Positions 1 through 64,000 of a stretch of 64,000 nucleotides of DNA are shown here, in pieces. Positions within the stretch are counted from its first letter, which is position 1. The number at the start of each line of letters is the position of its first letter. The notes beneath the pieces were generated by a model, which was given only the letters and a program-made list of their open reading frames with translations, had not been told where the DNA came from and did no database searches. The stretch is from Candidatus Nitrosocosmicus arcticus. Lineage in GTDB: Archaea > Thermoproteota > Nitrososphaeria > Nitrososphaerales > Nitrososphaeraceae. The translations under genes and the position numbers were made by a program. Location of the stretch: the NCBI RefSeq assembly GCF_007826885.1, contig NZ_ML675578.1, positions 1 through 64,000 on the forward strand, read 5' to 3'.

Positions 1-1
1 G

Positions 2-841
2 ATACCAGAAGCAGAAGCAGATGACTATTTGGAGGTATTGCTCAACATAATCGACAAATATAGTATCGAGGTTTTAATGCCTTCATCCGGTTATGATATC
101 TTTCCATTCAGCGAATTTAAATCTAAATTGAAAAAACATGGGGTGATTCCGGTTGTGAGTGACAGGAAAATCTTGGAAATTTGTCGAGACAAGATATCAA
201 CTTTTAAGCATTTAAACAAATTTTTCAGGCTTCCAAATACAACTTTAAATCCCGATGAAATTGATACTTATCCAGTTATTGCAAAGCCCCGTTTTGGGAA
301 AGGGAGCAGGGATGTAATTCAGGTAAATGACGAGCAAGAAAAGAAATACATTTGCTCAAAATATCCCAATATGATCTATCAAGAATTTTTACCAGGAGAT
401 GAATATACGATTGATGTCATGAGTGATTTGGAAGCCAACCCGATAATATCTGTTCCACGTGTAAGATTACAAACAAAAAGTGGTATTTCTACCAAGGGAA
501 AGATTGTTCTTGATAAAGAATTAATTGAAGAATCTATGAAGATGGTGAAAAAACTTAAAATAATTGGACCTTCTTGCATTCAAATGAAAAAGGACAAATT
601 TGGTCAATTCCAGTTGGTAGAAATTAATCCCCGGCTCGGTGGCGGCACAATTTTTACAACTTTGGCCGGTGCCAACTTCCCTAAAATGGTACTTGAATTG
701 GTCGAGGGGAAAAAAATAGAGCCGCCAAAAATATCTGAAATAACCGTGCTAAGGTACTTTGAAGAAATTGTCTTGGATGAACGAAACAAGATTAACTACA
801 TTGGAAAAGGCCTTTTAACCAGTAATGCATGTCATATATGA
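2..841 (+). CDS. ATP-grasp carboxylate-amine ligase (5'-truncated by window edge)
   Basis: An ATP-grasp enzyme, which couples ATP hydrolysis to joining a carboxylate and an amine or thiol; the substrate cannot be told from sequence. The frame is open to the first base of the window (it reads IPEAEADDYLEVLL into the TTG at 29), so the true start lies upstream. Visible are the ATP-grasp core with a Lys/Gly-rich nucleotide loop (AKPRFGKGSRD), the middle segment YQEFLPGDEYTIDV, and the metal/ATP motif VEINPRLGGG near the C-terminus. It resembles the CarB-like family of short ATP-grasp proteins often found beside surface-sugar genes. The next gene is a membrane glycosyltransferase on the other strand, which fits but does not prove a surface-polymer role. 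Confidence 0.8.
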   Translation: MPEAEADDYLEVLLNIIDKYSIEVLMPSSGYDIFPFSEFKSKLKKHGVIPVVSDRKILEICRDKISTFKHLNKFFRLPNTTLNPDEIDTYPVIAKPRFGKGSRDVIQVNDEQEKKYICSKYPNMIYQEFLPGDEYTIDVMSDLEANPIISVPRVRLQTKSGISTKGKIVLDKELIEESMKMVKKLKIIGPSCIQMKKDKFGQFQLVEINPRLGGGTIFTTLAGANFPKMVLELVEGKKIEPPKISEITVLRYFEEIVLDERNKINYIGKGLLTSNACHI

Positions 842-1022
842 TTTTGTTTAATGGCTCTGTTGAACTTTGAAGTGTGTCAATCTGAAAGTGTTGACCCGTA
901 GCCGCTAGTATCTTACAGGGCCACATGTCTGTTAAATGCATTAATATAATACTAAAGCCAAATGTCATCGCCAAGGTAATTAGAATCACGTCCAAATACT
1001 TAAAATCAAATCTTGATGTCAA
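792..1022 (-). CDS. Possible small membrane protein, doubtful
   Basis: A 76-codon frame with a TTG start whose 3' end overlaps the end of the ATP-grasp gene by about 50 nt in convergent orientation. Residues about 9-28 (LDVILITLAMTFGFSIILMH) form one hydrophobic segment that could span a membrane; the rest has no recognisable motif. There is no clear ribosome binding site. I list it because it fills the gap between two genes and its hydrophobicity is protein-like, but it may be chance. Family unknown. Confidence 0.25.
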   Translation of the reverse strand: MTSRFDFKYLDVILITLAMTFGFSIILMHLTDMWPCKILAATGQHFQIDTLQSSTEPLNKIIYDMHYWLKGLFQCS

Positions 1023-1071
1023 ATTTAATCCCTTAACTAAATAATTTTATGTATTTTCCAACTGCAAAGCA

Positions 1072-2547
1072 CTATCTCCAACCGCTTTTCTTTATTGTAA
1101 TTGCAGCGTATATTAATAGCCATGTATAGATGTAGGTCGATAAAAGTGTAAAAAACGGCCTATAAAGCCAATTTCTATCGCCTGGATTTCTAAGTCTAAA
1201 ATCAACGGCATAGATCATCCCAGTAAATAATACTCCTGCAAACCAAACCACCGGAGTTATGAAGTCACCCGCTAAGGGCATATAGACAACCGTAGTCGCT
1301 ACAATATATGGTCTGATAAATTTCATAGAAGTTTGAAAATAATATAAAAGTGCAACATATAATGGCCTCTTCCAAAAAATGCCTCCAGCAGCAAACAGAC
1401 TTCTAATAAAACTCTTCCTCCATCTCACCTGCTGTTTTATTAATGAGTCAAGCGTAGATGGAACTCCAATATTTACTCTTATATTTTGGGAGTACAAAAC
1501 CTTCCAATACCCATTTACATCTTGTTTAGTTTTACTTTCCTCATCCTTATTCTCAAACGAATTTTCGTACGTTGACCTTTTGGTCATACCTGCCACACTG
1601 AGAATTGGAACTGCGGCATATTGTTCGTTTGTAGATTTGTTTATAATCTTTGGAGGGCGAGTTGACAGAACATGAGCCGTCATTCTCCTATCAGTAGCAA
1701 ACTTGAATTCCATCCCTAAAAATCTATCTCGTGCCCATTGAGGGATAAAGTCTTGAACAGCAGCCCGTCTATAGAAACTAAGTGACCCAGCACAACAGCT
1801 AACAGAAGAAAAGACGCTTTCCGCTCCCTTTTGTGCTCTGCAAGCCCCATCGGCGTAAACATCTTGTAATTTCTCCAGAAAGTGATCCCAAAATCCTCCA
1901 ACATGTCTATTTTTAACCCGTCCATGTCCTGTGAGGGCTCCTACCTGACTATCGGAGTAAAAAATCTGCACCGCCTTTTCAGTAGCATCAACAGCCATGT
2001 CACAATCGCTATCCATGAAAGCATATATCTCCCCATGGGCAATCTTGCTAGCAGCCTCAATTGCTTTCTTCTTTCCACCGCTTTCTTTTAGGTGTACTAT
2101 CCTAAGGTTAACTGATTTGTTTTTATCCTTAATACTGTCGAGAATATCACCAGTTCTGTCTGTACTGCCATCGTCTATCACAATTATTTCCTTTTTTTGA
2201 TAGGTTTGATCTATACATGACTGTATACATGTGCTAATGTCGGCTTCCTCATTTTTTACAGGAACGACAATAGATACCAGCGGCTTATCGTTTTCAGGAA
2301 TCCTCTTATCGAAAACCTTAAGGTAAGGGTCTCGATATCGGAAATACGAAATGAATAGGATATTAAATAGTACAAATGAAGTTAAAATGCTATAGATTCC
2401 TACCCCCATATCTATCACGTAAATAGTCAGGAAAACCTTTGTACACAAAATTGCTAGAACGGCTGATAAAAGTAATGCCCTAACAAACCATCTTTTATTA
2501 TCCAATTCCTTTGTTTTAGTGAATTTAGGTAGATTACTCAAAGCCAA
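1072..2547 (-). CDS. Membrane-bound family 2 glycosyltransferase (hyaluronan/chitin/cellulose synthase-like)
   Basis: A processive GT2 enzyme that would polymerise a sugar nucleotide and pass the chain through the membrane. Two N-terminal membrane helices (about residues 22-70) precede the GT-A domain. The domain starts at SIVVPVKNEE, with the UDP-binding aspartates at D125-D126, the DSD metal motif at 179-181, a likely acceptor-base Asp in ATDRR (about 287), and the QxxRW-type motif QQVRW at 372-376. Three or four further helices follow to the C-terminus. This domain order is that of hyaluronan synthase, NodC and cellulose synthase; the polymer cannot be read from sequence. A role in exopolysaccharide or capsule is an inference. 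Confidence 0.88.
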   Translation of the reverse strand: MALSNLPKFTKTKELDNKRWFVRALLLSAVLAILCTKVFLTIYVIDMGVGIYSILTSFVLFNILFISYFRYRDPYLKVFDKRIPENDKPLVSIVVPVKNEEADISTCIQSCIDQTYQKKEIIVIDDGSTDRTGDILDSIKDKNKSVNLRIVHLKESGGKKKAIEAASKIAHGEIYAFMDSDCDMAVDATEKAVQIFYSDSQVGALTGHGRVKNRHVGGFWDHFLEKLQDVYADGACRAQKGAESVFSSVSCCAGSLSFYRRAAVQDFIPQWARDRFLGMEFKFATDRRMTAHVLSTRPPKIINKSTNEQYAAVPILSVAGMTKRSTYENSFENKDEESKTKQDVNGYWKVLYSQNIRVNIGVPSTLDSLIKQQVRWRKSFIRSLFAAGGIFWKRPLYVALLYYFQTSMKFIRPYIVATTVVYMPLAGDFITPVVWFAGVLFTGMIYAVDFRLRNPGDRNWLYRPFFTLLSTYIYTWLLIYAAITIKKSGWR

Positions 2548-2707
2548 ACTTTAAATCAACTCGTCGATAAATTAGTTGAAATAAAGCTGTTTATTACTTT
2601 TTTCATAGTAGATTCCTTGAAACGGTTATATAAGATTCTTCTGGTAGAAGGATAAGTAAAAGAAAAGAATGGTCTGAAAAAATACTGGATTTGTTAAGCT
2701 TTAATGC

Positions 2708-2917
2708 CTAATTCCATCTCAATCTTTCAGTTTCCCTGTCCTCCTTAGACGATTTTTTCCAATCCTTGTAGTGATTTCTACATAAATAAACACGCTTCTT
2801 TGAATTATCGAAATCTAAATCCTGTGACATCTTTGCCTTTGCCAAACTCATTGATCTATCTGCAGACTCTTCGCACGCTAAAACACTGCAGGTAATTCCC
2901 TTCTCTACCTTTCCCAT
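2708..2917 (-). CDS. Small zinc-binding protein, conserved hypothetical
   Basis: A 69-residue protein with paired metal-ligand candidates: C10 and C15 (CSVLAC) near the N-terminus, and CRNH at about 46-49. This Cys-x4-Cys / Cys-x2-His arrangement suggests one zinc site. The rest is basic and charged (HYKDWKKSSKEDRETERLRW). It looks like a short family I associate with ammonia-oxidizing archaea, though its function is unknown to me. It lies just downstream of the GT2 gene's promoter region and upstream of nothing co-directional that is close, so it is probably its own unit. Confidence 0.7.
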   Translation of the reverse strand: MGKVEKGITCSVLACEESADRSMSLAKAKMSQDLDFDNSKKRVYLCRNHYKDWKKSSKEDRETERLRWN

Positions 2918-2970
2918 TAGAGAGCAAAAACCGTTGTAATATAATAAAGTTAATGGAAGAGGGCAACAGT

Positions 2971-5562
2971 CTACAAAGTAAAGTATTGGGCTGCTGGGTT
3001 ATGTACTACGATTGCAGCTGTAGAGAATTCAGGATCAATTTGACCACTTTCGGTTAGAGTCATTCCACTAATTGAAGGGTTCAATAGTTTCCAGACGAGG
3101 AAATGTTGGGTAATATCCGGACAGCTTGGGTAACCCCAACTGTACCTTAGCCCCCCTACCTTCAACCGGAGCTCCTCCTTGATTTTGTAATTTATCCAAT
3201 CTGCTAAAGCCTCTGTCGTTTCTACGGCCAACCCGTGTAAGTAATATGCATCAGTATAGCGACCTTGCTTATTCCATTCTTCTATTATCTGTGTAACCCT
3301 ATTTCCCATTGTTACTGACTGAAACGCAACAACATCATCGGATTCTGAATCAAAATAATCTGCAAGACACAGGTGTGAAGGATTGCTAGACCTCGGAAAC
3401 TCGAATACGATTTCTGAATCAATTTTATTATCAATCTGGTATTTTACGCAGAGACTATTGTTTCTAACCTTTCGGCATCGAAAGTACGAGTAAACTGCAT
3501 GGGGATCAAATAATTTCTCCTTTACAACTTTGACCTTCCATTCTTTAAGTAGTTCTTCATATTCATCTTTCAATTCGGTAGCTTTCTTTCCCCTTAATCC
3601 CCACGACAAAACAAAAAGGGATTTTTTATTCAAGTATTGCCATATTTCTTCGAAAGGGAGGTTCTTATTCTCAAGTCTGGTTGCAAAATTAAATTCAGGA
3701 GGGACCGGCTTTTCCTTTACGGGTTTCACGCTGCTTACAATATTACTTAGATCTTGTGAACTGGTAACCTCATTATATTTTCTCTCTTTCCAGCTTGTTA
3801 ATTTTTCCAACCATTTGTTCATGTATTCTTCTTTATTTCCACTCATCAGGTTATTCATCACTTTCAGCCCCTCAAAGGCAGTTTTGCAGTAGAATATCCC
3901 GGCTTTGTAAATATTGCCGTCTCCCTTCGCAATTCTACTAATGTAATCACTATTAATTGCAGCCCCACCGCATAAAACAGGAATGTCCATCTTATTCTCT
4001 CGCATAAATTCTGAGAAAAGCTGCATTTGTTTTGATGTCGAAACCAATAATGCAGATAATCCCACAGCATCTGCCTTTACTTCTTTAATCTTTTTCACTA
4101 TGCTAGGAATAGGAACTTGTTTTCCTAAATCAAAAACTTCATAGCCATTGTTAACCAATATGGTCTTTACCAAATTTTTTCCTATATCATGTACATCCCC
4201 ATAGACTGTACATAAGACGATTTTTCCTTTGCTGATTCCCTCTTGTTTAATCAAGTATTTCTCCAGCTCCACAACTGCAGCCTTCATGCATTCGGCTGAC
4301 TTTAGTACAAAAGGTAGGATCAATTCTCCTGCACCAAATTTATCTCCTACTTCTTTCATTGCCGGAAGAAGTACTTCATTTAGTGTTTGGACAGCCGCAT
4401 CATGTAATTTTTCTTTATTACCCGACAGTGTTTTCCTATTTGTTCTGTTTTCTAATAACTTGTCCGATAGAGTAAAATCACCTTTGGACGGCATTTTCTC
4501 TGATATGGATAAAACCACATCATTTTCAATACCATCTTTTAGTCTATTAACAATTCTAAAATAACATTTTTTACCGGCATCCCAACTTGCATCTATTTCC
4601 ATCAAATTGTTCTGTTTTTGATTACCTGTAGATCCTGTTCCGCTAACGACATCATTGGAACTAAAGTAAGATATTAACTCAGATAATGCATTACTATTGT
4701 TATTAAAGATGAGATCTTCGCATATTCTTTTTTCCTTCGAATTGATTTGCGGGTAGGGTATGATATCTTTGGGATTTATTATCACAGTATCAAGACCACT
4801 TTTTATTGCATGATACAAGAAAACCGAGTTTAGATATTTTCTAGCTAATGGTGACAATCCGAAGCTGACGTTACTTAATCCTAACGTTGTCAAAGACTTT
4901 GGATATTTTTCTTTTACGAACTTAATTCCGTCCAACGTATGAGATGCAGATGCAATATATTCTTCCTCACCTGTTGCTAACGTAAAGGTTAATACATCAA
5001 AAATTAACTGCCAGGGTTTCAAACCCAATCCAAATGCTTTGTCATATAATATTCCTGCAACCTCTAATTTTTCTTTACCAGTTTTTGCCATCCCATTCGG
5101 TCCTATGCACATGGAAATCGCAGGTGCTCCGTACTTCTTCATGAGAGGAGTAATTTCATTAAATCTATTGCCATCACCTTCAAGATTGATGGAATTGATT
5201 ATAGGTACGCCAGGAATCTGTTTAAGAGCGGTAGCAATAACCTTTGAATCCGTTGAATCTATTACTAAGGGCGCTTCTATTTCTAAACTGAGCCTCTTGA
5301 CGATTTTTTGCATAAAATCCTGTTCATCTGATCGTTCTGTTGTTGCAACGCATACATCTAGACAGTGTGCACCATCTTCTACTTGAAATCTCGCTAATTC
5401 AATTAACCCATCAAAGTCATTATCTAGGACCATTTTCTTGGCTTTCTTTGATCCTTGAGAATTCAATCGCTCTCCAATGATTAATGGACGGGGATTTTGA
5501 TGGAGCTCCAATGAAGATAGGGCTGAAGATACTTTTGGGTTTTCATTGTAAACTTTTTTCAT
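2971..5562 (-). CDS. metH: Methionine synthase, B12-dependent: pterin, cobalamin and activation domains
   Basis: The larger half of a two-gene cobalamin-dependent methionine synthase; it moves the methyl group from methyltetrahydropterin to cob(I)alamin. In order: a pterin-binding barrel (about 25-300, starting IIGERLNSQGSKK), the B12 cap helices (about 360-440), the Rossmann B12 domain with DVHDIG at 456-461 (His458 is the lower cobalt ligand), and a reactivation domain whose SAM-binding signature YSWGYPSCPD is at about 807-816. The homocysteine domain is missing here but encoded by the gene 28 nt upstream, so the two chains together make a full MetH. The start ATG directly follows that gene, which suggests co-transcription. 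Confidence 0.95.
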   Translation of the reverse strand: MKKVYNENPKVSSALSSLELHQNPRPLIIGERLNSQGSKKAKKMVLDNDFDGLIELARFQVEDGAHCLDVCVATTERSDEQDFMQKIVKRLSLEIEAPLVIDSTDSKVIATALKQIPGVPIINSINLEGDGNRFNEITPLMKKYGAPAISMCIGPNGMAKTGKEKLEVAGILYDKAFGLGLKPWQLIFDVLTFTLATGEEEYIASASHTLDGIKFVKEKYPKSLTTLGLSNVSFGLSPLARKYLNSVFLYHAIKSGLDTVIINPKDIIPYPQINSKEKRICEDLIFNNNSNALSELISYFSSNDVVSGTGSTGNQKQNNLMEIDASWDAGKKCYFRIVNRLKDGIENDVVLSISEKMPSKGDFTLSDKLLENRTNRKTLSGNKEKLHDAAVQTLNEVLLPAMKEVGDKFGAGELILPFVLKSAECMKAAVVELEKYLIKQEGISKGKIVLCTVYGDVHDIGKNLVKTILVNNGYEVFDLGKQVPIPSIVKKIKEVKADAVGLSALLVSTSKQMQLFSEFMRENKMDIPVLCGGAAINSDYISRIAKGDGNIYKAGIFYCKTAFEGLKVMNNLMSGNKEEYMNKWLEKLTSWKERKYNEVTSSQDLSNIVSSVKPVKEKPVPPEFNFATRLENKNLPFEEIWQYLNKKSLFVLSWGLRGKKATELKDEYEELLKEWKVKVVKEKLFDPHAVYSYFRCRKVRNNSLCVKYQIDNKIDSEIVFEFPRSSNPSHLCLADYFDSESDDVVAFQSVTMGNRVTQIIEEWNKQGRYTDAYYLHGLAVETTEALADWINYKIKEELRLKVGGLRYSWGYPSCPDITQHFLVWKLLNPSISGMTLTESGQIDPEFSTAAIVVHNPAAQYFTL

Positions 5563-5590
5563 TTTACTGACACGCCCGGATTATCAGAAA

Positions 5591-6568
5591 TTAGACCGCG
5601 TTCCCGTTTTCAACAGATACATCTACGGTATCAATATTTCTTGAGTTAAGCATAGAGCGTAAATGCTTTATATGATCTGCTGATGTACCACAGCATCCTC
5701 CAATAACTTTTAACCTTTCATATTTATTCACGAATTCTGAAAGTTTTAAGGTGATTTCTTGTGGAGTCATCAAATATTTAGCTAAACCGTTTTCGTTGAC
5801 TGGCATTCCAGCATTTGGCATCACGAGTATAGGCAACTCATTTTGCTCACATAACCATTGCACACTAGACGTCATTTCCATGGGTCCAGTAGAACAATTC
5901 AAGCCGAATACATCTATATCTAGATTACTCAAAGTTGTATAGGCCGACTGGACGTTTGTTCCGAGGAGCATTTTTCCGTATTGGTCTAGGGTTATATTAG
6001 TAATTAAGGGTAAAGACTGTTCTAACTTGGTCATCGCACGGTAGCAGCTTTCGACAGCGATTTTCATTTCTAAGACATCTTGACCAGTTTCAATAAGGAG
6101 TGCATCACATCCTCCAATTATCAATCCTTGAGCCTGAACAAAAAAGGCTTCTTCTATTTCTCCCAGAGAAATATTACCTAGATCAGAATCGTTTGAACTG
6201 GGTAAATATCCTGATGGGCCCATCGAACCAATTACATACACTTCTCGACCAATTTCTGTGGCTGATTCAGTAACAAGTTTTACTGCTTGAACATTGAAAT
6301 CAATGGTTTTATCACCCTGTCCATACTCATCTAACTTGAGTTTATTGCTACCAAAGGTATTGGTTTCAATACAATCACTGCCTGCTTTGATGTAGTTTTT
6401 ATGGATCGTCTTTACCCAGTCAGGATGGGTAAAATTCAGACTGTCGTTAAACCCTTCCTTATTATTGAGATAATCGTTCTCTCTAGGTTCGTATTTTTGA
6501 ATTTCTGTACCCATGGCACCATCAAAAAGAAGAACTTTAGTAGCTAAATCATTAAGAAAACCATTCAA
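5591..6568 (-). CDS. metH: Methionine synthase homocysteine-binding (S-methyltransferase) subunit
   Basis: A homocysteine S-methyltransferase barrel forming the other half of split methionine synthase; it transfers the methyl from methylcobalamin to homocysteine. The family signature FDGAMGTEIQ is at the N-terminus. The zinc-binding cysteines are all present: C225 in GLNCSTGP and C292-C293 in GGCCGT. At 325 residues it is a complete stand-alone domain. It is first in a two-gene unit, 28 nt before the large MetH subunit. Alone it could also act with S-methylmethionine, but the immediate partnership with the B12 subunit makes the MetH role much more likely. Confidence 0.93.
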   Translation of the reverse strand: MNGFLNDLATKVLLFDGAMGTEIQKYEPRENDYLNNKEGFNDSLNFTHPDWVKTIHKNYIKAGSDCIETNTFGSNKLKLDEYGQGDKTIDFNVQAVKLVTESATEIGREVYVIGSMGPSGYLPSSNDSDLGNISLGEIEEAFFVQAQGLIIGGCDALLIETGQDVLEMKIAVESCYRAMTKLEQSLPLITNITLDQYGKMLLGTNVQSAYTTLSNLDIDVFGLNCSTGPMEMTSSVQWLCEQNELPILVMPNAGMPVNENGLAKYLMTPQEITLKLSEFVNKYERLKVIGGCCGTSADHIKHLRSMLNSRNIDTVDVSVENGNAV

Positions 6569-6642
6569 TATAATTATTATTTTATATGTGACTTTATTTG
6601 TTTATAATCCTTTCACCTAAACGCTAAGCAATTAAAAAGAGA

Positions 6643-6650
6643 TTTATAGA
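6643..6650 (+). promoter_or_regulatory. TATA box of tRNA-Arg
   Basis: TTTATAGA about 27 nt before the first tRNA base, the normal archaeal spacing for transcription starting at the mature 5' end. Confidence 0.55.
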
Positions 6651-6670
6651 AAATTACTATTTAGAATACT

Positions 6671-6745
6671 GGGTTCATAGTTCAGCATGGATAGAATGAC
6701 TGCCTGCGAAGCAGCTGGTCGAGGGTTCAAATCCCTCTGGACCCG
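6671..6745 (+). tRNA. tRNA-Arg, anticodon GCG
   Basis: Folds as a full cloverleaf: acceptor GGGTTCA pairs with TGGACCC, D stem GTTC with GAAT around a GG-containing loop, anticodon stem 6699-6703 with 6711-6715 around loop CTGCGAA (anticodon GCG at 6706-6708, reading CGC), and T stem GAGGG with CCCTC around TTCAAAT. The outermost anticodon-stem pair is an A.C mismatch; the other four pairs are canonical. No intron is seen and CCA is not encoded. Confidence 0.92.
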
Positions 6746-6877
6746 ATTCCATATAAATGAAACTCCGCATAATCATCTCATCTTCTTTTATCTTGGTATC
6801 AGCTTGTTCCTAAATTGAAAAATATGACTAACAATAGAGTATTAAATAACTGAATTCTTATTGCCTATAAGACGTGG

Positions 6878-7090
6878 TTAATCTAAGGACATCTTATTTA
6901 ATCGGTCCCTTAGTTCTCTGAGTAGTGTTTTATCCATGACCATCTCCTGGACGTTGATTATCTTCCGATCCTTTTTGACCTTTGTGCCTAACAAATATTG
7001 TTCTTTATATACGTCTGTTCTATGTATTTTGTATAAATCATTGATAAACAATTCTTCAGGAAATGATTTTATGTCTTCGTCTACTACCAT
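6878..7090 (-). CDS. Small hypothetical protein
   Basis: A 70-residue charged protein with an ATG start and no motif I recognise. The sequence alternates acidic and basic stretches (EELFINDLYKIHRTDVYKEQYLLGTKVKKDRKI) and ends in a predicted helix rich in Arg and Leu. It has no membrane segment or cysteines. It stands alone between the tRNA-Arg gene and a long empty stretch. The composition looks like real protein rather than a shadow frame, but no function can be proposed. Confidence 0.45.
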   Translation of the reverse strand: MVVDEDIKSFPEELFINDLYKIHRTDVYKEQYLLGTKVKKDRKIINVQEMVMDKTLLRELRDRLNKMSLD

Positions 7091-7463
7091 CTAGTTGAAC
7101 ACCAAATAGAATACTGGACCCCCTCGTTAATATGCTTACTCTGTTTACAGTCTCCATACTATAGCTTTTGACAAGGACGGGATCCTAGTCCCGCATCTTC
7201 TAATACAGTTTCAACGTATCTATTCCTAACCTGGTACAGAATCAGGTAAATACAAATCCTTTGGGTCACGTTTCTGGTAGTAAGGATTCAAATTGATTTA
7301 AACCTGGCTTCGCATGTGTGTACTATTAAACTAATTCTTAGCATTTGCAAATAATAGGAATTAACCCTAATAGTTAGCAACCTGATTCGTGACAAGAATT
7401 GTGGGATAGATTTTCAGTTTTGTCATAAAAGGTTTAATTATACTATTTTTATCTATAACTTAG
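7091..7463. other. Intergenic stretch, no gene seen
   Basis: Nothing coding is apparent. Two short inverted repeats occur: CGGGA/TCCCG (7178-7182 with 7189-7193, 6-nt loop) and ACCTG/CAGGT (7229-7233 with 7243-7247). The last 60 bases are very AT-rich, with TATA-like words (for example TTTAATTATACTA near 7434-7446), and probably hold the promoter of the following gene. Confidence 0.4.
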
Positions 7464-8042
7464 ATGACTTCGGGTAAATATTTCAACAAAGGTGTTAAAG
7501 CGTTAGATGAACCAAATGTAGGGTATGTAGTCAGAGAAACACCTGATAAGATAATAGTATTTGGAGAAAAAAATGAAAGATATGATATTCCAATAAAAGA
7601 AATTGAACAAGTAGGCGCCAATGTATTGATTGGATTAAATTCTGCTGACCTACGCAAATATAAAGTACCAAGAGATGCCCCGCTTCCGGCAGGTAGAGAA
7701 GATCCCTGGGGAGAACCAGACAGAATGGTGGATTTAGCATCATATGAAGGTCGCTATCCAAACACTTTATTTAACAAAGGAGTTCGAGCAAAGAATGAAG
7801 ACCATGTTGGTCATGTAATGAAGGAGACTAATGATAAAATAGTGGTTTTCGGAGCAAATAATAAAAGATTTGATATTCTCAAATCTGAGATCTATCAGGT
7901 AGGCATGAATGTCATATTGAAAATTGATTTTCCTGAAATATTCAAATATGAGGTTCCAAAGGAAGCACCGTTACCCACTGGTGAGCCCATTGAAACAGTT
8001 GATACAGATGCGTTCCCAGAAGAGTATCATGGTCCTAAATAA
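7464..8042 (+). CDS. Two-copy PRC-barrel-like small beta-domain protein
   Basis: A 192-residue cytoplasmic protein made of two copies of one domain, about residues 7-77 and 103-173 (offset 96). Both copies share the pattern FNKGV-(A)..(V)G(Y/H)V..ET.DKI.VFG..N.R(Y/F)DI...EI.QVG.NV followed by KY.VP..APLP.G. Short beta strands with conserved glycines suggest a PRC-barrel-like fold, a type found in proteins that bind other proteins or RNA; this fold assignment is by pattern only. A Pro/Asp-rich linker (PWGEPDRM) joins the copies and the tail is acidic. The ATG follows an AT-rich promoter. Function unknown. Confidence 0.72.
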   Translation: MTSGKYFNKGVKALDEPNVGYVVRETPDKIIVFGEKNERYDIPIKEIEQVGANVLIGLNSADLRKYKVPRDAPLPAGREDPWGEPDRMVDLASYEGRYPNTLFNKGVRAKNEDHVGHVMKETNDKIVVFGANNKRFDILKSEIYQVGMNVILKIDFPEIFKYEVPKEAPLPTGEPIETVDTDAFPEEYHGPK

Positions 8043-8432
8043 CACACCATATTAAATCTGTTTTCCAATTGATGTGTTTTGGTATACCAGAAATCGGAAA
8101 TTAACATGTAATACTTAGGCCCAGTCGACTATCCCTCATACATATACCTAAATTAAACTTGTAAAAGGGCCAGAAGAATATTATTATCTATTTCCGTAGT
8201 AATCAGGATTAAAATAAAGTTGTTTATCTGTTCGACAAAGCAGGCTTTGTGTTTCATACAATAATTTATTCTGATTTTTTGATTATTGTACAAGTACATC
8301 TGTCAGAGTATTAATTAGAGGAACAAGATATCCCTGTTTTCGATAGCTAATTTGGCGAGAGACGCTGAAATGTCTGTTGTAAATTCATACACTTGAATAT
8401 GAATAAATTTAAGCATCGCTTATGATATACAA
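8043..8432. other. Intergenic stretch with promoter of the SDR gene
   Basis: No gene seen. The end of the stretch holds a TATA-like element, ATAAATTTAAG (about 8403-8413), some 20-28 nt before the ATG at 8433, so the downstream gene is probably leaderless. The rest has no notable structure. Confidence 0.45.
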
Positions 8433-9173
8433 ATGATTAAGGATAAAGTCATACTAATCACAGGTGCAAGTAGTGGAATTGGTTATACAACTGCCTTAAC
8501 TTTGTCTAGAGCAGGAGCTACCATTGTTGCAGGAGCGCGCAGGATTGATAGATTGGAAAGCTTGAAGCAGACAGTTAAAGACCAAAACGGGGAGATCTTG
8601 ATAAACCTATTAGATGTAACGAAAAAGGAACAATGTACTAATCTTGCTAATTTGGCTATCAGTGAATATGGAAGGATTGACGTTCTCATCAATAACGCAG
8701 GACTGATGCCATTGAGTTTTGTAAAAAACCTAAAAATAGATGAATGGGATAAAATGATTGATGTAAATATTAAAGGTGTACTCTATAGTACAGCTTCTGT
8801 TATTCCCCATATGCTAGCAAATAAATCGGGTCACATCGTAAATATATCCTCAGTAGCAGGCAGGATCGTTTTTCCAGCCGGGAGTGTTTACTGTGCAACA
8901 AAGCATGCAGTTACCGCATTTAGTGAAGGGCTAAGACAGGAATTAAGTCAACGATCCAACATTCGTGTTACTTGCGTAGAACCAGGCGTAGTTGCTACGG
9001 AACTTAACAATACCATCACTGATAGTTCGTTACATGGGTTTCTGGAATCGGTTAAAAAAATTGAACCGCTGCAAGCTCAAAATATTGCTGATGCTATTCT
9101 GTATGCAATAGATTCGCCTAATCATGTGAATGTAAATGAAATTTTGATAAGACCGGTGCAACAAGAAAAATAG
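8433..9173 (+). CDS. Short-chain dehydrogenase/reductase (classical SDR)
   Basis: An NAD(P)-dependent oxidoreductase of 246 residues, the usual length for a classical SDR. The Rossmann motif TGASSGIG is at 9-16, NNAG at 87-90, the catalytic Ser at 139/140 (NISSVAG), and the YxxxK pair at Y153 and K157. Arginines directly after the second strand (GARRIDRL) favour NADP(H). The later PG motif (VEPGVVATEL) is also present. The substrate cannot be told; the sequence is close to the broad group of YdfG-like serine/3-hydroxy-acid dehydrogenases. It stands alone, with its own TATA element. Confidence 0.9.
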   Translation: MIKDKVILITGASSGIGYTTALTLSRAGATIVAGARRIDRLESLKQTVKDQNGEILINLLDVTKKEQCTNLANLAISEYGRIDVLINNAGLMPLSFVKNLKIDEWDKMIDVNIKGVLYSTASVIPHMLANKSGHIVNISSVAGRIVFPAGSVYCATKHAVTAFSEGLRQELSQRSNIRVTCVEPGVVATELNNTITDSSLHGFLESVKKIEPLQAQNIADAILYAIDSPNHVNVNEILIRPVQQEK

Positions 9174-9382
9174 CGAATTCATTTCCGTAGTACTCAAAAT
9201 AAATCTTAAAAGCAAGAATTACAAAACTGGAATACTTGCTCTATTCATTTGATATTAGCAAATATAAAACAAAACTCTGATAGATCACTTATTTTTCAAC
9301 ATATTGACTAAGGGAATATTGATAGTAAATTTAGTTAAAGAAATCACATAATTTGATAAACCCTTTACCACAGAAGGATAAG

Positions 9383-10452
9383 ATGGGAACTGCGCTAAGA
9401 TTATTGTTTTTGGTCTTTTTTATTTCTAGTCATTTCCTTTGGTCTCCAAGAAGAGATACCTTTGGAGGTGATGGGGCCCCCCTTGGGTTAACTATAACTC
9501 ACCAAATGACCGTGGATTTGAATTGATTTTTCCATTTAGTTGGACAGTTGTTAATGATACAAACAAGGATAACGGTATCATTACTTTGATACCTCCAAAT
9601 AACCATGATCTATTTGCAGAAAAGATTGCATACGTAATGGAGAGAATAAAACCAAACATGTCCCTATATGAATACTCTAAAAATGCGATAAAAATTCTGT
9701 CCATGACCATGGAAAAATTTCAATTACTTGATTCACACCCTTTTGTTCTTTCAAATAGCACATGGGAGATGATTTTGTTTAGCCATGAACCAGATGATAG
9801 AATAATTAAAGTTTTGCAGTTTTGGTCCATCATAGATGATTATGTTTACATTGTTTCATTCGGTACTACTCTAAATAGTTACTTTACTGATTTTCCAATA
9901 ATTTACGCAAGAATTTCTAGCGTTGGAATTTTTACAAAAAACACAACCGATAATACTACCAACAGCATTGATTCTATTTATCAGTCCCCAGAAGGGTTTA
10001 TTTTAAAATATCCTGGTGATTGGAATAAAGTTTCGGGACAAAACAGAGTCTCTTTTATATCTAATCAAGAGAAGCTTCAAGATAAGTGGTTGAAAAAGAG
10101 TTGATTTCCATCATGATGGGAGTAACGAAAAGTTATCTGCAAATATAATTGTCGAAAACGAATCCTTAAAGTCAGATTTAATTAATGAAATAGTTATCTG
10201 GCATACAATTTACAGAATCTGGATTCGATTTCAGTCAATGATGTGAATGTCTCCAAGGTTTACGCAAAAGAGCTACTATGCACTTATGGTTCAAACTTAG
10301 GCGCTACCAAATCAAAAGATATAATGATAAAAAACATTACAAACTTATTTGTAATCATATTTACCGCTCAAAAAGATGAATTCGATAAATTTTCTCCCAA
10401 TATTAACAACATGATAGAAAGCTTCCGGCTCAGTGCTGTTAATTTGTATTAA
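9383..10452 (+). pseudogene. Secreted PsbP-like/tandem-domain protein gene broken by three frameshifts
   Basis: Four pieces in alternating frames read as one protein. An ATG at 9383 gives a signal-like N-terminus (LRLLFLVFFISSHF). A one-base loss in the six-C run at 9477-9482 then moves to the frame continuing NSPNDRGFELIFPFSW. One extra A in the run at 10093-10097 moves to VDFHHDGSNEKL, and a third shift near 10187-10194 returns to NLDSISVNDVNVSKVYAKE, ending at 10452. The motif pair GFELIFPFSW and GFILKYPGDW marks two copies of a domain seen in many exported thaumarchaeal proteins (PsbP/Mog1-like by pattern). Two of the three shifts sit in homopolymers, so assembly error is a real alternative to decay. 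Confidence 0.6.
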
Positions 10453-10539
10453 TGAAAGAAATTTTTGAGACTTATAATACATTTATATATTTACTTTTGG
10501 AAGGAGATTCGAAAGAGATCGATAGATACGGATGTAGCG

Positions 10540-11382
10540 ATGAACGAAAATATAATATGTAGAAAAACTCAGGATGACTTGATAAAGAAACTTAACAATC
10601 CTCCCTTATTCTCAATCATTATTCCAACTTATAATGAATCTCAAAATATAGTAAATTTAGTTAATTCCATATATACATGTGTCAAAGACCAAGGCTGCTA
10701 TGAGATAGTCATTATTGATGATAATTCCCCAGATTGCACGGTTGATAAAATTATTGAGGCTTTTGACGAAAAAAAAGGGTTCTATTTGTACAAAATACGA
10801 GATACAATAGGGGTTCAGTCACATAAGCATTTTTTAATATATCCTCTTCAGGACGAGAGCTTTTTCATAAAGATTGTAAAGAGAAAAGAACGTTCGGGTT
10901 TGATTTCAGCCATATATGAGGGATTTAAATCATCAATTAGTGACTACCTTATAGTAATGGATGCAGACTTCTCACATACTCCTTTACATATCAACAGTTT
11001 GATTAGGGAGATCAGAGACTCAGATTGTGATCTAGTAATTGCTTCACGGTACTTGAAAGGAGGTAGAATAGTAGGATGGACTTCAAAGAGAATTTTTTAT
11101 AGTAAGTTTGCCACAAATTTATCGAAACTATTATTCAGATTATCAAATGTGTCCGATCCAATGTCCGGATTTTTTGTAATGAAAAGAGACGTCGTTAGGA
11201 GAATGGAATTTAACACGTCAGGTTTCAAGATTCTTCTGGAGATTTTGGTAAAGTCAAAATCAATAAAAATTAAGGAGATTCCTTATACTTTTGCTGATAG
11301 GACAAATGGCTCAAGCAAGCTTAATTCAAAAGTAACTATTGATTTTTTTAAGAGCTTGTATATCTTGCATAAACATCATTGA
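10540..11382 (+). CDS. Family 2 glycosyltransferase, dolichol-phosphate mannosyltransferase-like
   Basis: A soluble GT2 enzyme that probably moves mannose or another hexose from a nucleotide sugar to polyprenyl phosphate. It has FSIIIPTYNES at the start of the GT-A domain, the aspartates of IIDDNSPD, and the metal motif MDADFSH. It also has the family's DPMSGFFVMKR segment, typical of DPM1/GtrB proteins. There are no C-terminal membrane helices, so it is the short DPM1-like form. I chose the ATG at 10540: an upstream TTG at 10465 in the same frame overlaps a TATA-like stretch (TTTATATA near 10481), which is more likely promoter than coding. It overlaps the next gene by 4 nt. Confidence 0.85.
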   Translation: MNENIICRKTQDDLIKKLNNPPLFSIIIPTYNESQNIVNLVNSIYTCVKDQGCYEIVIIDDNSPDCTVDKIIEAFDEKKGFYLYKIRDTIGVQSHKHFLIYPLQDESFFIKIVKRKERSGLISAIYEGFKSSISDYLIVMDADFSHTPLHINSLIREIRDSDCDLVIASRYLKGGRIVGWTSKRIFYSKFATNLSKLLFRLSNVSDPMSGFFVMKRDVVRRMEFNTSGFKILLEILVKSKSIKIKEIPYTFADRTNGSSKLNSKVTIDFFKSLYILHKHH

Positions 11383-12377
11383 TATTGAGGAAAGTAAAAT
11401 TTGAATGTAACAAGTATAAGGTAGGTCTATTTCCTGTGGCAAAGTATTCTAGAATTCTATCCTTTTTACCCAGTGCAACTGAAATTATTTTTGAATTAGG
11501 ACTTGAGGATCTCCTCAAAGGTGTTACTCACGAATGCACTCATCCCAAACAAGCCATGAAAATACCAAAAATAATTAAACCAACAATAAGCTTTAATGAA
11601 ATGAATAGTTCACAAATAGATAAGAAGGTAAGGGAGATGTCCATCAGAGGTGAGCCTTTATTCAAGATTGATATAAATAAAATAAGGGAAATAAAACCCG
11701 ACTTGATTATTAGTCAGAACATGTGTTCAGTATGCGCACCTTTTGATAAAGAAATACAAGCCACATTTAGAATATTGGGATATCATCCACATAATTTGGT
11801 ACTGAATCCTACGAACCTTTTTGAAATATTGCAAAGTATACTGGTTTTGGGTAAAGAATTAGGTAGAACACAAGAAGCTTCAAAAATTACACTTCAGCTT
11901 CAAGAAAGAATTAACACAATAAAAGCGATTTTACAAGAATCTAAGAACATACATCTTTTGGAGAATCGGCCAAAAGTGATGTGTCTAGATTGGCTAGAGC
12001 CATTCTATCTTGCTGGGCATTGGATACCTGACATGCTGGATATAGTTGGCGCCAAGGGTTTAAACGGACAAGGCGGTTTGGATTCGCAACTAATCAACAC
12101 ATTGAAAATTTTAGAGTTAAATCCTGACAAGGTGGTAATAATGCCATGTGGATTTGATATTACCAGGTCCCAAAAAGAATATCATCAAATTAAGGATTCT
12201 AATTGGGATTCTTTAAGAGCCAATAAGAAAAAGGAAATCTACATTGTAAATCCCAATGCGTATTTCAGTAAACCTTCACCTAGAATCGTGACCGGAATCG
12301 AGATATTAAGCAAGATTGTGAATCCCGAAGCGTTTGAGCAGATAAAAATTCCAAAATCTAGTTTCTGCCGCGTCTAA
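11379..12377 (+). CDS. BtuF/TroA-like periplasmic-binding-fold protein without signal peptide
   Basis: A protein of the ABC-transporter substrate-binding type (BtuF/FhuD/FepB, Pfam Peripla_BP_2 by pattern), the group that binds cobalamin, haem and iron chelates. SFLPSATEIIFELGL, IREIKPDLIISQ and the later LELNPDKVVIMPCGFD mark the two lobes joined by a helix. There is no signal peptide or lipobox, even if translation starts later at the GTG before AKYSRILSF, so the protein looks cytosolic. Related cytosolic proteins sit near cobalamin genes in many microbes. No permease or ATPase gene is beside it. It overlaps the upstream GT2 gene by 4 nt, so the two are probably co-transcribed. Confidence 0.75.
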   Translation: MILRKVKFECNKYKVGLFPVAKYSRILSFLPSATEIIFELGLEDLLKGVTHECTHPKQAMKIPKIIKPTISFNEMNSSQIDKKVREMSIRGEPLFKIDINKIREIKPDLIISQNMCSVCAPFDKEIQATFRILGYHPHNLVLNPTNLFEILQSILVLGKELGRTQEASKITLQLQERINTIKAILQESKNIHLLENRPKVMCLDWLEPFYLAGHWIPDMLDIVGAKGLNGQGGLDSQLINTLKILELNPDKVVIMPCGFDITRSQKEYHQIKDSNWDSLRANKKKEIYIVNPNAYFSKPSPRIVTGIEILSKIVNPEAFEQIKIPKSSFCRV

Positions 12378-12418
12378 TTGATTGCGGTCTTGTAGGATTC
12401 GGACAAGACATAAAATTT

Positions 12419-13075
12419 TTACTTTACTAAATAACAAATACAACCATTTCTCCTGGTTATATCATAGAGTCTTGTAGGATAAGAGTGAGCAGTGCCATCT
12501 TTGTTCTCATAAATCGAACCTATCGGGAAAAACACCTTGGAGTTTGGATCTTCCAAATCATCATTATACCCATACATCAAATTTGAAATTTCAATTTCAT
12601 ACCTGATTGGATATGGAGAATAACTCATTTTGTTCCACCATTCTATTCCAGTGAAACTTTGATGAAACTGAAAAGTAAACAATTTTCGATCTACTTTGAG
12701 AGAAAATTTTTCGTCTTCATTTGAATTGAGATCTTTCAAATGGAATTCCAATCTCGAGTCTTTATCTATGAAATTTATTTCTCTATGGTATGAGTGTCCT
12801 ATATGAGGTAAGACTTTATTAAATCGATATTGATTATTACCTCTGAAAATAGCCTCAAAATAGTCCTGATTGTCGAATTGGCAAATCAGGTTTAATTCTA
12901 CCGCGAAATGTTGAGTATTGAAAATTTCTAACAAATAAAGCATCCAAGATTTGTTTGGGATTCTATTCCCTTTGTCTCCTACTATTCTTAAATTATCTGT
13001 AATAATTCTAAATTTCGACGCATGTTTCCTGTAATCATTATGTGGGGTATCGATACATCCGTACCAATAATGCAT
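12419..13075 (-). CDS. Hypothetical protein
   Basis: A 218-residue protein with no family I recognise. It is rich in aromatic residues, Asn and Asp, with alternating polar/hydrophobic patterns that suggest beta structure (EAIFRGNNQYRFNKV, RYEIEISNLMYGYND). It has no membrane segment or signal peptide, and a few scattered cysteines including a C-terminal CICY. It points toward the BtuF-like gene, 41 nt away in convergent orientation. The length and composition support a real gene; no function is proposed. Confidence 0.6.
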   Translation of the reverse strand: MHYWYGCIDTPHNDYRKHASKFRIITDNLRIVGDKGNRIPNKSWMLYLLEIFNTQHFAVELNLICQFDNQDYFEAIFRGNNQYRFNKVLPHIGHSYHREINFIDKDSRLEFHLKDLNSNEDEKFSLKVDRKLFTFQFHQSFTGIEWWNKMSYSPYPIRYEIEISNLMYGYNDDLEDPNSKVFFPIGSIYENKDGTAHSYPTRLYDITRRNGCICYLVK

Positions 13076-13406
13076 AATAGTTTACAAATGATTCTATATT
13101 TATTCTTGAGTACTACAGGAATGCAAGGTGGATCTAGTATCTTGCTATCGAGCTATGAAATATTAGGATCAAATCCTCTCTATTTAAAGGCAATAAATAG
13201 AAATATCATGATTCATTCATCCTTGAATATTCCTGGAATAGATTTAGTTCGTTTATTTCAAAAAATAAATATCAACTTCTCAAGAGTGGTTATTAATGCG
13301 TTGTAATTGAGAATTACCGAGGAGAATTCAAGCTTTGAAAAACAATACTTGTAATCTTGATAGCTATATAATATAGTAAAATATAGGATAAACCTGACTT
13401 AAAGAC
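13076..13406. other. Intergenic stretch with scpA promoter
   Basis: I see no convincing gene. A frame on the plus strand (13022-13306) overlaps the start of the hypothetical gene and looks like chance. A good TATA element, TATATAAT, lies at 13365-13372, about 35-42 nt before the scpA ATG, leaving a short leader of roughly 14 nt. Confidence 0.45.
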
Positions 13407-14207
13407 ATGGTTGATGAAAACGAGGAACTCGATCAAATGTCAACTAAGAAAAAAATATCTCAGCCCCCTTTAAATTTACTTTTTAATCCTTCTTTGATAG
13501 AACGAGATGATGTCTGGAAGATAGATATAGTAAAACTCTTAGAGATCCTATTATCTACTTTAACTAAATCTTCTTATAAAGACTTGCGCGTATGCGGTGT
13601 GGCAATTTTAACGTCAACATTGATACATAGACTTAAGGTAGAATCTATCTTTCGATTAGAAAAAATTGCTAGTAAAGACCACCAAGGTGTATCTGAACGA
13701 GACAAGGAATTTGTTGAGAAGGTGCCCATCCCAGAGATTTCTAATCTTACCTTGCCTTTTAGAAAAGAATTGTCTTACCCTGTTTCATTGGAGGATCTTA
13801 TTTCTATCCTGGAAACCATGATAACCGACCTTACTAATCCTGTGGTAAAGAGAACCAGTTTAAGTTTGGAGCCTATTGAAGTTATAGACTTTCAGCATTA
13901 TCTGATTAAATTTGAGAAAATAATAGAGGAATTCGAAAATAGGATAATGACAAGGTTACAAAATGAAAGGGAATTGAATTTCAATGAAATGGTGATGGGA
14001 TTAGACAGAATTGATGTTGCTAGATATTTTATAGCTATGCTCTATCTTAGCACGAAGGATAAAATAACCATCATTACAGGGTTTACAGACTCGAAAAGTC
14101 GGCTAGAATATCTAGATTCTTCATCACAGCCTAGTGATGGCATTGCGACTACTAATAACATTTCAGAGTGGATAAAGATTGCTCTCAAGAATAACCTAAC
14201 AGAGTAA
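13407..14207 (+). CDS. scpA: Segregation and condensation protein A (kleisin)
   Basis: The kleisin subunit of the SMC-ScpAB condensin, which bridges the SMC heads and helps compact and segregate the chromosome. The ScpA pattern is visible: an N-terminal segment around PPLNLLFNPSLIERDDVWKIDIVKLLEILL, helices, and a C-terminal winged-helix-like segment (NFNEMVMGLDRIDVARYFIAMLYLS). The identification is strengthened by scpB starting 4 nt downstream. At 266 residues it has the normal length. The smc gene itself is not in the window. The N-terminal 20 residues are charged and poorly conserved by appearance. Confidence 0.85.
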   Translation: MVDENEELDQMSTKKKISQPPLNLLFNPSLIERDDVWKIDIVKLLEILLSTLTKSSYKDLRVCGVAILTSTLIHRLKVESIFRLEKIASKDHQGVSERDKEFVEKVPIPEISNLTLPFRKELSYPVSLEDLISILETMITDLTNPVVKRTSLSLEPIEVIDFQHYLIKFEKIIEEFENRIMTRLQNERELNFNEMVMGLDRIDVARYFIAMLYLSTKDKITIITGFTDSKSRLEYLDSSSQPSDGIATTNNISEWIKIALKNNLTE

Positions 14208-14211
14208 TTAG

Positions 14212-14748
14212 ATGACTAAATTACCTGCGGATGAAATCATTGCTCGCATAGAGGCAGCGTTATATTCTGCTGGCCGTCCCCTTACCATAGATGAGATTGC
14301 TAAGGCTTCCGGGATAGACTCTCGGGAGAGAATAAAGAGATTATTGAGTGAACTTATTAACAAAACCAAAATCGCGTTTAAAGCATTGGAGATAGCTAAA
14401 CTGGAAGATGGTACATATGTCTTCCAATTGAAACCCAGTTACGCACCAATCATAAAGAAGTTTTCTAACAAACCTCAATTTTCTAATTCCGTAATGAAGA
14501 CGCTTTCATATGTAGCTTATGAACAGCCCGTTACTAGCAAGAGATTAGTTGAAATCAGAGGCTCCAAAGTTTATATGCACCTAAAGGAACTACAGGATTT
14601 GGAATTTATTAGTCATAAAAGTTCAGGAAGGGTTAAGATATATAATACTACGCCAAAATTCAAGAACTATTTTGGAATAGGCGATATAGCGACGCTGAAA
14701 AAAAGTTTACTCTTAAATCCTAAAGAGTTTGTAAAGAAAAACACTTAA
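14212..14748 (+). CDS. scpB: Segregation and condensation protein B
   Basis: A tandem winged-helix protein that partners the kleisin ScpA in the archaeal/bacterial SMC complex. The start IIARIEAALYSAGRPLTIDEIAKASGI is the classical ScpB opening (E-A-L-x-A-x-x-P-L). The second winged helix follows (LSYVAYEQPVTSKRLVEIRGSKVYMHLKEL). It is 178 residues, a usual length, and begins 4 nt after scpA, so the two are surely co-transcribed. The gene for S8e follows 24 nt later and may belong to the same unit. Confidence 0.9.
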   Translation: MTKLPADEIIARIEAALYSAGRPLTIDEIAKASGIDSRERIKRLLSELINKTKIAFKALEIAKLEDGTYVFQLKPSYAPIIKKFSNKPQFSNSVMKTLSYVAYEQPVTSKRLVEIRGSKVYMHLKELQDLEFISHKSSGRVKIYNTTPKFKNYFGIGDIATLKKSLLLNPKEFVKKNT

Positions 14749-14772
14749 TTATAGTTTTGCTAAATTTGAACT

Positions 14773-15159
14773 GTGCGTAAATCTATCGAAAATCTCGGAG
14801 GCAGGAAATTAACAGGCGGAAGGATCATTCCTAATCGAACGAGAAGGAAATATGAAATAGATAGATACCCAAACGAACCAATTGTTGGTCAAACTAAGAA
14901 TGTTATTCGCAGGGTTCGCGGGAATAATGTTAAAGTAGCTTATAAGTTTGCTGAATTTGCAAATGTAAATGATATGGATACAAAGAAAACAACTAAGGTC
15001 AAAATCATTAGGGTCACAAAGAACCCAGCAAATAAAGATTATGAAAGAAGAGGTGTAGTTACCAAAGGTTCAATCTTAGAGACCGAATTAGGTCTGGCGA
15101 AAGTTATTTCAAGACCCGGGCAAGATGGTGTTGTTAATGCAGTTATTATTAAACAATAA
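14773..15159 (+). CDS. rps8e: 30S ribosomal protein S8e
   Basis: Ribosomal protein S8e, found in archaea and eukaryotes but not bacteria. The pattern SIENLGGRKLTGGRIIPNRT near the N-terminus and ERRGVVTKGSILETELGLAKVISRPGQDGVVNAVII at the end is the S8e signature. It is 128 residues, the normal archaeal length. The start is GTG, 24 nt after scpB. It acts in the small ribosomal subunit. The pairing with ScpA/B is conserved context in this lineage only as far as I recall, so I do not infer function from it. Confidence 0.95.
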   Translation: MRKSIENLGGRKLTGGRIIPNRTRRKYEIDRYPNEPIVGQTKNVIRRVRGNNVKVAYKFAEFANVNDMDTKKTTKVKIIRVTKNPANKDYERRGVVTKGSILETELGLAKVISRPGQDGVVNAVIIKQ

Positions 15160-15196
15160 TATTTTAATAATTCCCTTTTAATCAAAAGAATAGGAA

Positions 15197-15205
15197 TTTA
15201 TAAAA
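15197..15205 (+). promoter_or_regulatory. TATA box of the purQ-purL unit
   Basis: TTTATAAAA ends 20 nt before the purQ start codon. This spacing places transcription initiation almost on the TTG at 15225, so the purQ message is probably leaderless. Confidence 0.6.
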
Positions 15206-15224
15206 TATAATTTCAATATCCTTA

Positions 15225-15902
15225 TTGGTAAGGATAGGTATTACAGTTTTTCCAGGCAGTAATTGTGATCGTGATGTTCATCATATTTTAACCAATGTTT
15301 TACATGTTGATGCTAAATACATTTGGTATGAATCATCGTTTGATAATTTTGATTGCATAATTATACCTGGGGGGTTTACTTATGGTGACAGGTTACGAGC
15401 AGGCGCTATAGCGGCCCATAGCACCATCATGAATAAAATAAAGGATTTAGCAGATAATAATGTTCCGATATTGGGAATTTGCAATGGATTTCAAATACTT
15501 GTTGAATCTGGTCTACTTCCAGGTGCACTGATTATCAACGAATCACTGAATTTTATTTGCAAATGGATGAACGTAGTGGTTACTAATACTGATACTCCAT
15601 TTACGAACCTGTTTGAGAAGGATCAGAAAATTTCTATACCGATTGCACATGGGGAAGGAAGATTCATAATAGATGGTAAATCCTACAACAAAATTAGAAA
15701 AAATAATCAAGTCACCTTAGAATATTGGAAAAATAATCCGAATGGCTCTACAAACAACATCGCCGCTATTTGTAACGAAAAAGGAAATGTTATGGGGATG
15801 ATGCCTCATCCGGAAAGAGGTGGTGACAAAGATCTGATCCCTGTGGGTCATAATCAGCGTTCCATATTGATATTTAAGTCTATGATTAACTATTTTAAAT
15901 AG
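15225..15902 (+). CDS. purQ: Phosphoribosylformylglycinamidine synthase subunit PurQ (glutaminase)
   Basis: The glutamine amidotransferase subunit of FGAM synthase, step four of purine synthesis; it supplies ammonia to PurL. It has the class I amidotransferase triad: the nucleophile Cys in GICNGFQIL, and His/Glu in MMPHPERGG. The opening VRIGITVFPGSNCDRDV is typical. At 225 residues it is complete. The start codon is TTG, chosen because the family N-terminus begins there and a TATA element lies just upstream. It is followed by purL after 16 nt. PurS, the third small subunit, is not next to it or anywhere in the window. Confidence 0.96.
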   Translation: MVRIGITVFPGSNCDRDVHHILTNVLHVDAKYIWYESSFDNFDCIIIPGGFTYGDRLRAGAIAAHSTIMNKIKDLADNNVPILGICNGFQILVESGLLPGALIINESLNFICKWMNVVVTNTDTPFTNLFEKDQKISIPIAHGEGRFIIDGKSYNKIRKNNQVTLEYWKNNPNGSTNNIAAICNEKGNVMGMMPHPERGGDKDLIPVGHNQRSILIFKSMINYFK

Positions 15903-15918
15903 AATTTAGGAATTAAAA

Positions 15919-18108
15919 ATGAATATTCTCAACATAGATGAATATAGTTATCTAAGGAAGAAATTGCGTAGGGAACCAAATGAGTTGGAACAATTTATTA
16001 TTAGTGCCGAATGGTCTGAGCATTGTTCTTATAAATCATCTAAAAAACATCTTAAATTATTACCAATGAAAGGGAATCATGTGTTAGTGGGCCCTGGGTA
16101 TGATGCTGGAGTAATCGATGTAGGAAATGGTTATGTAGTTACTATCCATATAGAAAGTCACAATCATCCATCAGCTGTGGAACCATATGGAGGTGCTGCG
16201 ACTGGGGTAGGAGGCGTACTCAGGGATATCTTGTCAATGGGCTCCCGTCCAATTGCATTATTTAATGCATTAAGGTTCGGTCAGGTTGACAGAAATTCTA
16301 AATTCGGTTCGAAGAATCGATGGTTGCTTAAGAACGTAGTTAAAGGCATTGCTGATTATGGTAATTGTATTGGTGTCCCCACGGTTGGCGGAGAGGTCGA
16401 ATTCGACAAATCATTTGATAATTATTGTTTGGTGGATGTAGCTTCAATCGGATATGCAAAACTTGAAAATCTCGTACTGAACAGAGCAAAAAAAGGGGAC
16501 CCTCTGATATTGGGTGGAAATGCGACAGGCTTAGATGGGATCCACGGCGCTTCATTTGCTTCAAAAAACCTTGAGGAGGAAAATCGATCCGCCGTGCAGA
16601 TTCCAGATCCATTTTTGGAAAAAATGCTCATGGAAGCCACTTTAGAAGCAATAGAAAATGATTGCATAAAGACCATGAAAGATCTTGGAGGTGGAGGATT
16701 GTCTTGTTGTCTGTCAGAAACAGCAGACAGTTTGAAAAAAGGATTTCTAATTGATTTGTCAACTATCCCATTAAAGCAGACAAACATGACGGATGCCCAG
16801 ATCATGATTTCAGAATCACAAGAACGCATGCTCTATATCGTCAACGAGAAAAAGAAACTTGAATTCTTTAAAATTTTTGACAAATATAATGTGAATTATT
16901 CTGAAATAGGATATGTTACGGATGATCTGAATCTTTCTGTTGTTAGAGGGGGTAACACGTTGGCTTGCATGCCTGCAAATATCATTGCTCACGCGCCACT
17001 CTTGAATAGGAAATTTAAGCAACCACCATATCTGGAAATGATAGTAAAATCGTTTCGGGAACCGGAACCTGAAATGGACATCAAAAAACTGGTATTTAAG
17101 ATGTTGTCTAATCCTTCCATATGTAGTCGAAAATGGATCTATGAACAGTTCGACCATGAAGTCGGAGTTAGAACGGTATCAAAACCAGGAGAATCGGATA
17201 GTTCTGTTATCAAGCTAGACGGGAATAAATTTCTGAGTTTTAAACTTGATGGTAACGCCAAACATTGCTATTTGAATCCATACGAGGGAATAATTGGGTG
17301 TTTGGCTGAATCACTTAGGAATCTTACTTGTGTGGGAGCGAGCCCATTAGGAATAGTAGATCACTTACAGTTTGGCAACCCAGAAAATGAGGAGATTTTT
17401 TGGACATTCTTACAGACAATTAACGGTATTAGAGATTACTGTAAATTCATGAATATACCGGTAGTCGGTGGTAAGGTGAGTTTGTATAATGAAACCAACT
17501 CTGGCCCTATAAAACCCTCCCCTGTCATAGGGATGCTCGGATTGATTGATTCTAAAAATAAAATAAAGTATCCAAAATATACCTCAAACCAATCAATCTT
17601 TGTTGTTGGAACAACCAAGAATGAAATGGGCGGGTCAGAATACTTTGAATATTGTTTGAATATTTTGGGTGGAAAAGTCCCTCATGTCGATTTGGATGAA
17701 CAAAGAAATGTCGTAGATAGTATCAAGAATTTGATTGATGGCAACTTAATAACCGGCGTTCATGACTGTTCTAAAGGTGGAATGATCGTTTCAGTGTTGG
17801 AAATGGCTCTTCATAGCAATATCGGGTTTAAGGTTTCAGTTGACAAAATGCCAAATAAGTGCTCTAGATTAGATTATTTACTTTTCTCAGAATCTCATAA
17901 CCGATTTATATTTTCCACCAGTCATGATTCAAAGATTATAAAATACCTAAAAAAGAGAAAGATTCCATACGCTAGGATCGGATCGAGTTCAAATGATAGA
18001 ACCTGTTTGATTGATTATAAAGGAAAAGTAATTTTCAAAAGTTCACTAGAGACTATTTCTCAAAGTTATCATAACTCTTTTTCAAATCTGTTTACAAAAT
18101 CTAATTAA
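15919..18108 (+). CDS. purL: Phosphoribosylformylglycinamidine synthase subunit PurL
   Basis: The synthetase subunit of FGAM synthase, converting FGAR, ATP and ammonia to FGAM. At 729 residues it is the small archaeal/Gram-positive type that works with separate PurQ and PurS. It opens with the family motif EWSEHCSYKSSKKHL. It contains the ATP-binding HIESHNHPSAVEPYGGAATG segment, and its second half repeats the PurM-like fold (FKLDGNAKHCYLNPYEG, GGKVSLYNET, GVHDCSKGGMI). It is co-transcribed with purQ and ends in a T-rich stretch before purF. Confidence 0.97.
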   Translation: MNILNIDEYSYLRKKLRREPNELEQFIISAEWSEHCSYKSSKKHLKLLPMKGNHVLVGPGYDAGVIDVGNGYVVTIHIESHNHPSAVEPYGGAATGVGGVLRDILSMGSRPIALFNALRFGQVDRNSKFGSKNRWLLKNVVKGIADYGNCIGVPTVGGEVEFDKSFDNYCLVDVASIGYAKLENLVLNRAKKGDPLILGGNATGLDGIHGASFASKNLEEENRSAVQIPDPFLEKMLMEATLEAIENDCIKTMKDLGGGGLSCCLSETADSLKKGFLIDLSTIPLKQTNMTDAQIMISESQERMLYIVNEKKKLEFFKIFDKYNVNYSEIGYVTDDLNLSVVRGGNTLACMPANIIAHAPLLNRKFKQPPYLEMIVKSFREPEPEMDIKKLVFKMLSNPSICSRKWIYEQFDHEVGVRTVSKPGESDSSVIKLDGNKFLSFKLDGNAKHCYLNPYEGIIGCLAESLRNLTCVGASPLGIVDHLQFGNPENEEIFWTFLQTINGIRDYCKFMNIPVVGGKVSLYNETNSGPIKPSPVIGMLGLIDSKNKIKYPKYTSNQSIFVVGTTKNEMGGSEYFEYCLNILGGKVPHVDLDEQRNVVDSIKNLIDGNLITGVHDCSKGGMIVSVLEMALHSNIGFKVSVDKMPNKCSRLDYLLFSESHNRFIFSTSHDSKIIKYLKKRKIPYARIGSSSNDRTCLIDYKGKVIFKSSLETISQSYHNSFSNLFTKSN

Positions 18109-18120
18109 TTTTCTTTTTTT
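18107..18120 (+). terminator. T-rich terminator after purL
   Basis: A run of eight thymines (with TTTTC before it) directly follows the purL stop codon, the usual form of an archaeal intrinsic terminator. A separate TATA-like element for purF lies 40 nt further on. Confidence 0.45.
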
Positions 18121-18156
18121 AGGTAATAAATCGACTACAAGAGGTCTTTAGCACTC

Positions 18157-18168
18157 TAAATATTAAAT
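18157..18168 (+). promoter_or_regulatory. TATA-like element of purF
   Basis: TAAATATTAAAT lies about 29-40 nt before the purF ATG. Together with the T-run after purL it suggests purF has its own promoter. Confidence 0.4.
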
Positions 18169-18196
18169 AGAACGATTAGCGGAGATATATCTTCTA

Positions 18197-19645
18197 ATGG
18201 TTCGTGAAAATTGTGGTGTGGTCGGCATCTTTTCGTTAGGCGGAGAAAATATAGTACCTTATTTGATAGATTGTCTTCGATCACTGCAGCATAGGGGACA
18301 AGAATCATGGGGAATTGCTGTGCCTAAGAAATTACCCTTTAAAAAAACTGGATTGGTTTCGGGCTCTGCGAATGAATTTGATAAATTAATTACGAGGTTT
18401 TCTTCTAATATAGGGATTGGCCATGTCAGATATTCTACGTTTGGATCCAGCTCGCTAGAGAATGCTCAACCCTTAAAGGTTAAAGATTTATGCATCGCTC
18501 ACAATGGGACCATTACGAATGCTGAGCAGCTATCAAGTATGGTTGGCGGTTGTACTTTTACACCGCAGAGTATGACTGATACTCTCGTTGCCGCCCAAAG
18601 ACTCGTTAGTATATTAAAAAAGAAGGATGATATGAAGGCCGCTATGAAAATACTCAAAAATGAGATGGTGGGATCTTATTGCTTTACATTTGTAACCGAT
18701 TCAAATACGATATATGCCGCAAGAGATCCTAAGGGCTTTAGACCACTTGTATTGGGATTACACAAGGATACCAATACTTACATAATTGCATCAGAATCAT
18801 GTGCCTTGTCAACCGTTGGAGCAGTTCTATTGAGAGATATTGAACCAGGTGAACTGGTAAGAATAGACAAGAATGGCCTCAAATCCGAAAGATTTTCTGA
18901 ATCTGTGAATCATGCACATTGTTCCTTTGAATTTACTTATTTTGCACATCCAAGTTCAATTATGGAAGGAATAAATATCTACCTTGCACGGAAGAAGATC
19001 GGTGAATATTTAGCACTTAAATTTCCGATAAAAGATGCTGACGTTGTAATCCCAGTACCCGATTCCTCTAGACCTGCAGCGCTTGGATATTCGTTAAAGC
19101 TTGGGTTGCCATTTGAAGAGGGATTGTTAAAGGACAGATATAGCAAAAAAGGTTCAATGAGGAGCTTTATTGAGCCCCTTGTTAAAGACAGAAAGGAAAT
19201 CAATCAAAATATTATGCCAATTAGAGAAATGATAGAGAATAAGCATGTAATAATAGTGGATGATAGCATAGTAAGGGGTACGAGTTCCCAAGCAATAATT
19301 GAAATCGTCAAACAAGCAGGAGCAAAGAGAATATCAATGGTTGTTACATATCCACCGATAAGTTATCCATGTTATGCCGGAATTGATTTTCCATCTCAGG
19401 AAGAATTGATCGCTTTTCGGGTTGCCAAGAATGAAGTGGATTTAGAAATTATTGGTAACAAAGTAGCTAAAATTATAGGAGCTGACGAAGTTTGTTATAA
19501 CGATAATGTAAATCTCGCAAAAGGAATAGGTTTGAATAAGAATGAATTATGCTTCTCTTGTTCATCAGGAGATTATTCGCCACTTGGAATAAAGCCTGAT
19601 TTTAATTCACGCTATCAAATTAACGATAAGATACTTGTAGATTAG
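18197..19645 (+). CDS. purF: Amidophosphoribosyltransferase
   Basis: First committed step of purine synthesis: PRPP plus glutamine gives phosphoribosylamine. The N-terminal nucleophile is C6 (MVRENCGVVGIF), exposed after removal of a five-residue propeptide. The glutaminase domain continues with HRGQESWG, GHVRYST and AHNGT, and the C-terminal PRTase domain carries the PRPP loop VIIVDDSIVRGTSS. Cysteines near the end (CYAGIDFPS, CFSCSSG) match the iron-sulfur-type PurF. 482 residues is a normal length. It follows purQ-purL, so most early purine steps are grouped here, with purM about 40 kb away. Confidence 0.97.
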   Translation: MVRENCGVVGIFSLGGENIVPYLIDCLRSLQHRGQESWGIAVPKKLPFKKTGLVSGSANEFDKLITRFSSNIGIGHVRYSTFGSSSLENAQPLKVKDLCIAHNGTITNAEQLSSMVGGCTFTPQSMTDTLVAAQRLVSILKKKDDMKAAMKILKNEMVGSYCFTFVTDSNTIYAARDPKGFRPLVLGLHKDTNTYIIASESCALSTVGAVLLRDIEPGELVRIDKNGLKSERFSESVNHAHCSFEFTYFAHPSSIMEGINIYLARKKIGEYLALKFPIKDADVVIPVPDSSRPAALGYSLKLGLPFEEGLLKDRYSKKGSMRSFIEPLVKDRKEINQNIMPIREMIENKHVIIVDDSIVRGTSSQAIIEIVKQAGAKRISMVVTYPPISYPCYAGIDFPSQEELIAFRVAKNEVDLEIIGNKVAKIIGADEVCYNDNVNLAKGIGLNKNELCFSCSSGDYSPLGIKPDFNSRYQINDKILVD

Positions 19646-19677
19646 AATTTAAATCCCTTCATTATTGTATAATCATA

Positions 19678-19995
19678 TTGAGTTTAGAAGAGCTTCGCGA
19701 AAAGGCATTTTTTCAAAATTCAATCGACGTATGGATAATGTTGTGTGAGGAAAAAAAATGGGATTATTCTGATATAAAAAATTACCTGAGGTTCATAGAT
19801 TACCTATTTTCAAATGGAATCAAAATACAACGTTTTCCCCTTTGTATCAAAGAGTCTGGAGGAATGTTTGAAAGAGGAAAAGACAAGACAAGCTTTTTAG
19901 AGAGGCTTTCGAAAGTGCAGTCTGATAATGCATCTGCATTCACAATAAAGCTTACACAATCAGCAATTGCTACTATGAGGGGATTTGCCCTGTAA
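19678..19995 (+). CDS. Hypothetical protein downstream of purF
   Basis: A 105-residue soluble protein, TTG start, 32 nt after purF on the same strand and possibly co-transcribed. It looks helical and charged (SLEELREKAFFQNSIDVWIMLCEEKKWDYSDIKNYLRFIDYLF) and ends in a hydrophobic stretch (AIATMRGFAL). I do not recognise a family. Its composition and tight spacing suggest a real gene; no function is proposed. Confidence 0.55.
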   Translation: MSLEELREKAFFQNSIDVWIMLCEEKKWDYSDIKNYLRFIDYLFSNGIKIQRFPLCIKESGGMFERGKDKTSFLERLSKVQSDNASAFTIKLTQSAIATMRGFAL

Positions 19996-20006
19996 TCATC
20001 CAAAGG

Positions 20007-20492
20007 TTAGATTTTTGTGTTCCAATATGTAGATTTTTGATTCCTCCATGAATAATAATCCTTAACAATTTTAAAGACGTTAATACCAGTCATATTCTCA
20101 TCAATTTGTTCCCGGTTCATCCACACATATTGATTAGAACCTAATTGCAAACCTTTCTCAGGATAATTTGTAATAATACAAACAAAAACCGATTCGATAA
20201 TATGCGTTCCGTTTAAGCTGTCGAAGTTCGAATAGATACCTAAAATATCAATGGGTTCAACGCATAGGGTTGTCTGTCGCAAAATAGACTGCCGTAAAGT
20301 TTCTTCAATTAATTCGCCATACCTAACTAAATCGCCAGGAAGACACAGTGTCTCCCTTTTTTCAGGCTCCTGGATCCTTAGAAAGAGAATTTCATTATGA
20401 CTATTATTACATATAGCCGTGACCCTATTGAGAGGTTGTAATTGGTGGTCTTTATCCTTCATAAGGAGAATTATCTTGTTAGGGAAAATCAA
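20007..20492 (-). CDS. Nudix-fold protein with degenerate Nudix box
   Basis: A 161-residue Nudix-like protein. The usual sequence around the catalytic box can be laid over it: LPGDLVRYGELIEET stands where LPGGFVEYGETLEEA normally does. The catalytic part that should read REUXEEXGU instead reads QSILRQTTL. The acidic metal ligands are therefore absent, and hydrolysis of nucleoside-diphosphate compounds by the normal mechanism is unlikely. Flanking strands (NRVTAICNNSHNEILFLRIQ, YVWMNREQID) still fit the fold. It follows topoisomerase IB after 10 nt, so it is probably in the same transcript. A binding or regulatory role, as in some Nudix-derived sensors, is possible but inferred. Confidence 0.6.
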   Translation of the reverse strand: MIFPNKIILLMKDKDHQLQPLNRVTAICNNSHNEILFLRIQEPEKRETLCLPGDLVRYGELIEETLRQSILRQTTLCVEPIDILGIYSNFDSLNGTHIIESVFVCIITNYPEKGLQLGSNQYVWMNREQIDENMTGINVFKIVKDYYSWRNQKSTYWNTKI

Positions 20493-20502
20493 TCATATAT
20501 AC

Positions 20503-22239
20503 TCACAACGCAAAATTTGCTTTCAGTTCCTTTTTTGTAATGCTGTCCACCCATAGGAACTTTCTCTGGAGCGTACTTGTATACATTTTGTTCCAATCTA
20601 AATCAACAATATTCATCCAAGAACGAAACACTCGGGGGTCTATATAATTTCGCAATGAAGTTCCTAAATTATATTCCATTGTTTCTTTCTGTAACTTTAC
20701 TTGGAATTCTAGCTTTTGTACTCTTTCAACCAATCTCGATCTCTGTTTTTCAGTTTTCCAATTCTTGGCCTTTAAGTCTGCCTTTAGGTTATTAATAATC
20801 TCTATTTTCTTATCCATAGATTCTTCATATTTTTCAATTGCCGTAATACTTGCAGGATTTTTCGGGTCTACCCCCTTCTTATGATTGCATGTTATCGCAG
20901 CCTGCAAATTTGCATACTTGGCAACGTACAGCTTTTCAAATTCTGTAGACTCTGGTCTCACTGTGATTGGAGGATTCCTTAATGATTTCTTCACTATGTT
21001 TGTAGCAATAAAAGTTCTAAAAACTTTGGCTGTAAGGCCAGGTACGTTTTTAGGGTCAATGTTCCTCAGAAATGTATTTACTTTCATTGAATTTATGTTA
21101 TCAAAAATAGGATCTGTTTCCTTCTTGTTTTTTGTAAAGAGACTCAGATTGTTAAATAAAAGTAATTTGTCATCGGAATCAATCAAAATAGATTTCTGCC
21201 AAGGAACACTGTCTTTTCCAAGGAAACTAAACTCCAATACTCTATTTTTATCATCGATCTCTTTGAATTTTAAGTGTTCCTTTCTAAGTGTTGTCGCACC
21301 CACTGTGTCTGCTTCATCCGGATCTTTTTCATCACCAACTCTCATTGCCATTTTTATTATAAGATAACATACAGTGGAAATTTTCCTCTGATCCAGATCT
21401 TTTGAGACCATTTTCTTCACGATCTCCCGCTCGATTCTGTCAATATATTTTTCGAGGTTTTGGGCTTTATCATACTTGGCCTTGTCATAGTTCTGACGAA
21501 TTAGAGATGAATCATGTAACCAAACATATTTTCTTTTTCCAGTGAGGGTCTCAATCCAGGATGCTAACCAGGTAGAGTTATGATCGTGAATTATTTTTTG
21601 CCATGGCCCTTCGGGAGCCGCCGCATCCTTACCAAGATTGAGTATGACATCTGAGGGGTTGACACGAGGCTTCCATCTCCCCCTTAATGGATGTTGTCCC
21701 CTACCCATAAACAAGCCGGGTGGTTCCACTAGCCAATTTGCGACTTCTACCTCTATGTCATCCACTATCGCCTTTCCGTAATAATTTCTTAATTTTCCCC
21801 GCTCCTTTTTTTTCTCTAAAGTGATCTTTTTTCTATCTTCTCTTGACAGATTACTCCATGCAATTTTGTCTTTTTCTTTAGCCAACTTTTCCCTATCCAC
21901 ATATGCTATAAATTCGCTCATGTCTAGCTGACCAATTTCGTTAAGGTTATTTTGGATATCTCTAGGCAGCAGTTTCTTAAAATCTGTCAGGAAATTTTGT
22001 TGGAAAACAGGATCTTGTACATAATGAGTGTCCTTCTTCTTAGCCCAGGCATAGATTAATTCTTCCTGATCCTTGTTTAGTAAGTAATTCTGCCTGTCGA
22101 TTTTGAAGGGCAAATTCTTCGCTATGTACTCTGGAGGAAAGCACACTCCATTATGATGAAGTGTAATCCATTTTTGGACGCCGTTATTTCCCCGATTTTG
22201 ATCATATCTGTCATCAGAAGCAATCGAAATGGAAGACAA
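20503..22239 (-). CDS. topIB: DNA topoisomerase IB, eukaryote-type
   Basis: Relaxes supercoiled DNA through a 3'-phosphotyrosyl intermediate, without ATP. It has the eukaryotic Top1 layout without the long N-terminal tail: core subdomains (WITLHHNGVCFPPEY, KKERGKLRNYYGKAIVDDIEVEVANW, PPGLFMGRGQHPLRGRWKPRV), the catalytic core (LIIKMAMRVGDEKDPDEADTVGATTLR), a coiled-coil linker (about 455-525), and the C-terminal domain with LGTSLRNYIDPR. The nucleophile is Y532. This enzyme type is a hallmark of Thaumarchaeota among archaea. The ATG is the first in frame. The degenerate Nudix gene follows after 10 nt. Confidence 0.95.
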   Translation of the reverse strand: MSSISIASDDRYDQNRGNNGVQKWITLHHNGVCFPPEYIAKNLPFKIDRQNYLLNKDQEELIYAWAKKKDTHYVQDPVFQQNFLTDFKKLLPRDIQNNLNEIGQLDMSEFIAYVDREKLAKEKDKIAWSNLSREDRKKITLEKKKERGKLRNYYGKAIVDDIEVEVANWLVEPPGLFMGRGQHPLRGRWKPRVNPSDVILNLGKDAAAPEGPWQKIIHDHNSTWLASWIETLTGKRKYVWLHDSSLIRQNYDKAKYDKAQNLEKYIDRIEREIVKKMVSKDLDQRKISTVCYLIIKMAMRVGDEKDPDEADTVGATTLRKEHLKFKEIDDKNRVLEFSFLGKDSVPWQKSILIDSDDKLLLFNNLSLFTKNKKETDPIFDNINSMKVNTFLRNIDPKNVPGLTAKVFRTFIATNIVKKSLRNPPITVRPESTEFEKLYVAKYANLQAAITCNHKKGVDPKNPASITAIEKYEESMDKKIEIINNLKADLKAKNWKTEKQRSRLVERVQKLEFQVKLQKETMEYNLGTSLRNYIDPRVFRSWMNIVDLDWNKMYTSTLQRKFLWVDSITKKELKANFAL

Positions 22240-22425
22240 TTAATATAAAAGTATCTTGATTTAGGATATAAAACTATTCTCTGCTAAAACCTGCATTTTT
22301 AGTGATGGGAATGGTTAGAATTTGTTAACTGAATATCATTTTTTATTTTGGCTTTATTAGTCTGTAATACATAAAGGATAAGAATTGTCCAAAGTTTTTA
22401 GGATCTAGCTAATCAATCTATATTT

Positions 22426-23250
22426 TCAAAATTTTGTAAGGATTCCAGATTTATTCCTGTAACTGACCCCGAACTCGGTAAGTTTTTGAATCTTTATCTC
22501 GTTGAATATAGTCCCATCTACACAAACCAACTTATCATTTATACAACAGCTTGAACAAATTCCAATTCCACATTTCATATATCTTTCTATGCTAGCCTCC
22601 ATGTGTACACTATATTTTGTTGCGAGATCATACGCTTTCTTCATCATCAATTCTGGTCCACATGTGTAAATCATATCAATATCTTTATGAACAGAGAGAA
22701 AATCTCTCAAAATATCCGTGGGATATCCCTTCGCGCCAAGAGAACCATCTTCCGTGGCAATATGCAAGTCAATTTTTTTTACTTTAGCCCATTCATTTAT
22801 TAATTCAGTAAACATTATTTCAGATTTGGTCTTAGCACCCATAATGAATGTAAATTTAGAGTCATATCCCTTAATATAATAAAGTAGCCTTACAAGAGGA
22901 ACGAGTCCGGTCCCACCACCCAAAAATATAACATTATTAAGGGCTTTGTTACATGAAAAAGAATTTCCGAAAGGTCCACGAATTCCAATTCTATCTCCTA
23001 TGTCTTTATTAAATAATGAGGTAGAACCATAACCATTCTTTTTTATGGTAATAGCAGCATATTTTTTCTTGTCACTTATCATTACACTAAGTGGGAGTTC
23101 TTCTTTCCTCGGTATCCAAACCATTAAAAATTGTCCAGGTTTTGATACACTGCTAAGAGAGTCTTTAAAGAAAATGGTCTTGACAGTAGGAGTCTCGATG
23201 CTGACATCCTCAATTTTAACTAATCTCATCAAGTTTTTATCTATGAGCAA
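22426..23250 (-). CDS. pyrK: Dihydroorotate dehydrogenase electron-transfer subunit
   Basis: Passes electrons from dihydroorotate dehydrogenase to NAD through FAD and a 2Fe-2S cluster. It has the ferredoxin-reductase fold: GQFLMVWIPRKEELPLSVMI (FAD binding), RGPFGNSFS, the nucleotide-binding GGGTGLVPLVRLL, and YTCGPELMM. Near the C-terminus lies the cluster motif CGIGICSSCCIND followed by a further Cys (LVCVDG). 274 residues is a normal length. It overlaps pyrD by 14 nt, so the two subunits are co-translated. Confidence 0.93.
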   Translation of the reverse strand: MLIDKNLMRLVKIEDVSIETPTVKTIFFKDSLSSVSKPGQFLMVWIPRKEELPLSVMISDKKKYAAITIKKNGYGSTSLFNKDIGDRIGIRGPFGNSFSCNKALNNVIFLGGGTGLVPLVRLLYYIKGYDSKFTFIMGAKTKSEIMFTELINEWAKVKKIDLHIATEDGSLGAKGYPTDILRDFLSVHKDIDMIYTCGPELMMKKAYDLATKYSVHMEASIERYMKCGIGICSSCCINDKLVCVDGTIFNEIKIQKLTEFGVSYRNKSGILTKF

Positions 23251-24142
23251 TTCCTATAATCTCCCTAATATCGCTGATATTACCCGCTTCTAAGTAGGAG
23301 CGCAAACTCCTAACTATCTTACCAACCGAGCATATTCCTTTCAAACCTATCAAACTACCTATCTGAATTGCGGATGCTCCTGCCATCATATATTCTACAA
23401 CATCGGAATAAGTCATTATTCCCCCGCAGCCAATAATGGGAATTTTTAAACTCTTGCTCAATTCATAAACACATCGAATTCCAAGTGGCTTTATAGCACT
23501 TCCAGATAGACCACCGATCTTATTTTCTAAGACCGGACATTGAGTTTCGATGTCTATTTTCATTGCTCTTAGGGTATTAATAGCGGTAATTCCATCTGCT
23601 CCTGCACTTTCAGCTACATTTGCAACTTCCACTATGTCAGATTTGCCTAGCCCTACCTTCACAAAAAGTGGCTTTGTTGTCTCCTTCTTAATAGATTGGA
23701 TAATATCATAGACCAAATTAAGATCATCACCGATTTCCATCCCCATTTTTTCTACGTGAGGACAGGATAAATTCAGCTCAAAACCCAAAATTTTATGATC
23801 GCGAAACAGTTTGACAATGGAGGAGAAATCACTTTTCTCGGACCCAACCAAACTTACTAGTAACGGTCCATTATTCTTTGAAATTTCTGTTGAAAATGAC
23901 TCTGCCCCAGGATTTGCTAGTCCGACGGCATTGATGTAACTCATATTACCAACACTAACTATTGTAGGATTTCTGTAACCTTCACGAGGCAACAGGCTAA
24001 TCGATTTACTTACGATAGCCCCAGCACCGATTTTATACAGCCTATTAAATATACTTTGGGATAGCCCCAACATACCTGAGGCGACGATCACTGGATTTTT
24101 TAAGTCTAAACCTGCAATGTTAATAGGTATATCATAATCCAA
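23237..24142 (-). CDS. pyrD: Dihydroorotate dehydrogenase (class 1B), catalytic subunit
   Basis: Oxidises dihydroorotate to orotate in pyrimidine synthesis using FMN. It is a TIM barrel with the opening IAGLDLKNPVIVASGMLG, the substrate/catalytic segment ELNLSCPHV (class 1 uses this Cys as base), KVGLG, NTLRAM, the FMN-phosphate loop IIGCGGI and the late GASAIQIGS. The 301 residues and the adjacent pyrK identify the NAD-linked class 1B heterotetramer. The ATG at the 5' end is well supported because the family starts within a few residues of it. Confidence 0.95.
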   Translation of the reverse strand: MDYDIPINIAGLDLKNPVIVASGMLGLSQSIFNRLYKIGAGAIVSKSISLLPREGYRNPTIVSVGNMSYINAVGLANPGAESFSTEISKNNGPLLVSLVGSEKSDFSSIVKLFRDHKILGFELNLSCPHVEKMGMEIGDDLNLVYDIIQSIKKETTKPLFVKVGLGKSDIVEVANVAESAGADGITAINTLRAMKIDIETQCPVLENKIGGLSGSAIKPLGIRCVYELSKSLKIPIIGCGGIMTYSDVVEYMMAGASAIQIGSLIGLKGICSVGKIVRSLRSYLEAGNISDIREIIGIAHR

Positions 24143-24693
24143 TTCGCTATAAAAAAATCTTGTCTTACATTTATTAAAAGTCTATCGGAAATTCCAAATT
24201 ATGAACCCTAGTAGAGTACATGCTTAGAAAAACTAGAGGGCTATCTAGTTAATCTATAGAAAGCACCTCGTTCATGAATCATTATAGAAATACACTTGGA
24301 ATTATGAGAGCCAACGAAATCTTTCTCAACTCGATCAGAATGTATCCAAACTATAGAGAACATGACTACAAAAATTATACTAAACTAGGTAAGAGATTCT
24401 GTGCCAGCTAAAAACAATCCATGAGATCTATTTTTACTTACCCAAGACCTATCATAAATTCATAGGCTCGGGAATCTGATTTGGATTGGCGAGAAAAATT
24501 GGATAAGTTGGACAAGGCATTTGTTTTTCCTCAAAAGACTAGATCGTTCTTCCTTTGGTGACCAAAGTATTTTACTTTTAATCAGTAGTTATTGGCTGTA
24601 TTAAACCCAATATGAATCCTAGAATCCAGTTAGGTTAGAATATATTATACGTACATTTTATTTGATTTGCTTATACATATCAGAGCTGGGCTT
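24143..24693. other. Intergenic stretch, no confident gene
   Basis: 550 bases without a supported gene. A 45-codon ATG frame runs at 24274-24411 on the plus strand (composition unremarkable, may be chance). An imperfect stem-loop lies at 24441-24472: CCTAT pairs with ATAGG around a 9-nt loop, extended outward by AG/CT and CCC/GGG. The final bases carry the tRNA-Met promoter (TTATAC near 24671-24676). Confidence 0.35.
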
Positions 24694-24768
24694 GCCGGGG
24701 TAGCTCAGCCTGGTCAGAGCGTTCGACTCATAATCGAAAGGTCGCGGGCTCAAATCCCGCCTCCGGCA
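24694..24768 (+). tRNA. tRNA-Met (CAT), probably elongator
   Basis: Complete cloverleaf: acceptor GCCGGGG with CTCCGGC, D stem GCTC/GAGC, anticodon stem TTCGA/TCGAA around loop CTCATAA (anticodon CAT), T stem GCGGG/CCCGC around CTCAAAT, discriminator A. It begins with G1:C72 and lacks the A1:U72 pair and the three G:C pairs in the anticodon stem expected of an archaeal initiator. It is therefore elongator Met or the agmatidine-modified Ile2 (reading AUA); I favour elongator Met. No intron. Confidence 0.9.
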
Positions 24769-24769
24769 C

Positions 24770-24782
24770 TTTTTTTGTTTTG
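24770..24782 (+). terminator. T-run terminator of tRNA-Met
   Basis: Seven thymines, then GTTTT, directly after the tRNA 3' end: a typical archaeal tRNA terminator. Confidence 0.6.
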
Positions 24783-25039
24783 TAATGCTTAATCATGTAA
24801 AATTTATTAAACATCATACGGTATTTATCAATAATGCAGTATCTTAGCAATATTTAAATTATCCAAAGTCTGAATATCACTTGATTTGCAAAAATCAAAA
24901 AAACCTCGAAAGGATTCGCGAAATAGATTAATACTATCTCAAGTTTATAGACAATGATCATCAAATCCAGTTATTAATCTATGGTGATTTTTTCGCAAAT
25001 AATCAAAATTTTTGTCTAGATATCAAATATGCTAGTAGA

Positions 25040-25771
25040 TTAGGAGTAGGCCTTTTTACCAGTTAAGCGTTGGCTGAATCCTTCCCATTCAGTGGGACGA
25101 TTACGGTCATCCCATTGTTCATAATTTATGACTTTTTCCAGATCAAGTCTATTTAACCAGTTTTGTGATTGTAAATCAGGTTGGACCTCAAACTTGTTTA
25201 CATACCCAAGACAAAGATACGCTATAGGTTTAATATTGGTAGGGAGATTGAGAATTCTTTTTAGGTGTTTATTGTCGATGATGCTGACCCAGCCTACCCC
25301 TATATTCTCGGCGCGTGCGGCAAGCCATAAATTTTGAATAGCACAGCAGACACTGTAAATCCCAGCTTCCTTTATTGTCATTCTCCCTATTACATAGGGC
25401 CCAAATCGTCTATGGTCATAAGTTACGCATATGTTTAGGTTGGATTCTAAGATTCCTTCTAATTTTAGATCTAAATATTTCCTTTTCTTTTCTTTATCTT
25501 TTTCAAGCAATTCAACAGATTTTAACCTCTCTTTGGAGAATGATTCTTTTATATTTAGACGACTGCTTCTGTCTCTGATCAATATAAAATTCCATGGTTG
25601 AGAATAGCCAACGGACGGTGCATGATGAGCAGCTGTCAATATCCTCAATAAAACTTAATCACTAATTTTCTTCCTAGTAAAATTCCTCCTTACGTCTCGA
25701 CGGGAAAGAATGATTTTATAAAAAATCTCCTTTTCAATTTCTGTAAAATGCCCAATACTATTACCTGTCAA
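25040..25771 (-). pseudogene. bluB: 5,6-dimethylbenzimidazole synthase BluB, interrupted by an in-frame TAA
   Basis: BluB breaks down FMNH2 to make dimethylbenzimidazole, the lower ligand of cobalamin. The frame after a TTG at 25648 gives 202 residues matching BluB throughout: ILTAAHHAPSVGYSQPWNF, LKLEGI, QNLWLAARAENIGVGWVSI, AYLCLGYV. The same frame continues upstream across one TAA (25655-25657) into IEKEIFYKIILSRRDVRRNF, the normal BluB N-terminus with its flavin-binding RRDVR, back to a TTG at 25771. The stop stands where BluB has an acidic residue (PDDVL type), so a single GAA-to-TAA change explains it. Restart at the TTG six bases beyond would lack the RRDVR segment. Sequence error cannot be excluded. 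Confidence 0.8.
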
Positions 25772-26171
25772 TTATCTAATAACGGAAAAGACCATATTTC
25801 AATATAGATTTATACTTTAAATTAAATGCACATTGACATACTGTTAAAGAATTACTTCAATTCTTCGGCATACAAAGGCAAGTAATGATGATTGATTCTA
25901 GAAGTTTTGGTCTTAGTTCAACAATGGAGAGAAAGAGCTGAAGAAAAACCAGGTTATTTAATATTTCAATCATGTATGATGACATTAGGGCTATGGCGAT
26001 TGAATTTCCAATTCCCTCCTCGTTTTTTGATTTTAGTTCTAGTTATTCTCAATCTTTGACTAATAGCTAATTAAGTTTACCATACTACTTAGGAGGAGTA
26101 GGAAGACGGTTTGAAAATGTTTATGGATTAAACATACTTCGCAAACTATATAATCCGACTCGATTTGATAG
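25772..26171. other. Intergenic stretch between divergent bluB and bioD
   Basis: No gene seen. The right end holds the bioD TATA element. AT-rich words near 25805-25830 (ATATAGATTTATACTTTAAATTAAAT) could serve as a promoter for bluB on the minus strand. No repeats or structured RNA were evident. Confidence 0.4.
26144..26152 (+). promoter_or_regulatory. TATA box of bioD
   Basis: CTATATAAT ends about 20 nt before the TTG start of bioD, which fits a leaderless transcript. Confidence 0.55.
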
Positions 26172-26879
26172 TTGTATAACTTGGCCGGAGGTATCTTTGT
26201 AACTGGCACTGATACTGGGATTGGAAAAACATTGATAACTGCCTCATTAGCTTGGAAATTCTCTAAGAGTATTAGAAAAATTTGTGTGATGAAACCCTTT
26301 GCTACTGGAAATTCAATGTATTCAAAGAAGTTTAATTCAAAAGACGTAGCAATTCTGACCAAGGCAATTAAGTTCGAGGAAAAACAAGAAAATTTGAACC
26401 CATATTTTTACCCTTTACCTTGTTCACCATTTATGGCTAGCAGTCTGCTTAACCTTCAACCACCATCAATAGGGTTCGCAATTAAGAAATTCAAATTTTT
26501 GCAGAAAAAATATGACTATCTCTTAGTAGAGGGGATAGGTGGGTTAATGGTGCCAATAAACAGCAGATATACATTACTGGACTTTATTAAGTTGACTAAA
26601 CTCGGGGTTATCATTGTCGCAACCCCGAAATTAGGAACATTCAATCATATCTTGCTTAGTGTAAAAAACTGTCGATCAAATGGTATTCCTATAAAAGGAA
26701 TAGTAGTAAATAAAATGCCCAGTCATCCAACCTTAATTGAAGCAAAAATTCCCACTTTCATTCAAGAATTCACAAAATTACCCATACTGGGGATAATTCC
26801 GACCATTAATAATCTCAAAATCAATGAATCGACATTCTCAAAAATCGCAAAACTAATTGATATAACTCCTTCGAATTAG
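26172..26879 (+). CDS. bioD: Dethiobiotin synthetase
   Basis: Closes the ureido ring of biotin: diaminopelargonic acid plus CO2 plus ATP gives dethiobiotin. The P-loop is TGTDTGIGKT at 11-20, the exact BioD form; KPFATG and VEGIGGLMVPI, with the catalytic Glu, follow. 235 residues is normal. The start is TTG; the protein's conserved glycine-rich beginning is only a few residues in, and a TATA element is just upstream. No other biotin gene is adjacent. Biotin is needed for the acetyl/propionyl-CoA carboxylase of the archaeal carbon-fixation cycle. Confidence 0.93.
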   Translation: MYNLAGGIFVTGTDTGIGKTLITASLAWKFSKSIRKICVMKPFATGNSMYSKKFNSKDVAILTKAIKFEEKQENLNPYFYPLPCSPFMASSLLNLQPPSIGFAIKKFKFLQKKYDYLLVEGIGGLMVPINSRYTLLDFIKLTKLGVIIVATPKLGTFNHILLSVKNCRSNGIPIKGIVVNKMPSHPTLIEAKIPTFIQEFTKLPILGIIPTINNLKINESTFSKIAKLIDITPSN

Positions 26880-27085
26880 CCTATCCTTAAAATTGTCCTT
26901 TGGGGACGGGGTGCGCGCTATACCACTTCCGGACAATGTTGGAACTTATTTTGGAAAAGTCTATTTTTCGGATGACAAAAGTAATTATCAATTAACGACA
27001 ATAGACAGGATCGTGGCTTACCAAAAATGAAACGAATCTCTATTGAAAAAAGGAGCCCTTATGTTCGAAATAAGTTTTAGATGGC

Positions 27086-27799
27086 TTATATCTTTCCTAA
27101 TTTCTTAACATACAACTTGTAAGCTTCTAAATATGATTTCTTATCACCAATATCCATAAAACTCCCGTCTTCTACTATAAATGACTTAACCTTCTTTTTT
27201 GACCTTATTGAATCTCTGACTGCTTCGTCCATTCCAAAGGAGATAGAATTTGGAATTGAATCTAAGAATTCTGGCTCAAAAACGTAGCATCCTATATTTA
27301 TCAATCCGGAAATTTCTGGTTTCTCCTTCCATTCAGATACAAGCATTTTTTTATTATCACTATGCTCAATAAATCCATATTTAAGATTGGTTTTGTACCT
27401 TGTAAGGGCCATTGAAATAAAGGCTTTGTCTCCGAAATGATTTTCAATCATCTTGTCCAGTGGGAAATCGTAGACTGAATCACCATATAGACAAACAAAA
27501 GGTTCTTTTAAATAGGTAGCAGCGGTCTTTAATTGTCCAGCTGTAGCTAACGGTCTATCTGATCGGGAATATTTTATACTTATACCGAATCGAGTACCAT
27601 CTTCAAAGTAATCTTCTATTGATCTGTGCAAATAGCTCACGCAAATAATTATTTCATTTATCTTTTTAGATTTGACAAGCCATTCGACCAGATATTCGAG
27701 CAGGGGTTTATTGCCCAATGGCAACATTGGTTTTGGTATAAAGAATGTATATGGTTGCAGCCTTGTTCCTAGACCACCAGCTAATATTACTGCTTTCAC
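27086..27799 (-). CDS. Sugar-phosphate nucleotidyltransferase
   Basis: Makes an NDP-sugar from a sugar-1-phosphate and an NTP. It has the pyrophosphorylase signature AVILAGGLGTRLQPYTFFIPKPMLPLGNKPLLEY, then LYGDSVYDFPL at the metal site and GCYVFEPEFLDSI. At 237 residues it is the short form with only the catalytic domain, close to glucose-1-phosphate thymidylyl- or GDP-mannose-type enzymes; the exact sugar cannot be read. It follows thiDN by 34 nt on the same strand. It probably feeds the surface glycosylation enzymes, such as the GT2 genes at 1-2.5 and 10.5-11.4 kb. Confidence 0.88.
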   Translation of the reverse strand: MKAVILAGGLGTRLQPYTFFIPKPMLPLGNKPLLEYLVEWLVKSKKINEIIICVSYLHRSIEDYFEDGTRFGISIKYSRSDRPLATAGQLKTAATYLKEPFVCLYGDSVYDFPLDKMIENHFGDKAFISMALTRYKTNLKYGFIEHSDNKKMLVSEWKEKPEISGLINIGCYVFEPEFLDSIPNSISFGMDEAVRDSIRSKKKVKSFIVEDGSFMDIGDKKSYLEAYKLYVKKLGKI

Positions 27800-27833
27800 A
27801 AAAAATAAGAATAATCAATCATTATTTAAAATG

Positions 27834-29186
27834 TTAGTTTTTAACATATCCTTGCAAAATAATTTTTACTTTATCTAAAACATCTTTGGGATTGTATCCA
27901 AACAGAATAACCATAGGCTCCTTTCCTAAATCACCATCGTGATAAACTAACTCCGCTTTAAGTTCTTTTTTAAAAGCTTCGCTAACACCCCATTTTATCG
28001 AGGATCCTTCTATTTTCTTACTCTCTTCCGGCTCATTCCTTCTAGAATATTTTGAGCATCTAAAGCTATTTTCGCAGATTTTAATGATATTTTGATTGTT
28101 CCGAATATTAATAGCGGATCTAAATAATGAATTAAATTTGGTGGCTGCCAAAAGAGCGTTTGATACATGAATGGAAGATCCGAACTGAATTATATTTGGA
28201 GTTCTGATATTAATTCCCAAATTAGTTATTCTACCTAAGACTCCGGCAACGTCACCGAAATTCTTGGGTTTTTCTGTTGAATACACAAAGTTAGTTTTGG
28301 TCTCCGGTATAAGTTGAAAGAAATTAGTCATTTTTTCCAAACTAGTTACAGAATCTTGCAATTCTATTAGAACCTTGTACTTTTCAGAATTGTTATACAT
28401 ATGATATAACGGGTTAGAGACGAGTACCCCATTACCAATTTTAATCGAGTTCTTTAACGTCTCGTACACATACGAATTTGCTAGTGCGAATGATTCACTA
28501 ATGTCGTAACCTTTAGCTAAAAAGGAGGCAAGGGCTGCAGAAAAGTTACATCCTGTGCCGTGAGTTTCACCAATCTTCAGCCGCTCGTGTAAGATTTGTT
28601 CAGGTTGACCGCCTTTCCGTTTAAATAAAAAGTCCAACACATTTCTATCTCTGGTCCCATCATGACCTCCTTTAATAATAATATTTGAAGCTCCTAACCT
28701 GAATATCGCTGAAGCAGCTCTAGTCATATCACGTTTGTTAGATATCCTAATTTTTGAAATGAATTCGGCCTCCTTAAGATTAGGCGTAATTACATATGAC
28801 ATAGGGATAATCTCCTTCTGAAATTGTTCATATGAATCATCCTCGAGTAATTTAATGCCAGTGCCAGAATATAATACTGGATCAACTACAATCGGGTTCT
28901 TATAGTTCTTTAAAATATTCTTAACAATATTTATTATAGACTTACTGTAAAGAACCCCTATTTTTATGACATCTGGTTTTATATCTTCTAAAGTAGTAAC
29001 CAGTTGATCCTTAAAAAATTTTGATGGAACTACCAGAATATCAGAAATTGTACTAGTGTTCTGAGCAGTTAGCGTAGTTATTACTGTTGTCCCGTATACA
29101 CCCAAAGCAGAAAATGTCTTTATGTCTGCTTGTATGCCGGCGCCAGCCGATGAATCACTTCCTGCGATCGTCATTACCTTTTTCAA
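27834..29186 (-). CDS. thiD: HMP/HMP-phosphate kinase fused to ThiN (thiamine-phosphate synthase)
   Basis: A two-domain thiamine enzyme. Residues about 1-260 are ThiD, which phosphorylates hydroxymethylpyrimidine twice: MTIAGSDSSAGAGIQADIKTFSALGVYG, the VVDPVLYSGTG segment, and the anion-hole motif ETHGTGCNFSAALA. Residues about 270-450 are a ThiN domain, the archaeal replacement for ThiE that couples HMP-PP to the thiazole phosphate (GDVAGVLGRITNLGINIRTPNIIQFGSSIH). Fusion of the two is known in archaea. The 450-residue length is as expected for ThiDN. Confidence 0.93.
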   Translation of the reverse strand: MKKVMTIAGSDSSAGAGIQADIKTFSALGVYGTTVITTLTAQNTSTISDILVVPSKFFKDQLVTTLEDIKPDVIKIGVLYSKSIINIVKNILKNYKNPIVVDPVLYSGTGIKLLEDDSYEQFQKEIIPMSYVITPNLKEAEFISKIRISNKRDMTRAASAIFRLGASNIIIKGGHDGTRDRNVLDFLFKRKGGQPEQILHERLKIGETHGTGCNFSAALASFLAKGYDISESFALANSYVYETLKNSIKIGNGVLVSNPLYHMYNNSEKYKVLIELQDSVTSLEKMTNFFQLIPETKTNFVYSTEKPKNFGDVAGVLGRITNLGINIRTPNIIQFGSSIHVSNALLAATKFNSLFRSAINIRNNQNIIKICENSFRCSKYSRRNEPEESKKIEGSSIKWGVSEAFKKELKAELVYHDGDLGKEPMVILFGYNPKDVLDKVKIILQGYVKN

Positions 29187-29510
29187 TCAATTAACACCCT
29201 ACTACTGATTTGGTTGAAGCTCTAAATTAATGTCACTTGGTTGCATTAATGGGTTCTTAGATTTACTCCGACACATGATGCCAATAATGAAGATGTGGAT
29301 TGAATTTCATAATATTTTTGTAAGGAAGTATAACTTATGATTTGAATTTGTAAAATAGCTGCAGATGAGTTTTATTTATCATTACCTACTCAGTCAATAA
29401 TATGATGCTATTATTATCAAATCAAAATGTGATAATTAGATTCTAATATTAAGCAAGCAATAAATCATAACTGTTAAATATGCATTTCATGTCAATTTTT
29501 CTGATTATTA
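29187..29510. other. Intergenic stretch with aIF5A promoter
   Basis: No gene seen. TTAAATATG at 29474-29482 lies about 29-37 nt before the TTG start of the next gene and is the likely TATA box. The stretch is strongly AT-rich, with several AATAAT/TTATTA words and no clear inverted repeat. Confidence 0.4.
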
Positions 29511-29903
29511 TTGAGTAAGCCTATGGACCTTGGTAGTTTAAAGGTTGGTTCTTATATTGTTATTGACGGAGAACCATGTAGAATTGTTTCTTATGATCAT
29601 AGTAAACCAGGTAAACATGGTTCTGCTAAAGCCAGAGTCGCAGCCATGGGTGTTTTCGACGGTTCAAGGCATAGTCTAGTAGCTCCAGTATCGGCAAATG
29701 TTGAAGTTCCACTTATCGACAAAAGGGGTGGACAACTCATCTCAGTGGCTGGCCAAGTATTACAAATTATGGATCTTGAAACATTCGAAGTTTTTGAAAC
29801 CTCGGCTGTAGAAGATGAAATTAGAGATAAACTCAACCAAGGTGGTGAAGTTGAGTATTGGAAAGTATTGGAACGGATAAAGATTGTGCGAGTTAAAGGA
29901 TAA
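29511..29903 (+). CDS. eif5A: Translation initiation factor 5A (hypusine-containing)
   Basis: aIF5A/EF-P-type factor that relieves ribosome stalling, notably at proline runs. The hypusination loop is SKPGKHGSAKAR, with the modified lysine at K35. The rest matches the SH3-like plus OB-fold layout (QLISVAGQVLQIMDLETFEVFE). It is 130 residues, the normal archaeal length. The TTG start gives the usual N-terminus; an internal ATG at codon 5 is a weaker choice. A TATA box about 30 nt upstream suggests a leaderless message. The deoxyhypusine synthase gene is not in this window. Confidence 0.96.
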   Translation: MSKPMDLGSLKVGSYIVIDGEPCRIVSYDHSKPGKHGSAKARVAAMGVFDGSRHSLVAPVSANVEVPLIDKRGGQLISVAGQVLQIMDLETFEVFETSAVEDEIRDKLNQGGEVEYWKVLERIKIVRVKG

Positions 29904-30036
29904 CATAGTCTTTCTACCTCTAAATACGGACGGATTCATTCTATTCATTAAGTTGTAGTAAGAACATTACTAGTATAATTCAAGGCTTTATCTAGATATA
30001 GAGTAGTGAAAAACTTAAAAAGTATGTTATGATGCA

Positions 30037-30043
30037 TTTAAAT
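30037..30043 (+). promoter_or_regulatory. TATA-like element of the site-2 protease gene
   Basis: TTTAAAT about 25-31 nt before the TTG at 30068, consistent with a leaderless transcript. Confidence 0.45.
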
Positions 30044-30067
30044 AATAATAATGTTCACATTATTTAA

Positions 30068-31294
30068 TTGGAACACCAATCAAAAATAAAGTTTGATCTT
30101 CATTTACCACTTATTTTAATTCATACACCGTACGGTTTAAAATTCTTTGATAAAGTTTCTAAGACGAAAGCTGCAAGGTTTTATGCAAAATTCAATACCT
30201 TTTTAATGCCCCTTATCACGATTATGGCTTTATTTCTAATAATAGGCTCAGTGGCAGCGTTATTTTCTAGCGAATCAATAAGAGAGGGCGCTAGGGGAGT
30301 CGGCCCGCAGGCTAATTTGTTGATACCAGGTCTCAATCCTTATTTACCCGTATGGGAAGGTTGGGTAGCTTTGGTAATTACCATCATAGTTCATGAAGCT
30401 GGACACGGAATAATTGCTCGGGTGTACGGCGTAAAGGTTGAATCAACAGGACTAGTATTGTTTTTAGGAATACCAATTGGGGCATTTGTAAATATTGAGA
30501 GAGACGAACTTAACAGGATCTCCACTAAACAGAAAAGTTCTATACTGACTGCAGGGCCGATGACAAACATAGTATTAGCTGCTATTTCTTTATTTGTGAT
30601 ACTCTTAATAACTTCCACCTTGGTAATAACGAAACCTATTGACCCTGCATCCTATGGGGTAGTAGTAACAAATGTTAATCAGGGTTCTCTTGCTGAATCT
30701 ATAGGACTTGCCAAGGGGACTACAATACAACAAATTCAGAACAACCAGATTCGAAATCCGGTAGAACTTAATGATAACTTAAACGCCAATTTGGGAAAAT
30801 TAATCACGCTCGGAATAACAAATGAAAATGGAGAGAAATTAACTAAGCAGGCAACGCTTCCTCCTCAAAGAGAGCCTGGAAAAGGAATCTTAGGGGTCTC
30901 CATCACGCCGGTCGCAGATCCGAAAGAGGTGCTGGATCGTTATAACTCCATGATATTTACTTCACCATTAGGCTTGCTTGCTCCACCTACATTTGTACAA
31001 GGAATGGTACCATATTCTGACTTCATGGCCGATAAATATACGTCTCCTATATTTGGTTCTTATTTTACCATACCCGCAAGTCTATTCTTCTGGCTTTGGT
31101 TCATAAATTTCAATGTAGCAATTTTTAACGCATTGCCAATAGGCCCGTTGGATGGAGGTCAACTATACAATTCATTGATAGATAAGAAAACTCAAAACAA
31201 AAAGGGGATTATTAAACATGCTTCAAAAATACTAACTTACGGAATGGTAATAGTTGTTGTCCTATCCATCGCTCTGCCTTACATATTGAAATAA
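30068..31294 (+). CDS. Site-2 protease family (M50) membrane metalloprotease with PDZ domain
   Basis: An intramembrane zinc protease that cuts transmembrane substrates, for example membrane-anchored regulators. The zinc motif HEAGH is at 109-113 inside a hydrophobic helix. The third ligand lies in NALPIGPLDGGQL near residue 362, the M50 signature. Between them are membrane helices and a PDZ-like segment (about 195-270, GVVVTNVNQGSLAESIGLAKGTTIQQI) that probably gates substrates. 408 residues is typical for archaeal members. The start is TTG. It may be co-transcribed with nothing; aIF5A ends 164 nt upstream. Confidence 0.92.
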   Translation: MEHQSKIKFDLHLPLILIHTPYGLKFFDKVSKTKAARFYAKFNTFLMPLITIMALFLIIGSVAALFSSESIREGARGVGPQANLLIPGLNPYLPVWEGWVALVITIIVHEAGHGIIARVYGVKVESTGLVLFLGIPIGAFVNIERDELNRISTKQKSSILTAGPMTNIVLAAISLFVILLITSTLVITKPIDPASYGVVVTNVNQGSLAESIGLAKGTTIQQIQNNQIRNPVELNDNLNANLGKLITLGITNENGEKLTKQATLPPQREPGKGILGVSITPVADPKEVLDRYNSMIFTSPLGLLAPPTFVQGMVPYSDFMADKYTSPIFGSYFTIPASLFFWLWFINFNVAIFNALPIGPLDGGQLYNSLIDKKTQNKKGIIKHASKILTYGMVIVVVLSIALPYILK

Positions 31295-31491
31295 AAACAT
31301 ACTGTGAAATTGATTGACTGGTGATGCTACTACCAAATAAAGATCGATCACCTATTCCAGTTTCATCAGATCAAACTAATTTTTCTTGATAAATTCTATT
31401 TTCTGAAAGGAATAATTAAATTCTAAAATTAACTTGGAAGAGATCTTGTATTCTGGATATTTCTTGATACTCCGGACTATAAAATAACTTA

Positions 31492-32577
31492 ATGATTATG
31501 AACGCAACCGTTCTGAAAAGGGTATTTCACGGAGACACATTACGCAGATTTAGACAAACATCTATAATACAATGCAAAAAAATAGGATTATTGAAAACTT
31601 CCCTTTTAGATTTTAATTTTTTCTACTGTGTAAATCATATTGAAAAAAAATATCCCTTATATTTAGAAAGTTATGTAAACGATCCTACGGATCAGAATGA
31701 GTGTGTTGAGGGTTTCCTCATATGTCCAGAGTGTAAAAAGAGATTTCCAATAATCGATGGGATTGCGATAATAATTAACGATATTGCAAATTATGCATCA
31801 AAACGAGTGTCAACATTTGATAAATGGTTTTCAGATTCTAAAAGTGAAGGTATGAAGACTTTTCTAAAAAATTTGTTATTGGATTTGGACAAAAATAACC
31901 CAAAAGAGGACCGATATGAAGAGGATGGTCTATATTTTCAAAGTTACAAATGGCTTCACAATGAAAATTTTGAAAGTGATAAGTTTCTCCTCCTAATGAG
32001 GTGGAAAATAAAACCATCTGATGTGTATAGAAAGCTGACATCAAATATTCCTTTCAATCCTGAGGGAATTGCCCTAGACTTGGGATGTGCGTTAGGTTTA
32101 TCCACGATCGAGCTAGCAAAAAAATTTTCATTTGTTTTTGGGATCGATTCGTCTTTTTCTTTTATTCAAGAAGCCAAGAAGAAGATAAAAGAACTGGGAG
32201 TCACAAATATGGAGTTTATTGTATCCGACATTTTGGATTTACCTTTCAGAAATCAAAAATTTGACCTGATATTTGGGTTGAATATCGTCGAGTTCTTGCC
32301 TGTTGATGAACTCCTACCAAAAATACACCATCTCCTAAAGCCGCATTCTCTGTTTATTACAACCACACCCTACGATTACAATCGAGAGATAGTTTACAAT
32401 AAAAATATGAATGATCAGATACTACGCTCAACTTTGGAGAAAAAAGGCTTTGAAGTTACGCTGAGAACAAAAAAAGAATCGTTTATACCGTGGATCTTAA
32501 AAGTTAATGAGAGGACATACTTGTTCTACTTCCTTGATCTCATTGAAGCAAAAAAAATATCGAAACACAAGTATTAA
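31492..32577 (+). CDS. SAM-dependent methyltransferase with N-terminal zinc-ribbon (Trm112-like) segment
   Basis: Residues about 40-100 resemble a small Trm112/UPF0434-type zinc ribbon: FYC at C46, then LICPECKKRFPIIDGIAIII with C78 and C81. Residues about 185-290 are a class I methyltransferase: motif I ALDLGCALGLST at 194-205, the acidic residue of FGIDSS, and FDLIFGLNIVEFLP. The N-terminal ribbon is followed by a linker predicted helical. The substrate is unknown; similar fusions act on quinones, lipids or sugars. It is followed by a hexapeptide transferase gene 113 nt later, which hints at surface or lipid modification, but weakly. Confidence 0.78.
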   Translation: MIMNATVLKRVFHGDTLRRFRQTSIIQCKKIGLLKTSLLDFNFFYCVNHIEKKYPLYLESYVNDPTDQNECVEGFLICPECKKRFPIIDGIAIIINDIANYASKRVSTFDKWFSDSKSEGMKTFLKNLLLDLDKNNPKEDRYEEDGLYFQSYKWLHNENFESDKFLLLMRWKIKPSDVYRKLTSNIPFNPEGIALDLGCALGLSTIELAKKFSFVFGIDSSFSFIQEAKKKIKELGVTNMEFIVSDILDLPFRNQKFDLIFGLNIVEFLPVDELLPKIHHLLKPHSLFITTTPYDYNREIVYNKNMNDQILRSTLEKKGFEVTLRTKKESFIPWILKVNERTYLFYFLDLIEAKKISKHKY

Positions 32578-32690
32578 ACTTATGTGTCATTATTCCATAC
32601 CACTTAACTGATATTATTTCCACAGTGAAAACTTATGAAGTTTGTTCCAAAATCTAATTATATTAATTTACAAAAGAAATAGCAGGTCTA

Positions 32691-33692
32691 ATGAAAATAG
32701 TATTTATGCAATCCTTATCAACTTCATATTCATTCTTAGATTATAACGAAAGTGAAGTTGATAGTTCTATACCATCAAATTGTTCTTTATACCTTTTTGG
32801 AAGAGCCCTAATCACAAGGAACATAGAATTGATTAATTCTTTATATAATTTAGAGACCGTATTAGTTCCCAAAAAGTTAAATTTTATTTCAAGCATTATA
32901 AAATCGACCACAGATATACCAGTGGAGGTAATTGATGAAAACACTTATGGCAAATTAATAAAAAGCGAATTAAGGGTTTCTAATAAATTCGAATCCACTG
33001 AGAAAAACAATACTGAAAGTTCCAACAATCATATTCAACAAAATACGCTAGTTACAAATAAGAACTTGTTATTCCTCCCTTGTAATACGGTCATAGGAAA
33101 AAAGTCCACTAGGAAAAGTATTGAATACTACAAATTTCAATATCCGTGGGAATTTTTAGATATTATACAGGAACTCCTCAAGAATGAGGTAACCTTTTCT
33201 ATTATTTCTAATAAAGCAACAATTGCAAAAACTGCGATTATTGAAGGTCCATGTATTATAGAAGACAATGTTGTAATAGATGATTTCGCAAAGATTAAGG
33301 GACCATCCTATATAGGTAATGGTAGCTTTATTGGCATGGGATCGTTAATCCGCAACAGCATGCTTGATTACAACACAAGTATTGGCTTTAACTGCGAAAT
33401 TGGTAAGACATATTTCGCAGGTAATGCTAAAATTTCGCACCATAACGTTATTTTGGATAGTATAATAGGAAAGAACGTTTGGTTTGGTGGTTACTCAGGA
33501 ACTGCAAACGTTTTATTGACCAGAAAGAATGTCCAGTACAGGATTAATAATGAGCTAATCGACACAGGAAGAAATCATTTTGGCGCGGTAGTCTCTAATA
33601 ATAGTTCCATAGGCGCGTCGGTCATAATCCTCCCTGGTCGCAAGATTCCACCAGATTCAATTATCCCAGCTGGCACTATTTTCTCAAAATAG
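32691..33692 (+). CDS. Left-handed beta-helix (hexapeptide) acyltransferase-like protein, GlmU C-terminal type
   Basis: Residues about 195-333 form a left-handed beta helix with hexapeptide repeats (AIIEGPCIIEDNVVIDDFAKIKGPSYIGNGSFIGMGSLIRNS, then SIIGKNVWFGGYSGTANVL). This matches the C-terminal halves of archaeal GlmU/glucose-1-phosphate nucleotidyltransferase-acetyltransferases. The N-terminal half has the right size for a nucleotidyltransferase but lacks the GGxGTR loop, so it is probably inactive or serves another role. An Asn/Ser/Glu-rich stretch (about 97-125) splits it. A probable sugar acetyl- or acyltransferase; substrate unknown. ATG start. Confidence 0.7.
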   Translation: MKIVFMQSLSTSYSFLDYNESEVDSSIPSNCSLYLFGRALITRNIELINSLYNLETVLVPKKLNFISSIIKSTTDIPVEVIDENTYGKLIKSELRVSNKFESTEKNNTESSNNHIQQNTLVTNKNLLFLPCNTVIGKKSTRKSIEYYKFQYPWEFLDIIQELLKNEVTFSIISNKATIAKTAIIEGPCIIEDNVVIDDFAKIKGPSYIGNGSFIGMGSLIRNSMLDYNTSIGFNCEIGKTYFAGNAKISHHNVILDSIIGKNVWFGGYSGTANVLLTRKNVQYRINNELIDTGRNHFGAVVSNNSSIGASVIILPGRKIPPDSIIPAGTIFSK

Positions 33693-33730
33693 TTATCTTA
33701 ATTAGATAAGGCAACATAGACTTTTTTTCA

Positions 33731-34219
33731 TCAAGAAGTTTTGTTTGATACTTCTTTGAAGGATTTGAAAGATATTGCTTCATCTTTTAGAGATTCAGAT
33801 AGGAAGTTAGTGGAAATTTCATTCAGAGATTCATTCCCAGTCAAAAGATAATCCCTAAAGGATTGGTAACTTTTGATCTCATTATGAAAAGAGTTTACCA
33901 AGCTCTTCTTAGCAAATTCAAAGGCATCTGGAGATTTCGTTTGGTTAAATTTATTCATCTGCTTTGTAAAATTTACCAAGTAGTGGTTAGTCAATTCAAC
34001 CATCGTTTCATTCGATATCTCCCTCAATTGCCAGAGTGCTATTTCGTCTTGATATGCCCTTGTTAGATTAGCAGACTCTTGTGTGAGGATAGCAAAATAG
34101 TTTGCGTATTCGTCCTGCGCAGTTTGGACTGATCTCACATTTACGTAGAATAACAAGATAATAGCTATTGATGAAAAAGATATCAAAAATATAGTCTTTA
34201 GTTTATTGGATTTGTTCAT
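33731..34219 (-). CDS. Membrane-anchored helical protein, unknown function
   Basis: A 162-residue protein with one N-terminal membrane helix (about 9-26, IFLISFSSIAIILLFYV) followed by an almost entirely helical exterior part rich in Asn, Ser, Glu and Lys. Several NxS/T sites (for example NLT, NET, NFT, NES) could be glycosylated if it faces outward. This topology resembles the sensor part of signal proteins without any signalling domain. It is convergent with the acyltransferase gene and 82 nt from cysS. No family recognised. Confidence 0.6.
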   Translation of the reverse strand: MNKSNKLKTIFLISFSSIAIILLFYVNVRSVQTAQDEYANYFAILTQESANLTRAYQDEIALWQLREISNETMVELTNHYLVNFTKQMNKFNQTKSPDAFEFAKKSLVNSFHNEIKSYQSFRDYLLTGNESLNEISTNFLSESLKDEAISFKSFKEVSNKTS

Positions 34220-34300
34220 GTGATCAAATGAAATTACTTAGATAAAAATTCTCGCAAAACATTTTGCTAATCTATGATGTTTTATTCAAATATGATAATT

Positions 34301-35731
34301 TCACGAACGCTTATTCTGGACATCAATTGATCGCTTCTTCCACAAAGTAAATCCCTTATGATCTATCAAATCGATATTAAATCTAGTAGCAAGTTCCGAC
34401 CTTATTTTATCAGATTCCGAATAACTTTTCTCAGACCGTAACAAACTTCTTTTGTTTATTTGATCCTCTATCTCTTCGATCTCCTGCTGAGATACTTGCT
34501 GGATTCTCAACCCAGTTATGAACATGAATCTTTTTAACAAGCTAAAAGTCTTGGTTAAGAATTCATTATCTACCGGATTATCCAATGAAAAAAAATTATT
34601 AATCCTTGTAATGAATTTTAAGAATATAGTCATTGCATTTGCAAAATTTAAATCATTATTGAGATATTCTTCAAACAACTCTAGGTAATTCGTTAGCTCA
34701 TTTAACAGGGGTCGTTGAACTAATGCACAATTCTCATAAACAAAAGAGTTCCTGGTTCGAAATTCTAACTCGTAATATGCATTAGAAATCTGATTCCATC
34801 TGCGTTTTGTATCATTAACCACATCTTGTGTATAATCTAGCGGTTTCGTATAATGAGAGGAAAGGCAAAAAAGTCTAATTACGTTTGGTCCAACTTCTTT
34901 TAACAGTTCTGAAATCTTAATTGTATTCCCTATAGATTTTGACATTTTTTCAGAGTTAATGGTCACCATCCCAACGTGCATCCATAATTTCGAGAATTGG
35001 GTTTCAAATAATCCCTCTGATTGGGCAATTTCATTTTCATGATGCGGAAAAATAAGATCCTGGCCTCCGCCGTGTATATCGATATTAACGCCTAGATACT
35101 TTGAAGCCATTACTGAACACTCAATATGCCATCCCGGCCTTCCGCTTCCCCATGGACTCGTCCATGTTGGTCTTGAGGAACTAAATTTCCACAAAGCAAA
35201 GTCTCGTGGATCATCTTTAGTTTCATCAACATCAATCCTCGCACCAGAAATTAGTGATTCTTTGTTCTCTTTAGATAACTTACCATATCCGTCGTAGGAT
35301 CTTACTCTGAAGTAAATTCCATTTAATCCCACATAAGCTTTATTTTTCTCAATTAATTTGCTAATAAAGTCAATGATATCTGGAATATGCTCTGTTACCT
35401 TAGGATATGATGTGGCTCTCATCACGTTTAAGGCATCAAAATCTCTAAAGTAACTTTCCGTATATACTTGAGAAATATGTTCAGCATCAGTATGTTCACT
35501 ACTAGCCTTTGCTATTATCTTGTCATCTATGTCAGTAAAATTTTGTACAAACATCACTTTAGCATTTTGAATTTCCAGGAACCGTCTTAATACGTCGAAT
35601 ACTATTATGGTCCTTGCATGTCCGATGTGGCAATAATCGTAAACGGTAACACCACATAAGTAAATTTTTAACACATCATGGGTTGTATTAATTTCTTCTA
35701 GCTTGTTTGTTAATGTATTGCTTAATTTCAT
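34301..35731 (-). CDS. cysS: Cysteinyl-tRNA synthetase
   Basis: Charges tRNA-Cys. A class I synthetase with HIGH at 35-38 (DYCHIGHART) and KMSKS at 262-266. Zinc ligands include C26 (LCGVTVYD), C205 (WHIECSVMA) and the FPHHENE segment at 228-234. 476 residues is the normal bacterial/archaeal length, with the anticodon-binding helices at the end. The Rieske gene lies 25 nt upstream on the same strand, so the pair may share a transcript. Its presence means this organism does not rely only on the SepRS/SepCysS route. Confidence 0.96.
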   Translation of the reverse strand: MKLSNTLTNKLEEINTTHDVLKIYLCGVTVYDYCHIGHARTIIVFDVLRRFLEIQNAKVMFVQNFTDIDDKIIAKASSEHTDAEHISQVYTESYFRDFDALNVMRATSYPKVTEHIPDIIDFISKLIEKNKAYVGLNGIYFRVRSYDGYGKLSKENKESLISGARIDVDETKDDPRDFALWKFSSSRPTWTSPWGSGRPGWHIECSVMASKYLGVNIDIHGGGQDLIFPHHENEIAQSEGLFETQFSKLWMHVGMVTINSEKMSKSIGNTIKISELLKEVGPNVIRLFCLSSHYTKPLDYTQDVVNDTKRRWNQISNAYYELEFRTRNSFVYENCALVQRPLLNELTNYLELFEEYLNNDLNFANAMTIFLKFITRINNFFSLDNPVDNEFLTKTFSLLKRFMFITGLRIQQVSQQEIEEIEDQINKRSLLRSEKSYSESDKIRSELATRFNIDLIDHKGFTLWKKRSIDVQNKRS

Positions 35732-35756
35732 TTCTAAAGGATTCTCAGCAAGAAGA

Positions 35757-36062
35757 CTAAACGTCTAGATAGATTTCATTTTCTCTAATCTGAACAGGGA
35801 AAGTCGTCAATTTTATGCCCTCCATATAGTCTAGTAGTTCGCCTGTTCTAATATTGTAATGCCAAAAGTGCAGCGGGCACTCGACGACTTCTCCGTTAAT
35901 TTTGCCTGGTGCTAAAGAACCATCCTGATGCCTACAAAGTGCCTCGATCGCGTAATATTTTTTTTTTGAAAAGAATAGAGCTATTCTCTGCCCATTAATA
36001 TTAAGTTCCTTACCACTGCCTTCTTGAACGTCGTCTTTGCTGGCTACTTTAATCCATGTCAT
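35757..36062 (-). CDS. Rieske [2Fe-2S] ferredoxin-like protein
   Basis: A 101-residue small Rieske protein. The two cluster boxes are C43-x-H45 (ALCRHQDG) and C62-x2-H65 (ECPLHFWHYN). It has no membrane anchor, so it is a soluble electron carrier similar to NirD or the ferredoxin parts of ring-hydroxylating oxygenases. It is the first gene before cysS (25 nt apart) and diverges from metG across a 109-nt AT-rich promoter region. The partner oxidoreductase cannot be told from this window. Confidence 0.92.
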   Translation of the reverse strand: MTWIKVASKDDVQEGSGKELNINGQRIALFFSKKKYYAIEALCRHQDGSLAPGKINGEVVECPLHFWHYNIRTGELLDYMEGIKLTTFPVQIRENEIYLDV

Positions 36063-36171
36063 CTAATAATGCATAATACTCCATTAAAAATTATAAATGT
36101 TTTTTTATTTTATCTGGTTCATATACAGTTAAATTAAATTCCATAATTAGAGGTATACAAGATAGGCATAA

Positions 36172-37998
36172 ATGAATAATCTGTCCGAAAACAACAACCA
36201 TAACTCGACTGGTACTCATCAAGATTCTAATGCTCTGAATCCCAGAAATAATGATATCCATGACATCCTAGCAGAGAATGACAAATATAAAAGATCTAAG
36301 ATTCTTATAGAAAAGAATCTTGTAGTTACTTCAGCCTTGCCTTATGCTAATGGCCAGATTCATCTTGGTCATATTGCATCAACATATCTACCAGCCGATA
36401 TTTTCACTAGATTCGTCAGATTGACCGGTAGACTAATTTATCATATTTGTGCTACTGATGATTATGGGACACCTATCCTTATAAAAGCCGAGAAGGAGGG
36501 AAAGACCCCTGAAGAGTATGTTAGAGAATGGAATGAAAGGGACAAAAAAGATTTTGAATCCGTGGGCATTAATTTTGATTATTTTTCAAAGACTAGTTCC
36601 CCTCAAAATATAAAATTTGTGCAGGATGTCTTTATGAAGCTGTATAAGAACAATCACATTAAAGAGGAAATTGTGGTTCAATTTTTTTGTACATTTGATA
36701 ACAAGTATTTACCAGACAGATATGTCATAGGCAGATGTCCATTTTGTAAATCCGAAAACCAATATTCTGATCTTTGTGAATCTTGTGGTAGAGTCCCCGA
36801 ACAAATTCTGGATCCTCAATGTGTCCTGTGTGGAAGACCACCTGTTAAGAAGGAAAGTCTTCATTATTTTTTTAAATTGTCTGATTTTGATAAATCCCTA
36901 AAAATTTGGCTTTCCGATAATAAGAATTTACAAGAGGACGTAGTAAAATATGTTTTAAACTGGATTACTGCAGGTTTGCAGGATTGGGATATTACTAGAG
37001 ATCTAACTTGGGGGGTGCCCATTCCAAAGATTGAAGGATTTCAGAACTATGAAGACAAAGTATTTTACGGCTGGTTTGACAATCACCTATGTTATATTTC
37101 ATCATTTAATACTTTTGCAGAGGCCATCCTTAAGAAAGATGGTAGGAAACTTTGGAATGATTCTGAAATCATTCATTATATAGGAAAAGATATAATCTAT
37201 CATCACTATCTGTTTCTCCCTGCGATCAGACTTGGAATTAAAAGTGAGTACAAATTACCTGATAGAATAGTTACAAGAGGTCATCTACTATTCCAAAATA
37301 GAAAGTTATCAAAGAGTAAAAATTGGTCGATAACTTTGGGAGGATTTACAAAGTCCTTTGACCCGGATTATCTTAGATTCTATTTTTCCACTATTATCCC
37401 ATATTCACAATCTGACATTAATTTTGACTGGGATAGTTTTTATGAAAAAATTAATAATGAGCTTATATCTAACATAGGAAACTTTATCAACCGCACCCTC
37501 TCCTTTACCAAGAAACAATTTGATGGAAAAATCCCTCCAAGAACCATTTTAGACAGTGTTGATAAACAAGCATTGATAGAGATTACACAAATCGCATACA
37601 TTGTAGGCGAATTAATTTTTGGAAACGAAATAGATAAGGCTATGAAGAGGATTCTGCAGTTTAGTACCTTTTTTAATCAGTACTTCCAGTCTAAAGAACC
37701 TTGGAAGTCACGTCAGGAGTCAAATAATTCCATCTGGATATCTGCAAATGCGGTAAGATCAATAGCGATATTATTATTTCCATTCATTCCCACATCTGCG
37801 CAGAAAATCTGGAAGCAATTGGGAATTTCAGAAAACTTATCAGACCAAGACTGGTATTCAGCATCTGAGTTAAGAATCCCTAACGATCATAATATTGGTA
37901 ACGATATAATTCCCATTTTTAAAAGGATTGAAAGGACCGAGATTGAAGATCAAAAAACTGGATTTTTGGATACTGGAATAACAAGGGCGAAAACCTGA
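36172..37998 (+). CDS. metG: Methionyl-tRNA synthetase
   Basis: Charges tRNA-Met. A class I enzyme with ALPYANGQIHLGHIA at 55-69 (HIGH-type HLGH at 64-67) and KLSKS at 378-382. The inserted zinc knuckles are CPFC at 189-192 and CESC at 202-205, with a second pair CVLC at 217-220. 608 residues without the C-terminal tRNA-binding domain. The first 47 residues are an Asn/His/Asp-rich extension that is not part of the fold; translation from a later start would be possible but no better ATG is nearby. nadM follows after 35 nt. Confidence 0.96.
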   Translation: MNNLSENNNHNSTGTHQDSNALNPRNNDIHDILAENDKYKRSKILIEKNLVVTSALPYANGQIHLGHIASTYLPADIFTRFVRLTGRLIYHICATDDYGTPILIKAEKEGKTPEEYVREWNERDKKDFESVGINFDYFSKTSSPQNIKFVQDVFMKLYKNNHIKEEIVVQFFCTFDNKYLPDRYVIGRCPFCKSENQYSDLCESCGRVPEQILDPQCVLCGRPPVKKESLHYFFKLSDFDKSLKIWLSDNKNLQEDVVKYVLNWITAGLQDWDITRDLTWGVPIPKIEGFQNYEDKVFYGWFDNHLCYISSFNTFAEAILKKDGRKLWNDSEIIHYIGKDIIYHHYLFLPAIRLGIKSEYKLPDRIVTRGHLLFQNRKLSKSKNWSITLGGFTKSFDPDYLRFYFSTIIPYSQSDINFDWDSFYEKINNELISNIGNFINRTLSFTKKQFDGKIPPRTILDSVDKQALIEITQIAYIVGELIFGNEIDKAMKRILQFSTFFNQYFQSKEPWKSRQESNNSIWISANAVRSIAILLFPFIPTSAQKIWKQLGISENLSDQDWYSASELRIPNDHNIGNDIIPIFKRIERTEIEDQKTGFLDTGITRAKT

Positions 37999-38033
37999 GA
38001 TGATTATTATTTTGTTAGTTTTTTAAAATTAGA

Positions 38034-38600
38034 ATGACGACGAATATGGCTGCCGCAATGATAGGACGATTTCAACCATTCCATTTGGGACATCTGGAAT
38101 TAGTTCGTCAAATACTAAATGAAAATGATGAAATAATTATTCTGATAGGGAGCTCACAAGCAAATTATACCGTAAAAAACCCATTCACTGCGGGAGAAAG
38201 GATTTGGATGATTAGAGACAGCCTCATTGAATCAAAAATTGACATGTCCAAAGTATTCATGATCAATGCGACTGATGATGAAAACAACGCGAGGTGGTTC
38301 AGCAATATCAGGTCATCAACTCCGCCATTTAAAATTCTTTATACTGGAAACAATTTTGTCAGAACCCTGCTAAAAAAAGAAACCATAATCATCAAAAAAC
38401 CAAGATTGCTAGAAGAAAATTTATTGAAAGGCTCAGTAATTCGGAAATTAATTCTTGAGAACAACTCCAAATGGCAAGATTTGGTTTCTGAATCGGTAAA
38501 AAAAGTCTTTAGAGAAATTGCCGCAGTAGAACGCATTAGAAGCATCCATCAAGCTTGGATGGATTCTCCTTTCTCAGAACCTAAAAAATATGCTGAATAA
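38034..38600 (+). CDS. nadM: Nicotinamide-nucleotide adenylyltransferase
   Basis: Joins NMN or nicotinate mononucleotide to ATP, making NAD or its precursor. The archaeal NadM pattern is clear: GRFQPFHLGH at 11-20 (HxGH-type nucleotidyl transfer motif) and a late RSIHQAWMDSPFSEPKKY. 188 residues is a normal length. The first ATG is 7 codons before the conserved MIGRFQPFHLGH and is plausible, though the internal ATGs at codons 5 or 9 could also serve. It is probably co-transcribed with metG. NAD synthase (nadE) lies about 18 kb away. Confidence 0.93.
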   Translation: MTTNMAAAMIGRFQPFHLGHLELVRQILNENDEIIILIGSSQANYTVKNPFTAGERIWMIRDSLIESKIDMSKVFMINATDDENNARWFSNIRSSTPPFKILYTGNNFVRTLLKKETIIIKKPRLLEENLLKGSVIRKLILENNSKWQDLVSESVKKVFREIAAVERIRSIHQAWMDSPFSEPKKYAE

Positions 38601-39088
38601 TCATCACCAGCTTCTATTTTCTAGGGTCAAATCTGCACCCACAAGCAATAATAATATGATAATACTTGACGCCTGTGTAAAATTTTTCCTAAATATATTT
38701 ATTTTTTTGATGAGATTTTAGATAACTCGATACATAGGAGCTTGAGCTAAGCAAACTACTCAAAGATGATAATAGATCGTTTTAATTTTCGAAATGCGTT
38801 ACGAACTCTACTCTTATGATCCTTAATATGAGAAATACTAATAATCGAATCCAAGATTTAAATGCCTTATGCAATTAACTTCTGGTCCCTGATTTCCTTT
38901 TTGTTATACAGTAACAGTCAAAAGTTCAACCGATCATGCTAAATTAACTAGATTCTTTCTTAATTACCTTTGACAACTAGTATTTTCATAGTTATAATGT
39001 AATCTTAGTCGACATCTAAATCTGGATACCACCCGATTATTCTCATCCTATTTTGAGTTTTATTAAGATAAGAGAGTAGTTAGAAAAG
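38601..39088. other. Intergenic stretch, no gene seen
   Basis: Almost 490 bases between the convergent ends of nadM and egtD. I found no plausible reading frame, tRNA or strong stem-loop. T-rich words near 38696-38710 (ATATTTATTTTTTTGAT) could end nadM transcription. Confidence 0.4.
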
Positions 39089-40069
39089 TCAACATGGTTT
39101 TAGCAATACAAGATTGAACCAATTATTGTTATCAGAAAAAATCTTTTCTATCGATAAACCAGATCGAATTACTAATCTTTGAATTTTATCTTCACTATAT
39201 TTGTACGAGTTTTCAGTGTGAATAGTTTCACCTCGAGATATATGAAATATTTTATCATATCCTAATATTCTGACTTCTTGATCTGATATAGATTTGAGAT
39301 GCATCTCGATGCGATCTTTTTCTTTGTTAAAGAATGCATAATGAACATATTCACGAAGGTCAAAATTACATCCCAACTCCCTATTCATTCGAGTTAACAA
39401 ATTTAAATTAAATTGAGCGGTGTATCCTGCTTTATCGTTATAGGCTGGTTCGATGAGAAATTGATCCTTTATCAGATCAAAACCAACAAGTAGATAGTCC
39501 TTGTCATTCATGTTGAGTCTAACAGCCTTTAAAAAGTCTCTAGCTTCGTCAATTTCAAAATTGCCTATACTAGAACCAAAGAAAATTATTATTCTAGAAA
39601 ATGAATCGAATTTAAAATTGTTCTCAAATAATATATTATTGCAATCTTTGATCCCATTTATGTAATCATTAGGAATACCTTTAATCATTATATTCTCATT
39701 CTGTGTTTCCAGATCAGTTACTACAGAATCTAGGAAATTGAAGGAAATATCAATTGGAAAGTAATAGAGTTTATCTTGTCTTTTCAATATCGTGTCGAAT
39801 AGATGTTTGGTCTTTTTTGAACTACCACTTCCCATCTCTATTAAAATGATCTCTTTTGGAATGTTTTGCAAAATCTTATCTGAATATTCTTCTAGTATAC
39901 TATTTTCTGTTCTAGTTGGATAATATTCAGGTTGAACGGTAATTTGTTCAAATAAATAAGAACCTCTATTATCATATAAATATTTAGATGGTACAGATTT
40001 CTGAATAGGATTAGATAGTCCTTTCAAGATATCGGTTCTAAATTCTTCGTTGTTATCATCCAAATGCAA
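39089..40069 (-). CDS. egtD: L-histidine N-alpha-methyltransferase EgtD-type
   Basis: Probably trimethylates histidine to hercynine, the first step of ergothioneine synthesis. The EgtD layout is clear over 326 residues: QITVQPEYYPTRTE (about 41-55), the SAM motif GSGSSKKT at 80-87, IFFGSSIGNF (family FPGSTIGNF), AYNDKAGYTAQFNLNLLTRMNRELG, and late MHLKS. EgtB, which would add the sulfur, is not in the window, so the final product is uncertain. It has its own promoter (TATA-like ATATAAAT about 25-33 nt upstream) and stands alone, between intergenic sequence and cofH. Confidence 0.85.
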   Translation of the reverse strand: MHLDDNNEEFRTDILKGLSNPIQKSVPSKYLYDNRGSYLFEQITVQPEYYPTRTENSILEEYSDKILQNIPKEIILIEMGSGSSKKTKHLFDTILKRQDKLYYFPIDISFNFLDSVVTDLETQNENIMIKGIPNDYINGIKDCNNILFENNFKFDSFSRIIIFFGSSIGNFEIDEARDFLKAVRLNMNDKDYLLVGFDLIKDQFLIEPAYNDKAGYTAQFNLNLLTRMNRELGCNFDLREYVHYAFFNKEKDRIEMHLKSISDQEVRILGYDKIFHISRGETIHTENSYKYSEDKIQRLVIRSGLSIEKIFSDNNNWFNLVLLKPC

Positions 40070-40093
40070 ATTTTACTTAATGTTTAGGAGTAA

Positions 40094-40102
40094 GATATAA
40101 AT
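40094..40102 (-). promoter_or_regulatory. TATA-like element of egtD
   Basis: Reads ATTTATATC on the minus strand, 25-33 nt before the egtD ATG, fitting a leaderless transcript. Confidence 0.45.
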
Positions 40103-40170
40103 ATTTTTGTTATCAGCGCTTATTCTTACAGACTAATGACCATAGTATCTGCCTTATTTCCGTGCACGAG

Positions 40171-41418
40171 TTAACTTTTCTTAAACCTAAATCTATTCAA
40201 TTTGATCAATTCATTATATGATCCAAATCTGTCAGGATTGATTTTGTCGAGAGAATTTTCTGAATCGATCTCCTCCCTAGTCTTAAAATCTTTTATGATT
40301 TCATATTTAGATGTTCGCTGTGCTGGTATCTTACCTGCCGCCTCGATGATTTTTCGCATATCTACAGGCCTTATAAATTGTCCATACTGCGAGCCCGCAG
40401 AAGTTGATATACTCTCGTTAATTAAACACCCTCCCAGGTCATTTGCTCCAGCACTGAGCAATATTTGGGATAATTTTGGTCCCTCTTTAACCCATGAAAC
40501 CTGAAGATTGTCAATAAAATTATTGAAGAAAATTCGTGAAATCGCATGCATTTTCAAAATTTCTAATCCGTCAGCTCCTGGCCTGATGTTTTTGACTAAA
40601 TGATGATTTGACATTGGAGCGTCGTAGTGAACATAACTCAATGGAACAAATTCTGTGAATTTTCCATGTTGTTTTTGAATATCTCTAATTATCTCTAAAT
40701 GAGCAATAATATCGCTATTGCTTTCGACATGCCCATACATTATTGTGGAAGTGGTTGGTAGGTCAAGCTTATGTGCTGTAGAAATTACATCGATCCATTG
40801 TTCTATGGTAATCCGACCTGGAGAAATCTTGTTTCTTATCTCTCTTACAAGAATCTCCGCTGAGGTTCCAGGCAAACTACCTAGGCCAGCCTCCTTTAGC
40901 ATTTTTAAATAATCATGAATTTTTGTGTTAGATAATGTAGATCCATACAAAATTTCCTCTGGGGAGAAGGCATGAATATGTATATCAGGCAATTCCTTCT
41001 TTATCGCTTTACATATGTCGACGTAAAAAAAGCCATCCATTTTGGGGGGTAATCCTGCCTGGATACATATTTCAGTAGCTCCAAACTGCCATGCTTCTTT
41101 AGCCCTCCTTACTATCTCTTCAATTGGTAAAAGATAACCTTCTTCCACTCTAAAATCTCTGCTGAAGGCACAAAATCCACATTGCTTTATACAGACATTT
41201 GTAAAATTAATATTTCTATTTATAACATAAGTTACAGTTTCGCCATTTGTACGCCTTCGCAGCTCATCAGCAACAAGAGTTATGACGGATAAACTAGGTC
41301 CAGTATCTTCAAACAGCTTTAATGTATCGACCGATGAGATTTCCTTCCCATCTAAAGCCCTTCCAAGGATCGAAGAGATTTCAGGATCAATGTTTCTAAA
41401 TATATTCTCAATATTCAT
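40171..41418 (-). CDS. cofH: FO synthase subunit CofH (radical SAM)
   Basis: With CofG makes F0, the chromophore of coenzyme F420; CofH adds the tyrosine-derived radical part. The 4Fe-4S radical SAM cluster motif is C76-x3-C80-x2-C83 (CIKQCGFC). ICIQAGLPPKMDGFFYVDICKAIK and GRITIEQWIDVISTAHKLDLPTTSTIMYG are typical of the MqnC/CofH branch. 415 residues is normal. It overlaps cofG by 11 nt. The stop-codon end faces egtD. It could be confused with menaquinone MqnE/MqnC, but the adjacent cofG decides the call. Confidence 0.94.
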   Translation of the reverse strand: MNIENIFRNIDPEISSILGRALDGKEISSVDTLKLFEDTGPSLSVITLVADELRRRTNGETVTYVINRNINFTNVCIKQCGFCAFSRDFRVEEGYLLPIEEIVRRAKEAWQFGATEICIQAGLPPKMDGFFYVDICKAIKKELPDIHIHAFSPEEILYGSTLSNTKIHDYLKMLKEAGLGSLPGTSAEILVREIRNKISPGRITIEQWIDVISTAHKLDLPTTSTIMYGHVESNSDIIAHLEIIRDIQKQHGKFTEFVPLSYVHYDAPMSNHHLVKNIRPGADGLEILKMHAISRIFFNNFIDNLQVSWVKEGPKLSQILLSAGANDLGGCLINESISTSAGSQYGQFIRPVDMRKIIEAAGKIPAQRTSKYEIIKDFKTREEIDSENSLDKINPDRFGSYNELIKLNRFRFKKS

Positions 41419-42637
41419 TATTAATAAACTCCTCTTTGACCAAGCCGTATTTATCTATCAACGGTTCTATATAGTCTTTAAGGTCACTGTGCACGAATTT
41501 ACGTGACAAGTCCGAATTAATTATGTATTTTGGATAGACCGGCAAACGTGCCCTTAATGTAAATCCTTTTTTTCTTGTTACTGTACTAACATTCTCAATA
41601 GTAGGCCAAGGTGATTCTGGATTGACATAATCTGGTGTAATCGGTGAAATGCCGCCCCAATCATTGATCCCAGCATCAAGGTAATTTGAATATACATCAG
41701 GGCTTAAGTTGGGCGGAACCTGAAGACTAATACCTTCCAAAATTATTCGAGCTGCTGTAATACATCTTAAAAAGTATGGATATGAAGGCGATTTTGCATA
41801 TTCCATTGGGGTCCCTTTCTTTGGTAAAAAATTTTGCATAATTACTTCTTGAATGTGACCATAATTCTTATTAATATTATTTATTAGTAACAAGGATTCA
41901 ACTACTTCGTCAAAACTTTCATCTATACCTATTAAGAGTCCTGTAGTAATTGGAAAATTAAGTTCACCAGCTGAAACCAATGATTTTAATCTTACTTTAG
42001 GATTCTTGCTTGGAGCTTTTTCATGAGCTTTACCTTTATCAGTCAATCGTTCGCTAGAACTCTCCAGCATCATACCCAAACTTGCATTAGTCGATTTTAG
42101 CATAGACATCTCTTTTTTTGTCAGGCTACCAGCATTTGTGTGAGGTAACATTCCAGTCTGTGAGAGTATTTTATCACTTAAATCTGCCAATAACTCGGAC
42201 AGATTCTTATATCCAAGTACCGTAAGCCACCTTTTGGCCTCTTGATATTTAATCTCAGGTCTCTCACCGGTTACAATCAATACTTCAGTGCATCTTGCTT
42301 TTTTTCCCAGTTTAGCAATTGCTATGGCTTGTGATGGGCTGAGCATAACAGCTTCGGCGTCAGTAGGTTCTTTTTTGTATGTACAATATGAACATGAATC
42401 TTTACACAGATTAATCAAATTGATAAAAACTTTTCGTGAGTATGTGACAAACTTGTCGTCTATCCTGTTACGAAGAAAAGTGGCCAAAATGCTAAGGTCT
42501 TTAATCTCAGCAGTGGACAACAAATCCTTGAGTTCGTAATTGTCAATCGTTTTTTTTTCGATTATCTTATAAATGATTTCGTTCGAATATAATTTTTTTG
42601 ATAAATATTGATGGTTTTGGTTTCCATGTACAGTCAT
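41408..42637 (-). CDS. cofG: FO synthase subunit CofG (radical SAM)
   Basis: The second F0 synthase subunit, acting on the 5-amino-6-ribitylamino-uracil/tyrosine adduct to close the ring. The radical SAM motif is C78-x3-C82-x2-C85 (CKDSCSYC). EVLIVTGERPEIKY, LPHTNAGSLTKKEM and ASLGMMLESSSERL are family segments. 409 residues, with ATG start. It is first in the cofG-cofH pair, overlapping by 11 nt. F420 supports flavin-independent reductases in these archaea. Confidence 0.95.
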   Translation of the reverse strand: MTVHGNQNHQYLSKKLYSNEIIYKIIEKKTIDNYELKDLLSTAEIKDLSILATFLRNRIDDKFVTYSRKVFINLINLCKDSCSYCTYKKEPTDAEAVMLSPSQAIAIAKLGKKARCTEVLIVTGERPEIKYQEAKRWLTVLGYKNLSELLADLSDKILSQTGMLPHTNAGSLTKKEMSMLKSTNASLGMMLESSSERLTDKGKAHEKAPSKNPKVRLKSLVSAGELNFPITTGLLIGIDESFDEVVESLLLINNINKNYGHIQEVIMQNFLPKKGTPMEYAKSPSYPYFLRCITAARIILEGISLQVPPNLSPDVYSNYLDAGINDWGGISPITPDYVNPESPWPTIENVSTVTRKKGFTLRARLPVYPKYIINSDLSRKFVHSDLKDYIEPLIDKYGLVKEEFINNEY

Positions 42638-42755
42638 TTATTTTGAATGAATCTACATAGTGAATCTTTACATTAAAGCCTTACTATGATAAAGTTCAAA
42701 TTGATATTTATCGCGAAAAATATTTCCCAAATAAACAATATACATGCAGCGATAG

Positions 42756-42763
42756 TATAAAAT
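42756..42763 (+). promoter_or_regulatory. TATA box of the B12 mutase subunit gene
   Basis: GTATAAAA-type element about 34-41 nt before the ATG at 42797, giving a short leader. Confidence 0.4.
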
Positions 42764-42796
42764 ATTTTAAGCCCGGGATATATGATATTATAGTAT

Positions 42797-43249
42797 ATGA
42801 CCACTTCATTGATCAAGGAAACTTCAGAGAAGGAAAAATCAAAAGACCTTTCTCAAAAGAAAATCAGGATTTTGGTTACAAAACTGGGATTGGATGGTCA
42901 CGACCGTGGGGCCCTAGTAATATGCAGAGCCCTTAGAGATTCCGGCATGGAAGTAATATATTCCGGATTATTCTGTACACCTGAACAAGTTGTAAAAACT
43001 GCGATTGAGGAGGATGTAGATGTGATTGCGATGAGTTTGCTTAATGGCGCTCACTTGACATTATTTCCGAAAGTTTCTCGTTTGCTAAGGGAACAGAATG
43101 TTCAAAACATATTGTTGGTAGGAGGAGGGGTAATACCCGAATCAGATAAGAGCGAATTAGAAAAGGCAGGCATAACAGGGAATTTTGGACCAGGTACCTC
43201 TCTTGATAAAATTATTGAACATATCGTAAAAAATGTAAAAAAAAATTGA
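42797..43249 (+). CDS. Methylmalonyl-CoA mutase small subunit, B12-binding domain
   Basis: A stand-alone cobalamin-binding subunit of an acyl-CoA mutase. The base-off B12 motif DGHDRG lies at 33-38 (H35 is the cobalt ligand), and the rest is the Rossmann domain seen at the C-terminus of bacterial MutB (GLFCTPEQVVKTAIEEDVDVIAMSLLNGAH, LLVGGGVIPESD). The catalytic large subunit is not in the window. In these archaea the split mutase interconverts methylmalonyl- and succinyl-CoA in the 3-hydroxypropionate/4-hydroxybutyrate cycle. 150 residues, including about 20 charged N-terminal ones. Confidence 0.95.
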   Translation: MTTSLIKETSEKEKSKDLSQKKIRILVTKLGLDGHDRGALVICRALRDSGMEVIYSGLFCTPEQVVKTAIEEDVDVIAMSLLNGAHLTLFPKVSRLLREQNVQNILLVGGGVIPESDKSELEKAGITGNFGPGTSLDKIIEHIVKNVKKN

Positions 43250-43282
43250 TCTATCTATAATGATGTAGATAGACTTTAAGAA

Positions 43283-44287
43283 TTACTCTACCTTCTCTTG
43301 TGGCCACATCATTTTCCTCAAATCTTTGCCAACTCTTTCAATTTCATGATTCTCTAATTCCTGAAGCATCAGACTAAAAGCCGATTTTTTCTCTTTCTTG
43401 TAGTTGTTGACCCACTCGGTTGCAAACTGCCCTGATTGGATCTCCGTTAAAACATCCTTCATTTTTGCTTTAGAGTCTTCATCAATGACACGTATTCCTC
43501 TAGTAAGCCCGCCATATCTTGCAGTTTCACTGACTCTATTGTACATACCTGTAATCCCATACTTTTGTATGAGATCCACAATTAATTTTAATTCGTGCAA
43601 GCACTCGAAATAGGCTATTTCTGGCTGATAGCCTGCTTCTACTAGTGTTTCAAAAGACTTGAGGATCATCTGGTGAACCCCACCGCATAAATCGACTTGC
43701 TCCCCAAACCAATCAGTTTCAACTTCTTCTTTAAATGTGGTTTCCAAAACGCCTGGCTTTGTGCTCCCAATTGCTTTGGCTAGTGCAAGAGTTTTTTCCC
43801 AAGCTTTTTTTGTATAATCCTGATGTACCGCAACGAGCGAAGGAGTCCCAAACCCATCCAGATACAGTTCGCGTACTCGTTGACCTGGTCCTTTTGGTGC
43901 AATCATTATGACGTCAATATTATTGGGAGGATCAATCCACTTCCAATGAATAGCGGCGCCGTGTGAAAAACTGATCGCCTTATTTTGTGTCAAATACGGA
44001 GCGATTTCGTTTTTGAAAGTCGCCTCTTGTTCCATGTCTGGAATTAGTATATGTATAATATCAGACTCTTTAACTGCATCACTGACGCTTTTTACTTTGT
44101 GATTTTCATTTTGTGCTTTTGCCCAGGTCTTCCCGTTTGGGCGCAATCCAACACAAACATCCAGGCCTGAATCTTTCATATTAGAAGCTTGTGCTGCACC
44201 TTGAATACCGTAACCGATGACAGCAATCTTTAGATTTTTTAATGGATCTAAAGAGACCTCATTATCAAGCCATCTCCTTATTGTCAT
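43283..44287 (-). CDS. ilvC: Ketol-acid reductoisomerase
   Basis: Second step of valine/isoleucine synthesis: rearranges and reduces acetolactate with NADPH. A class I enzyme, 334 residues, with the Rossmann motif AVIGYGIQGAAQASNM near the N-terminus and the DxxxE-type metal sites of the knotted domain (ETDWFGEQVDLCGG and ECLHELKLIVDLI). The RP and KTWA residues after the second strand (GLRPNGKTWAKA) suggest NADP preference. It stands alone on the minus strand, convergent with the B12 mutase subunit. The other branched-chain genes are not here. Confidence 0.96.
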   Translation of the reverse strand: MTIRRWLDNEVSLDPLKNLKIAVIGYGIQGAAQASNMKDSGLDVCVGLRPNGKTWAKAQNENHKVKSVSDAVKESDIIHILIPDMEQEATFKNEIAPYLTQNKAISFSHGAAIHWKWIDPPNNIDVIMIAPKGPGQRVRELYLDGFGTPSLVAVHQDYTKKAWEKTLALAKAIGSTKPGVLETTFKEEVETDWFGEQVDLCGGVHQMILKSFETLVEAGYQPEIAYFECLHELKLIVDLIQKYGITGMYNRVSETARYGGLTRGIRVIDEDSKAKMKDVLTEIQSGQFATEWVNNYKKEKKSAFSLMLQELENHEIERVGKDLRKMMWPQEKVE

Positions 44288-44349
44288 GACTTAAAATAAA
44301 AATGAAATCATATATGTTCTTATTGATTCAGATAGATTCGTTAAATAAT

Positions 44350-45309
44350 TCAATTGTTTAAAAACCTGTAGAGCAAATCATAAGAGTAGTCAATATCAAT
44401 TTGCTTCTTGATATTTTTTTTTGTATTGATAACGAGGTGCCGCAAATATTTTTCGTCTTTTTGTTCCACTTTCTTTGATATCCTGTCATAGATCTTGCCA
44501 TACTTTTTGATTATTTCAATTGATTTGTCGCTACCTAAAAACAGGTTCAAGAAAAGTGGCGCATCGTCGGTTAATATACTCTCACTAAGTAACGATTGAA
44601 TTCTATATGAACTACCTGCTAACTGCTTTAAAAACTTTAGCAAATCTTTTTCCCTTTTCAGTGTTTTACTAGTTGAAATTTCAATCAAAAGTTTCGAGAA
44701 AACAAGATTAATAAAATAAATTAAACTAATGAGAATAGCCACGAGAGTATCGTGTTTTTCTGGAGTATCAATTAGAATTATTTTATATTTTGGGAATAAG
44801 CTATTCAAGATTCTTGATTCCCTTCTGATACTAATTAAATTCAGGGGCACATGTATTATAATATTACTTGAAGAACTAACTTGAGCCCCTGGCCCAAACA
44901 TTGGATGAATACAAAGGAATCTCAAATTACTGTATTTTAGTGAAATACTTGACATATACTTATGAATAGAGTCTTTTACCGAAGAAATTTCAATAATAGT
45001 TGTTCCTGGTCTTAATATCATAATATATTTATCAAGGATCTTAAGTGTTTCCTTAATTGGAGTACACAATATTATTATATTTGACTCCTCAACAAACTTA
45101 GTGAAACTCTCGGAAGTATACACATTCTCGAATTCTGATATTTTAGAGTAACTAATCCTATTAACGTCAACTAGAAAGATCTTTTCTATTCTGATCGTTT
45201 TTTTGCTTAAATATTGATGATCAGGTTGCTCTTTACGTAGATTAATAAAATAATCAAAAAACCATTTTCCCATTCTCCCAGCAGCTCCAACAATTAATAC
45301 GTTTGACAT
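44350..45309 (-). CDS. tyrA: Prephenate dehydrogenase
   Basis: Converts prephenate to 4-hydroxyphenylpyruvate for tyrosine. The opening VLIVGAAGRMGKWFFDYF is a Rossmann motif, followed by IILCTPIKETLKIL, EISSVKDS and CIHPMFGPGA, all typical of TyrA. 319 residues. It is the last gene of the minus-strand aromatic cluster (44-57 kb), 46 nt after the chorismate mutase-aminotransferase gene. No prephenate dehydratase gene appears in the window, so phenylalanine synthesis must use a gene elsewhere. Confidence 0.93.
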   Translation of the reverse strand: MSNVLIVGAAGRMGKWFFDYFINLRKEQPDHQYLSKKTIRIEKIFLVDVNRISYSKISEFENVYTSESFTKFVEESNIIILCTPIKETLKILDKYIMILRPGTTIIEISSVKDSIHKYMSSISLKYSNLRFLCIHPMFGPGAQVSSSSNIIIHVPLNLISIRRESRILNSLFPKYKIILIDTPEKHDTLVAILISLIYFINLVFSKLLIEISTSKTLKREKDLLKFLKQLAGSSYRIQSLLSESILTDDAPLFLNLFLGSDKSIEIIKKYGKIYDRISKKVEQKDEKYLRHLVINTKKNIKKQIDIDYSYDLLYRFLNN

Positions 45310-45355
45310 TTTGATTTTTCAGGTCACAGTGGACAAGATTCTTAAAAAATATTTG

Positions 45356-46870
45356 CTAGAGTTTACCAACCAAGTTACTAATGATCTCTAGACCTTCATT
45401 CATTTTCTTTTCCTCTAAACAGGTAGATAATCTTATGTAATTAGAATAATTTGATCCGAACCCGCTTCCTGGTGCAACGGCTACCCCATGATTTAATAAC
45501 AGCTCTACAAGTTTCAAGTCAGTTAGATTTAAATCATTACTGATCCTTGCAAAAACATACATTGCTCCTTCGGGGAGAGTGAATTCGAAGGGTAATTTTT
45601 TCAAATATTTACACATTATATCTAATCGCTTCTGTATTGTCCTGTTATTATTTTCAGGATCCGAATTCAGCGCACCTAATGCACAAAATTGCATTGGCTC
45701 CGCTACTGATGTTAAAGCCAATGCTTGTATTTTGATAATTTTATTGATTAACTGGTTATCTCTAGAATATGCATAACCTACCCTCAATCCAGTCATCGCG
45801 AATGTTTTTGAAAAAGATCCTACTAGTATTGATTTGTCATAGTCGAAATTAATAACGCTCTGAAAAGGTTTGTAAGCGTAATTAGAATACACTTCATCAC
45901 TGAGTACATAAATATCTTTTTCGCGAGCTATATCTATTATTTTCTTGTGTGTTTTATTACTTAGGATTTTACCTGTGGGATTATTTGGATAATTTAGACA
46001 AATTATTTTAGTATTAATATTAATTTGATTTTCTATTTCAGAAATATCAGGCTCCCAATTCTGTTCCAAGTTTGTCTTTACTATCCTAGTCTTTACGCCT
46101 AGATAATTTGCACAATCATTGCAAGCAGGCCAAGCCGGTTCAATCGTAATTATTTCATCACCAGGACTCAACAGGGCAGAGAACGCACAAAATATTCCGA
46201 ACCTACCTCCCGGGGTAACAATTATTTTGTTAGGATCTATAGGTTCAAAAATATCGTAGCCATTTTTAGTTGAAAACTCAGAAATATAATTTGACAAACC
46301 TATGCGCAAATCTTTGATACCGGCAGTTTGAGTGTAATGAAACTTGCGCATTTCATATATCTTGGCTAGTTCATTCTTGACTTCTATAGGAGGTAGAAAA
46401 TCAGGTTCTCCCACTTCCATATGTATTATTTTGAATCCTTGTAACTCAAGATTTTTTGCTGCATTAAAGACATCTAAATGAGATTTAATTTCAAATTTGT
46501 GAACCCCATTATCATTCTTCACAACAGTGGACACAGAGAACTGGGCAGGAGAATTGTTGGTAGGATTCATTTTTTCTTGGCTAACTTTTATCTGATTTTT
46601 TTCCAATTTCTGGATTCTGATTGATTCGTTGATTAACATGTTAACAATCCTTCCAGAAAATTCTGGATCTAAATTTAAATATTTTGAGTTACTAAACAAG
46701 TAGCTCTTGATCCCTAATTCCACCTTATCGTCAATAATATCTAAATCTAAATTGGTCTTTATTGTTCCGATTTTTCTTGCAATCTCCATCCTTTGATTAA
46801 CAAGCTTCATAATCTGGTTTGTAATTTCTTTCATATCATTTCTCAAGATATTGACTTCTTCTATTGACAT
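45356..46870 (-). CDS. Chorismate mutase fused to a class I/II aminotransferase
   Basis: A 504-residue fusion. Residues 1-95 are an AroQ-type chorismate mutase (chorismate to prephenate) with the characteristic helix LRNDMKEITNQIMKLVNQRMEIARKIGTIK, carrying R10, R27 and K38. After a low-complexity linker (96-120), residues about 125-504 are a fold-type I PLP aminotransferase: MEVGEPDF, EPAWPAC, NYPNNPTG (N293-G300), and the PLP lysine K355 in GSFSKTFAMTG. It probably transaminates the product of the mutase/dehydrogenase branch. It lies 10 nt after aroC and before tyrA, as expected for aromatic amino acids. The exact amino-acid substrate is not readable. Confidence 0.9.
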   Translation of the reverse strand: MSIEEVNILRNDMKEITNQIMKLVNQRMEIARKIGTIKTNLDLDIIDDKVELGIKSYLFSNSKYLNLDPEFSGRIVNMLINESIRIQKLEKNQIKVSQEKMNPTNNSPAQFSVSTVVKNDNGVHKFEIKSHLDVFNAAKNLELQGFKIIHMEVGEPDFLPPIEVKNELAKIYEMRKFHYTQTAGIKDLRIGLSNYISEFSTKNGYDIFEPIDPNKIIVTPGGRFGIFCAFSALLSPGDEIITIEPAWPACNDCANYLGVKTRIVKTNLEQNWEPDISEIENQININTKIICLNYPNNPTGKILSNKTHKKIIDIAREKDIYVLSDEVYSNYAYKPFQSVINFDYDKSILVGSFSKTFAMTGLRVGYAYSRDNQLINKIIKIQALALTSVAEPMQFCALGALNSDPENNNRTIQKRLDIMCKYLKKLPFEFTLPEGAMYVFARISNDLNLTDLKLVELLLNHGVAVAPGSGFGSNYSNYIRLSTCLEEKKMNEGLEIISNLVGKL

Positions 46871-46880
46871 TCCCGACTAC

Positions 46881-47990
46881 CTACTTTATTACTCTAGGTA
46901 TGAGATTAGATTTAAAACAACTATCTAGCACCACAATGGCAGCAATACTATCTACTACAGGTGGCGCTCTGGGAACCACACACGGATCATGTCTCCCTGT
47001 TACAATTAATGGAGATTCGCTCATATCTTTCAAATTTACAGTCTTCTGAGGTCGCGCTATAGAAGCAGCGGGTTTAAAGGCGACCCTAAACACCAGGGGC
47101 ATCCCATCAGTAATCCCTCCTAGTATCCCACCAGATTTGTTTGTTTCAGTAATAATGTGACCAGTGGATTTATCAATTACAAATGAATCATTATTTTCAG
47201 ACCCTTTCATTGATGATCCTCTAAATCCAGATCCGAATTCAAGTCCTTTTACTGCAGGAATACTAAAAATCCCTTTTGATAATTCAGATTCTATCGATTC
47301 AAAAATCGGCTCTCCCAATCCTACAGGCACGCCTCGTACTAAGCATTCAATAATTCCCCCTAATGAATCGCCTTCCCTTCTAGCAGACAATATCGAATCC
47401 TTCATTCTCAATGCTGTATTAGGGTCAGGACATCGAACATCATTCAAATATCTGTTTTTAGATAGTGTATCAAAAGAAATGTCCTCAGAATCCATAGTTA
47501 TATCCCCAATTGATTTAGTGAAACTTATTATTTCAATATTTAAGTAGTTCTTCAATATTTTCAAGGCTACTGCTCCCCCCATCGCTATAGTCGCCGTTAA
47601 TCTGCCTGAAAATCGTCCGCTTCCCCTAAAGTCATTAAATCCACCATATTTTACATAAGCCGTATAGTCAGCATGACCAGGTCTAGGCTTTGACTGGAAT
47701 TCGTCATATGAACGAGAATCTGAATCCTTGTTCCAAATAATCATACAAATCGGTGCACCAGTCGTGAACCCCTTGAAGACACCTGATAGTATTTCAACTG
47801 TGTCAGTCTCTTTTCTTTGGGTGGTAATGATTGATTGTCCAGGTTTCCTTAAATCAAGTAGTGGCTGAACATCGGCCTCTGACAGATGTAATCCGGCTGG
47901 ACAGCCATCGATGATAGCTCCTATACATTTGCCATGACTTTCACCGAAACTTGACACAGTAAAGTGAATCCCAAGCGTATTTGATGGCAT
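46881..47990 (-). CDS. aroC: Chorismate synthase
   Basis: The last common step to chorismate, removing phosphate from EPSP with reduced FMN. The three family signatures are visible: GESHGKCIGAIIDGCPAG near the N-terminus, GRFSGRLTATIAMGG (with RGSGRFSGR), and RHDPCVVPRAPPV at the C-terminus. 369 residues is a normal length. It sits between aroA (102 nt upstream) and the mutase-aminotransferase fusion (10 nt downstream), all on the minus strand. Confidence 0.97.
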   Translation of the reverse strand: MPSNTLGIHFTVSSFGESHGKCIGAIIDGCPAGLHLSEADVQPLLDLRKPGQSIITTQRKETDTVEILSGVFKGFTTGAPICMIIWNKDSDSRSYDEFQSKPRPGHADYTAYVKYGGFNDFRGSGRFSGRLTATIAMGGAVALKILKNYLNIEIISFTKSIGDITMDSEDISFDTLSKNRYLNDVRCPDPNTALRMKDSILSARREGDSLGGIIECLVRGVPVGLGEPIFESIESELSKGIFSIPAVKGLEFGSGFRGSSMKGSENNDSFVIDKSTGHIITETNKSGGILGGITDGMPLVFRVAFKPAASIARPQKTVNLKDMSESPLIVTGRHDPCVVPRAPPVVDSIAAIVVLDSCFKSNLIPRVIK

Positions 47991-48092
47991 GAATAAATTA
48001 GTAGTTGAAATTCTGATATATTATTATTCTTAATAATTATCACGTACCTGAAAGATCATTCCTTGGTCGCCCACCAGGCAAATTCGATAATT

Positions 48093-49577
48093 TCAAGGTA
48101 CCAAATACTCAATTTGAGCACCAATTCCTCGCAACTCACCTACGAAAGTTGGAAATGATACCTCAACAGAATCGGCGCTATCAATAATCGAACGCTCTGT
48201 AGATAACCCGGCTATAGTAAAAGCCATAAAAAGTCTATGATCGTCAAAGGAATTGATAACCGCGCTCCTTAATTCAACTGGAGGGCGAATAGTAATAGAA
48301 TCGTTTTCTTCTTTTATCTGAGCACCAAATTTTATTAACTGAGAGGAAATATTAGAAACCCTGTCAGTTTCCTTGTATCTTGCATGAGACACACCAGTTA
48401 TTGTTGTCTTATTTTTAGCCTTAAGAGACAAAATTGCTACCACAGGAAGTAAATCAGGGGTTCCGACTAAATCAAAATTACCCCCGTCTAATTTGGTCGA
48501 TCCATCTATTTTAGCTACTCCTTTGCTCCTGTCGACTTCAATTCTGCCTCCCATTTTTTTGATAATGTTGATTATTTCCATATCTCCCTGCGGCATGTTA
48601 AAATCCAAGTTCTTTATCACCAATTCACCTCCTGACAATATGGCTGCTGATAATAACAATGCTGCAGTTGAGAAATCACCTGGTACTCGAAATGTTTGGG
48701 GTGTGTAATCATATTCGACTGGTAGCCTATAAGATTCTGAGATGGATTTGACTAGTTTATTTTGCTCTTTTGAAGTTTGTACTTTATCAACCAAACTTGT
48801 GGAAAAGTTTTCATTTGTTAAATTCTCTACTGTGACACCAAATTTTTTCATCATAAATATTGTTGAATCTATATAAGGCTTAGAAACTTGGTTACCTAAG
48901 ACTTGAATTGTAATTGGTGTATGAGAATAAATTCCAGAGAGGAGAATAGATGATATAAATTGACTAGATATCTCTCCACTTATCTGCGTTGTTCCTCCCT
49001 TTATGCCGCCACCCTTCACAACCAGTGGAGGAAAGTACCTGAGATTTGTGGAAAAACAATTCACCCCCAGTTGATTTAAGGCTTTAATAAGATCACCCAT
49101 GGGTCTTTTCCGAAGACTCTTGTCGCCTGTTAAAATGCTATAGCCGTCATTTACCAGAGAACACATTGAAGCAGCCAGTCTGATCGTCGTACCTGAGTTG
49201 TCAGCAAACAATACATCATCTGGAGTTTTAAAGCCGCTCCTTCCTCCATTGCTTTCTACTATAAGATCTTGTGTGCTAGAAAGGTTAGTACCCCCATTCT
49301 GTTTAGTCCTTGTTAAAAGATCAGTTGGAAAATTTTCTAGATTATCCACCTCAGATGCCTGTGGATCAGTAGACTTATTTTTAAAACTACTAACGTTTAC
49401 TCCCAACATTTTAATGCAATTTATCGAGGCCAGTGTATCTCTGGAAAGTAGTACATTCTTTATGTGCGATTTACCGGAAGTGAGGCTTGAAATCAATATT
49501 GCTCGGTGGCTATAACTTTTGCTAGGTGGACAAATAACTTCACCGAATAGCCGGGATTTTTTTACTTTTATTTCCAC
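48093..49577 (-). CDS. aroA: 3-Phosphoshikimate 1-carboxyvinyltransferase (EPSP synthase)
   Basis: Adds the enolpyruvyl group of PEP to shikimate 3-phosphate. The core motifs are PPSKSYSHRA (K20, S21, R25), ADNSGTTIRL (about 125-134) and RVPGDFSTAALLL. At 494 residues it is about 60 longer than usual because of two low-complexity insertions: about 65-110 (rich in Asn, Ser, Thr, Asp) and about 253-285 (ENFSTSLVDKVQTSKEQNK). Both lie between, not inside, the conserved blocks, so the enzyme should be active. Part of the reaction-ordered cluster, between the shikimate kinase gene and aroC. Confidence 0.95.
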   Translation of the reverse strand: MEIKVKKSRLFGEVICPPSKSYSHRAILISSLTSGKSHIKNVLLSRDTLASINCIKMLGVNVSSFKNKSTDPQASEVDNLENFPTDLLTRTKQNGGTNLSSTQDLIVESNGGRSGFKTPDDVLFADNSGTTIRLAASMCSLVNDGYSILTGDKSLRKRPMGDLIKALNQLGVNCFSTNLRYFPPLVVKGGGIKGGTTQISGEISSQFISSILLSGIYSHTPITIQVLGNQVSKPYIDSTIFMMKKFGVTVENLTNENFSTSLVDKVQTSKEQNKLVKSISESYRLPVEYDYTPQTFRVPGDFSTAALLLSAAILSGGELVIKNLDFNMPQGDMEIINIIKKMGGRIEVDRSKGVAKIDGSTKLDGGNFDLVGTPDLLPVVAILSLKAKNKTTITGVSHARYKETDRVSNISSQLIKFGAQIKEENDSITIRPPVELRSAVINSFDDHRLFMAFTIAGLSTERSIIDSADSVEVSFPTFVGELRGIGAQIEYLVP

Positions 49578-49674
49578 GTAACTGACCTGCTATCTTATTC
49601 ACAGAAAATTAATATCAAGATTACTATTATAAATATCCAATTTGCGGATGTTGAAATCTACACCTCAAATGTAA

Positions 49675-50538
49675 TTATTCAACTATTGCTTTAGTGTTGT
49701 TGACTTTTGCTAGGATGATTTTCCCGTCAAATTTTTCCATCGAATTCACGAAATTTTCAACATTGTCCTTATATACTACTGCCGCCATTGCTGGCCCATT
49801 TCCTGAATGACTAATGGCTAAACAATGGTTTTCAAAAGCATTGATCATAGGTGCGTAATTATTGTATAAAACTGAATTTATTAGGACCCCGTTGAGATTC
49901 ATTGCTTTCCAATAATCACCTTTTAGCGCCAGCCTAAAGGCATGGTTAAACAAGTCTTTATGAATCCGCAATTTAAGAATTTCACCTCTAGCAACACCTG
50001 CAGGCAAATAAATAACAACAGCAAGATCATTATTTACCATGTCTCTCTTAATTATTTTTTTAAAGTGATTGTCCGTCAATATAACTCCACCATAGTAGCA
50101 AGCACAAGCATCGTCAAATGCACCAGTCATGCTCACCTTTGCCCATAAAGATGAATTGACGGCGGTGCTTAATACGGCTCTGTCATGTATCTCATCATCT
50201 AATAACTTGAAACATGCTAGAGAAATAGCATTTGAGACCGCGCTAGAGCTTTTCAATCCCCAACCAGCAGGTATTTCGGAAATTAAGCTGATAGATATGA
50301 AATGATTTTTTAAAATGCTTGCTGGCAATATACTCTTGATTATCTTATTTACAAGCTTGTCATTTACGAAATTTCTAGATATTCCATTATGACCTGGCTC
50401 AATTGATATCTTTACTTTGACTTTTTGCGAAATACCGAAAGTACAACCCTTTCCAGTTGCAATGGCATTTACTATAGATATTGCACCAAACATAGTAACA
50501 GATGCAGAAGAATTTTTCATCTTAATTTGGTTCACCAA
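49675..50538 (-). CDS. aroK: Shikimate kinase, archaeal GHMP type
   Basis: Phosphorylates shikimate. It is not the bacterial P-loop AroK but the GHMP-kinase (homoserine kinase-like) replacement found in archaea: GAISIVNAIATGKGCTFGI at the N-terminus, the glycine/serine phosphate loop IPAGWGLKSSSAVSNAISLA, and GAFDDACACYYGG. 287 residues is the usual length. It overlaps aroE by 17 nt, and aroA follows it 97 nt later. Its identity is backed by this position between the shikimate dehydrogenase and EPSP synthase genes. Confidence 0.93.
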   Translation of the reverse strand: MVNQIKMKNSSASVTMFGAISIVNAIATGKGCTFGISQKVKVKISIEPGHNGISRNFVNDKLVNKIIKSILPASILKNHFISISLISEIPAGWGLKSSSAVSNAISLACFKLLDDEIHDRAVLSTAVNSSLWAKVSMTGAFDDACACYYGGVILTDNHFKKIIKRDMVNNDLAVVIYLPAGVARGEILKLRIHKDLFNHAFRLALKGDYWKAMNLNGVLINSVLYNNYAPMINAFENHCLAISHSGNGPAMAAVVYKDNVENFVNSMEKFDGKIILAKVNNTKAIVE

Positions 50539-51418
50539 ATATTCCCAATAGTGCTTTTCTCATGACTTTTCTGGGTGCATTCATCCCTGTCCATATTTCA
50601 AATGATTTATAACCTTGATTTAGTAACATCTCATATCCAAATATTAGCTTTGCATGGGCTCTCTTTGCACACTCTAATAAATCAGTCATGATTGGTTTGT
50701 AAATTATATCAAATACTATCGATTCCTTGCCCATGGAGTCGTCCCTTAACAGACTTGTCTCGTTTTTAAGACCTACAGAAGTAGTGTTGATAATCAATTT
50801 GCTTTGTGAAGAGATTTGGGACAATTTTTTTTGATCTAAATAATCTATAGGATTGCAGTTTAATCCCAAGCTAGTACCCAACTCTATGACTTTAGACAGT
50901 TTCTGTTGATCTCTATTTACCATAAAAATTGTTTTTATACCTTTTTTTTTGGATAGTCCCACTAGTGCAGCTCTACTGGATCCGCCTGCTCCAAGTATTA
51001 AAATTTCCATCCCTTCAAAATTTGATATCCTTTCTTCAATAGGGGCCATTAATCCATATATATCTGTGTTATACCCAACAAAAATTCCGTCTTCGTTTTT
51101 AACCGTATTGACTGATCCTGCCAAAGTAGCCTCATCACTTAACCTGTCAACATAGTATGTCATTTCTACCTTGTGTGGAATGGTGACGTTGAACCCTGCA
51201 ATATTAATATCGTGCAATGATTCCACTGATTCTTTTAGTTCGTTTACTTTTACTTTAAAGGCAATGTATGAATAATTTAAATTCAAATACTTAAAAGCAG
51301 CATTATGCATTAATGGAGACAATGAATGCTCCACGGGATCTCCTATAATGCAAAAAGTCTTAGAAGATTTATCTGCGGCTACCTGTTGATTAGATACATC
51401 CACATTAACATTGCTCAT
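50522..51418 (-). CDS. aroE: Shikimate dehydrogenase
   Basis: Reduces 3-dehydroshikimate to shikimate with NADPH. The substrate pocket signature FCIIGDPVEHSLSPLMHNAAF is near the N-terminus, with the catalytic Lys of NVTIPHKVEM and the ILILGAGGSSRAALVGLS nucleotide motif; NRDQQKL after it fits NADP. 298 residues, slightly long because of about 22 extra N-terminal residues (VSNQQVAADKSSKT). Begins a tight run aroE-aroK-aroA-aroC on the minus strand. Confidence 0.95.
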   Translation of the reverse strand: MSNVNVDVSNQQVAADKSSKTFCIIGDPVEHSLSPLMHNAAFKYLNLNYSYIAFKVKVNELKESVESLHDINIAGFNVTIPHKVEMTYYVDRLSDEATLAGSVNTVKNEDGIFVGYNTDIYGLMAPIEERISNFEGMEILILGAGGSSRAALVGLSKKKGIKTIFMVNRDQQKLSKVIELGTSLGLNCNPIDYLDQKKLSQISSQSKLIINTTSVGLKNETSLLRDDSMGKESIVFDIIYKPIMTDLLECAKRAHAKLIFGYEMLLNQGYKSFEIWTGMNAPRKVMRKALLGIFGEPN

Positions 51419-52053
51419 GACTATATACAGAATAGTTTTTGAAGCATATTTATTCTAAAGCACTTTAATTATAGTTTGTCCTGTCAATTAAGAAGCTACA
51501 TTCCAAATTAGCAGTTAAGACCGTGTTGAAATGGTTGAATCTTTAGACATTACCATAATTCATTATTTCAATTATTTGCACCCCACAGAACAATATCAAG
51601 TCAAGTTCTATCAATGCCTTTTTTCCAATTGTTTTTCAATTTACATTGTTTCTTCACCATTTCCACCTACCAACCATTTGATGGGTGGATGATTAGGCCT
51701 CAGTAGAGACTGTAATTTTCTTATTAACATCACAAAATATCGTGGGAGGCAATAGACGGCCATTTTTGCCTTATATAAGCGACAGGATGTGATCCTATGT
51801 ATGATTATCATAAACCCTAAATCCAATTCAAATAGAATATGATCGATACTTTATTCTCTAAAGTATCTTTAAAGACTTAACCTGTAAATATCCACTTATT
51901 TCAATTTGTAACGGTGATTGATTCTGTAACGAATCCTATCGTGGAAACTGGAGCAAATTGTGGAACGATATCTATATAGGTGATTGGAATAAGCTGAAAT
52001 CCATAAAAGGGTAAAAGGGTAATATAATAGTTCTAATCTTTTGATATTTTTGA
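51419..52053. other. Long intergenic stretch inside the aromatic cluster
   Basis: 635 bases between aroE and aroD on the minus strand. A palindromic TATA element (CTTATATAAG, 51770-51779) occurs near the middle and could drive either strand. A 40-codon ATG frame follows it on the minus strand (about 51641-51763) but lies too close to the element to be leaderless and has no family resemblance. The left 100 bases probably hold the aroE promoter (TTATTCTAAAGC, ACTTTAATTATAG). No tRNA or strong hairpin seen. Confidence 0.4.
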
Positions 52054-52776
52054 TTAAACCAGTTTGCTTTTAAACAATTTATTAATTGATTTCATTTGGT
52101 CTATTGACAATTGACCTGGGGCCAAAGCAGCACCAATAGACGCGTAAGTGAATGGGGCATCCCCAACCACTGTACATAAAACTCTACTTAATACACCCAA
52201 TTCACCCATTGCAAAAGCAATCAAGTTAATATGCGTATCAATTGATCGATATATCATTAATATCTTGATTGAATCGTCTATGGTTCTTGCAGTAGTGACT
52301 ATTTTTACAAAAGGGCTGTAAATTGTCATGTTTTTTACTTGTTCTAAGAGGTGATCAAATTCAGGAGTATGCGAAAAATCATGCCAACTTACTAAAATTT
52401 GGGTATTTTCATTTTCAACCAGATCGGCGATAGAGTCGTTATTAGAAATTAAATTGTATTCGATATCTACAAAGAGTGGTTTTCTCTGAATAAATTTTGT
52501 TATTATATCGGCCCTTTTCTTAGGATCATTTGAAAATTTGCCGCCTTCATTCTCAGGTCTGATTGTGTAAATACATTTGGCCTTATATATTGACAAAATA
52601 TCTAGATAATGATCTAAATTTTCGAAACTGCTAAGGTAATCAAATCTACATTCAATAATATCCACCCCCTTATTTAGCGCCTCATCTATTTTACTTACGG
52701 TCATTACCAAATCTTCACTACTATCGATATCCTTCGTGATAGGAATGGATGCACATAATTTTCTATGGGTAGACAA
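52054..52776 (-). CDS. aroD: 3-Dehydroquinate dehydratase, type I
   Basis: Removes water from 3-dehydroquinate through a Schiff base. A TIM-barrel enzyme with IIECRFDYLSSF at the substrate strand, VDIEYNLI, the catalytic His in VSWHDFSHTP and the Schiff-base lysine in FVKIVTTA. 240 residues. ASIGAALAPGQLSI near the end is a family signature. It lies 81 nt after tatC on the minus strand and starts the dehydratase-to-dehydrogenase part of the cluster. Confidence 0.93.
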   Translation of the reverse strand: MSTHRKLCASIPITKDIDSSEDLVMTVSKIDEALNKGVDIIECRFDYLSSFENLDHYLDILSIYKAKCIYTIRPENEGGKFSNDPKKRADIITKFIQRKPLFVDIEYNLISNNDSIADLVENENTQILVSWHDFSHTPEFDHLLEQVKNMTIYSPFVKIVTTARTIDDSIKILMIYRSIDTHINLIAFAMGELGVLSRVLCTVVGDAPFTYASIGAALAPGQLSIDQMKSINKLFKSKLV

Positions 52777-52857
52777 GATTAGATGAATAAAGAACTAGCA
52801 TGATATTTTTATGTCTTTCTCCCTGAACACATACTTTGACAAGGTTTGGTGGATTTC

Positions 52858-53646
52858 TTATTTGTTACTTACTCTTAATTTTATTATCGCTATCCCAATT
52901 CCGTATAATAACAACATTGGTATGGAGATAAACCACATAGTTATTCCACTGCCATCAGGGGTTATTACTGCACCAAAGATGATTATTATCAAAAGCGCAT
53001 ACTTAAAATTCTTTATCCAAAATTGGAGATTGACAAGACCGCTAGCTGAAAGGATAAACATAACGAGCGGTAATTGGAAAGAGATCCCAAATGCTATGAA
53101 GAACTGTAGTACAAAATTAATGAAATCCGAGATGTTCAGAAATGTTAGGACACCAATTGATTGTCCATATTGATACAAAAATGTCAGAGTGATTGGTATA
53201 GCCAAATAGAAAGAGAAAACCATTCCGCTTAAGAAAAGAATTGTAGTGGGTAGTAGGAATGTAAAGAATGCTTTTTTTCTGCTTGTGAAAGACATTGCAG
53301 GGCTGATGAATCCAAAAACCTCCCTAACAATCAAAGGGATTGAACAAGAAACTGAAATTAGAATCGCAACGTAAATTTGCGCGTAAAGGGATTGTCCGGG
53401 TGCTGTTTGAATCAATTCCACACCGTGTGGGACCAGGCTTTTGCTTAAAAATAATGTCACCTGACTTGCGATATTATTATAGACCGTAGGCATAATGAAA
53501 TAGAAAGAATGATTATTCACTGTCACTATCTGAATGCCAAAAACAGTACAAAAAATCATTAATGCTATGGTAATGACTATTATCCTCAAAAATCGATTTC
53601 GTAGTTCTTTTACATGATCAATGAATAGCATATCGCCAGGCGCCAT
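52858..53646 (-). CDS. tatC: Twin-arginine translocase subunit TatC
   Basis: The multi-spanning receptor subunit of the Tat export system, which recognises twin-arginine signals on folded proteins. About six membrane helices can be picked out over 262 residues. The family signature near the N-terminus, DHVKELRNRFLRI, and the FxxP-type segment QLPLVMFILSASGLV are present. It is placed between aroD and the DNA methyltransferase gene on the minus strand; no tatA lies next to it. Its place in the aromatic cluster has no obvious functional meaning. Confidence 0.93.
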   Translation of the reverse strand: MAPGDMLFIDHVKELRNRFLRIIVITIALMIFCTVFGIQIVTVNNHSFYFIMPTVYNNIASQVTLFLSKSLVPHGVELIQTAPGQSLYAQIYVAILISVSCSIPLIVREVFGFISPAMSFTSRKKAFFTFLLPTTILFLSGMVFSFYLAIPITLTFLYQYGQSIGVLTFLNISDFINFVLQFFIAFGISFQLPLVMFILSASGLVNLQFWIKNFKYALLIIIIFGAVITPDGSGITMWFISIPMLLLYGIGIAIIKLRVSNK

Positions 53647-53751
53647 TTACCTTAGACTGTTGTACCAAAAAAAAGTAAAAAATATAAACTATACTTAATC
53701 TGAAATTGATTGAAATGCCCTATTTATGAAATCATTTTTAAGAACTTTGAT

Positions 53752-54627
53752 TTACACAACATGAGACGCTATTTTCTTCCAATTTGCTATAAGGGCTTCA
53801 GGTCTAATATGAAGCTCCTCATTCATGATTCTTTTTTTTGCCAGATCGACATATTCCTGCTTAATGTCTATTCCAAGAAAATGTCGATCAACATTGTAGG
53901 CTACCTTCGTAGTTTGGCCGCTCCCATTAAATGGGTCTAGCACTATGTCTCCGTTATAAGAGTAGATTTTAAGCAAACGATATGGTATTTCTTCGGGAAA
54001 AGGACACGGATGCTCAATATAGCCTGGAGGTACTGGAGCTATATGCCATACAGAATTTGCTATCTCTTTGGTCCACTCCTCATGTGTTGCAGGAAGGATT
54101 TCTCTTCTTTGATTCCTGCCACTTTTCACGTCACCCTTTCTTAATACTAAAATGAACTCATGCATAATATTTGCCCTGTAGTATTTTGGATATGGGTTTA
54201 TGACAAATGAACCATACCTGTTAGTTCCACCAGTTACTTTGTGCCAAATTATTTCTTCATGGAGACTCCAGTTTCCACCGGGTGCCACTAGTCGAGATAA
54301 TAATAGATGGGGCAACGGAATCAAGGTCCCATTTACAACTTCGTTAGCGATTACAATACAACAATAACCACCCTCCTTGGTTACACGATATACCTGATCG
54401 TTAAAAATAGTAACCATGTTTTCTAAATATTCATCTAAACTAACTTTTGAAATTCCTCTATAATTCTGAGTATTTTTTTTTGAGGCGTGTAAATCATAGT
54501 CTATGGCATTTCCATAAGGAGGTGATGTCACAGTCAATTGTATACTTCCAGAGGGAACATTTTTTAATATCTTTTCACAATTTCCTAGTAAAATTTTGTC
54601 GTATAGTGATTCGGACCTGATTAGCAC
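53752..54627 (-). CDS. Site-specific DNA methyltransferase, TSPPY (m4C-type) family
   Basis: A lone DNA amino-methyltransferase. The catalytic motif is TSPPY at 34-38, the form usual for N4-cytosine enzymes (N6-adenine enzymes mostly have DPPY or NPPY). The SAM motif is DPFNGSGQT near residue 240. The order (catalytic motif first, SAM motif last) makes it a beta-type enzyme. No restriction endonuclease or specificity gene is adjacent, so it is an orphan methyltransferase with a possible regulatory or repair-linked role. 291 residues is complete. It sits between tatC and the DHQ synthase II gene. Confidence 0.88.
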   Translation of the reverse strand: MLIRSESLYDKILLGNCEKILKNVPSGSIQLTVTSPPYGNAIDYDLHASKKNTQNYRGISKVSLDEYLENMVTIFNDQVYRVTKEGGYCCIVIANEVVNGTLIPLPHLLLSRLVAPGGNWSLHEEIIWHKVTGGTNRYGSFVINPYPKYYRANIMHEFILVLRKGDVKSGRNQRREILPATHEEWTKEIANSVWHIAPVPPGYIEHPCPFPEEIPYRLLKIYSYNGDIVLDPFNGSGQTTKVAYNVDRHFLGIDIKQEYVDLAKKRIMNEELHIRPEALIANWKKIASHVV

Positions 54628-54723
54628 AAATTCTGTTTTTGGATAAGGTCCATAATCACATTACTCTAAAAATTTATACTGATTGATAAAAAGATTTAAC
54701 AAATATATCGCATAACTAATTTA

Positions 54724-55914
54724 TCATTTTTCGAGTATGTACTCCTTTGAAATCTCCATACCAAAATGTCTACCAGCTGATGGAATAGAATAAACCAATA
54801 TTTTATCACCGGCTTTTGCATGGGTAACTGGTAAAATCTTACCGCTCTCATTCAAAAACCTAATGGTTTCAGCGTTCTGAACTATAATGGTTCCTACTTC
54901 ATCATCATTAATTGCTGCTCTAAATAGTCGTAACGGTCGAGATTCTATCTTAGCTCTGCCAACTCCGACCATTCTGGCGTCTCCTTTGGCGTTCACTATC
55001 AAAACTTGACTCCCAGATTCAAGCTCAGACAAATATTTTGTAGTTCCATCTGGAGTTATTGTGTAACAATGTACTGCACCAGCATTTACTCTAAAAGGTC
55101 TAGGAGATGTAAAGGACGAACCTATTGATTCATTGTGAATTAAGAATAAAAAATTCGACTTGTTTCCAACTAGCATACCTTCCCCCTCAGACAGCATAGA
55201 AACAGTATCTATGCACACTCTTTCTCCCATCCCTACGTTTAATACCTCTTTTATTTCCGCAATTTTTATCTGAAACGAGGCTTTTTTGATGATGTTCCTC
55301 GCTCTGATTATTTCCTCCTCGCTATTTGTAGACATTAATACTCCATCTACCCCCAATTCTAATACGGTGAACAGAGTTTCAACTTCCTCTATGGATTTTG
55401 CGACTGCGAATATTTCAGTACCGGTATTTTGGAGAGAAGCTATAACATTTTCAAGTGGTATTATCCTCCAATCATCCAAGTCTATAATAATAAATGACAA
55501 ATGAAATTTATCTATTAAACCCTTTATTTGATCTATATCTCGATTGCTGGTAACCTTTCTGTAAATTCCTATTTTAGAGGCCGTAGTCAGATTTCTCAAG
55601 TTAATTTCCTCAAGCTGTTGCTCGGACTCAATAACCATATAATCCGCATCCTTCGAATTAAAAATAGTTTTAATTTTAATTGAATCTTGGTCTAGACCAT
55701 CAAGCTCCTCTGAAGGATCGATATAAATCAAATCAATTCTGTCTTTTATCCTATTAACGAGTGTAGCGAATTCTGCAAGTTCATTTTTTTTTTCACCTAA
55801 TTTAGGGACACTTGAAAGATCAGAATTAGAATAGAATAATGGTTTTAATATTATTTTCTTGCCTTTTTTTTTATTCTTACCTTCTTCCGCTTTTCTTGGA
55901 TTTGATTCTACCAT
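54724..55914 (-). CDS. aroB': 3-Dehydroquinate synthase II (archaeal)
   Basis: Second step of the archaeal entry to shikimate: NAD-dependent oxidation and cyclisation of ADH to dehydroquinate. The family segments GVDGVLMSTNSEEEIIRARN, GERVCIDTVSMLSEGEGMLVGNKSNFLFLIHNES, PRPFRVNAGAVHCYTITPDGTTKYLSEL and AKAGDKILVY are clear. 396 residues, slightly longer than usual because of a lysine-rich N-terminus (EGKNKKKGKK). It overlaps the ADH synthase gene by 38 nt. It is not related to bacterial AroB. Confidence 0.95.
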   Translation of the reverse strand: MVESNPRKAEEGKNKKKGKKIILKPLFYSNSDLSSVPKLGEKKNELAEFATLVNRIKDRIDLIYIDPSEELDGLDQDSIKIKTIFNSKDADYMVIESEQQLEEINLRNLTTASKIGIYRKVTSNRDIDQIKGLIDKFHLSFIIIDLDDWRIIPLENVIASLQNTGTEIFAVAKSIEEVETLFTVLELGVDGVLMSTNSEEEIIRARNIIKKASFQIKIAEIKEVLNVGMGERVCIDTVSMLSEGEGMLVGNKSNFLFLIHNESIGSSFTSPRPFRVNAGAVHCYTITPDGTTKYLSELESGSQVLIVNAKGDARMVGVGRAKIESRPLRLFRAAINDDEVGTIIVQNAETIRFLNESGKILPVTHAKAGDKILVYSIPSAGRHFGMEISKEYILEK

Positions 55915-56668
55915 AGTGCTTGTTCTCTATAATAATAGCATGCAGGGCTTTTATTATTTCATTTGGATTATTATGTTGAAAAATATTTCTCCCAAAAGTT
56001 ACGCCAATCGCTCCTGCCTTCATTGCATCCTGGCACATTCCTAATATTTCAGCATCCGTATTAGCTTTAGGTCCACCTGCAATTACAATCGGCACAGGAC
56101 AGGATTTTATGACTTCTCTAAAGGTGTCTACGTCACCTGTATATACAGTCTTTACTATATCAGCTCCTGCTTCAGCACCTATACGAGCTGTATGAGCAAC
56201 TATTGTAGGATCATGCGGGTTTGTAATGTTGTCTCCCCGAGGATACATCATCGCGATTAATGGGATATTCCATTCATTACATTCATCAGCAACTTGGCCT
56301 AGCTTGTAGAGCATGCTTGGCTCCTCATTGGAGCCGATATTAATATGCAAAGAAACCGCATCGGCCCCCAGCCTTATCGCTTCTTTGACTGAGCCCATCA
56401 GGATCTTGTTGTTTGGATCCGGGCCAAGGGAAGTAGCAGCTGACATGTGAGCAATTAAGCCTACGGAGGGTGGTGCAGACAGAGATTTTATAATCCCCTT
56501 ATTTACGAGAAAACAAGTCAAACCTGAATCCTGAGTTTGGTTTATCAGTTCAGAGATATTCTGAATACCCTTTAGTGGGCCGCTGCTTATTCCGTGATCC
56601 AACGGGATACACAACATTTTTCCCTTTTTTAATATACGATTGAGCCTAATTTCTTTCCCAAGGACCAT
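55877..56668 (-). CDS. aroA': 2-Amino-3,7-dideoxy-D-threo-hept-6-ulosonate (ADH) synthase
   Basis: First step of the archaeal aromatic pathway, an aldol-type condensation that replaces the DAHP route. A fructose-bisphosphate-aldolase-like barrel: CIPLDHGISSGPLKG at the N-terminus, SLHINIGS, the Schiff-base lysine in GADIVKTVYTGD, VIAGGPKA and GVTFGRNIFQH. 263 residues. It is first in the long minus-strand cluster, 77 nt from nadE, and its end overlaps DHQ synthase II by 38 nt. It could formally be mistaken for a class I aldolase, but the partner gene settles it. Confidence 0.95.
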   Translation of the reverse strand: MVLGKEIRLNRILKKGKMLCIPLDHGISSGPLKGIQNISELINQTQDSGLTCFLVNKGIIKSLSAPPSVGLIAHMSAATSLGPDPNNKILMGSVKEAIRLGADAVSLHINIGSNEEPSMLYKLGQVADECNEWNIPLIAMMYPRGDNITNPHDPTIVAHTARIGAEAGADIVKTVYTGDVDTFREVIKSCPVPIVIAGGPKANTDAEILGMCQDAMKAGAIGVTFGRNIFQHNNPNEIIKALHAIIIENKHYGRIKSKKSGRR

Positions 56669-56745
56669 AATACAAGAAAAATTGTAAACCTATTTAAAAG
56701 TGATATGGTTGGTTTTCTAGAAATCAAATTTCCCCATTCACAATT

Positions 56746-57549
56746 TCATTTCGAAATTTTACAAATAGGAGGAAACGCTTGTTTATGCAGATTATTTTCT
56801 ATCCTACGTTTAACCTCTTGAATCACCTCTAGCGGTAAATTTGGAAATTCTTTTAAGATATCTTGTTCGCCGTAGCGCAAATCATCGGTGTTCCCAAAGC
56901 ATTGCAGAATTTTGTCTAGTTCTACAAATGGCAGGCCTAGTTCGTCTTCGGTGAACTGGTCAGCCCATAATCTTGCACTGCTTTTTTTTCCGATAATGGA
57001 AAAAGGAATTTCAAGATACTTTGCTAAACCTACCAATTGTGTCTTGTACAAGTCAGCGAGTGGAAGTAAGTCTGCAGCCCCGTCTCCGAATTTTGTAAAA
57101 TATCCCAGCATCAGCTCGGTCTTATTTGAGGATCCCAAAACCAGCCTTCCCATTAAGCCTGAGTAATAGTACAGTATACACATTCTGATCCTAGCGACTA
57201 GGTTTCCAGGCAACAGCATATTATTGGAGTCTTTGACGTTGATTAGTCCTAGAAAACTATCCTTGGGCTTATTTACGGCCATTTTTTTATAATTAATTTT
57301 CAAGTCTGAACAAATTCTAAGTGCATCTTCGACGTCGCTTGTTGGAGTTACGGTTTCATCTGGCAGTATCAATCCCATCACTTTTCCTGGCCCAATCGCG
57401 CGTGTAGCTAAATATGCCAACACAGTTGAATCTATACCCCCAGAAATTCCCAAAACTATCCCGTTTGATTTTCTAGATTCTGTCTCATTCTTTATGAAAT
57501 CAATGATTTCCTGGCTTATTGATTCAAAGTTCATCGAATTTGATGTCAT
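56746..57549 (-). CDS. nadE: NAD synthetase (ammonia-dependent)
   Basis: Amidates nicotinate adenine dinucleotide to NAD. The ATP pyrophosphatase motif VLGISGGIDSTV is near the N-terminus; GLILPDETVTPTSDVEDA and LVLGSSNKTELMLGYFTKFGDGAADLLPL follow, all typical of NadE. No glutaminase domain, so it uses ammonia. I chose the ATG at 57549 (267 residues); the frame extends 43 codons further upstream with hydrophobic, non-family sequence that overlaps the probable promoter region of gltA. An ATG at 57534 is also possible. Confidence 0.92.
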   Translation of the reverse strand: MTSNSMNFESISQEIIDFIKNETESRKSNGIVLGISGGIDSTVLAYLATRAIGPGKVMGLILPDETVTPTSDVEDALRICSDLKINYKKMAVNKPKDSFLGLINVKDSNNMLLPGNLVARIRMCILYYYSGLMGRLVLGSSNKTELMLGYFTKFGDGAADLLPLADLYKTQLVGLAKYLEIPFSIIGKKSSARLWADQFTEDELGLPFVELDKILQCFGNTDDLRYGEQDILKEFPNLPLEVIQEVKRRIENNLHKQAFPPICKISK

Positions 57550-57695
57550 TATTAGAGATATCATATTAAAATTGTTATGCTGTTGGTATTGGGTTGGGAT
57601 GCGATTCTGTTTATTAGATCCTGTCAAGAAAGAGAGATAACTTTGAATCAATAGAATTATTTTAATATGCAGAATCAATATTAGAATTTAGATCA

Positions 57696-58874
57696 TTGGA
57701 TACACGCAATATAGGCTTAAGAAATATCGAGGTAGCGGACACAAAGATATGTTCAATCGATGGTGAAAATGGAAAATTAATCTATAGGGGTTATGATATA
57801 CTTGACCTGGCAAATCATTCCACTTATGAGGAAACAGCCTTCCTCTTACTATTTGGAGATTTACCTGTAAAAGAGGAACTTGAAGATTTTAACTTAAAAT
57901 TGACAGAATCAAGGAGAATTCCAGATTCAGTTACCAAGAATATGAAAAATAAACCTGTCACAGCACATCCAATGGATGTCCTGCAGTCTTCGATTTTAGA
58001 CCTGGCAGATTATGACCGCAATAGGCTAGATGAGGGGAAGATTGCCAACATTGAAAGGGCTATTTCATTAATTGCAAAGATTCCTACTATTGTTGCTGCA
58101 TGGGATAGGATCAGAAACAAGCAAGATATAGTAGAGCCGCGTGACGATAATTCGCATGCGCATAATTTCTTATATATGCTTAGGGGAGAACACCCTAAGC
58201 ATGAAATATCCAAAATATTTGATATCAGCTTAATATTACATGCTGAACATAGTTTTAATGCGTCAACTTTTGCTGCTCGAGAAATTGCATCAACACGTGC
58301 AAGTATCTATGCAAGCATAGGAGGTGCGGTGGGTGCATTGTCCGGAGAGCTTCATGGTGGAGCAAATATTCAAGTGATGAAAATGTTGCTTGAAATGGGC
58401 GATTTGAATAATGTTGAAAAATGGGTTCATGACAGGATAGCAAAAGGTGGAAGAGTGATGGGGATGGGTCATGCCGTTTATAGAACAACCGATCCTAGAT
58501 CAGAGGTCCTTGCGTCACTATCTAGGGCTATTTCAAAAGAAAAGGATACAAAATGGTATGAAATGACCGAAAAAATCGAAGAAATCACAAGGAGAGTCAT
58601 GTACCAAACTAGAAAAATGCTGATATATCCTAATGTGGACCTGTATAGCGCCTCATTATATTATAGTCTAGGAATCCCTATTGATCTAAATACACCTATA
58701 TTCGCTATATCTAGAATAGCTGGATGGAATGCCCATATCATTGAGGAGAAATTTGCTGAAGCGGCCCCGAAGCCAGCGCTATATAGGCCAAAGGCAGTTT
58801 ATGTTGGTAGATATTGCGGCCCGATGGGCTGTGAATACGTTAGCCTTATCAATAGAAAAATTCAAAATCCTTGA
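57696..58874 (+). CDS. gltA: Citrate synthase
   Basis: Condenses acetyl-CoA with oxaloacetate. The start GLRNIEVADTKICSIDGENGKLIYRGYDI is the family opening. The catalytic His lies in ELHGGAN and the second in MGHAVY, and the CoA-binding RTTDPR segment follows. 392 residues is typical of archaeal type II enzymes. The start is TTG, 18 nt into an AT-rich region, divergent from nadE. In these autotrophs it serves biosynthesis. The close 2-methylcitrate synthases cannot be excluded from sequence alone. Confidence 0.92.
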   Translation: MDTRNIGLRNIEVADTKICSIDGENGKLIYRGYDILDLANHSTYEETAFLLLFGDLPVKEELEDFNLKLTESRRIPDSVTKNMKNKPVTAHPMDVLQSSILDLADYDRNRLDEGKIANIERAISLIAKIPTIVAAWDRIRNKQDIVEPRDDNSHAHNFLYMLRGEHPKHEISKIFDISLILHAEHSFNASTFAAREIASTRASIYASIGGAVGALSGELHGGANIQVMKMLLEMGDLNNVEKWVHDRIAKGGRVMGMGHAVYRTTDPRSEVLASLSRAISKEKDTKWYEMTEKIEEITRRVMYQTRKMLIYPNVDLYSASLYYSLGIPIDLNTPIFAISRIAGWNAHIIEEKFAEAAPKPALYRPKAVYVGRYCGPMGCEYVSLINRKIQNP

Positions 58875-58913
58875 AATCATAAAACCTGGGTGCGTTTAGA
58901 GAGTATCATATTC

Positions 58914-58923
58914 TAAATTTATA
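58914..58923 (+). promoter_or_regulatory. TATA-like element of purM
   Basis: AAATTTATAA-type element about 31-40 nt before the TTG start of purM. Confidence 0.4.
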
Positions 58924-58953
58924 AGGACCATCAAATTTCTCTAAATCATATCG

Positions 58954-60042
58954 TTGAAGTCCTCAAACAAAAACATTGTCAAATATAGTGATGTAGGGAT
59001 AGACGTTGATAAGATAAAGTCGATTCAGAATTCTGTTGGAAAAAGTATTGGGAGTACTCATTTTTTACCAAATAAAGGTAAAGTAATTTCTGGATTTGGT
59101 CACTATGCCGGACTAATCGAATTCAATAAAAAAATACTGACTTTGCACACCGATGGTGTTGGATCAAAGATCTTGATAGCTCAAGCCATGAATAAGTACA
59201 ATACTATTGGTATCGACTGTATTGCAATGAATGTAAATGACACCGTTTGTTTAGGAGCTACTCCTGTGGGATATCTTTCCTATGTAGCGTTGGAAAAAAC
59301 TAATGACTTTTTACTAAAGGAGATTACAAAAGGCTTGGTCAAGGGGGCTATTATGTCAAACGTAGCAATAGTTGGGGGAGAAACAGCAATACTTCCTGAT
59401 ATTATTACTGGACAAAAGAAAGATCATAATTTTGACCTTGCAGGAATGGTTCTTGGGATCTTAGAAAATAAGAAAAAAATGATACTTGGAGACAAGATTA
59501 GGCCAGGTGATATAATAATAGGAATAGAGAGTTCAGGAATTCATTCTAATGGATTAACTCTAGCAAGAGAAATTTTATTGAAAAAGCACGATATTAACGA
59601 TAAACCCGAATTTATTAGCAAATCTCTTGGAGCAGAACTTTTAAAACCTACAGCTATATATTCAAATATAATTCTAAAAACAGTTGAAAAATTCGCAAAA
59701 AGAATCCACGGCCTTGCACACATTACAGGAGGCGCATTTACAAAGTTAAAAAGATTGAATGAACGTGTTGATTATTTTCTGGACAATTTGCCTGCTATTA
59801 GTGGTATCTTTAAACAAATCATGGTGGATGGAAATATTTCAGAAAAAGAAATGTATAGGACTTTTAACATGGGTATAGGATTTTGTGTAATTGCGGCGAG
59901 AGAATCAGCAGACGAAATAATTGAAACTATTAACAATGAGAAAATGAAATGCAGAATAATTGGGAACGTTAGGGGTAATGGAATGGGAAATTCATATATT
60001 AACTCACCTTATGATAAAGAAATCAAAGCAATCAAAATCTAA
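58954..60042 (+). CDS. purM: Phosphoribosylformylglycinamidine cyclo-ligase (AIR synthetase)
   Basis: Closes the imidazole ring to give AIR from FGAM, the step after PurLQ. The opening YSDVGIDVDKIKSIQ, then HTDGVGSKILIAQ, GIDCIAMNVNDTVCLGATP, GGETAILPD and IHGLAHITGGAF are the standard AIRS motifs. 362 residues is normal. The start is TTG. It lies about 39 kb from purF, so purine genes are grouped but not in one unit. A stand-alone gene followed by a 320-nt gap. Confidence 0.96.
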   Translation: MKSSNKNIVKYSDVGIDVDKIKSIQNSVGKSIGSTHFLPNKGKVISGFGHYAGLIEFNKKILTLHTDGVGSKILIAQAMNKYNTIGIDCIAMNVNDTVCLGATPVGYLSYVALEKTNDFLLKEITKGLVKGAIMSNVAIVGGETAILPDIITGQKKDHNFDLAGMVLGILENKKKMILGDKIRPGDIIIGIESSGIHSNGLTLAREILLKKHDINDKPEFISKSLGAELLKPTAIYSNIILKTVEKFAKRIHGLAHITGGAFTKLKRLNERVDYFLDNLPAISGIFKQIMVDGNISEKEMYRTFNMGIGFCVIAARESADEIIETINNEKMKCRIIGNVRGNGMGNSYINSPYDKEIKAIKI

Positions 60043-60362
60043 ATACAAAATATCTATTATTTTGTACAGATTTGTTTGTTGTGATATTGAATACTTTCCA
60101 AACGAATATTTCTTTATCCCTCAAATTACAGATCTTGATTAGGCATTACAAAATACAAAACATCTCGATTTAATATGTCATTTTTTTATATAGTTTATTT
60201 ATTTTGTTTAACTTTCTGATGTCTATCCCTAATCCTAATCCTATTCCAACTCCTTCTCTTCGCTCTAGGCTCCTCAAAATTAAAGTGCATATTTTTTAGA
60301 AAAGTAGGAAAAGATATTTAGTCGATGTAATAGATAGATTTTCAGAGGGCACATTAACTAGA
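60043..60362. other. Intergenic stretch ahead of elp3, with a tiny proline-rich frame
   Basis: No full gene. It holds a TATA-like element (TATATA, 60187-60192), a 26-codon reading frame right after it (listed separately), and a further AT-rich stretch before elp3. The first 130 bases contain the word ACAAAATA several times in slightly different forms, with no clear meaning. Confidence 0.45.
60219..60299 (+). CDS. Possible leader peptide, proline-rich, upstream of elp3
   Basis: An ATG frame of 26 codons ending TAG. It reads MSIPNPNPIPTPSLRSRLL and continues KIKVHIF. Five prolines in the first twelve residues come from repeated CCT-AAT codons. A TATA box lies 27-32 nt upstream of its ATG, so it would be translated from the very 5' end of the message, and it stops 63 nt before the elp3 start. 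Codon-level attenuation by proline supply or by stalling is conceivable, but the frame may also be chance. No homologue known to me. Confidence 0.3.
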   Translation: MSIPNPNPIPTPSLRSRLLKIKVHIF

Positions 60363-62279
60363 TTGTTTGTAAATCCATCCCGATTCGATGCTAAAGATGA
60401 AGTTCGATATCAGCAGATATGCAAGGAAATAGCTAATGATATTTTATCTAGGAATGATAGTAGTAATATGATGAATATAAGGGACATCAATATCTTAATA
60501 AAATCTAAATCCTCTCAGTATAAGTTACCTAGTATCCCAAAATATGCTGAGATAAACCGATTTATCCCACTAACGAGTCAATATAAACGGCTTTTAAGGA
60601 AAAAGCCTGTAAAAACACAGTCAGGAATAGCAGTCATTACAGTCATGCCCATGCCTTACGATTGTCCTCACGGGAAATGTATTTACTGTCCTGGAGGGAA
60701 AGAATACGATACACCCCTTAGTTATATCGGGACCGAACCTTCTACCAAATTCGCTCAAAGAGTGAAATATGATTCTTTTGAACAGGTTCGTTACAAAATA
60801 CTACAGTTGATGGAAGGGGGTCATGAAGTTAGTAAGGCTGAATTGGTTGTAGTTGGAGGAACGTTTCCATTTTATCCTAAAGATTACCAAATTTATTTTA
60901 TTAAACGTTGTTACGATGCCCTTAATTCTATCAGTCATTTAGAGCCTTCTATCCAATCACCATTCGAGTATTCTGGCAACTTGGACGAAAATTTAAACCT
61001 CTTAATAAATAGTTCTAAAGATGATAACGCATTTAGAACCAGTATGCTATTGCAATCACTTAGTAATTCAAAGAAACAAAACGAGACGGCTTTTGTAAGA
61101 TGTGTTGGCCTCACCATAGAAACAAAACCTGACTATTGCAAAATGGAGCATATCAATTTGATGTTGGAACTTGGTGCAACCAGAATCGAGCTAGGAGTAC
61201 AATCGTTAAATGATACTGTTTTTAAACTGATTAATCGCGGTCACACCGTCCAAGATGTTTATAGTGCTTTCTATGAAGCTCGCAATTCTGGTTATAAGAT
61301 TGGGGCTCACATGATGCCGGGATTACCCGGTTCTTCTTATGAACAAGATCTGAATGATGCAAAAAAGTTATTTGAAGATGAAAAACTAAAGCCGGATATG
61401 TTAAAAATCTATCCTACACTCGTGGTAAAAAATACTGGACTTTACAAATTATATCGAGAACAAAAGTACAAAAGTTATTCTACAAACGAATTGGTAGGAC
61501 TTCTCGTAGAAATAAAGAAAATTATCCCTCCATGGGTAAGGATTATGAGGATACAGAGGGAGATAGAGGCTTCTGATATCGTATCAGGTCCTAAAATGGG
61601 AAACGTTAGGCAGCTCGTGTTAGAACAATTAAGAAGGCAAGGAATAAAGTGCAAATGTATTCGTTGTAGAGAAATAGGACTTTATGAAAACAAAATAGAA
61701 TTTGCTAACGATGACATCTTGTTGTTCCGAATGGAGTATGATGCATCTAGAGGAAAGGAAATTTTCTTATCTTTTGAGTTAAAAGATAGGCGGCTCCTTT
61801 TAGGTTTTCTTAGGCTGCGAATCATGGCAAATCCTCTTAGAAAAGAATTGCAAGTTGGTTCTCACCTTCTGACTAGATCCGATACTAAAGATATGTCAGA
61901 TTCACGAGTCAAATCATTTAACTCTGCAATAGTACGAGAACTGCATGTTTACGGGACAGTCGCAAAAGTAGGCGAACAGATCACGAAGAAACAACTATCA
62001 TCATCAACAAATGCTGATTATACCACGGTTAGAAATGGTAATAACAACAATAATCAAAGTAGGTTAGATTTTACTACTGAGAGTAGTTTAATTGTTAATA
62101 ATGAAGTTAAATACCAGCACAAGGGTCTAGGACGAAGCTTGTTAGCTGAAGCCGAAAGGATATGCAAAGAAGAATATGGTTTGAAACATATTTCAGTAAT
62201 TAGTGCAGTAGGTACCCGTGATTATTATAGGAAATTTGGATATACTAATAATGGTCCGTATGTTACAAAATTATTATAG
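60363..62279 (+). CDS. elp3: Elp3 tRNA uridine-34 carboxymethyltransferase (radical SAM plus GNAT)
   Basis: Modifies wobble uridine in tRNA anticodons using SAM and acetyl-CoA. The radical SAM cluster lies at C101, C106, C109 (CPHGKCIYC), with ITVMPMPYDCPHG and TIETKPDY, LGVQSLND, HMMPGLPG after it. The C-terminal GNAT domain binds acetyl-CoA through KGLGRSLLAEAE. A long Asn/Ser/Thr-rich insertion (about 538-585) separates strands of the GNAT part. 638 residues, longer than usual because of this insertion and an extension between the two domains. The TTG start is the best-placed one. lysS follows after 5 nt, so the two are co-transcribed. Confidence 0.94.
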   Translation: MFVNPSRFDAKDEVRYQQICKEIANDILSRNDSSNMMNIRDINILIKSKSSQYKLPSIPKYAEINRFIPLTSQYKRLLRKKPVKTQSGIAVITVMPMPYDCPHGKCIYCPGGKEYDTPLSYIGTEPSTKFAQRVKYDSFEQVRYKILQLMEGGHEVSKAELVVVGGTFPFYPKDYQIYFIKRCYDALNSISHLEPSIQSPFEYSGNLDENLNLLINSSKDDNAFRTSMLLQSLSNSKKQNETAFVRCVGLTIETKPDYCKMEHINLMLELGATRIELGVQSLNDTVFKLINRGHTVQDVYSAFYEARNSGYKIGAHMMPGLPGSSYEQDLNDAKKLFEDEKLKPDMLKIYPTLVVKNTGLYKLYREQKYKSYSTNELVGLLVEIKKIIPPWVRIMRIQREIEASDIVSGPKMGNVRQLVLEQLRRQGIKCKCIRCREIGLYENKIEFANDDILLFRMEYDASRGKEIFLSFELKDRRLLLGFLRLRIMANPLRKELQVGSHLLTRSDTKDMSDSRVKSFNSAIVRELHVYGTVAKVGEQITKKQLSSSTNADYTTVRNGNNNNNQSRLDFTTESSLIVNNEVKYQHKGLGRSLLAEAERICKEEYGLKHISVISAVGTRDYYRKFGYTNNGPYVTKLL

Positions 62280-62284
62280 GACAT

Positions 62285-63991
62285 ATGAGTAGTTCTCCTG
62301 AAAATATAATAGGTAAAGGGACGTGGATTGATAAAATTGCTTATACAATAGTCGAGCGGGAAAAAAAACTCGGAAGGTCAACCGCAAACCTCAACGTTGA
62401 AAGCGGATTAGGAGCATCCGGGATCCCCCATATTGGAAGCATGGGTGATGCAGTGAGAGCGTACGGAATTTCTTTGGCCCTGCAGAATCTCGGTTATTCA
62501 TCAGAACTGATAGCATTTTCAGATGACTTAGACGGATTAAGGAAGGTACCGGCCGGCCTGCCCGAGTGGCTGGAAGACCACATATGTAAACCAGTATCAT
62601 CTATACCTGATCCATTTGGGGACTGTCATGATTCTTATGGTCAACACATGAGTAGTTTACTACTAGAGGGTTTAAATTCCGCAGGAATAAAGTATACTTT
62701 TAAGAGCGGTACTCAAACATACAAAAGTGGAATACTAGCAGATCAAATTCACAAGATACTGTCAAATAGTAAATTAATTGGTGACAAGATTGCAGAATCT
62801 ACTGGTCAACAAAAATACTTGAAATTTCTTCCCTACTTTCCAATTTGTGAAAATTGTAACAGACTTTATGTGGCTAACTCGATTGAATATTTAGAAAATG
62901 ACCGAGCAGTGACTTATTCATGTACTGGCAACACGATTGGAAAAAAATTGATTCAAGGATGCGGTCACACTGGTCGAGTTAAAATAGATAGCGGAAATGG
63001 AAAATTAGCATGGAAAGTTGAATTTGCCGCACGATGGCAAGCTTTTGATATTAAATTTGAGGCATTTGGCAAAGACATCATGGACTCTGTAAAAATGAAT
63101 GATTGGATCTCTGATGAAATCCTGAAATTTAATCATCCTTTACACGCAAAGTATGAAATGTTTTTAGACAAAGGTGGTAAAAAAATAAGCAAATCAGCTG
63201 GAAATGTTTTGACTCCCCAAATGTGGCTCAAATATGGAACACCAGAATCACTCCTATTGTTACTATATAAAAGAATTTCAGGAACTAGACATGTTAGTAT
63301 TGACGACATTCCAACACTTATGGATGAGTACGATCTATTTGAAGATATTTTCTTTGGAAAAGTTAAGGAGCCAAATGATAGTAAAAGGTTGAAAATAAAT
63401 GGGGTTTATGAATATATCAACCACCTTCGTCCTCCAGTCGATGATTCCTCCTCCATACACATACCTTATAGGATACTGATACAACAAGCAAATTTATTTA
63501 AATACCAAATTCAGGAATCAGACCTGCTGCTAAATACTATATTTGATAGGTTAAAGAAATACCGGCTGGTAAAGGAAGAAGACATTAAGAAAAAAGATCT
63601 AATTGATAAAATAACTCTTGCTGTAAACTGGGTAGGAGATTTTAGTGGTTTAACGGAAGATGATGATGTTGATGGTAGTAGAAGCGGTGAAAAACTTGAG
63701 ATGAGTAGTATTCAGAAAGAAGCGATTCTTAGGATAGGCAATGATTTGACCAACTTGATATCGAACATCAATAAAAAAAACAAAGATATTAAATCTCAAG
63801 ATAACGATCTTGCCCAAGAAGTACAAACAATAATTTTCAATAATGCAAAAAACAACAATCTTCAACCTAAAGAGATCTTTAGGATATTATATAAGATCCT
63901 GATAAACGCAGAAAAAGGTCCAAGGCTTGGGAACTATATCGTCGACCTTGGCATAGATAACGTGGTAAAAGTAATAGAGAAGAGAACTTGA
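62285..63991 (+). CDS. lysS: Lysyl-tRNA synthetase, class I
   Basis: Charges tRNA-Lys with the class I (archaeal/spirochete) enzyme, not the class II form. HIGH-type motif HIGS at 49-52 (ASGIPHIGSMGDA), KMSKS-type KISKS at 300-304, and a zinc-like cysteine set CENC near 188-191. 568 residues with the C-terminal helical part, ending just before the window end. The region about 465-500 carries an acidic insertion (EDDDVDGSRSGEK). Starts 5 nt after elp3: a tRNA-modifying and a tRNA-charging enzyme in one transcript. Confidence 0.96.
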   Translation: MSSSPENIIGKGTWIDKIAYTIVEREKKLGRSTANLNVESGLGASGIPHIGSMGDAVRAYGISLALQNLGYSSELIAFSDDLDGLRKVPAGLPEWLEDHICKPVSSIPDPFGDCHDSYGQHMSSLLLEGLNSAGIKYTFKSGTQTYKSGILADQIHKILSNSKLIGDKIAESTGQQKYLKFLPYFPICENCNRLYVANSIEYLENDRAVTYSCTGNTIGKKLIQGCGHTGRVKIDSGNGKLAWKVEFAARWQAFDIKFEAFGKDIMDSVKMNDWISDEILKFNHPLHAKYEMFLDKGGKKISKSAGNVLTPQMWLKYGTPESLLLLLYKRISGTRHVSIDDIPTLMDEYDLFEDIFFGKVKEPNDSKRLKINGVYEYINHLRPPVDDSSSIHIPYRILIQQANLFKYQIQESDLLLNTIFDRLKKYRLVKEEDIKKKDLIDKITLAVNWVGDFSGLTEDDDVDGSRSGEKLEMSSIQKEAILRIGNDLTNLISNINKKNKDIKSQDNDLAQEVQTIIFNNAKNNNLQPKEIFRILYKILINAEKGPRLGNYIVDLGIDNVVKVIEKRT

Positions 63992-64000
63992 CCTATTAGA

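Follow-up and report, generated by a model that had tools for sequence, protein, structure and literature searches.

In Candidatus Nitrosocosmicus arcticus, an ammonia-oxidising archaeon, the inherited bluB gene has probably been inactivated very recently by one nonsense mutation, a loss that is tolerated through a second, intact bluB in the same genome. The probability of this reading is put at roughly 0.7. Most likely, then, the inherited gene has only just become a pseudogene, and the other copy that made it redundant was probably acquired.

In the proposed mechanism, a nonsense mutation hit codon 39 of the inherited bluB, the gene for 5,6-dimethylbenzimidazole (DMB) synthase. Translation would then end after 38 residues, and the remaining frame is not expected to make DMB because the RRDVR segment is missing from it. 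The second bluB, which lies on contig C8 and belongs to another branch of the genus bluB family, is predicted to supply DMB to intact CobT and CobS. Loss of the inherited gene would be tolerated because of this second intact copy.

The inherited gene lies in the window, the whole stretch of 64,000 nucleotides that was analysed. The focal assembly consists of 22 contigs (2.64 Mb, 98% complete). Contigs are labelled with C-numbers and comparison genomes with G-numbers, G007 being the nearest relative. The features of the window bluB are the following.

25040..25771, minus strand: bluB frame of the inherited line, 243 codons, interrupted by a single in-frame stop (TIGR02476, 218 bits; synteny and closeness to G007)
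25655..25657, minus strand: in-frame TAA, codon 39 (direct reading; a sense codon in every relative compared)
25658..25771, minus strand: leading 38 codons, including the RRDVR segment (direct reading; RRDVR aligned to Sinorhizobium meliloti BluB via the C8 copy)
25040..25648, minus strand: trailing open frame, 202 codons from a TTG at 25648 (TIGR02476 positions 34-203 only; without RRDVR)

The frame starts at a TTG (25771-25769) and runs to 25040. Read directly, its translation around the stop (TAA, 25657-25655) is LTGNSIGHFTEIEKEIFYKIILSRRDVRRNFTRKKISD, then the stop, then VLLRILTAAHHAPSVG and onward. The BluB model TIGR02476, which has a curated cut-off of 150 bits, spans the stop without a break, matching model positions 1-203 of 205 with one TAA inside the alignment. 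Read through the stop, the frame is a full-length match above this cut-off. A preliminary description had seen here a BluB frame with a single TAA and had excluded a homopolymer slip. Both observations hold: the window bluB frame contains no frameshift, the TAA is its single in-frame interruption, and the frame alignment shows no other damage. Among 18 frames compared with G007 in the surrounding 20 kb, bluB is the only one interrupted in the window. An uninterrupted frame that includes RRDVR is found in the C8 copy and not in the window.

The trailing frame could in principle begin again at the TTG at 25648 and yield a 202-residue protein with some function of its own. It is long, open and conserved, and TTG starts are listed throughout the region. 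Such conservation is expected, since the frame was formerly part of an intact gene. The product would lack RRDVR, which is present in every compared copy except one from G010, where it reads RRHVR. Nothing was found in favour of a working restart, which the preliminary description had raised, and it is very unlikely.

Several observations place the window bluB in the inherited line. The window and G007 share 93% DNA identity over 14.9 kb, and bluB occurs in matching surroundings in those Nitrosocosmicus relatives whose contigs are long enough. In a protein tree, window BluB groups with G007 (support 100/97), adjoining G013, G005, G004 and G012. Judged by synteny and tree, the gene is the inherited orthologue, whose location does not change across Nitrosocosmicus, and it occupies the position of an intact gene in relatives, as a pseudogene should. 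In a profile search, bluB scores above the cut-off in 55 of 70 family genomes, and only the focal genome has an in-frame stop.

Alignment of the locus with relatives, as had been proposed, returns a sense codon at the stop position in every one compared. The preliminary description had taken this position to be normally acidic and had derived the TAA from GAA. The idea is borne out by G007, which has Glu (GAA), and by S. meliloti BluB, which has an aligned Glu. It fails for the rest of the genus, where the residue is mostly Lys (AAG where read) and also Gln, His or Ala. The ancestral codon is therefore uncertain, because the position is usually Lys in the genus and Glu only in G007.

The age of the stop can be approached through selection. 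On the window bluB branch since the split from G007, nonsynonymous and synonymous changes stand at 7:14 with one outgroup, compared with 118:185 in the neighbouring genes (p 0.65). With four outgroups the bluB ratio is 9:16. No relaxed selection on the window bluB since inactivation was detected in this comparison with neighbouring genes. If an omega of 0.09 is assumed, the best estimate is that about 0.07-0.09 of the branch evolved without selection, and a fraction of at least 0.3 is disfavoured. Normal selection means that the stop is either very recent or a consensus error, and sequence comparison cannot separate these two cases.

The ratio of 7:14 against 118:185 thus also fits an intact gene with an error in its consensus, and counts to that extent against the preferred explanation. 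The TAA might be such an error or a minority allele, with the inherited bluB intact in most cells and two working bluB genes in the genome. Purifying selection on the rest of the gene is normal and other damage is absent, which speaks for this alternative. On the other hand, the 17 neighbouring frames have no comparable fault, and a true nonsense change is expected precisely in a redundant gene. The published assembly of Ca. N. arcticus Kfb was built from Illumina and IonTorrent reads (PMC6657660); if it is the one used here, a single wrong substitution in so deep a consensus is unlikely. An error or minority allele is accordingly improbable, if far from negligible. A closed genome has also been reported for Kfb (PMC13006922), and the strain exists in pure culture.

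Read-through of the stop, another suggestion of the preliminary description, would give a full protein and would agree with the normal selection seen before and after the TAA. However, TAA is the commonest terminal stop in the neighbouring genes (9 of 16), the stop occurs in no relative, and RNA structure at the stop is no more than chance (z 0.09). With nothing found that favours it specifically, read-through is hardly credible.

A search for a second intact bluB, also proposed earlier, was positive. The preliminary description had held that, with an intact copy elsewhere, the matter would come down to an error or a simple pseudogene, and by that standard it is one of the two. The gene lies on contig C8 together with two other features of interest.

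C8:59555-60277: second bluB, intact, 240 amino acids (TIGR02476, 219 bits)
C8:57831-58931: tyrosine-recombinase relative (weak match to XerA, E 1.6e-5)
C8:60463-61788: thiC, on the strand opposite to bluB

The focal genome is the only one of 70 family genomes searched that has two full-scoring bluB copies. These share 68% DNA identity. In the protein tree the C8 copy groups with three bluB sequences of G010 (100/96), apart from the inherited line. The second copy thus has an unbroken frame and belongs to a branch other than that of the inherited gene, as replacement demands. It would have arrived by transfer before the stop arose, and we infer that it is expressed.

C8 BluB aligns with residues 13-224 of S. 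meliloti BluB (2ISJ; E 1.2e-58) and retains both RRDVR and GWVSI. In S. meliloti, DMB synthesis presumably depends on two residues of these segments, the Asp in RRDVR and the Ser in GWVSI; a literature search for active-site work on that enzyme found no paper.

C8 could be suspected of being a contaminating contig. This was rejected: it matches G007 at 94% identity over 36110-43238, at 89% over 49587-53175 and at 89% over 76005-81214. C8 is the organism's own contig, since sequence on either side of the second bluB matches this sister genome. Between these flanks, about 55.7-76.0 kb of C8 is mostly without a match in the G007 contigs examined.

The later steps of lower-ligand use are also present in the focal genome. 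Both CobS and an archaeal CobT (TIGR00303, 361 bits) are encoded without stops. The Pfam model for CobT, PF02277, has no match in 15 Nitrosocosmicus genomes, which might suggest that the genus lacks CobT. That idea was discarded, because TIGR00303 finds the archaeal protein in the focal genome. Surveys that use PF02277 alone would wrongly score CobT as missing.

With the conserved segments kept in C8 BluB, and with intact CobT and CobS, the C8 copy is predicted to sustain both the synthesis of DMB and its attachment. On this genomic evidence B12 synthesis is probably unharmed, and cobalamin output would be unchanged. The preliminary description had considered that lower-ligand synthesis might be truly lost or altered in the strain. 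The genus may be able to do without this synthesis, as no bluB scores above the cut-off in the Nitrosocosmicus genomes G008 and G009 (94% and 99% complete). Against this stand the open, full-length C8 bluB with its conserved segments and the presence of CobT and CobS, which make such a loss or change highly improbable.

Two B12-dependent enzymes had been named in the window, MetH and a mutase subunit. MetH is indeed encoded there (2971-5562). The other, presumably the gene at 42797-43249 on the plus strand, encodes a lone B12-binding domain protein of 150 amino acids, which matches a mutase small subunit in size. The group to which the archaeon belongs is regarded as a soil B12 producer (PMC6908642).

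The two bluB copies can be compared with known systems. Both the window frame and the C8 gene resemble BluB (TIGR02476; S. meliloti BluB, PDB 2ISJ/2ISK/2ISL) in matching the whole model above its cut-off, but the window copy has a stop at codon 39 and, as it stands, does not encode the enzyme. The arrangement also resembles xenologous or paralogous displacement pseudogenisation, in which the inherited copy is broken in its ancestral place and an intact copy of another branch lies elsewhere. It differs in that decay is here at its first step, with a single base altered and selection not yet relaxed, and in that the order of events is a proposed one.

The preferred reading is nothing out of the ordinary: a gene that a second copy had rendered redundant has suffered a nonsense mutation, apparently caught early. 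Gene duplication and lateral gain have been reported as shaping Nitrososphaerales genomes (PMC7603488). In the main texts searched, nothing was found on this bluB. If the stop is real, it represents the first step of a gene displacement in a cultured soil ammonia-oxidising archaeon. A gene table that listed the broken bluB alone would suggest a strain unable to make DMB. Likewise, a table that showed a bluB match alone would hide the replacement.

The intact second bluB adjoins the genome's only intact thiC and lies near the tyrosine-recombinase relative (C8:57831-61788). The unmatched stretch of C8 also holds a PriX primase subunit and a P4-type primase/helicase. It is likely an integrated element. 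Its ends are not delimited, because no terminal direct repeats of at least 15 bases were found flanking the stretch and the contigs of G007 are interrupted in this region.

C8 ThiC was considered as an anaerobic lower-ligand enzyme and rejected. It scores 595 bits with the ThiC model (cut-off 410) and fails the BzaB model with 488 bits (cut-off 700). Within the genus thiC is patchy: the single-contig genomes G002 and G004 lack it, and G003 has two. In the focal genome, contig C4 carries a truncated thiC remnant (about 68805-69249) that covers about the first 149 residues and has several frameshifts.

G010 has up to three bluB-thiC pairs (contigs C45/C267, C256 and C261). As this genome is in many contigs, a mixture of strains is possible. 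The bluB on its C256 is the copy with RRHVR in place of RRDVR, and the one on C261 is truncated. Beside the truncated bluB and thiC of C261 lies a relative of the C8 recombinase, as judged by eye.

The thiC tree neither places the C8 gene firmly nor shows the tie to G010 seen for bluB. A firm common history of C8 thiC and bluB, and hence their joint travel, is therefore not established. It is possible, though rather doubtful, that a bluB-thiC pair next to a tyrosine recombinase is mobile within Nitrosocosmicus and takes the place of resident copies in the genomes it reaches. In the focal genome this would correspond to a resident bluB that has just been stopped, a resident thiC reduced to the C4 remnant, and both working genes on C8; G010 has two or three such pairs.
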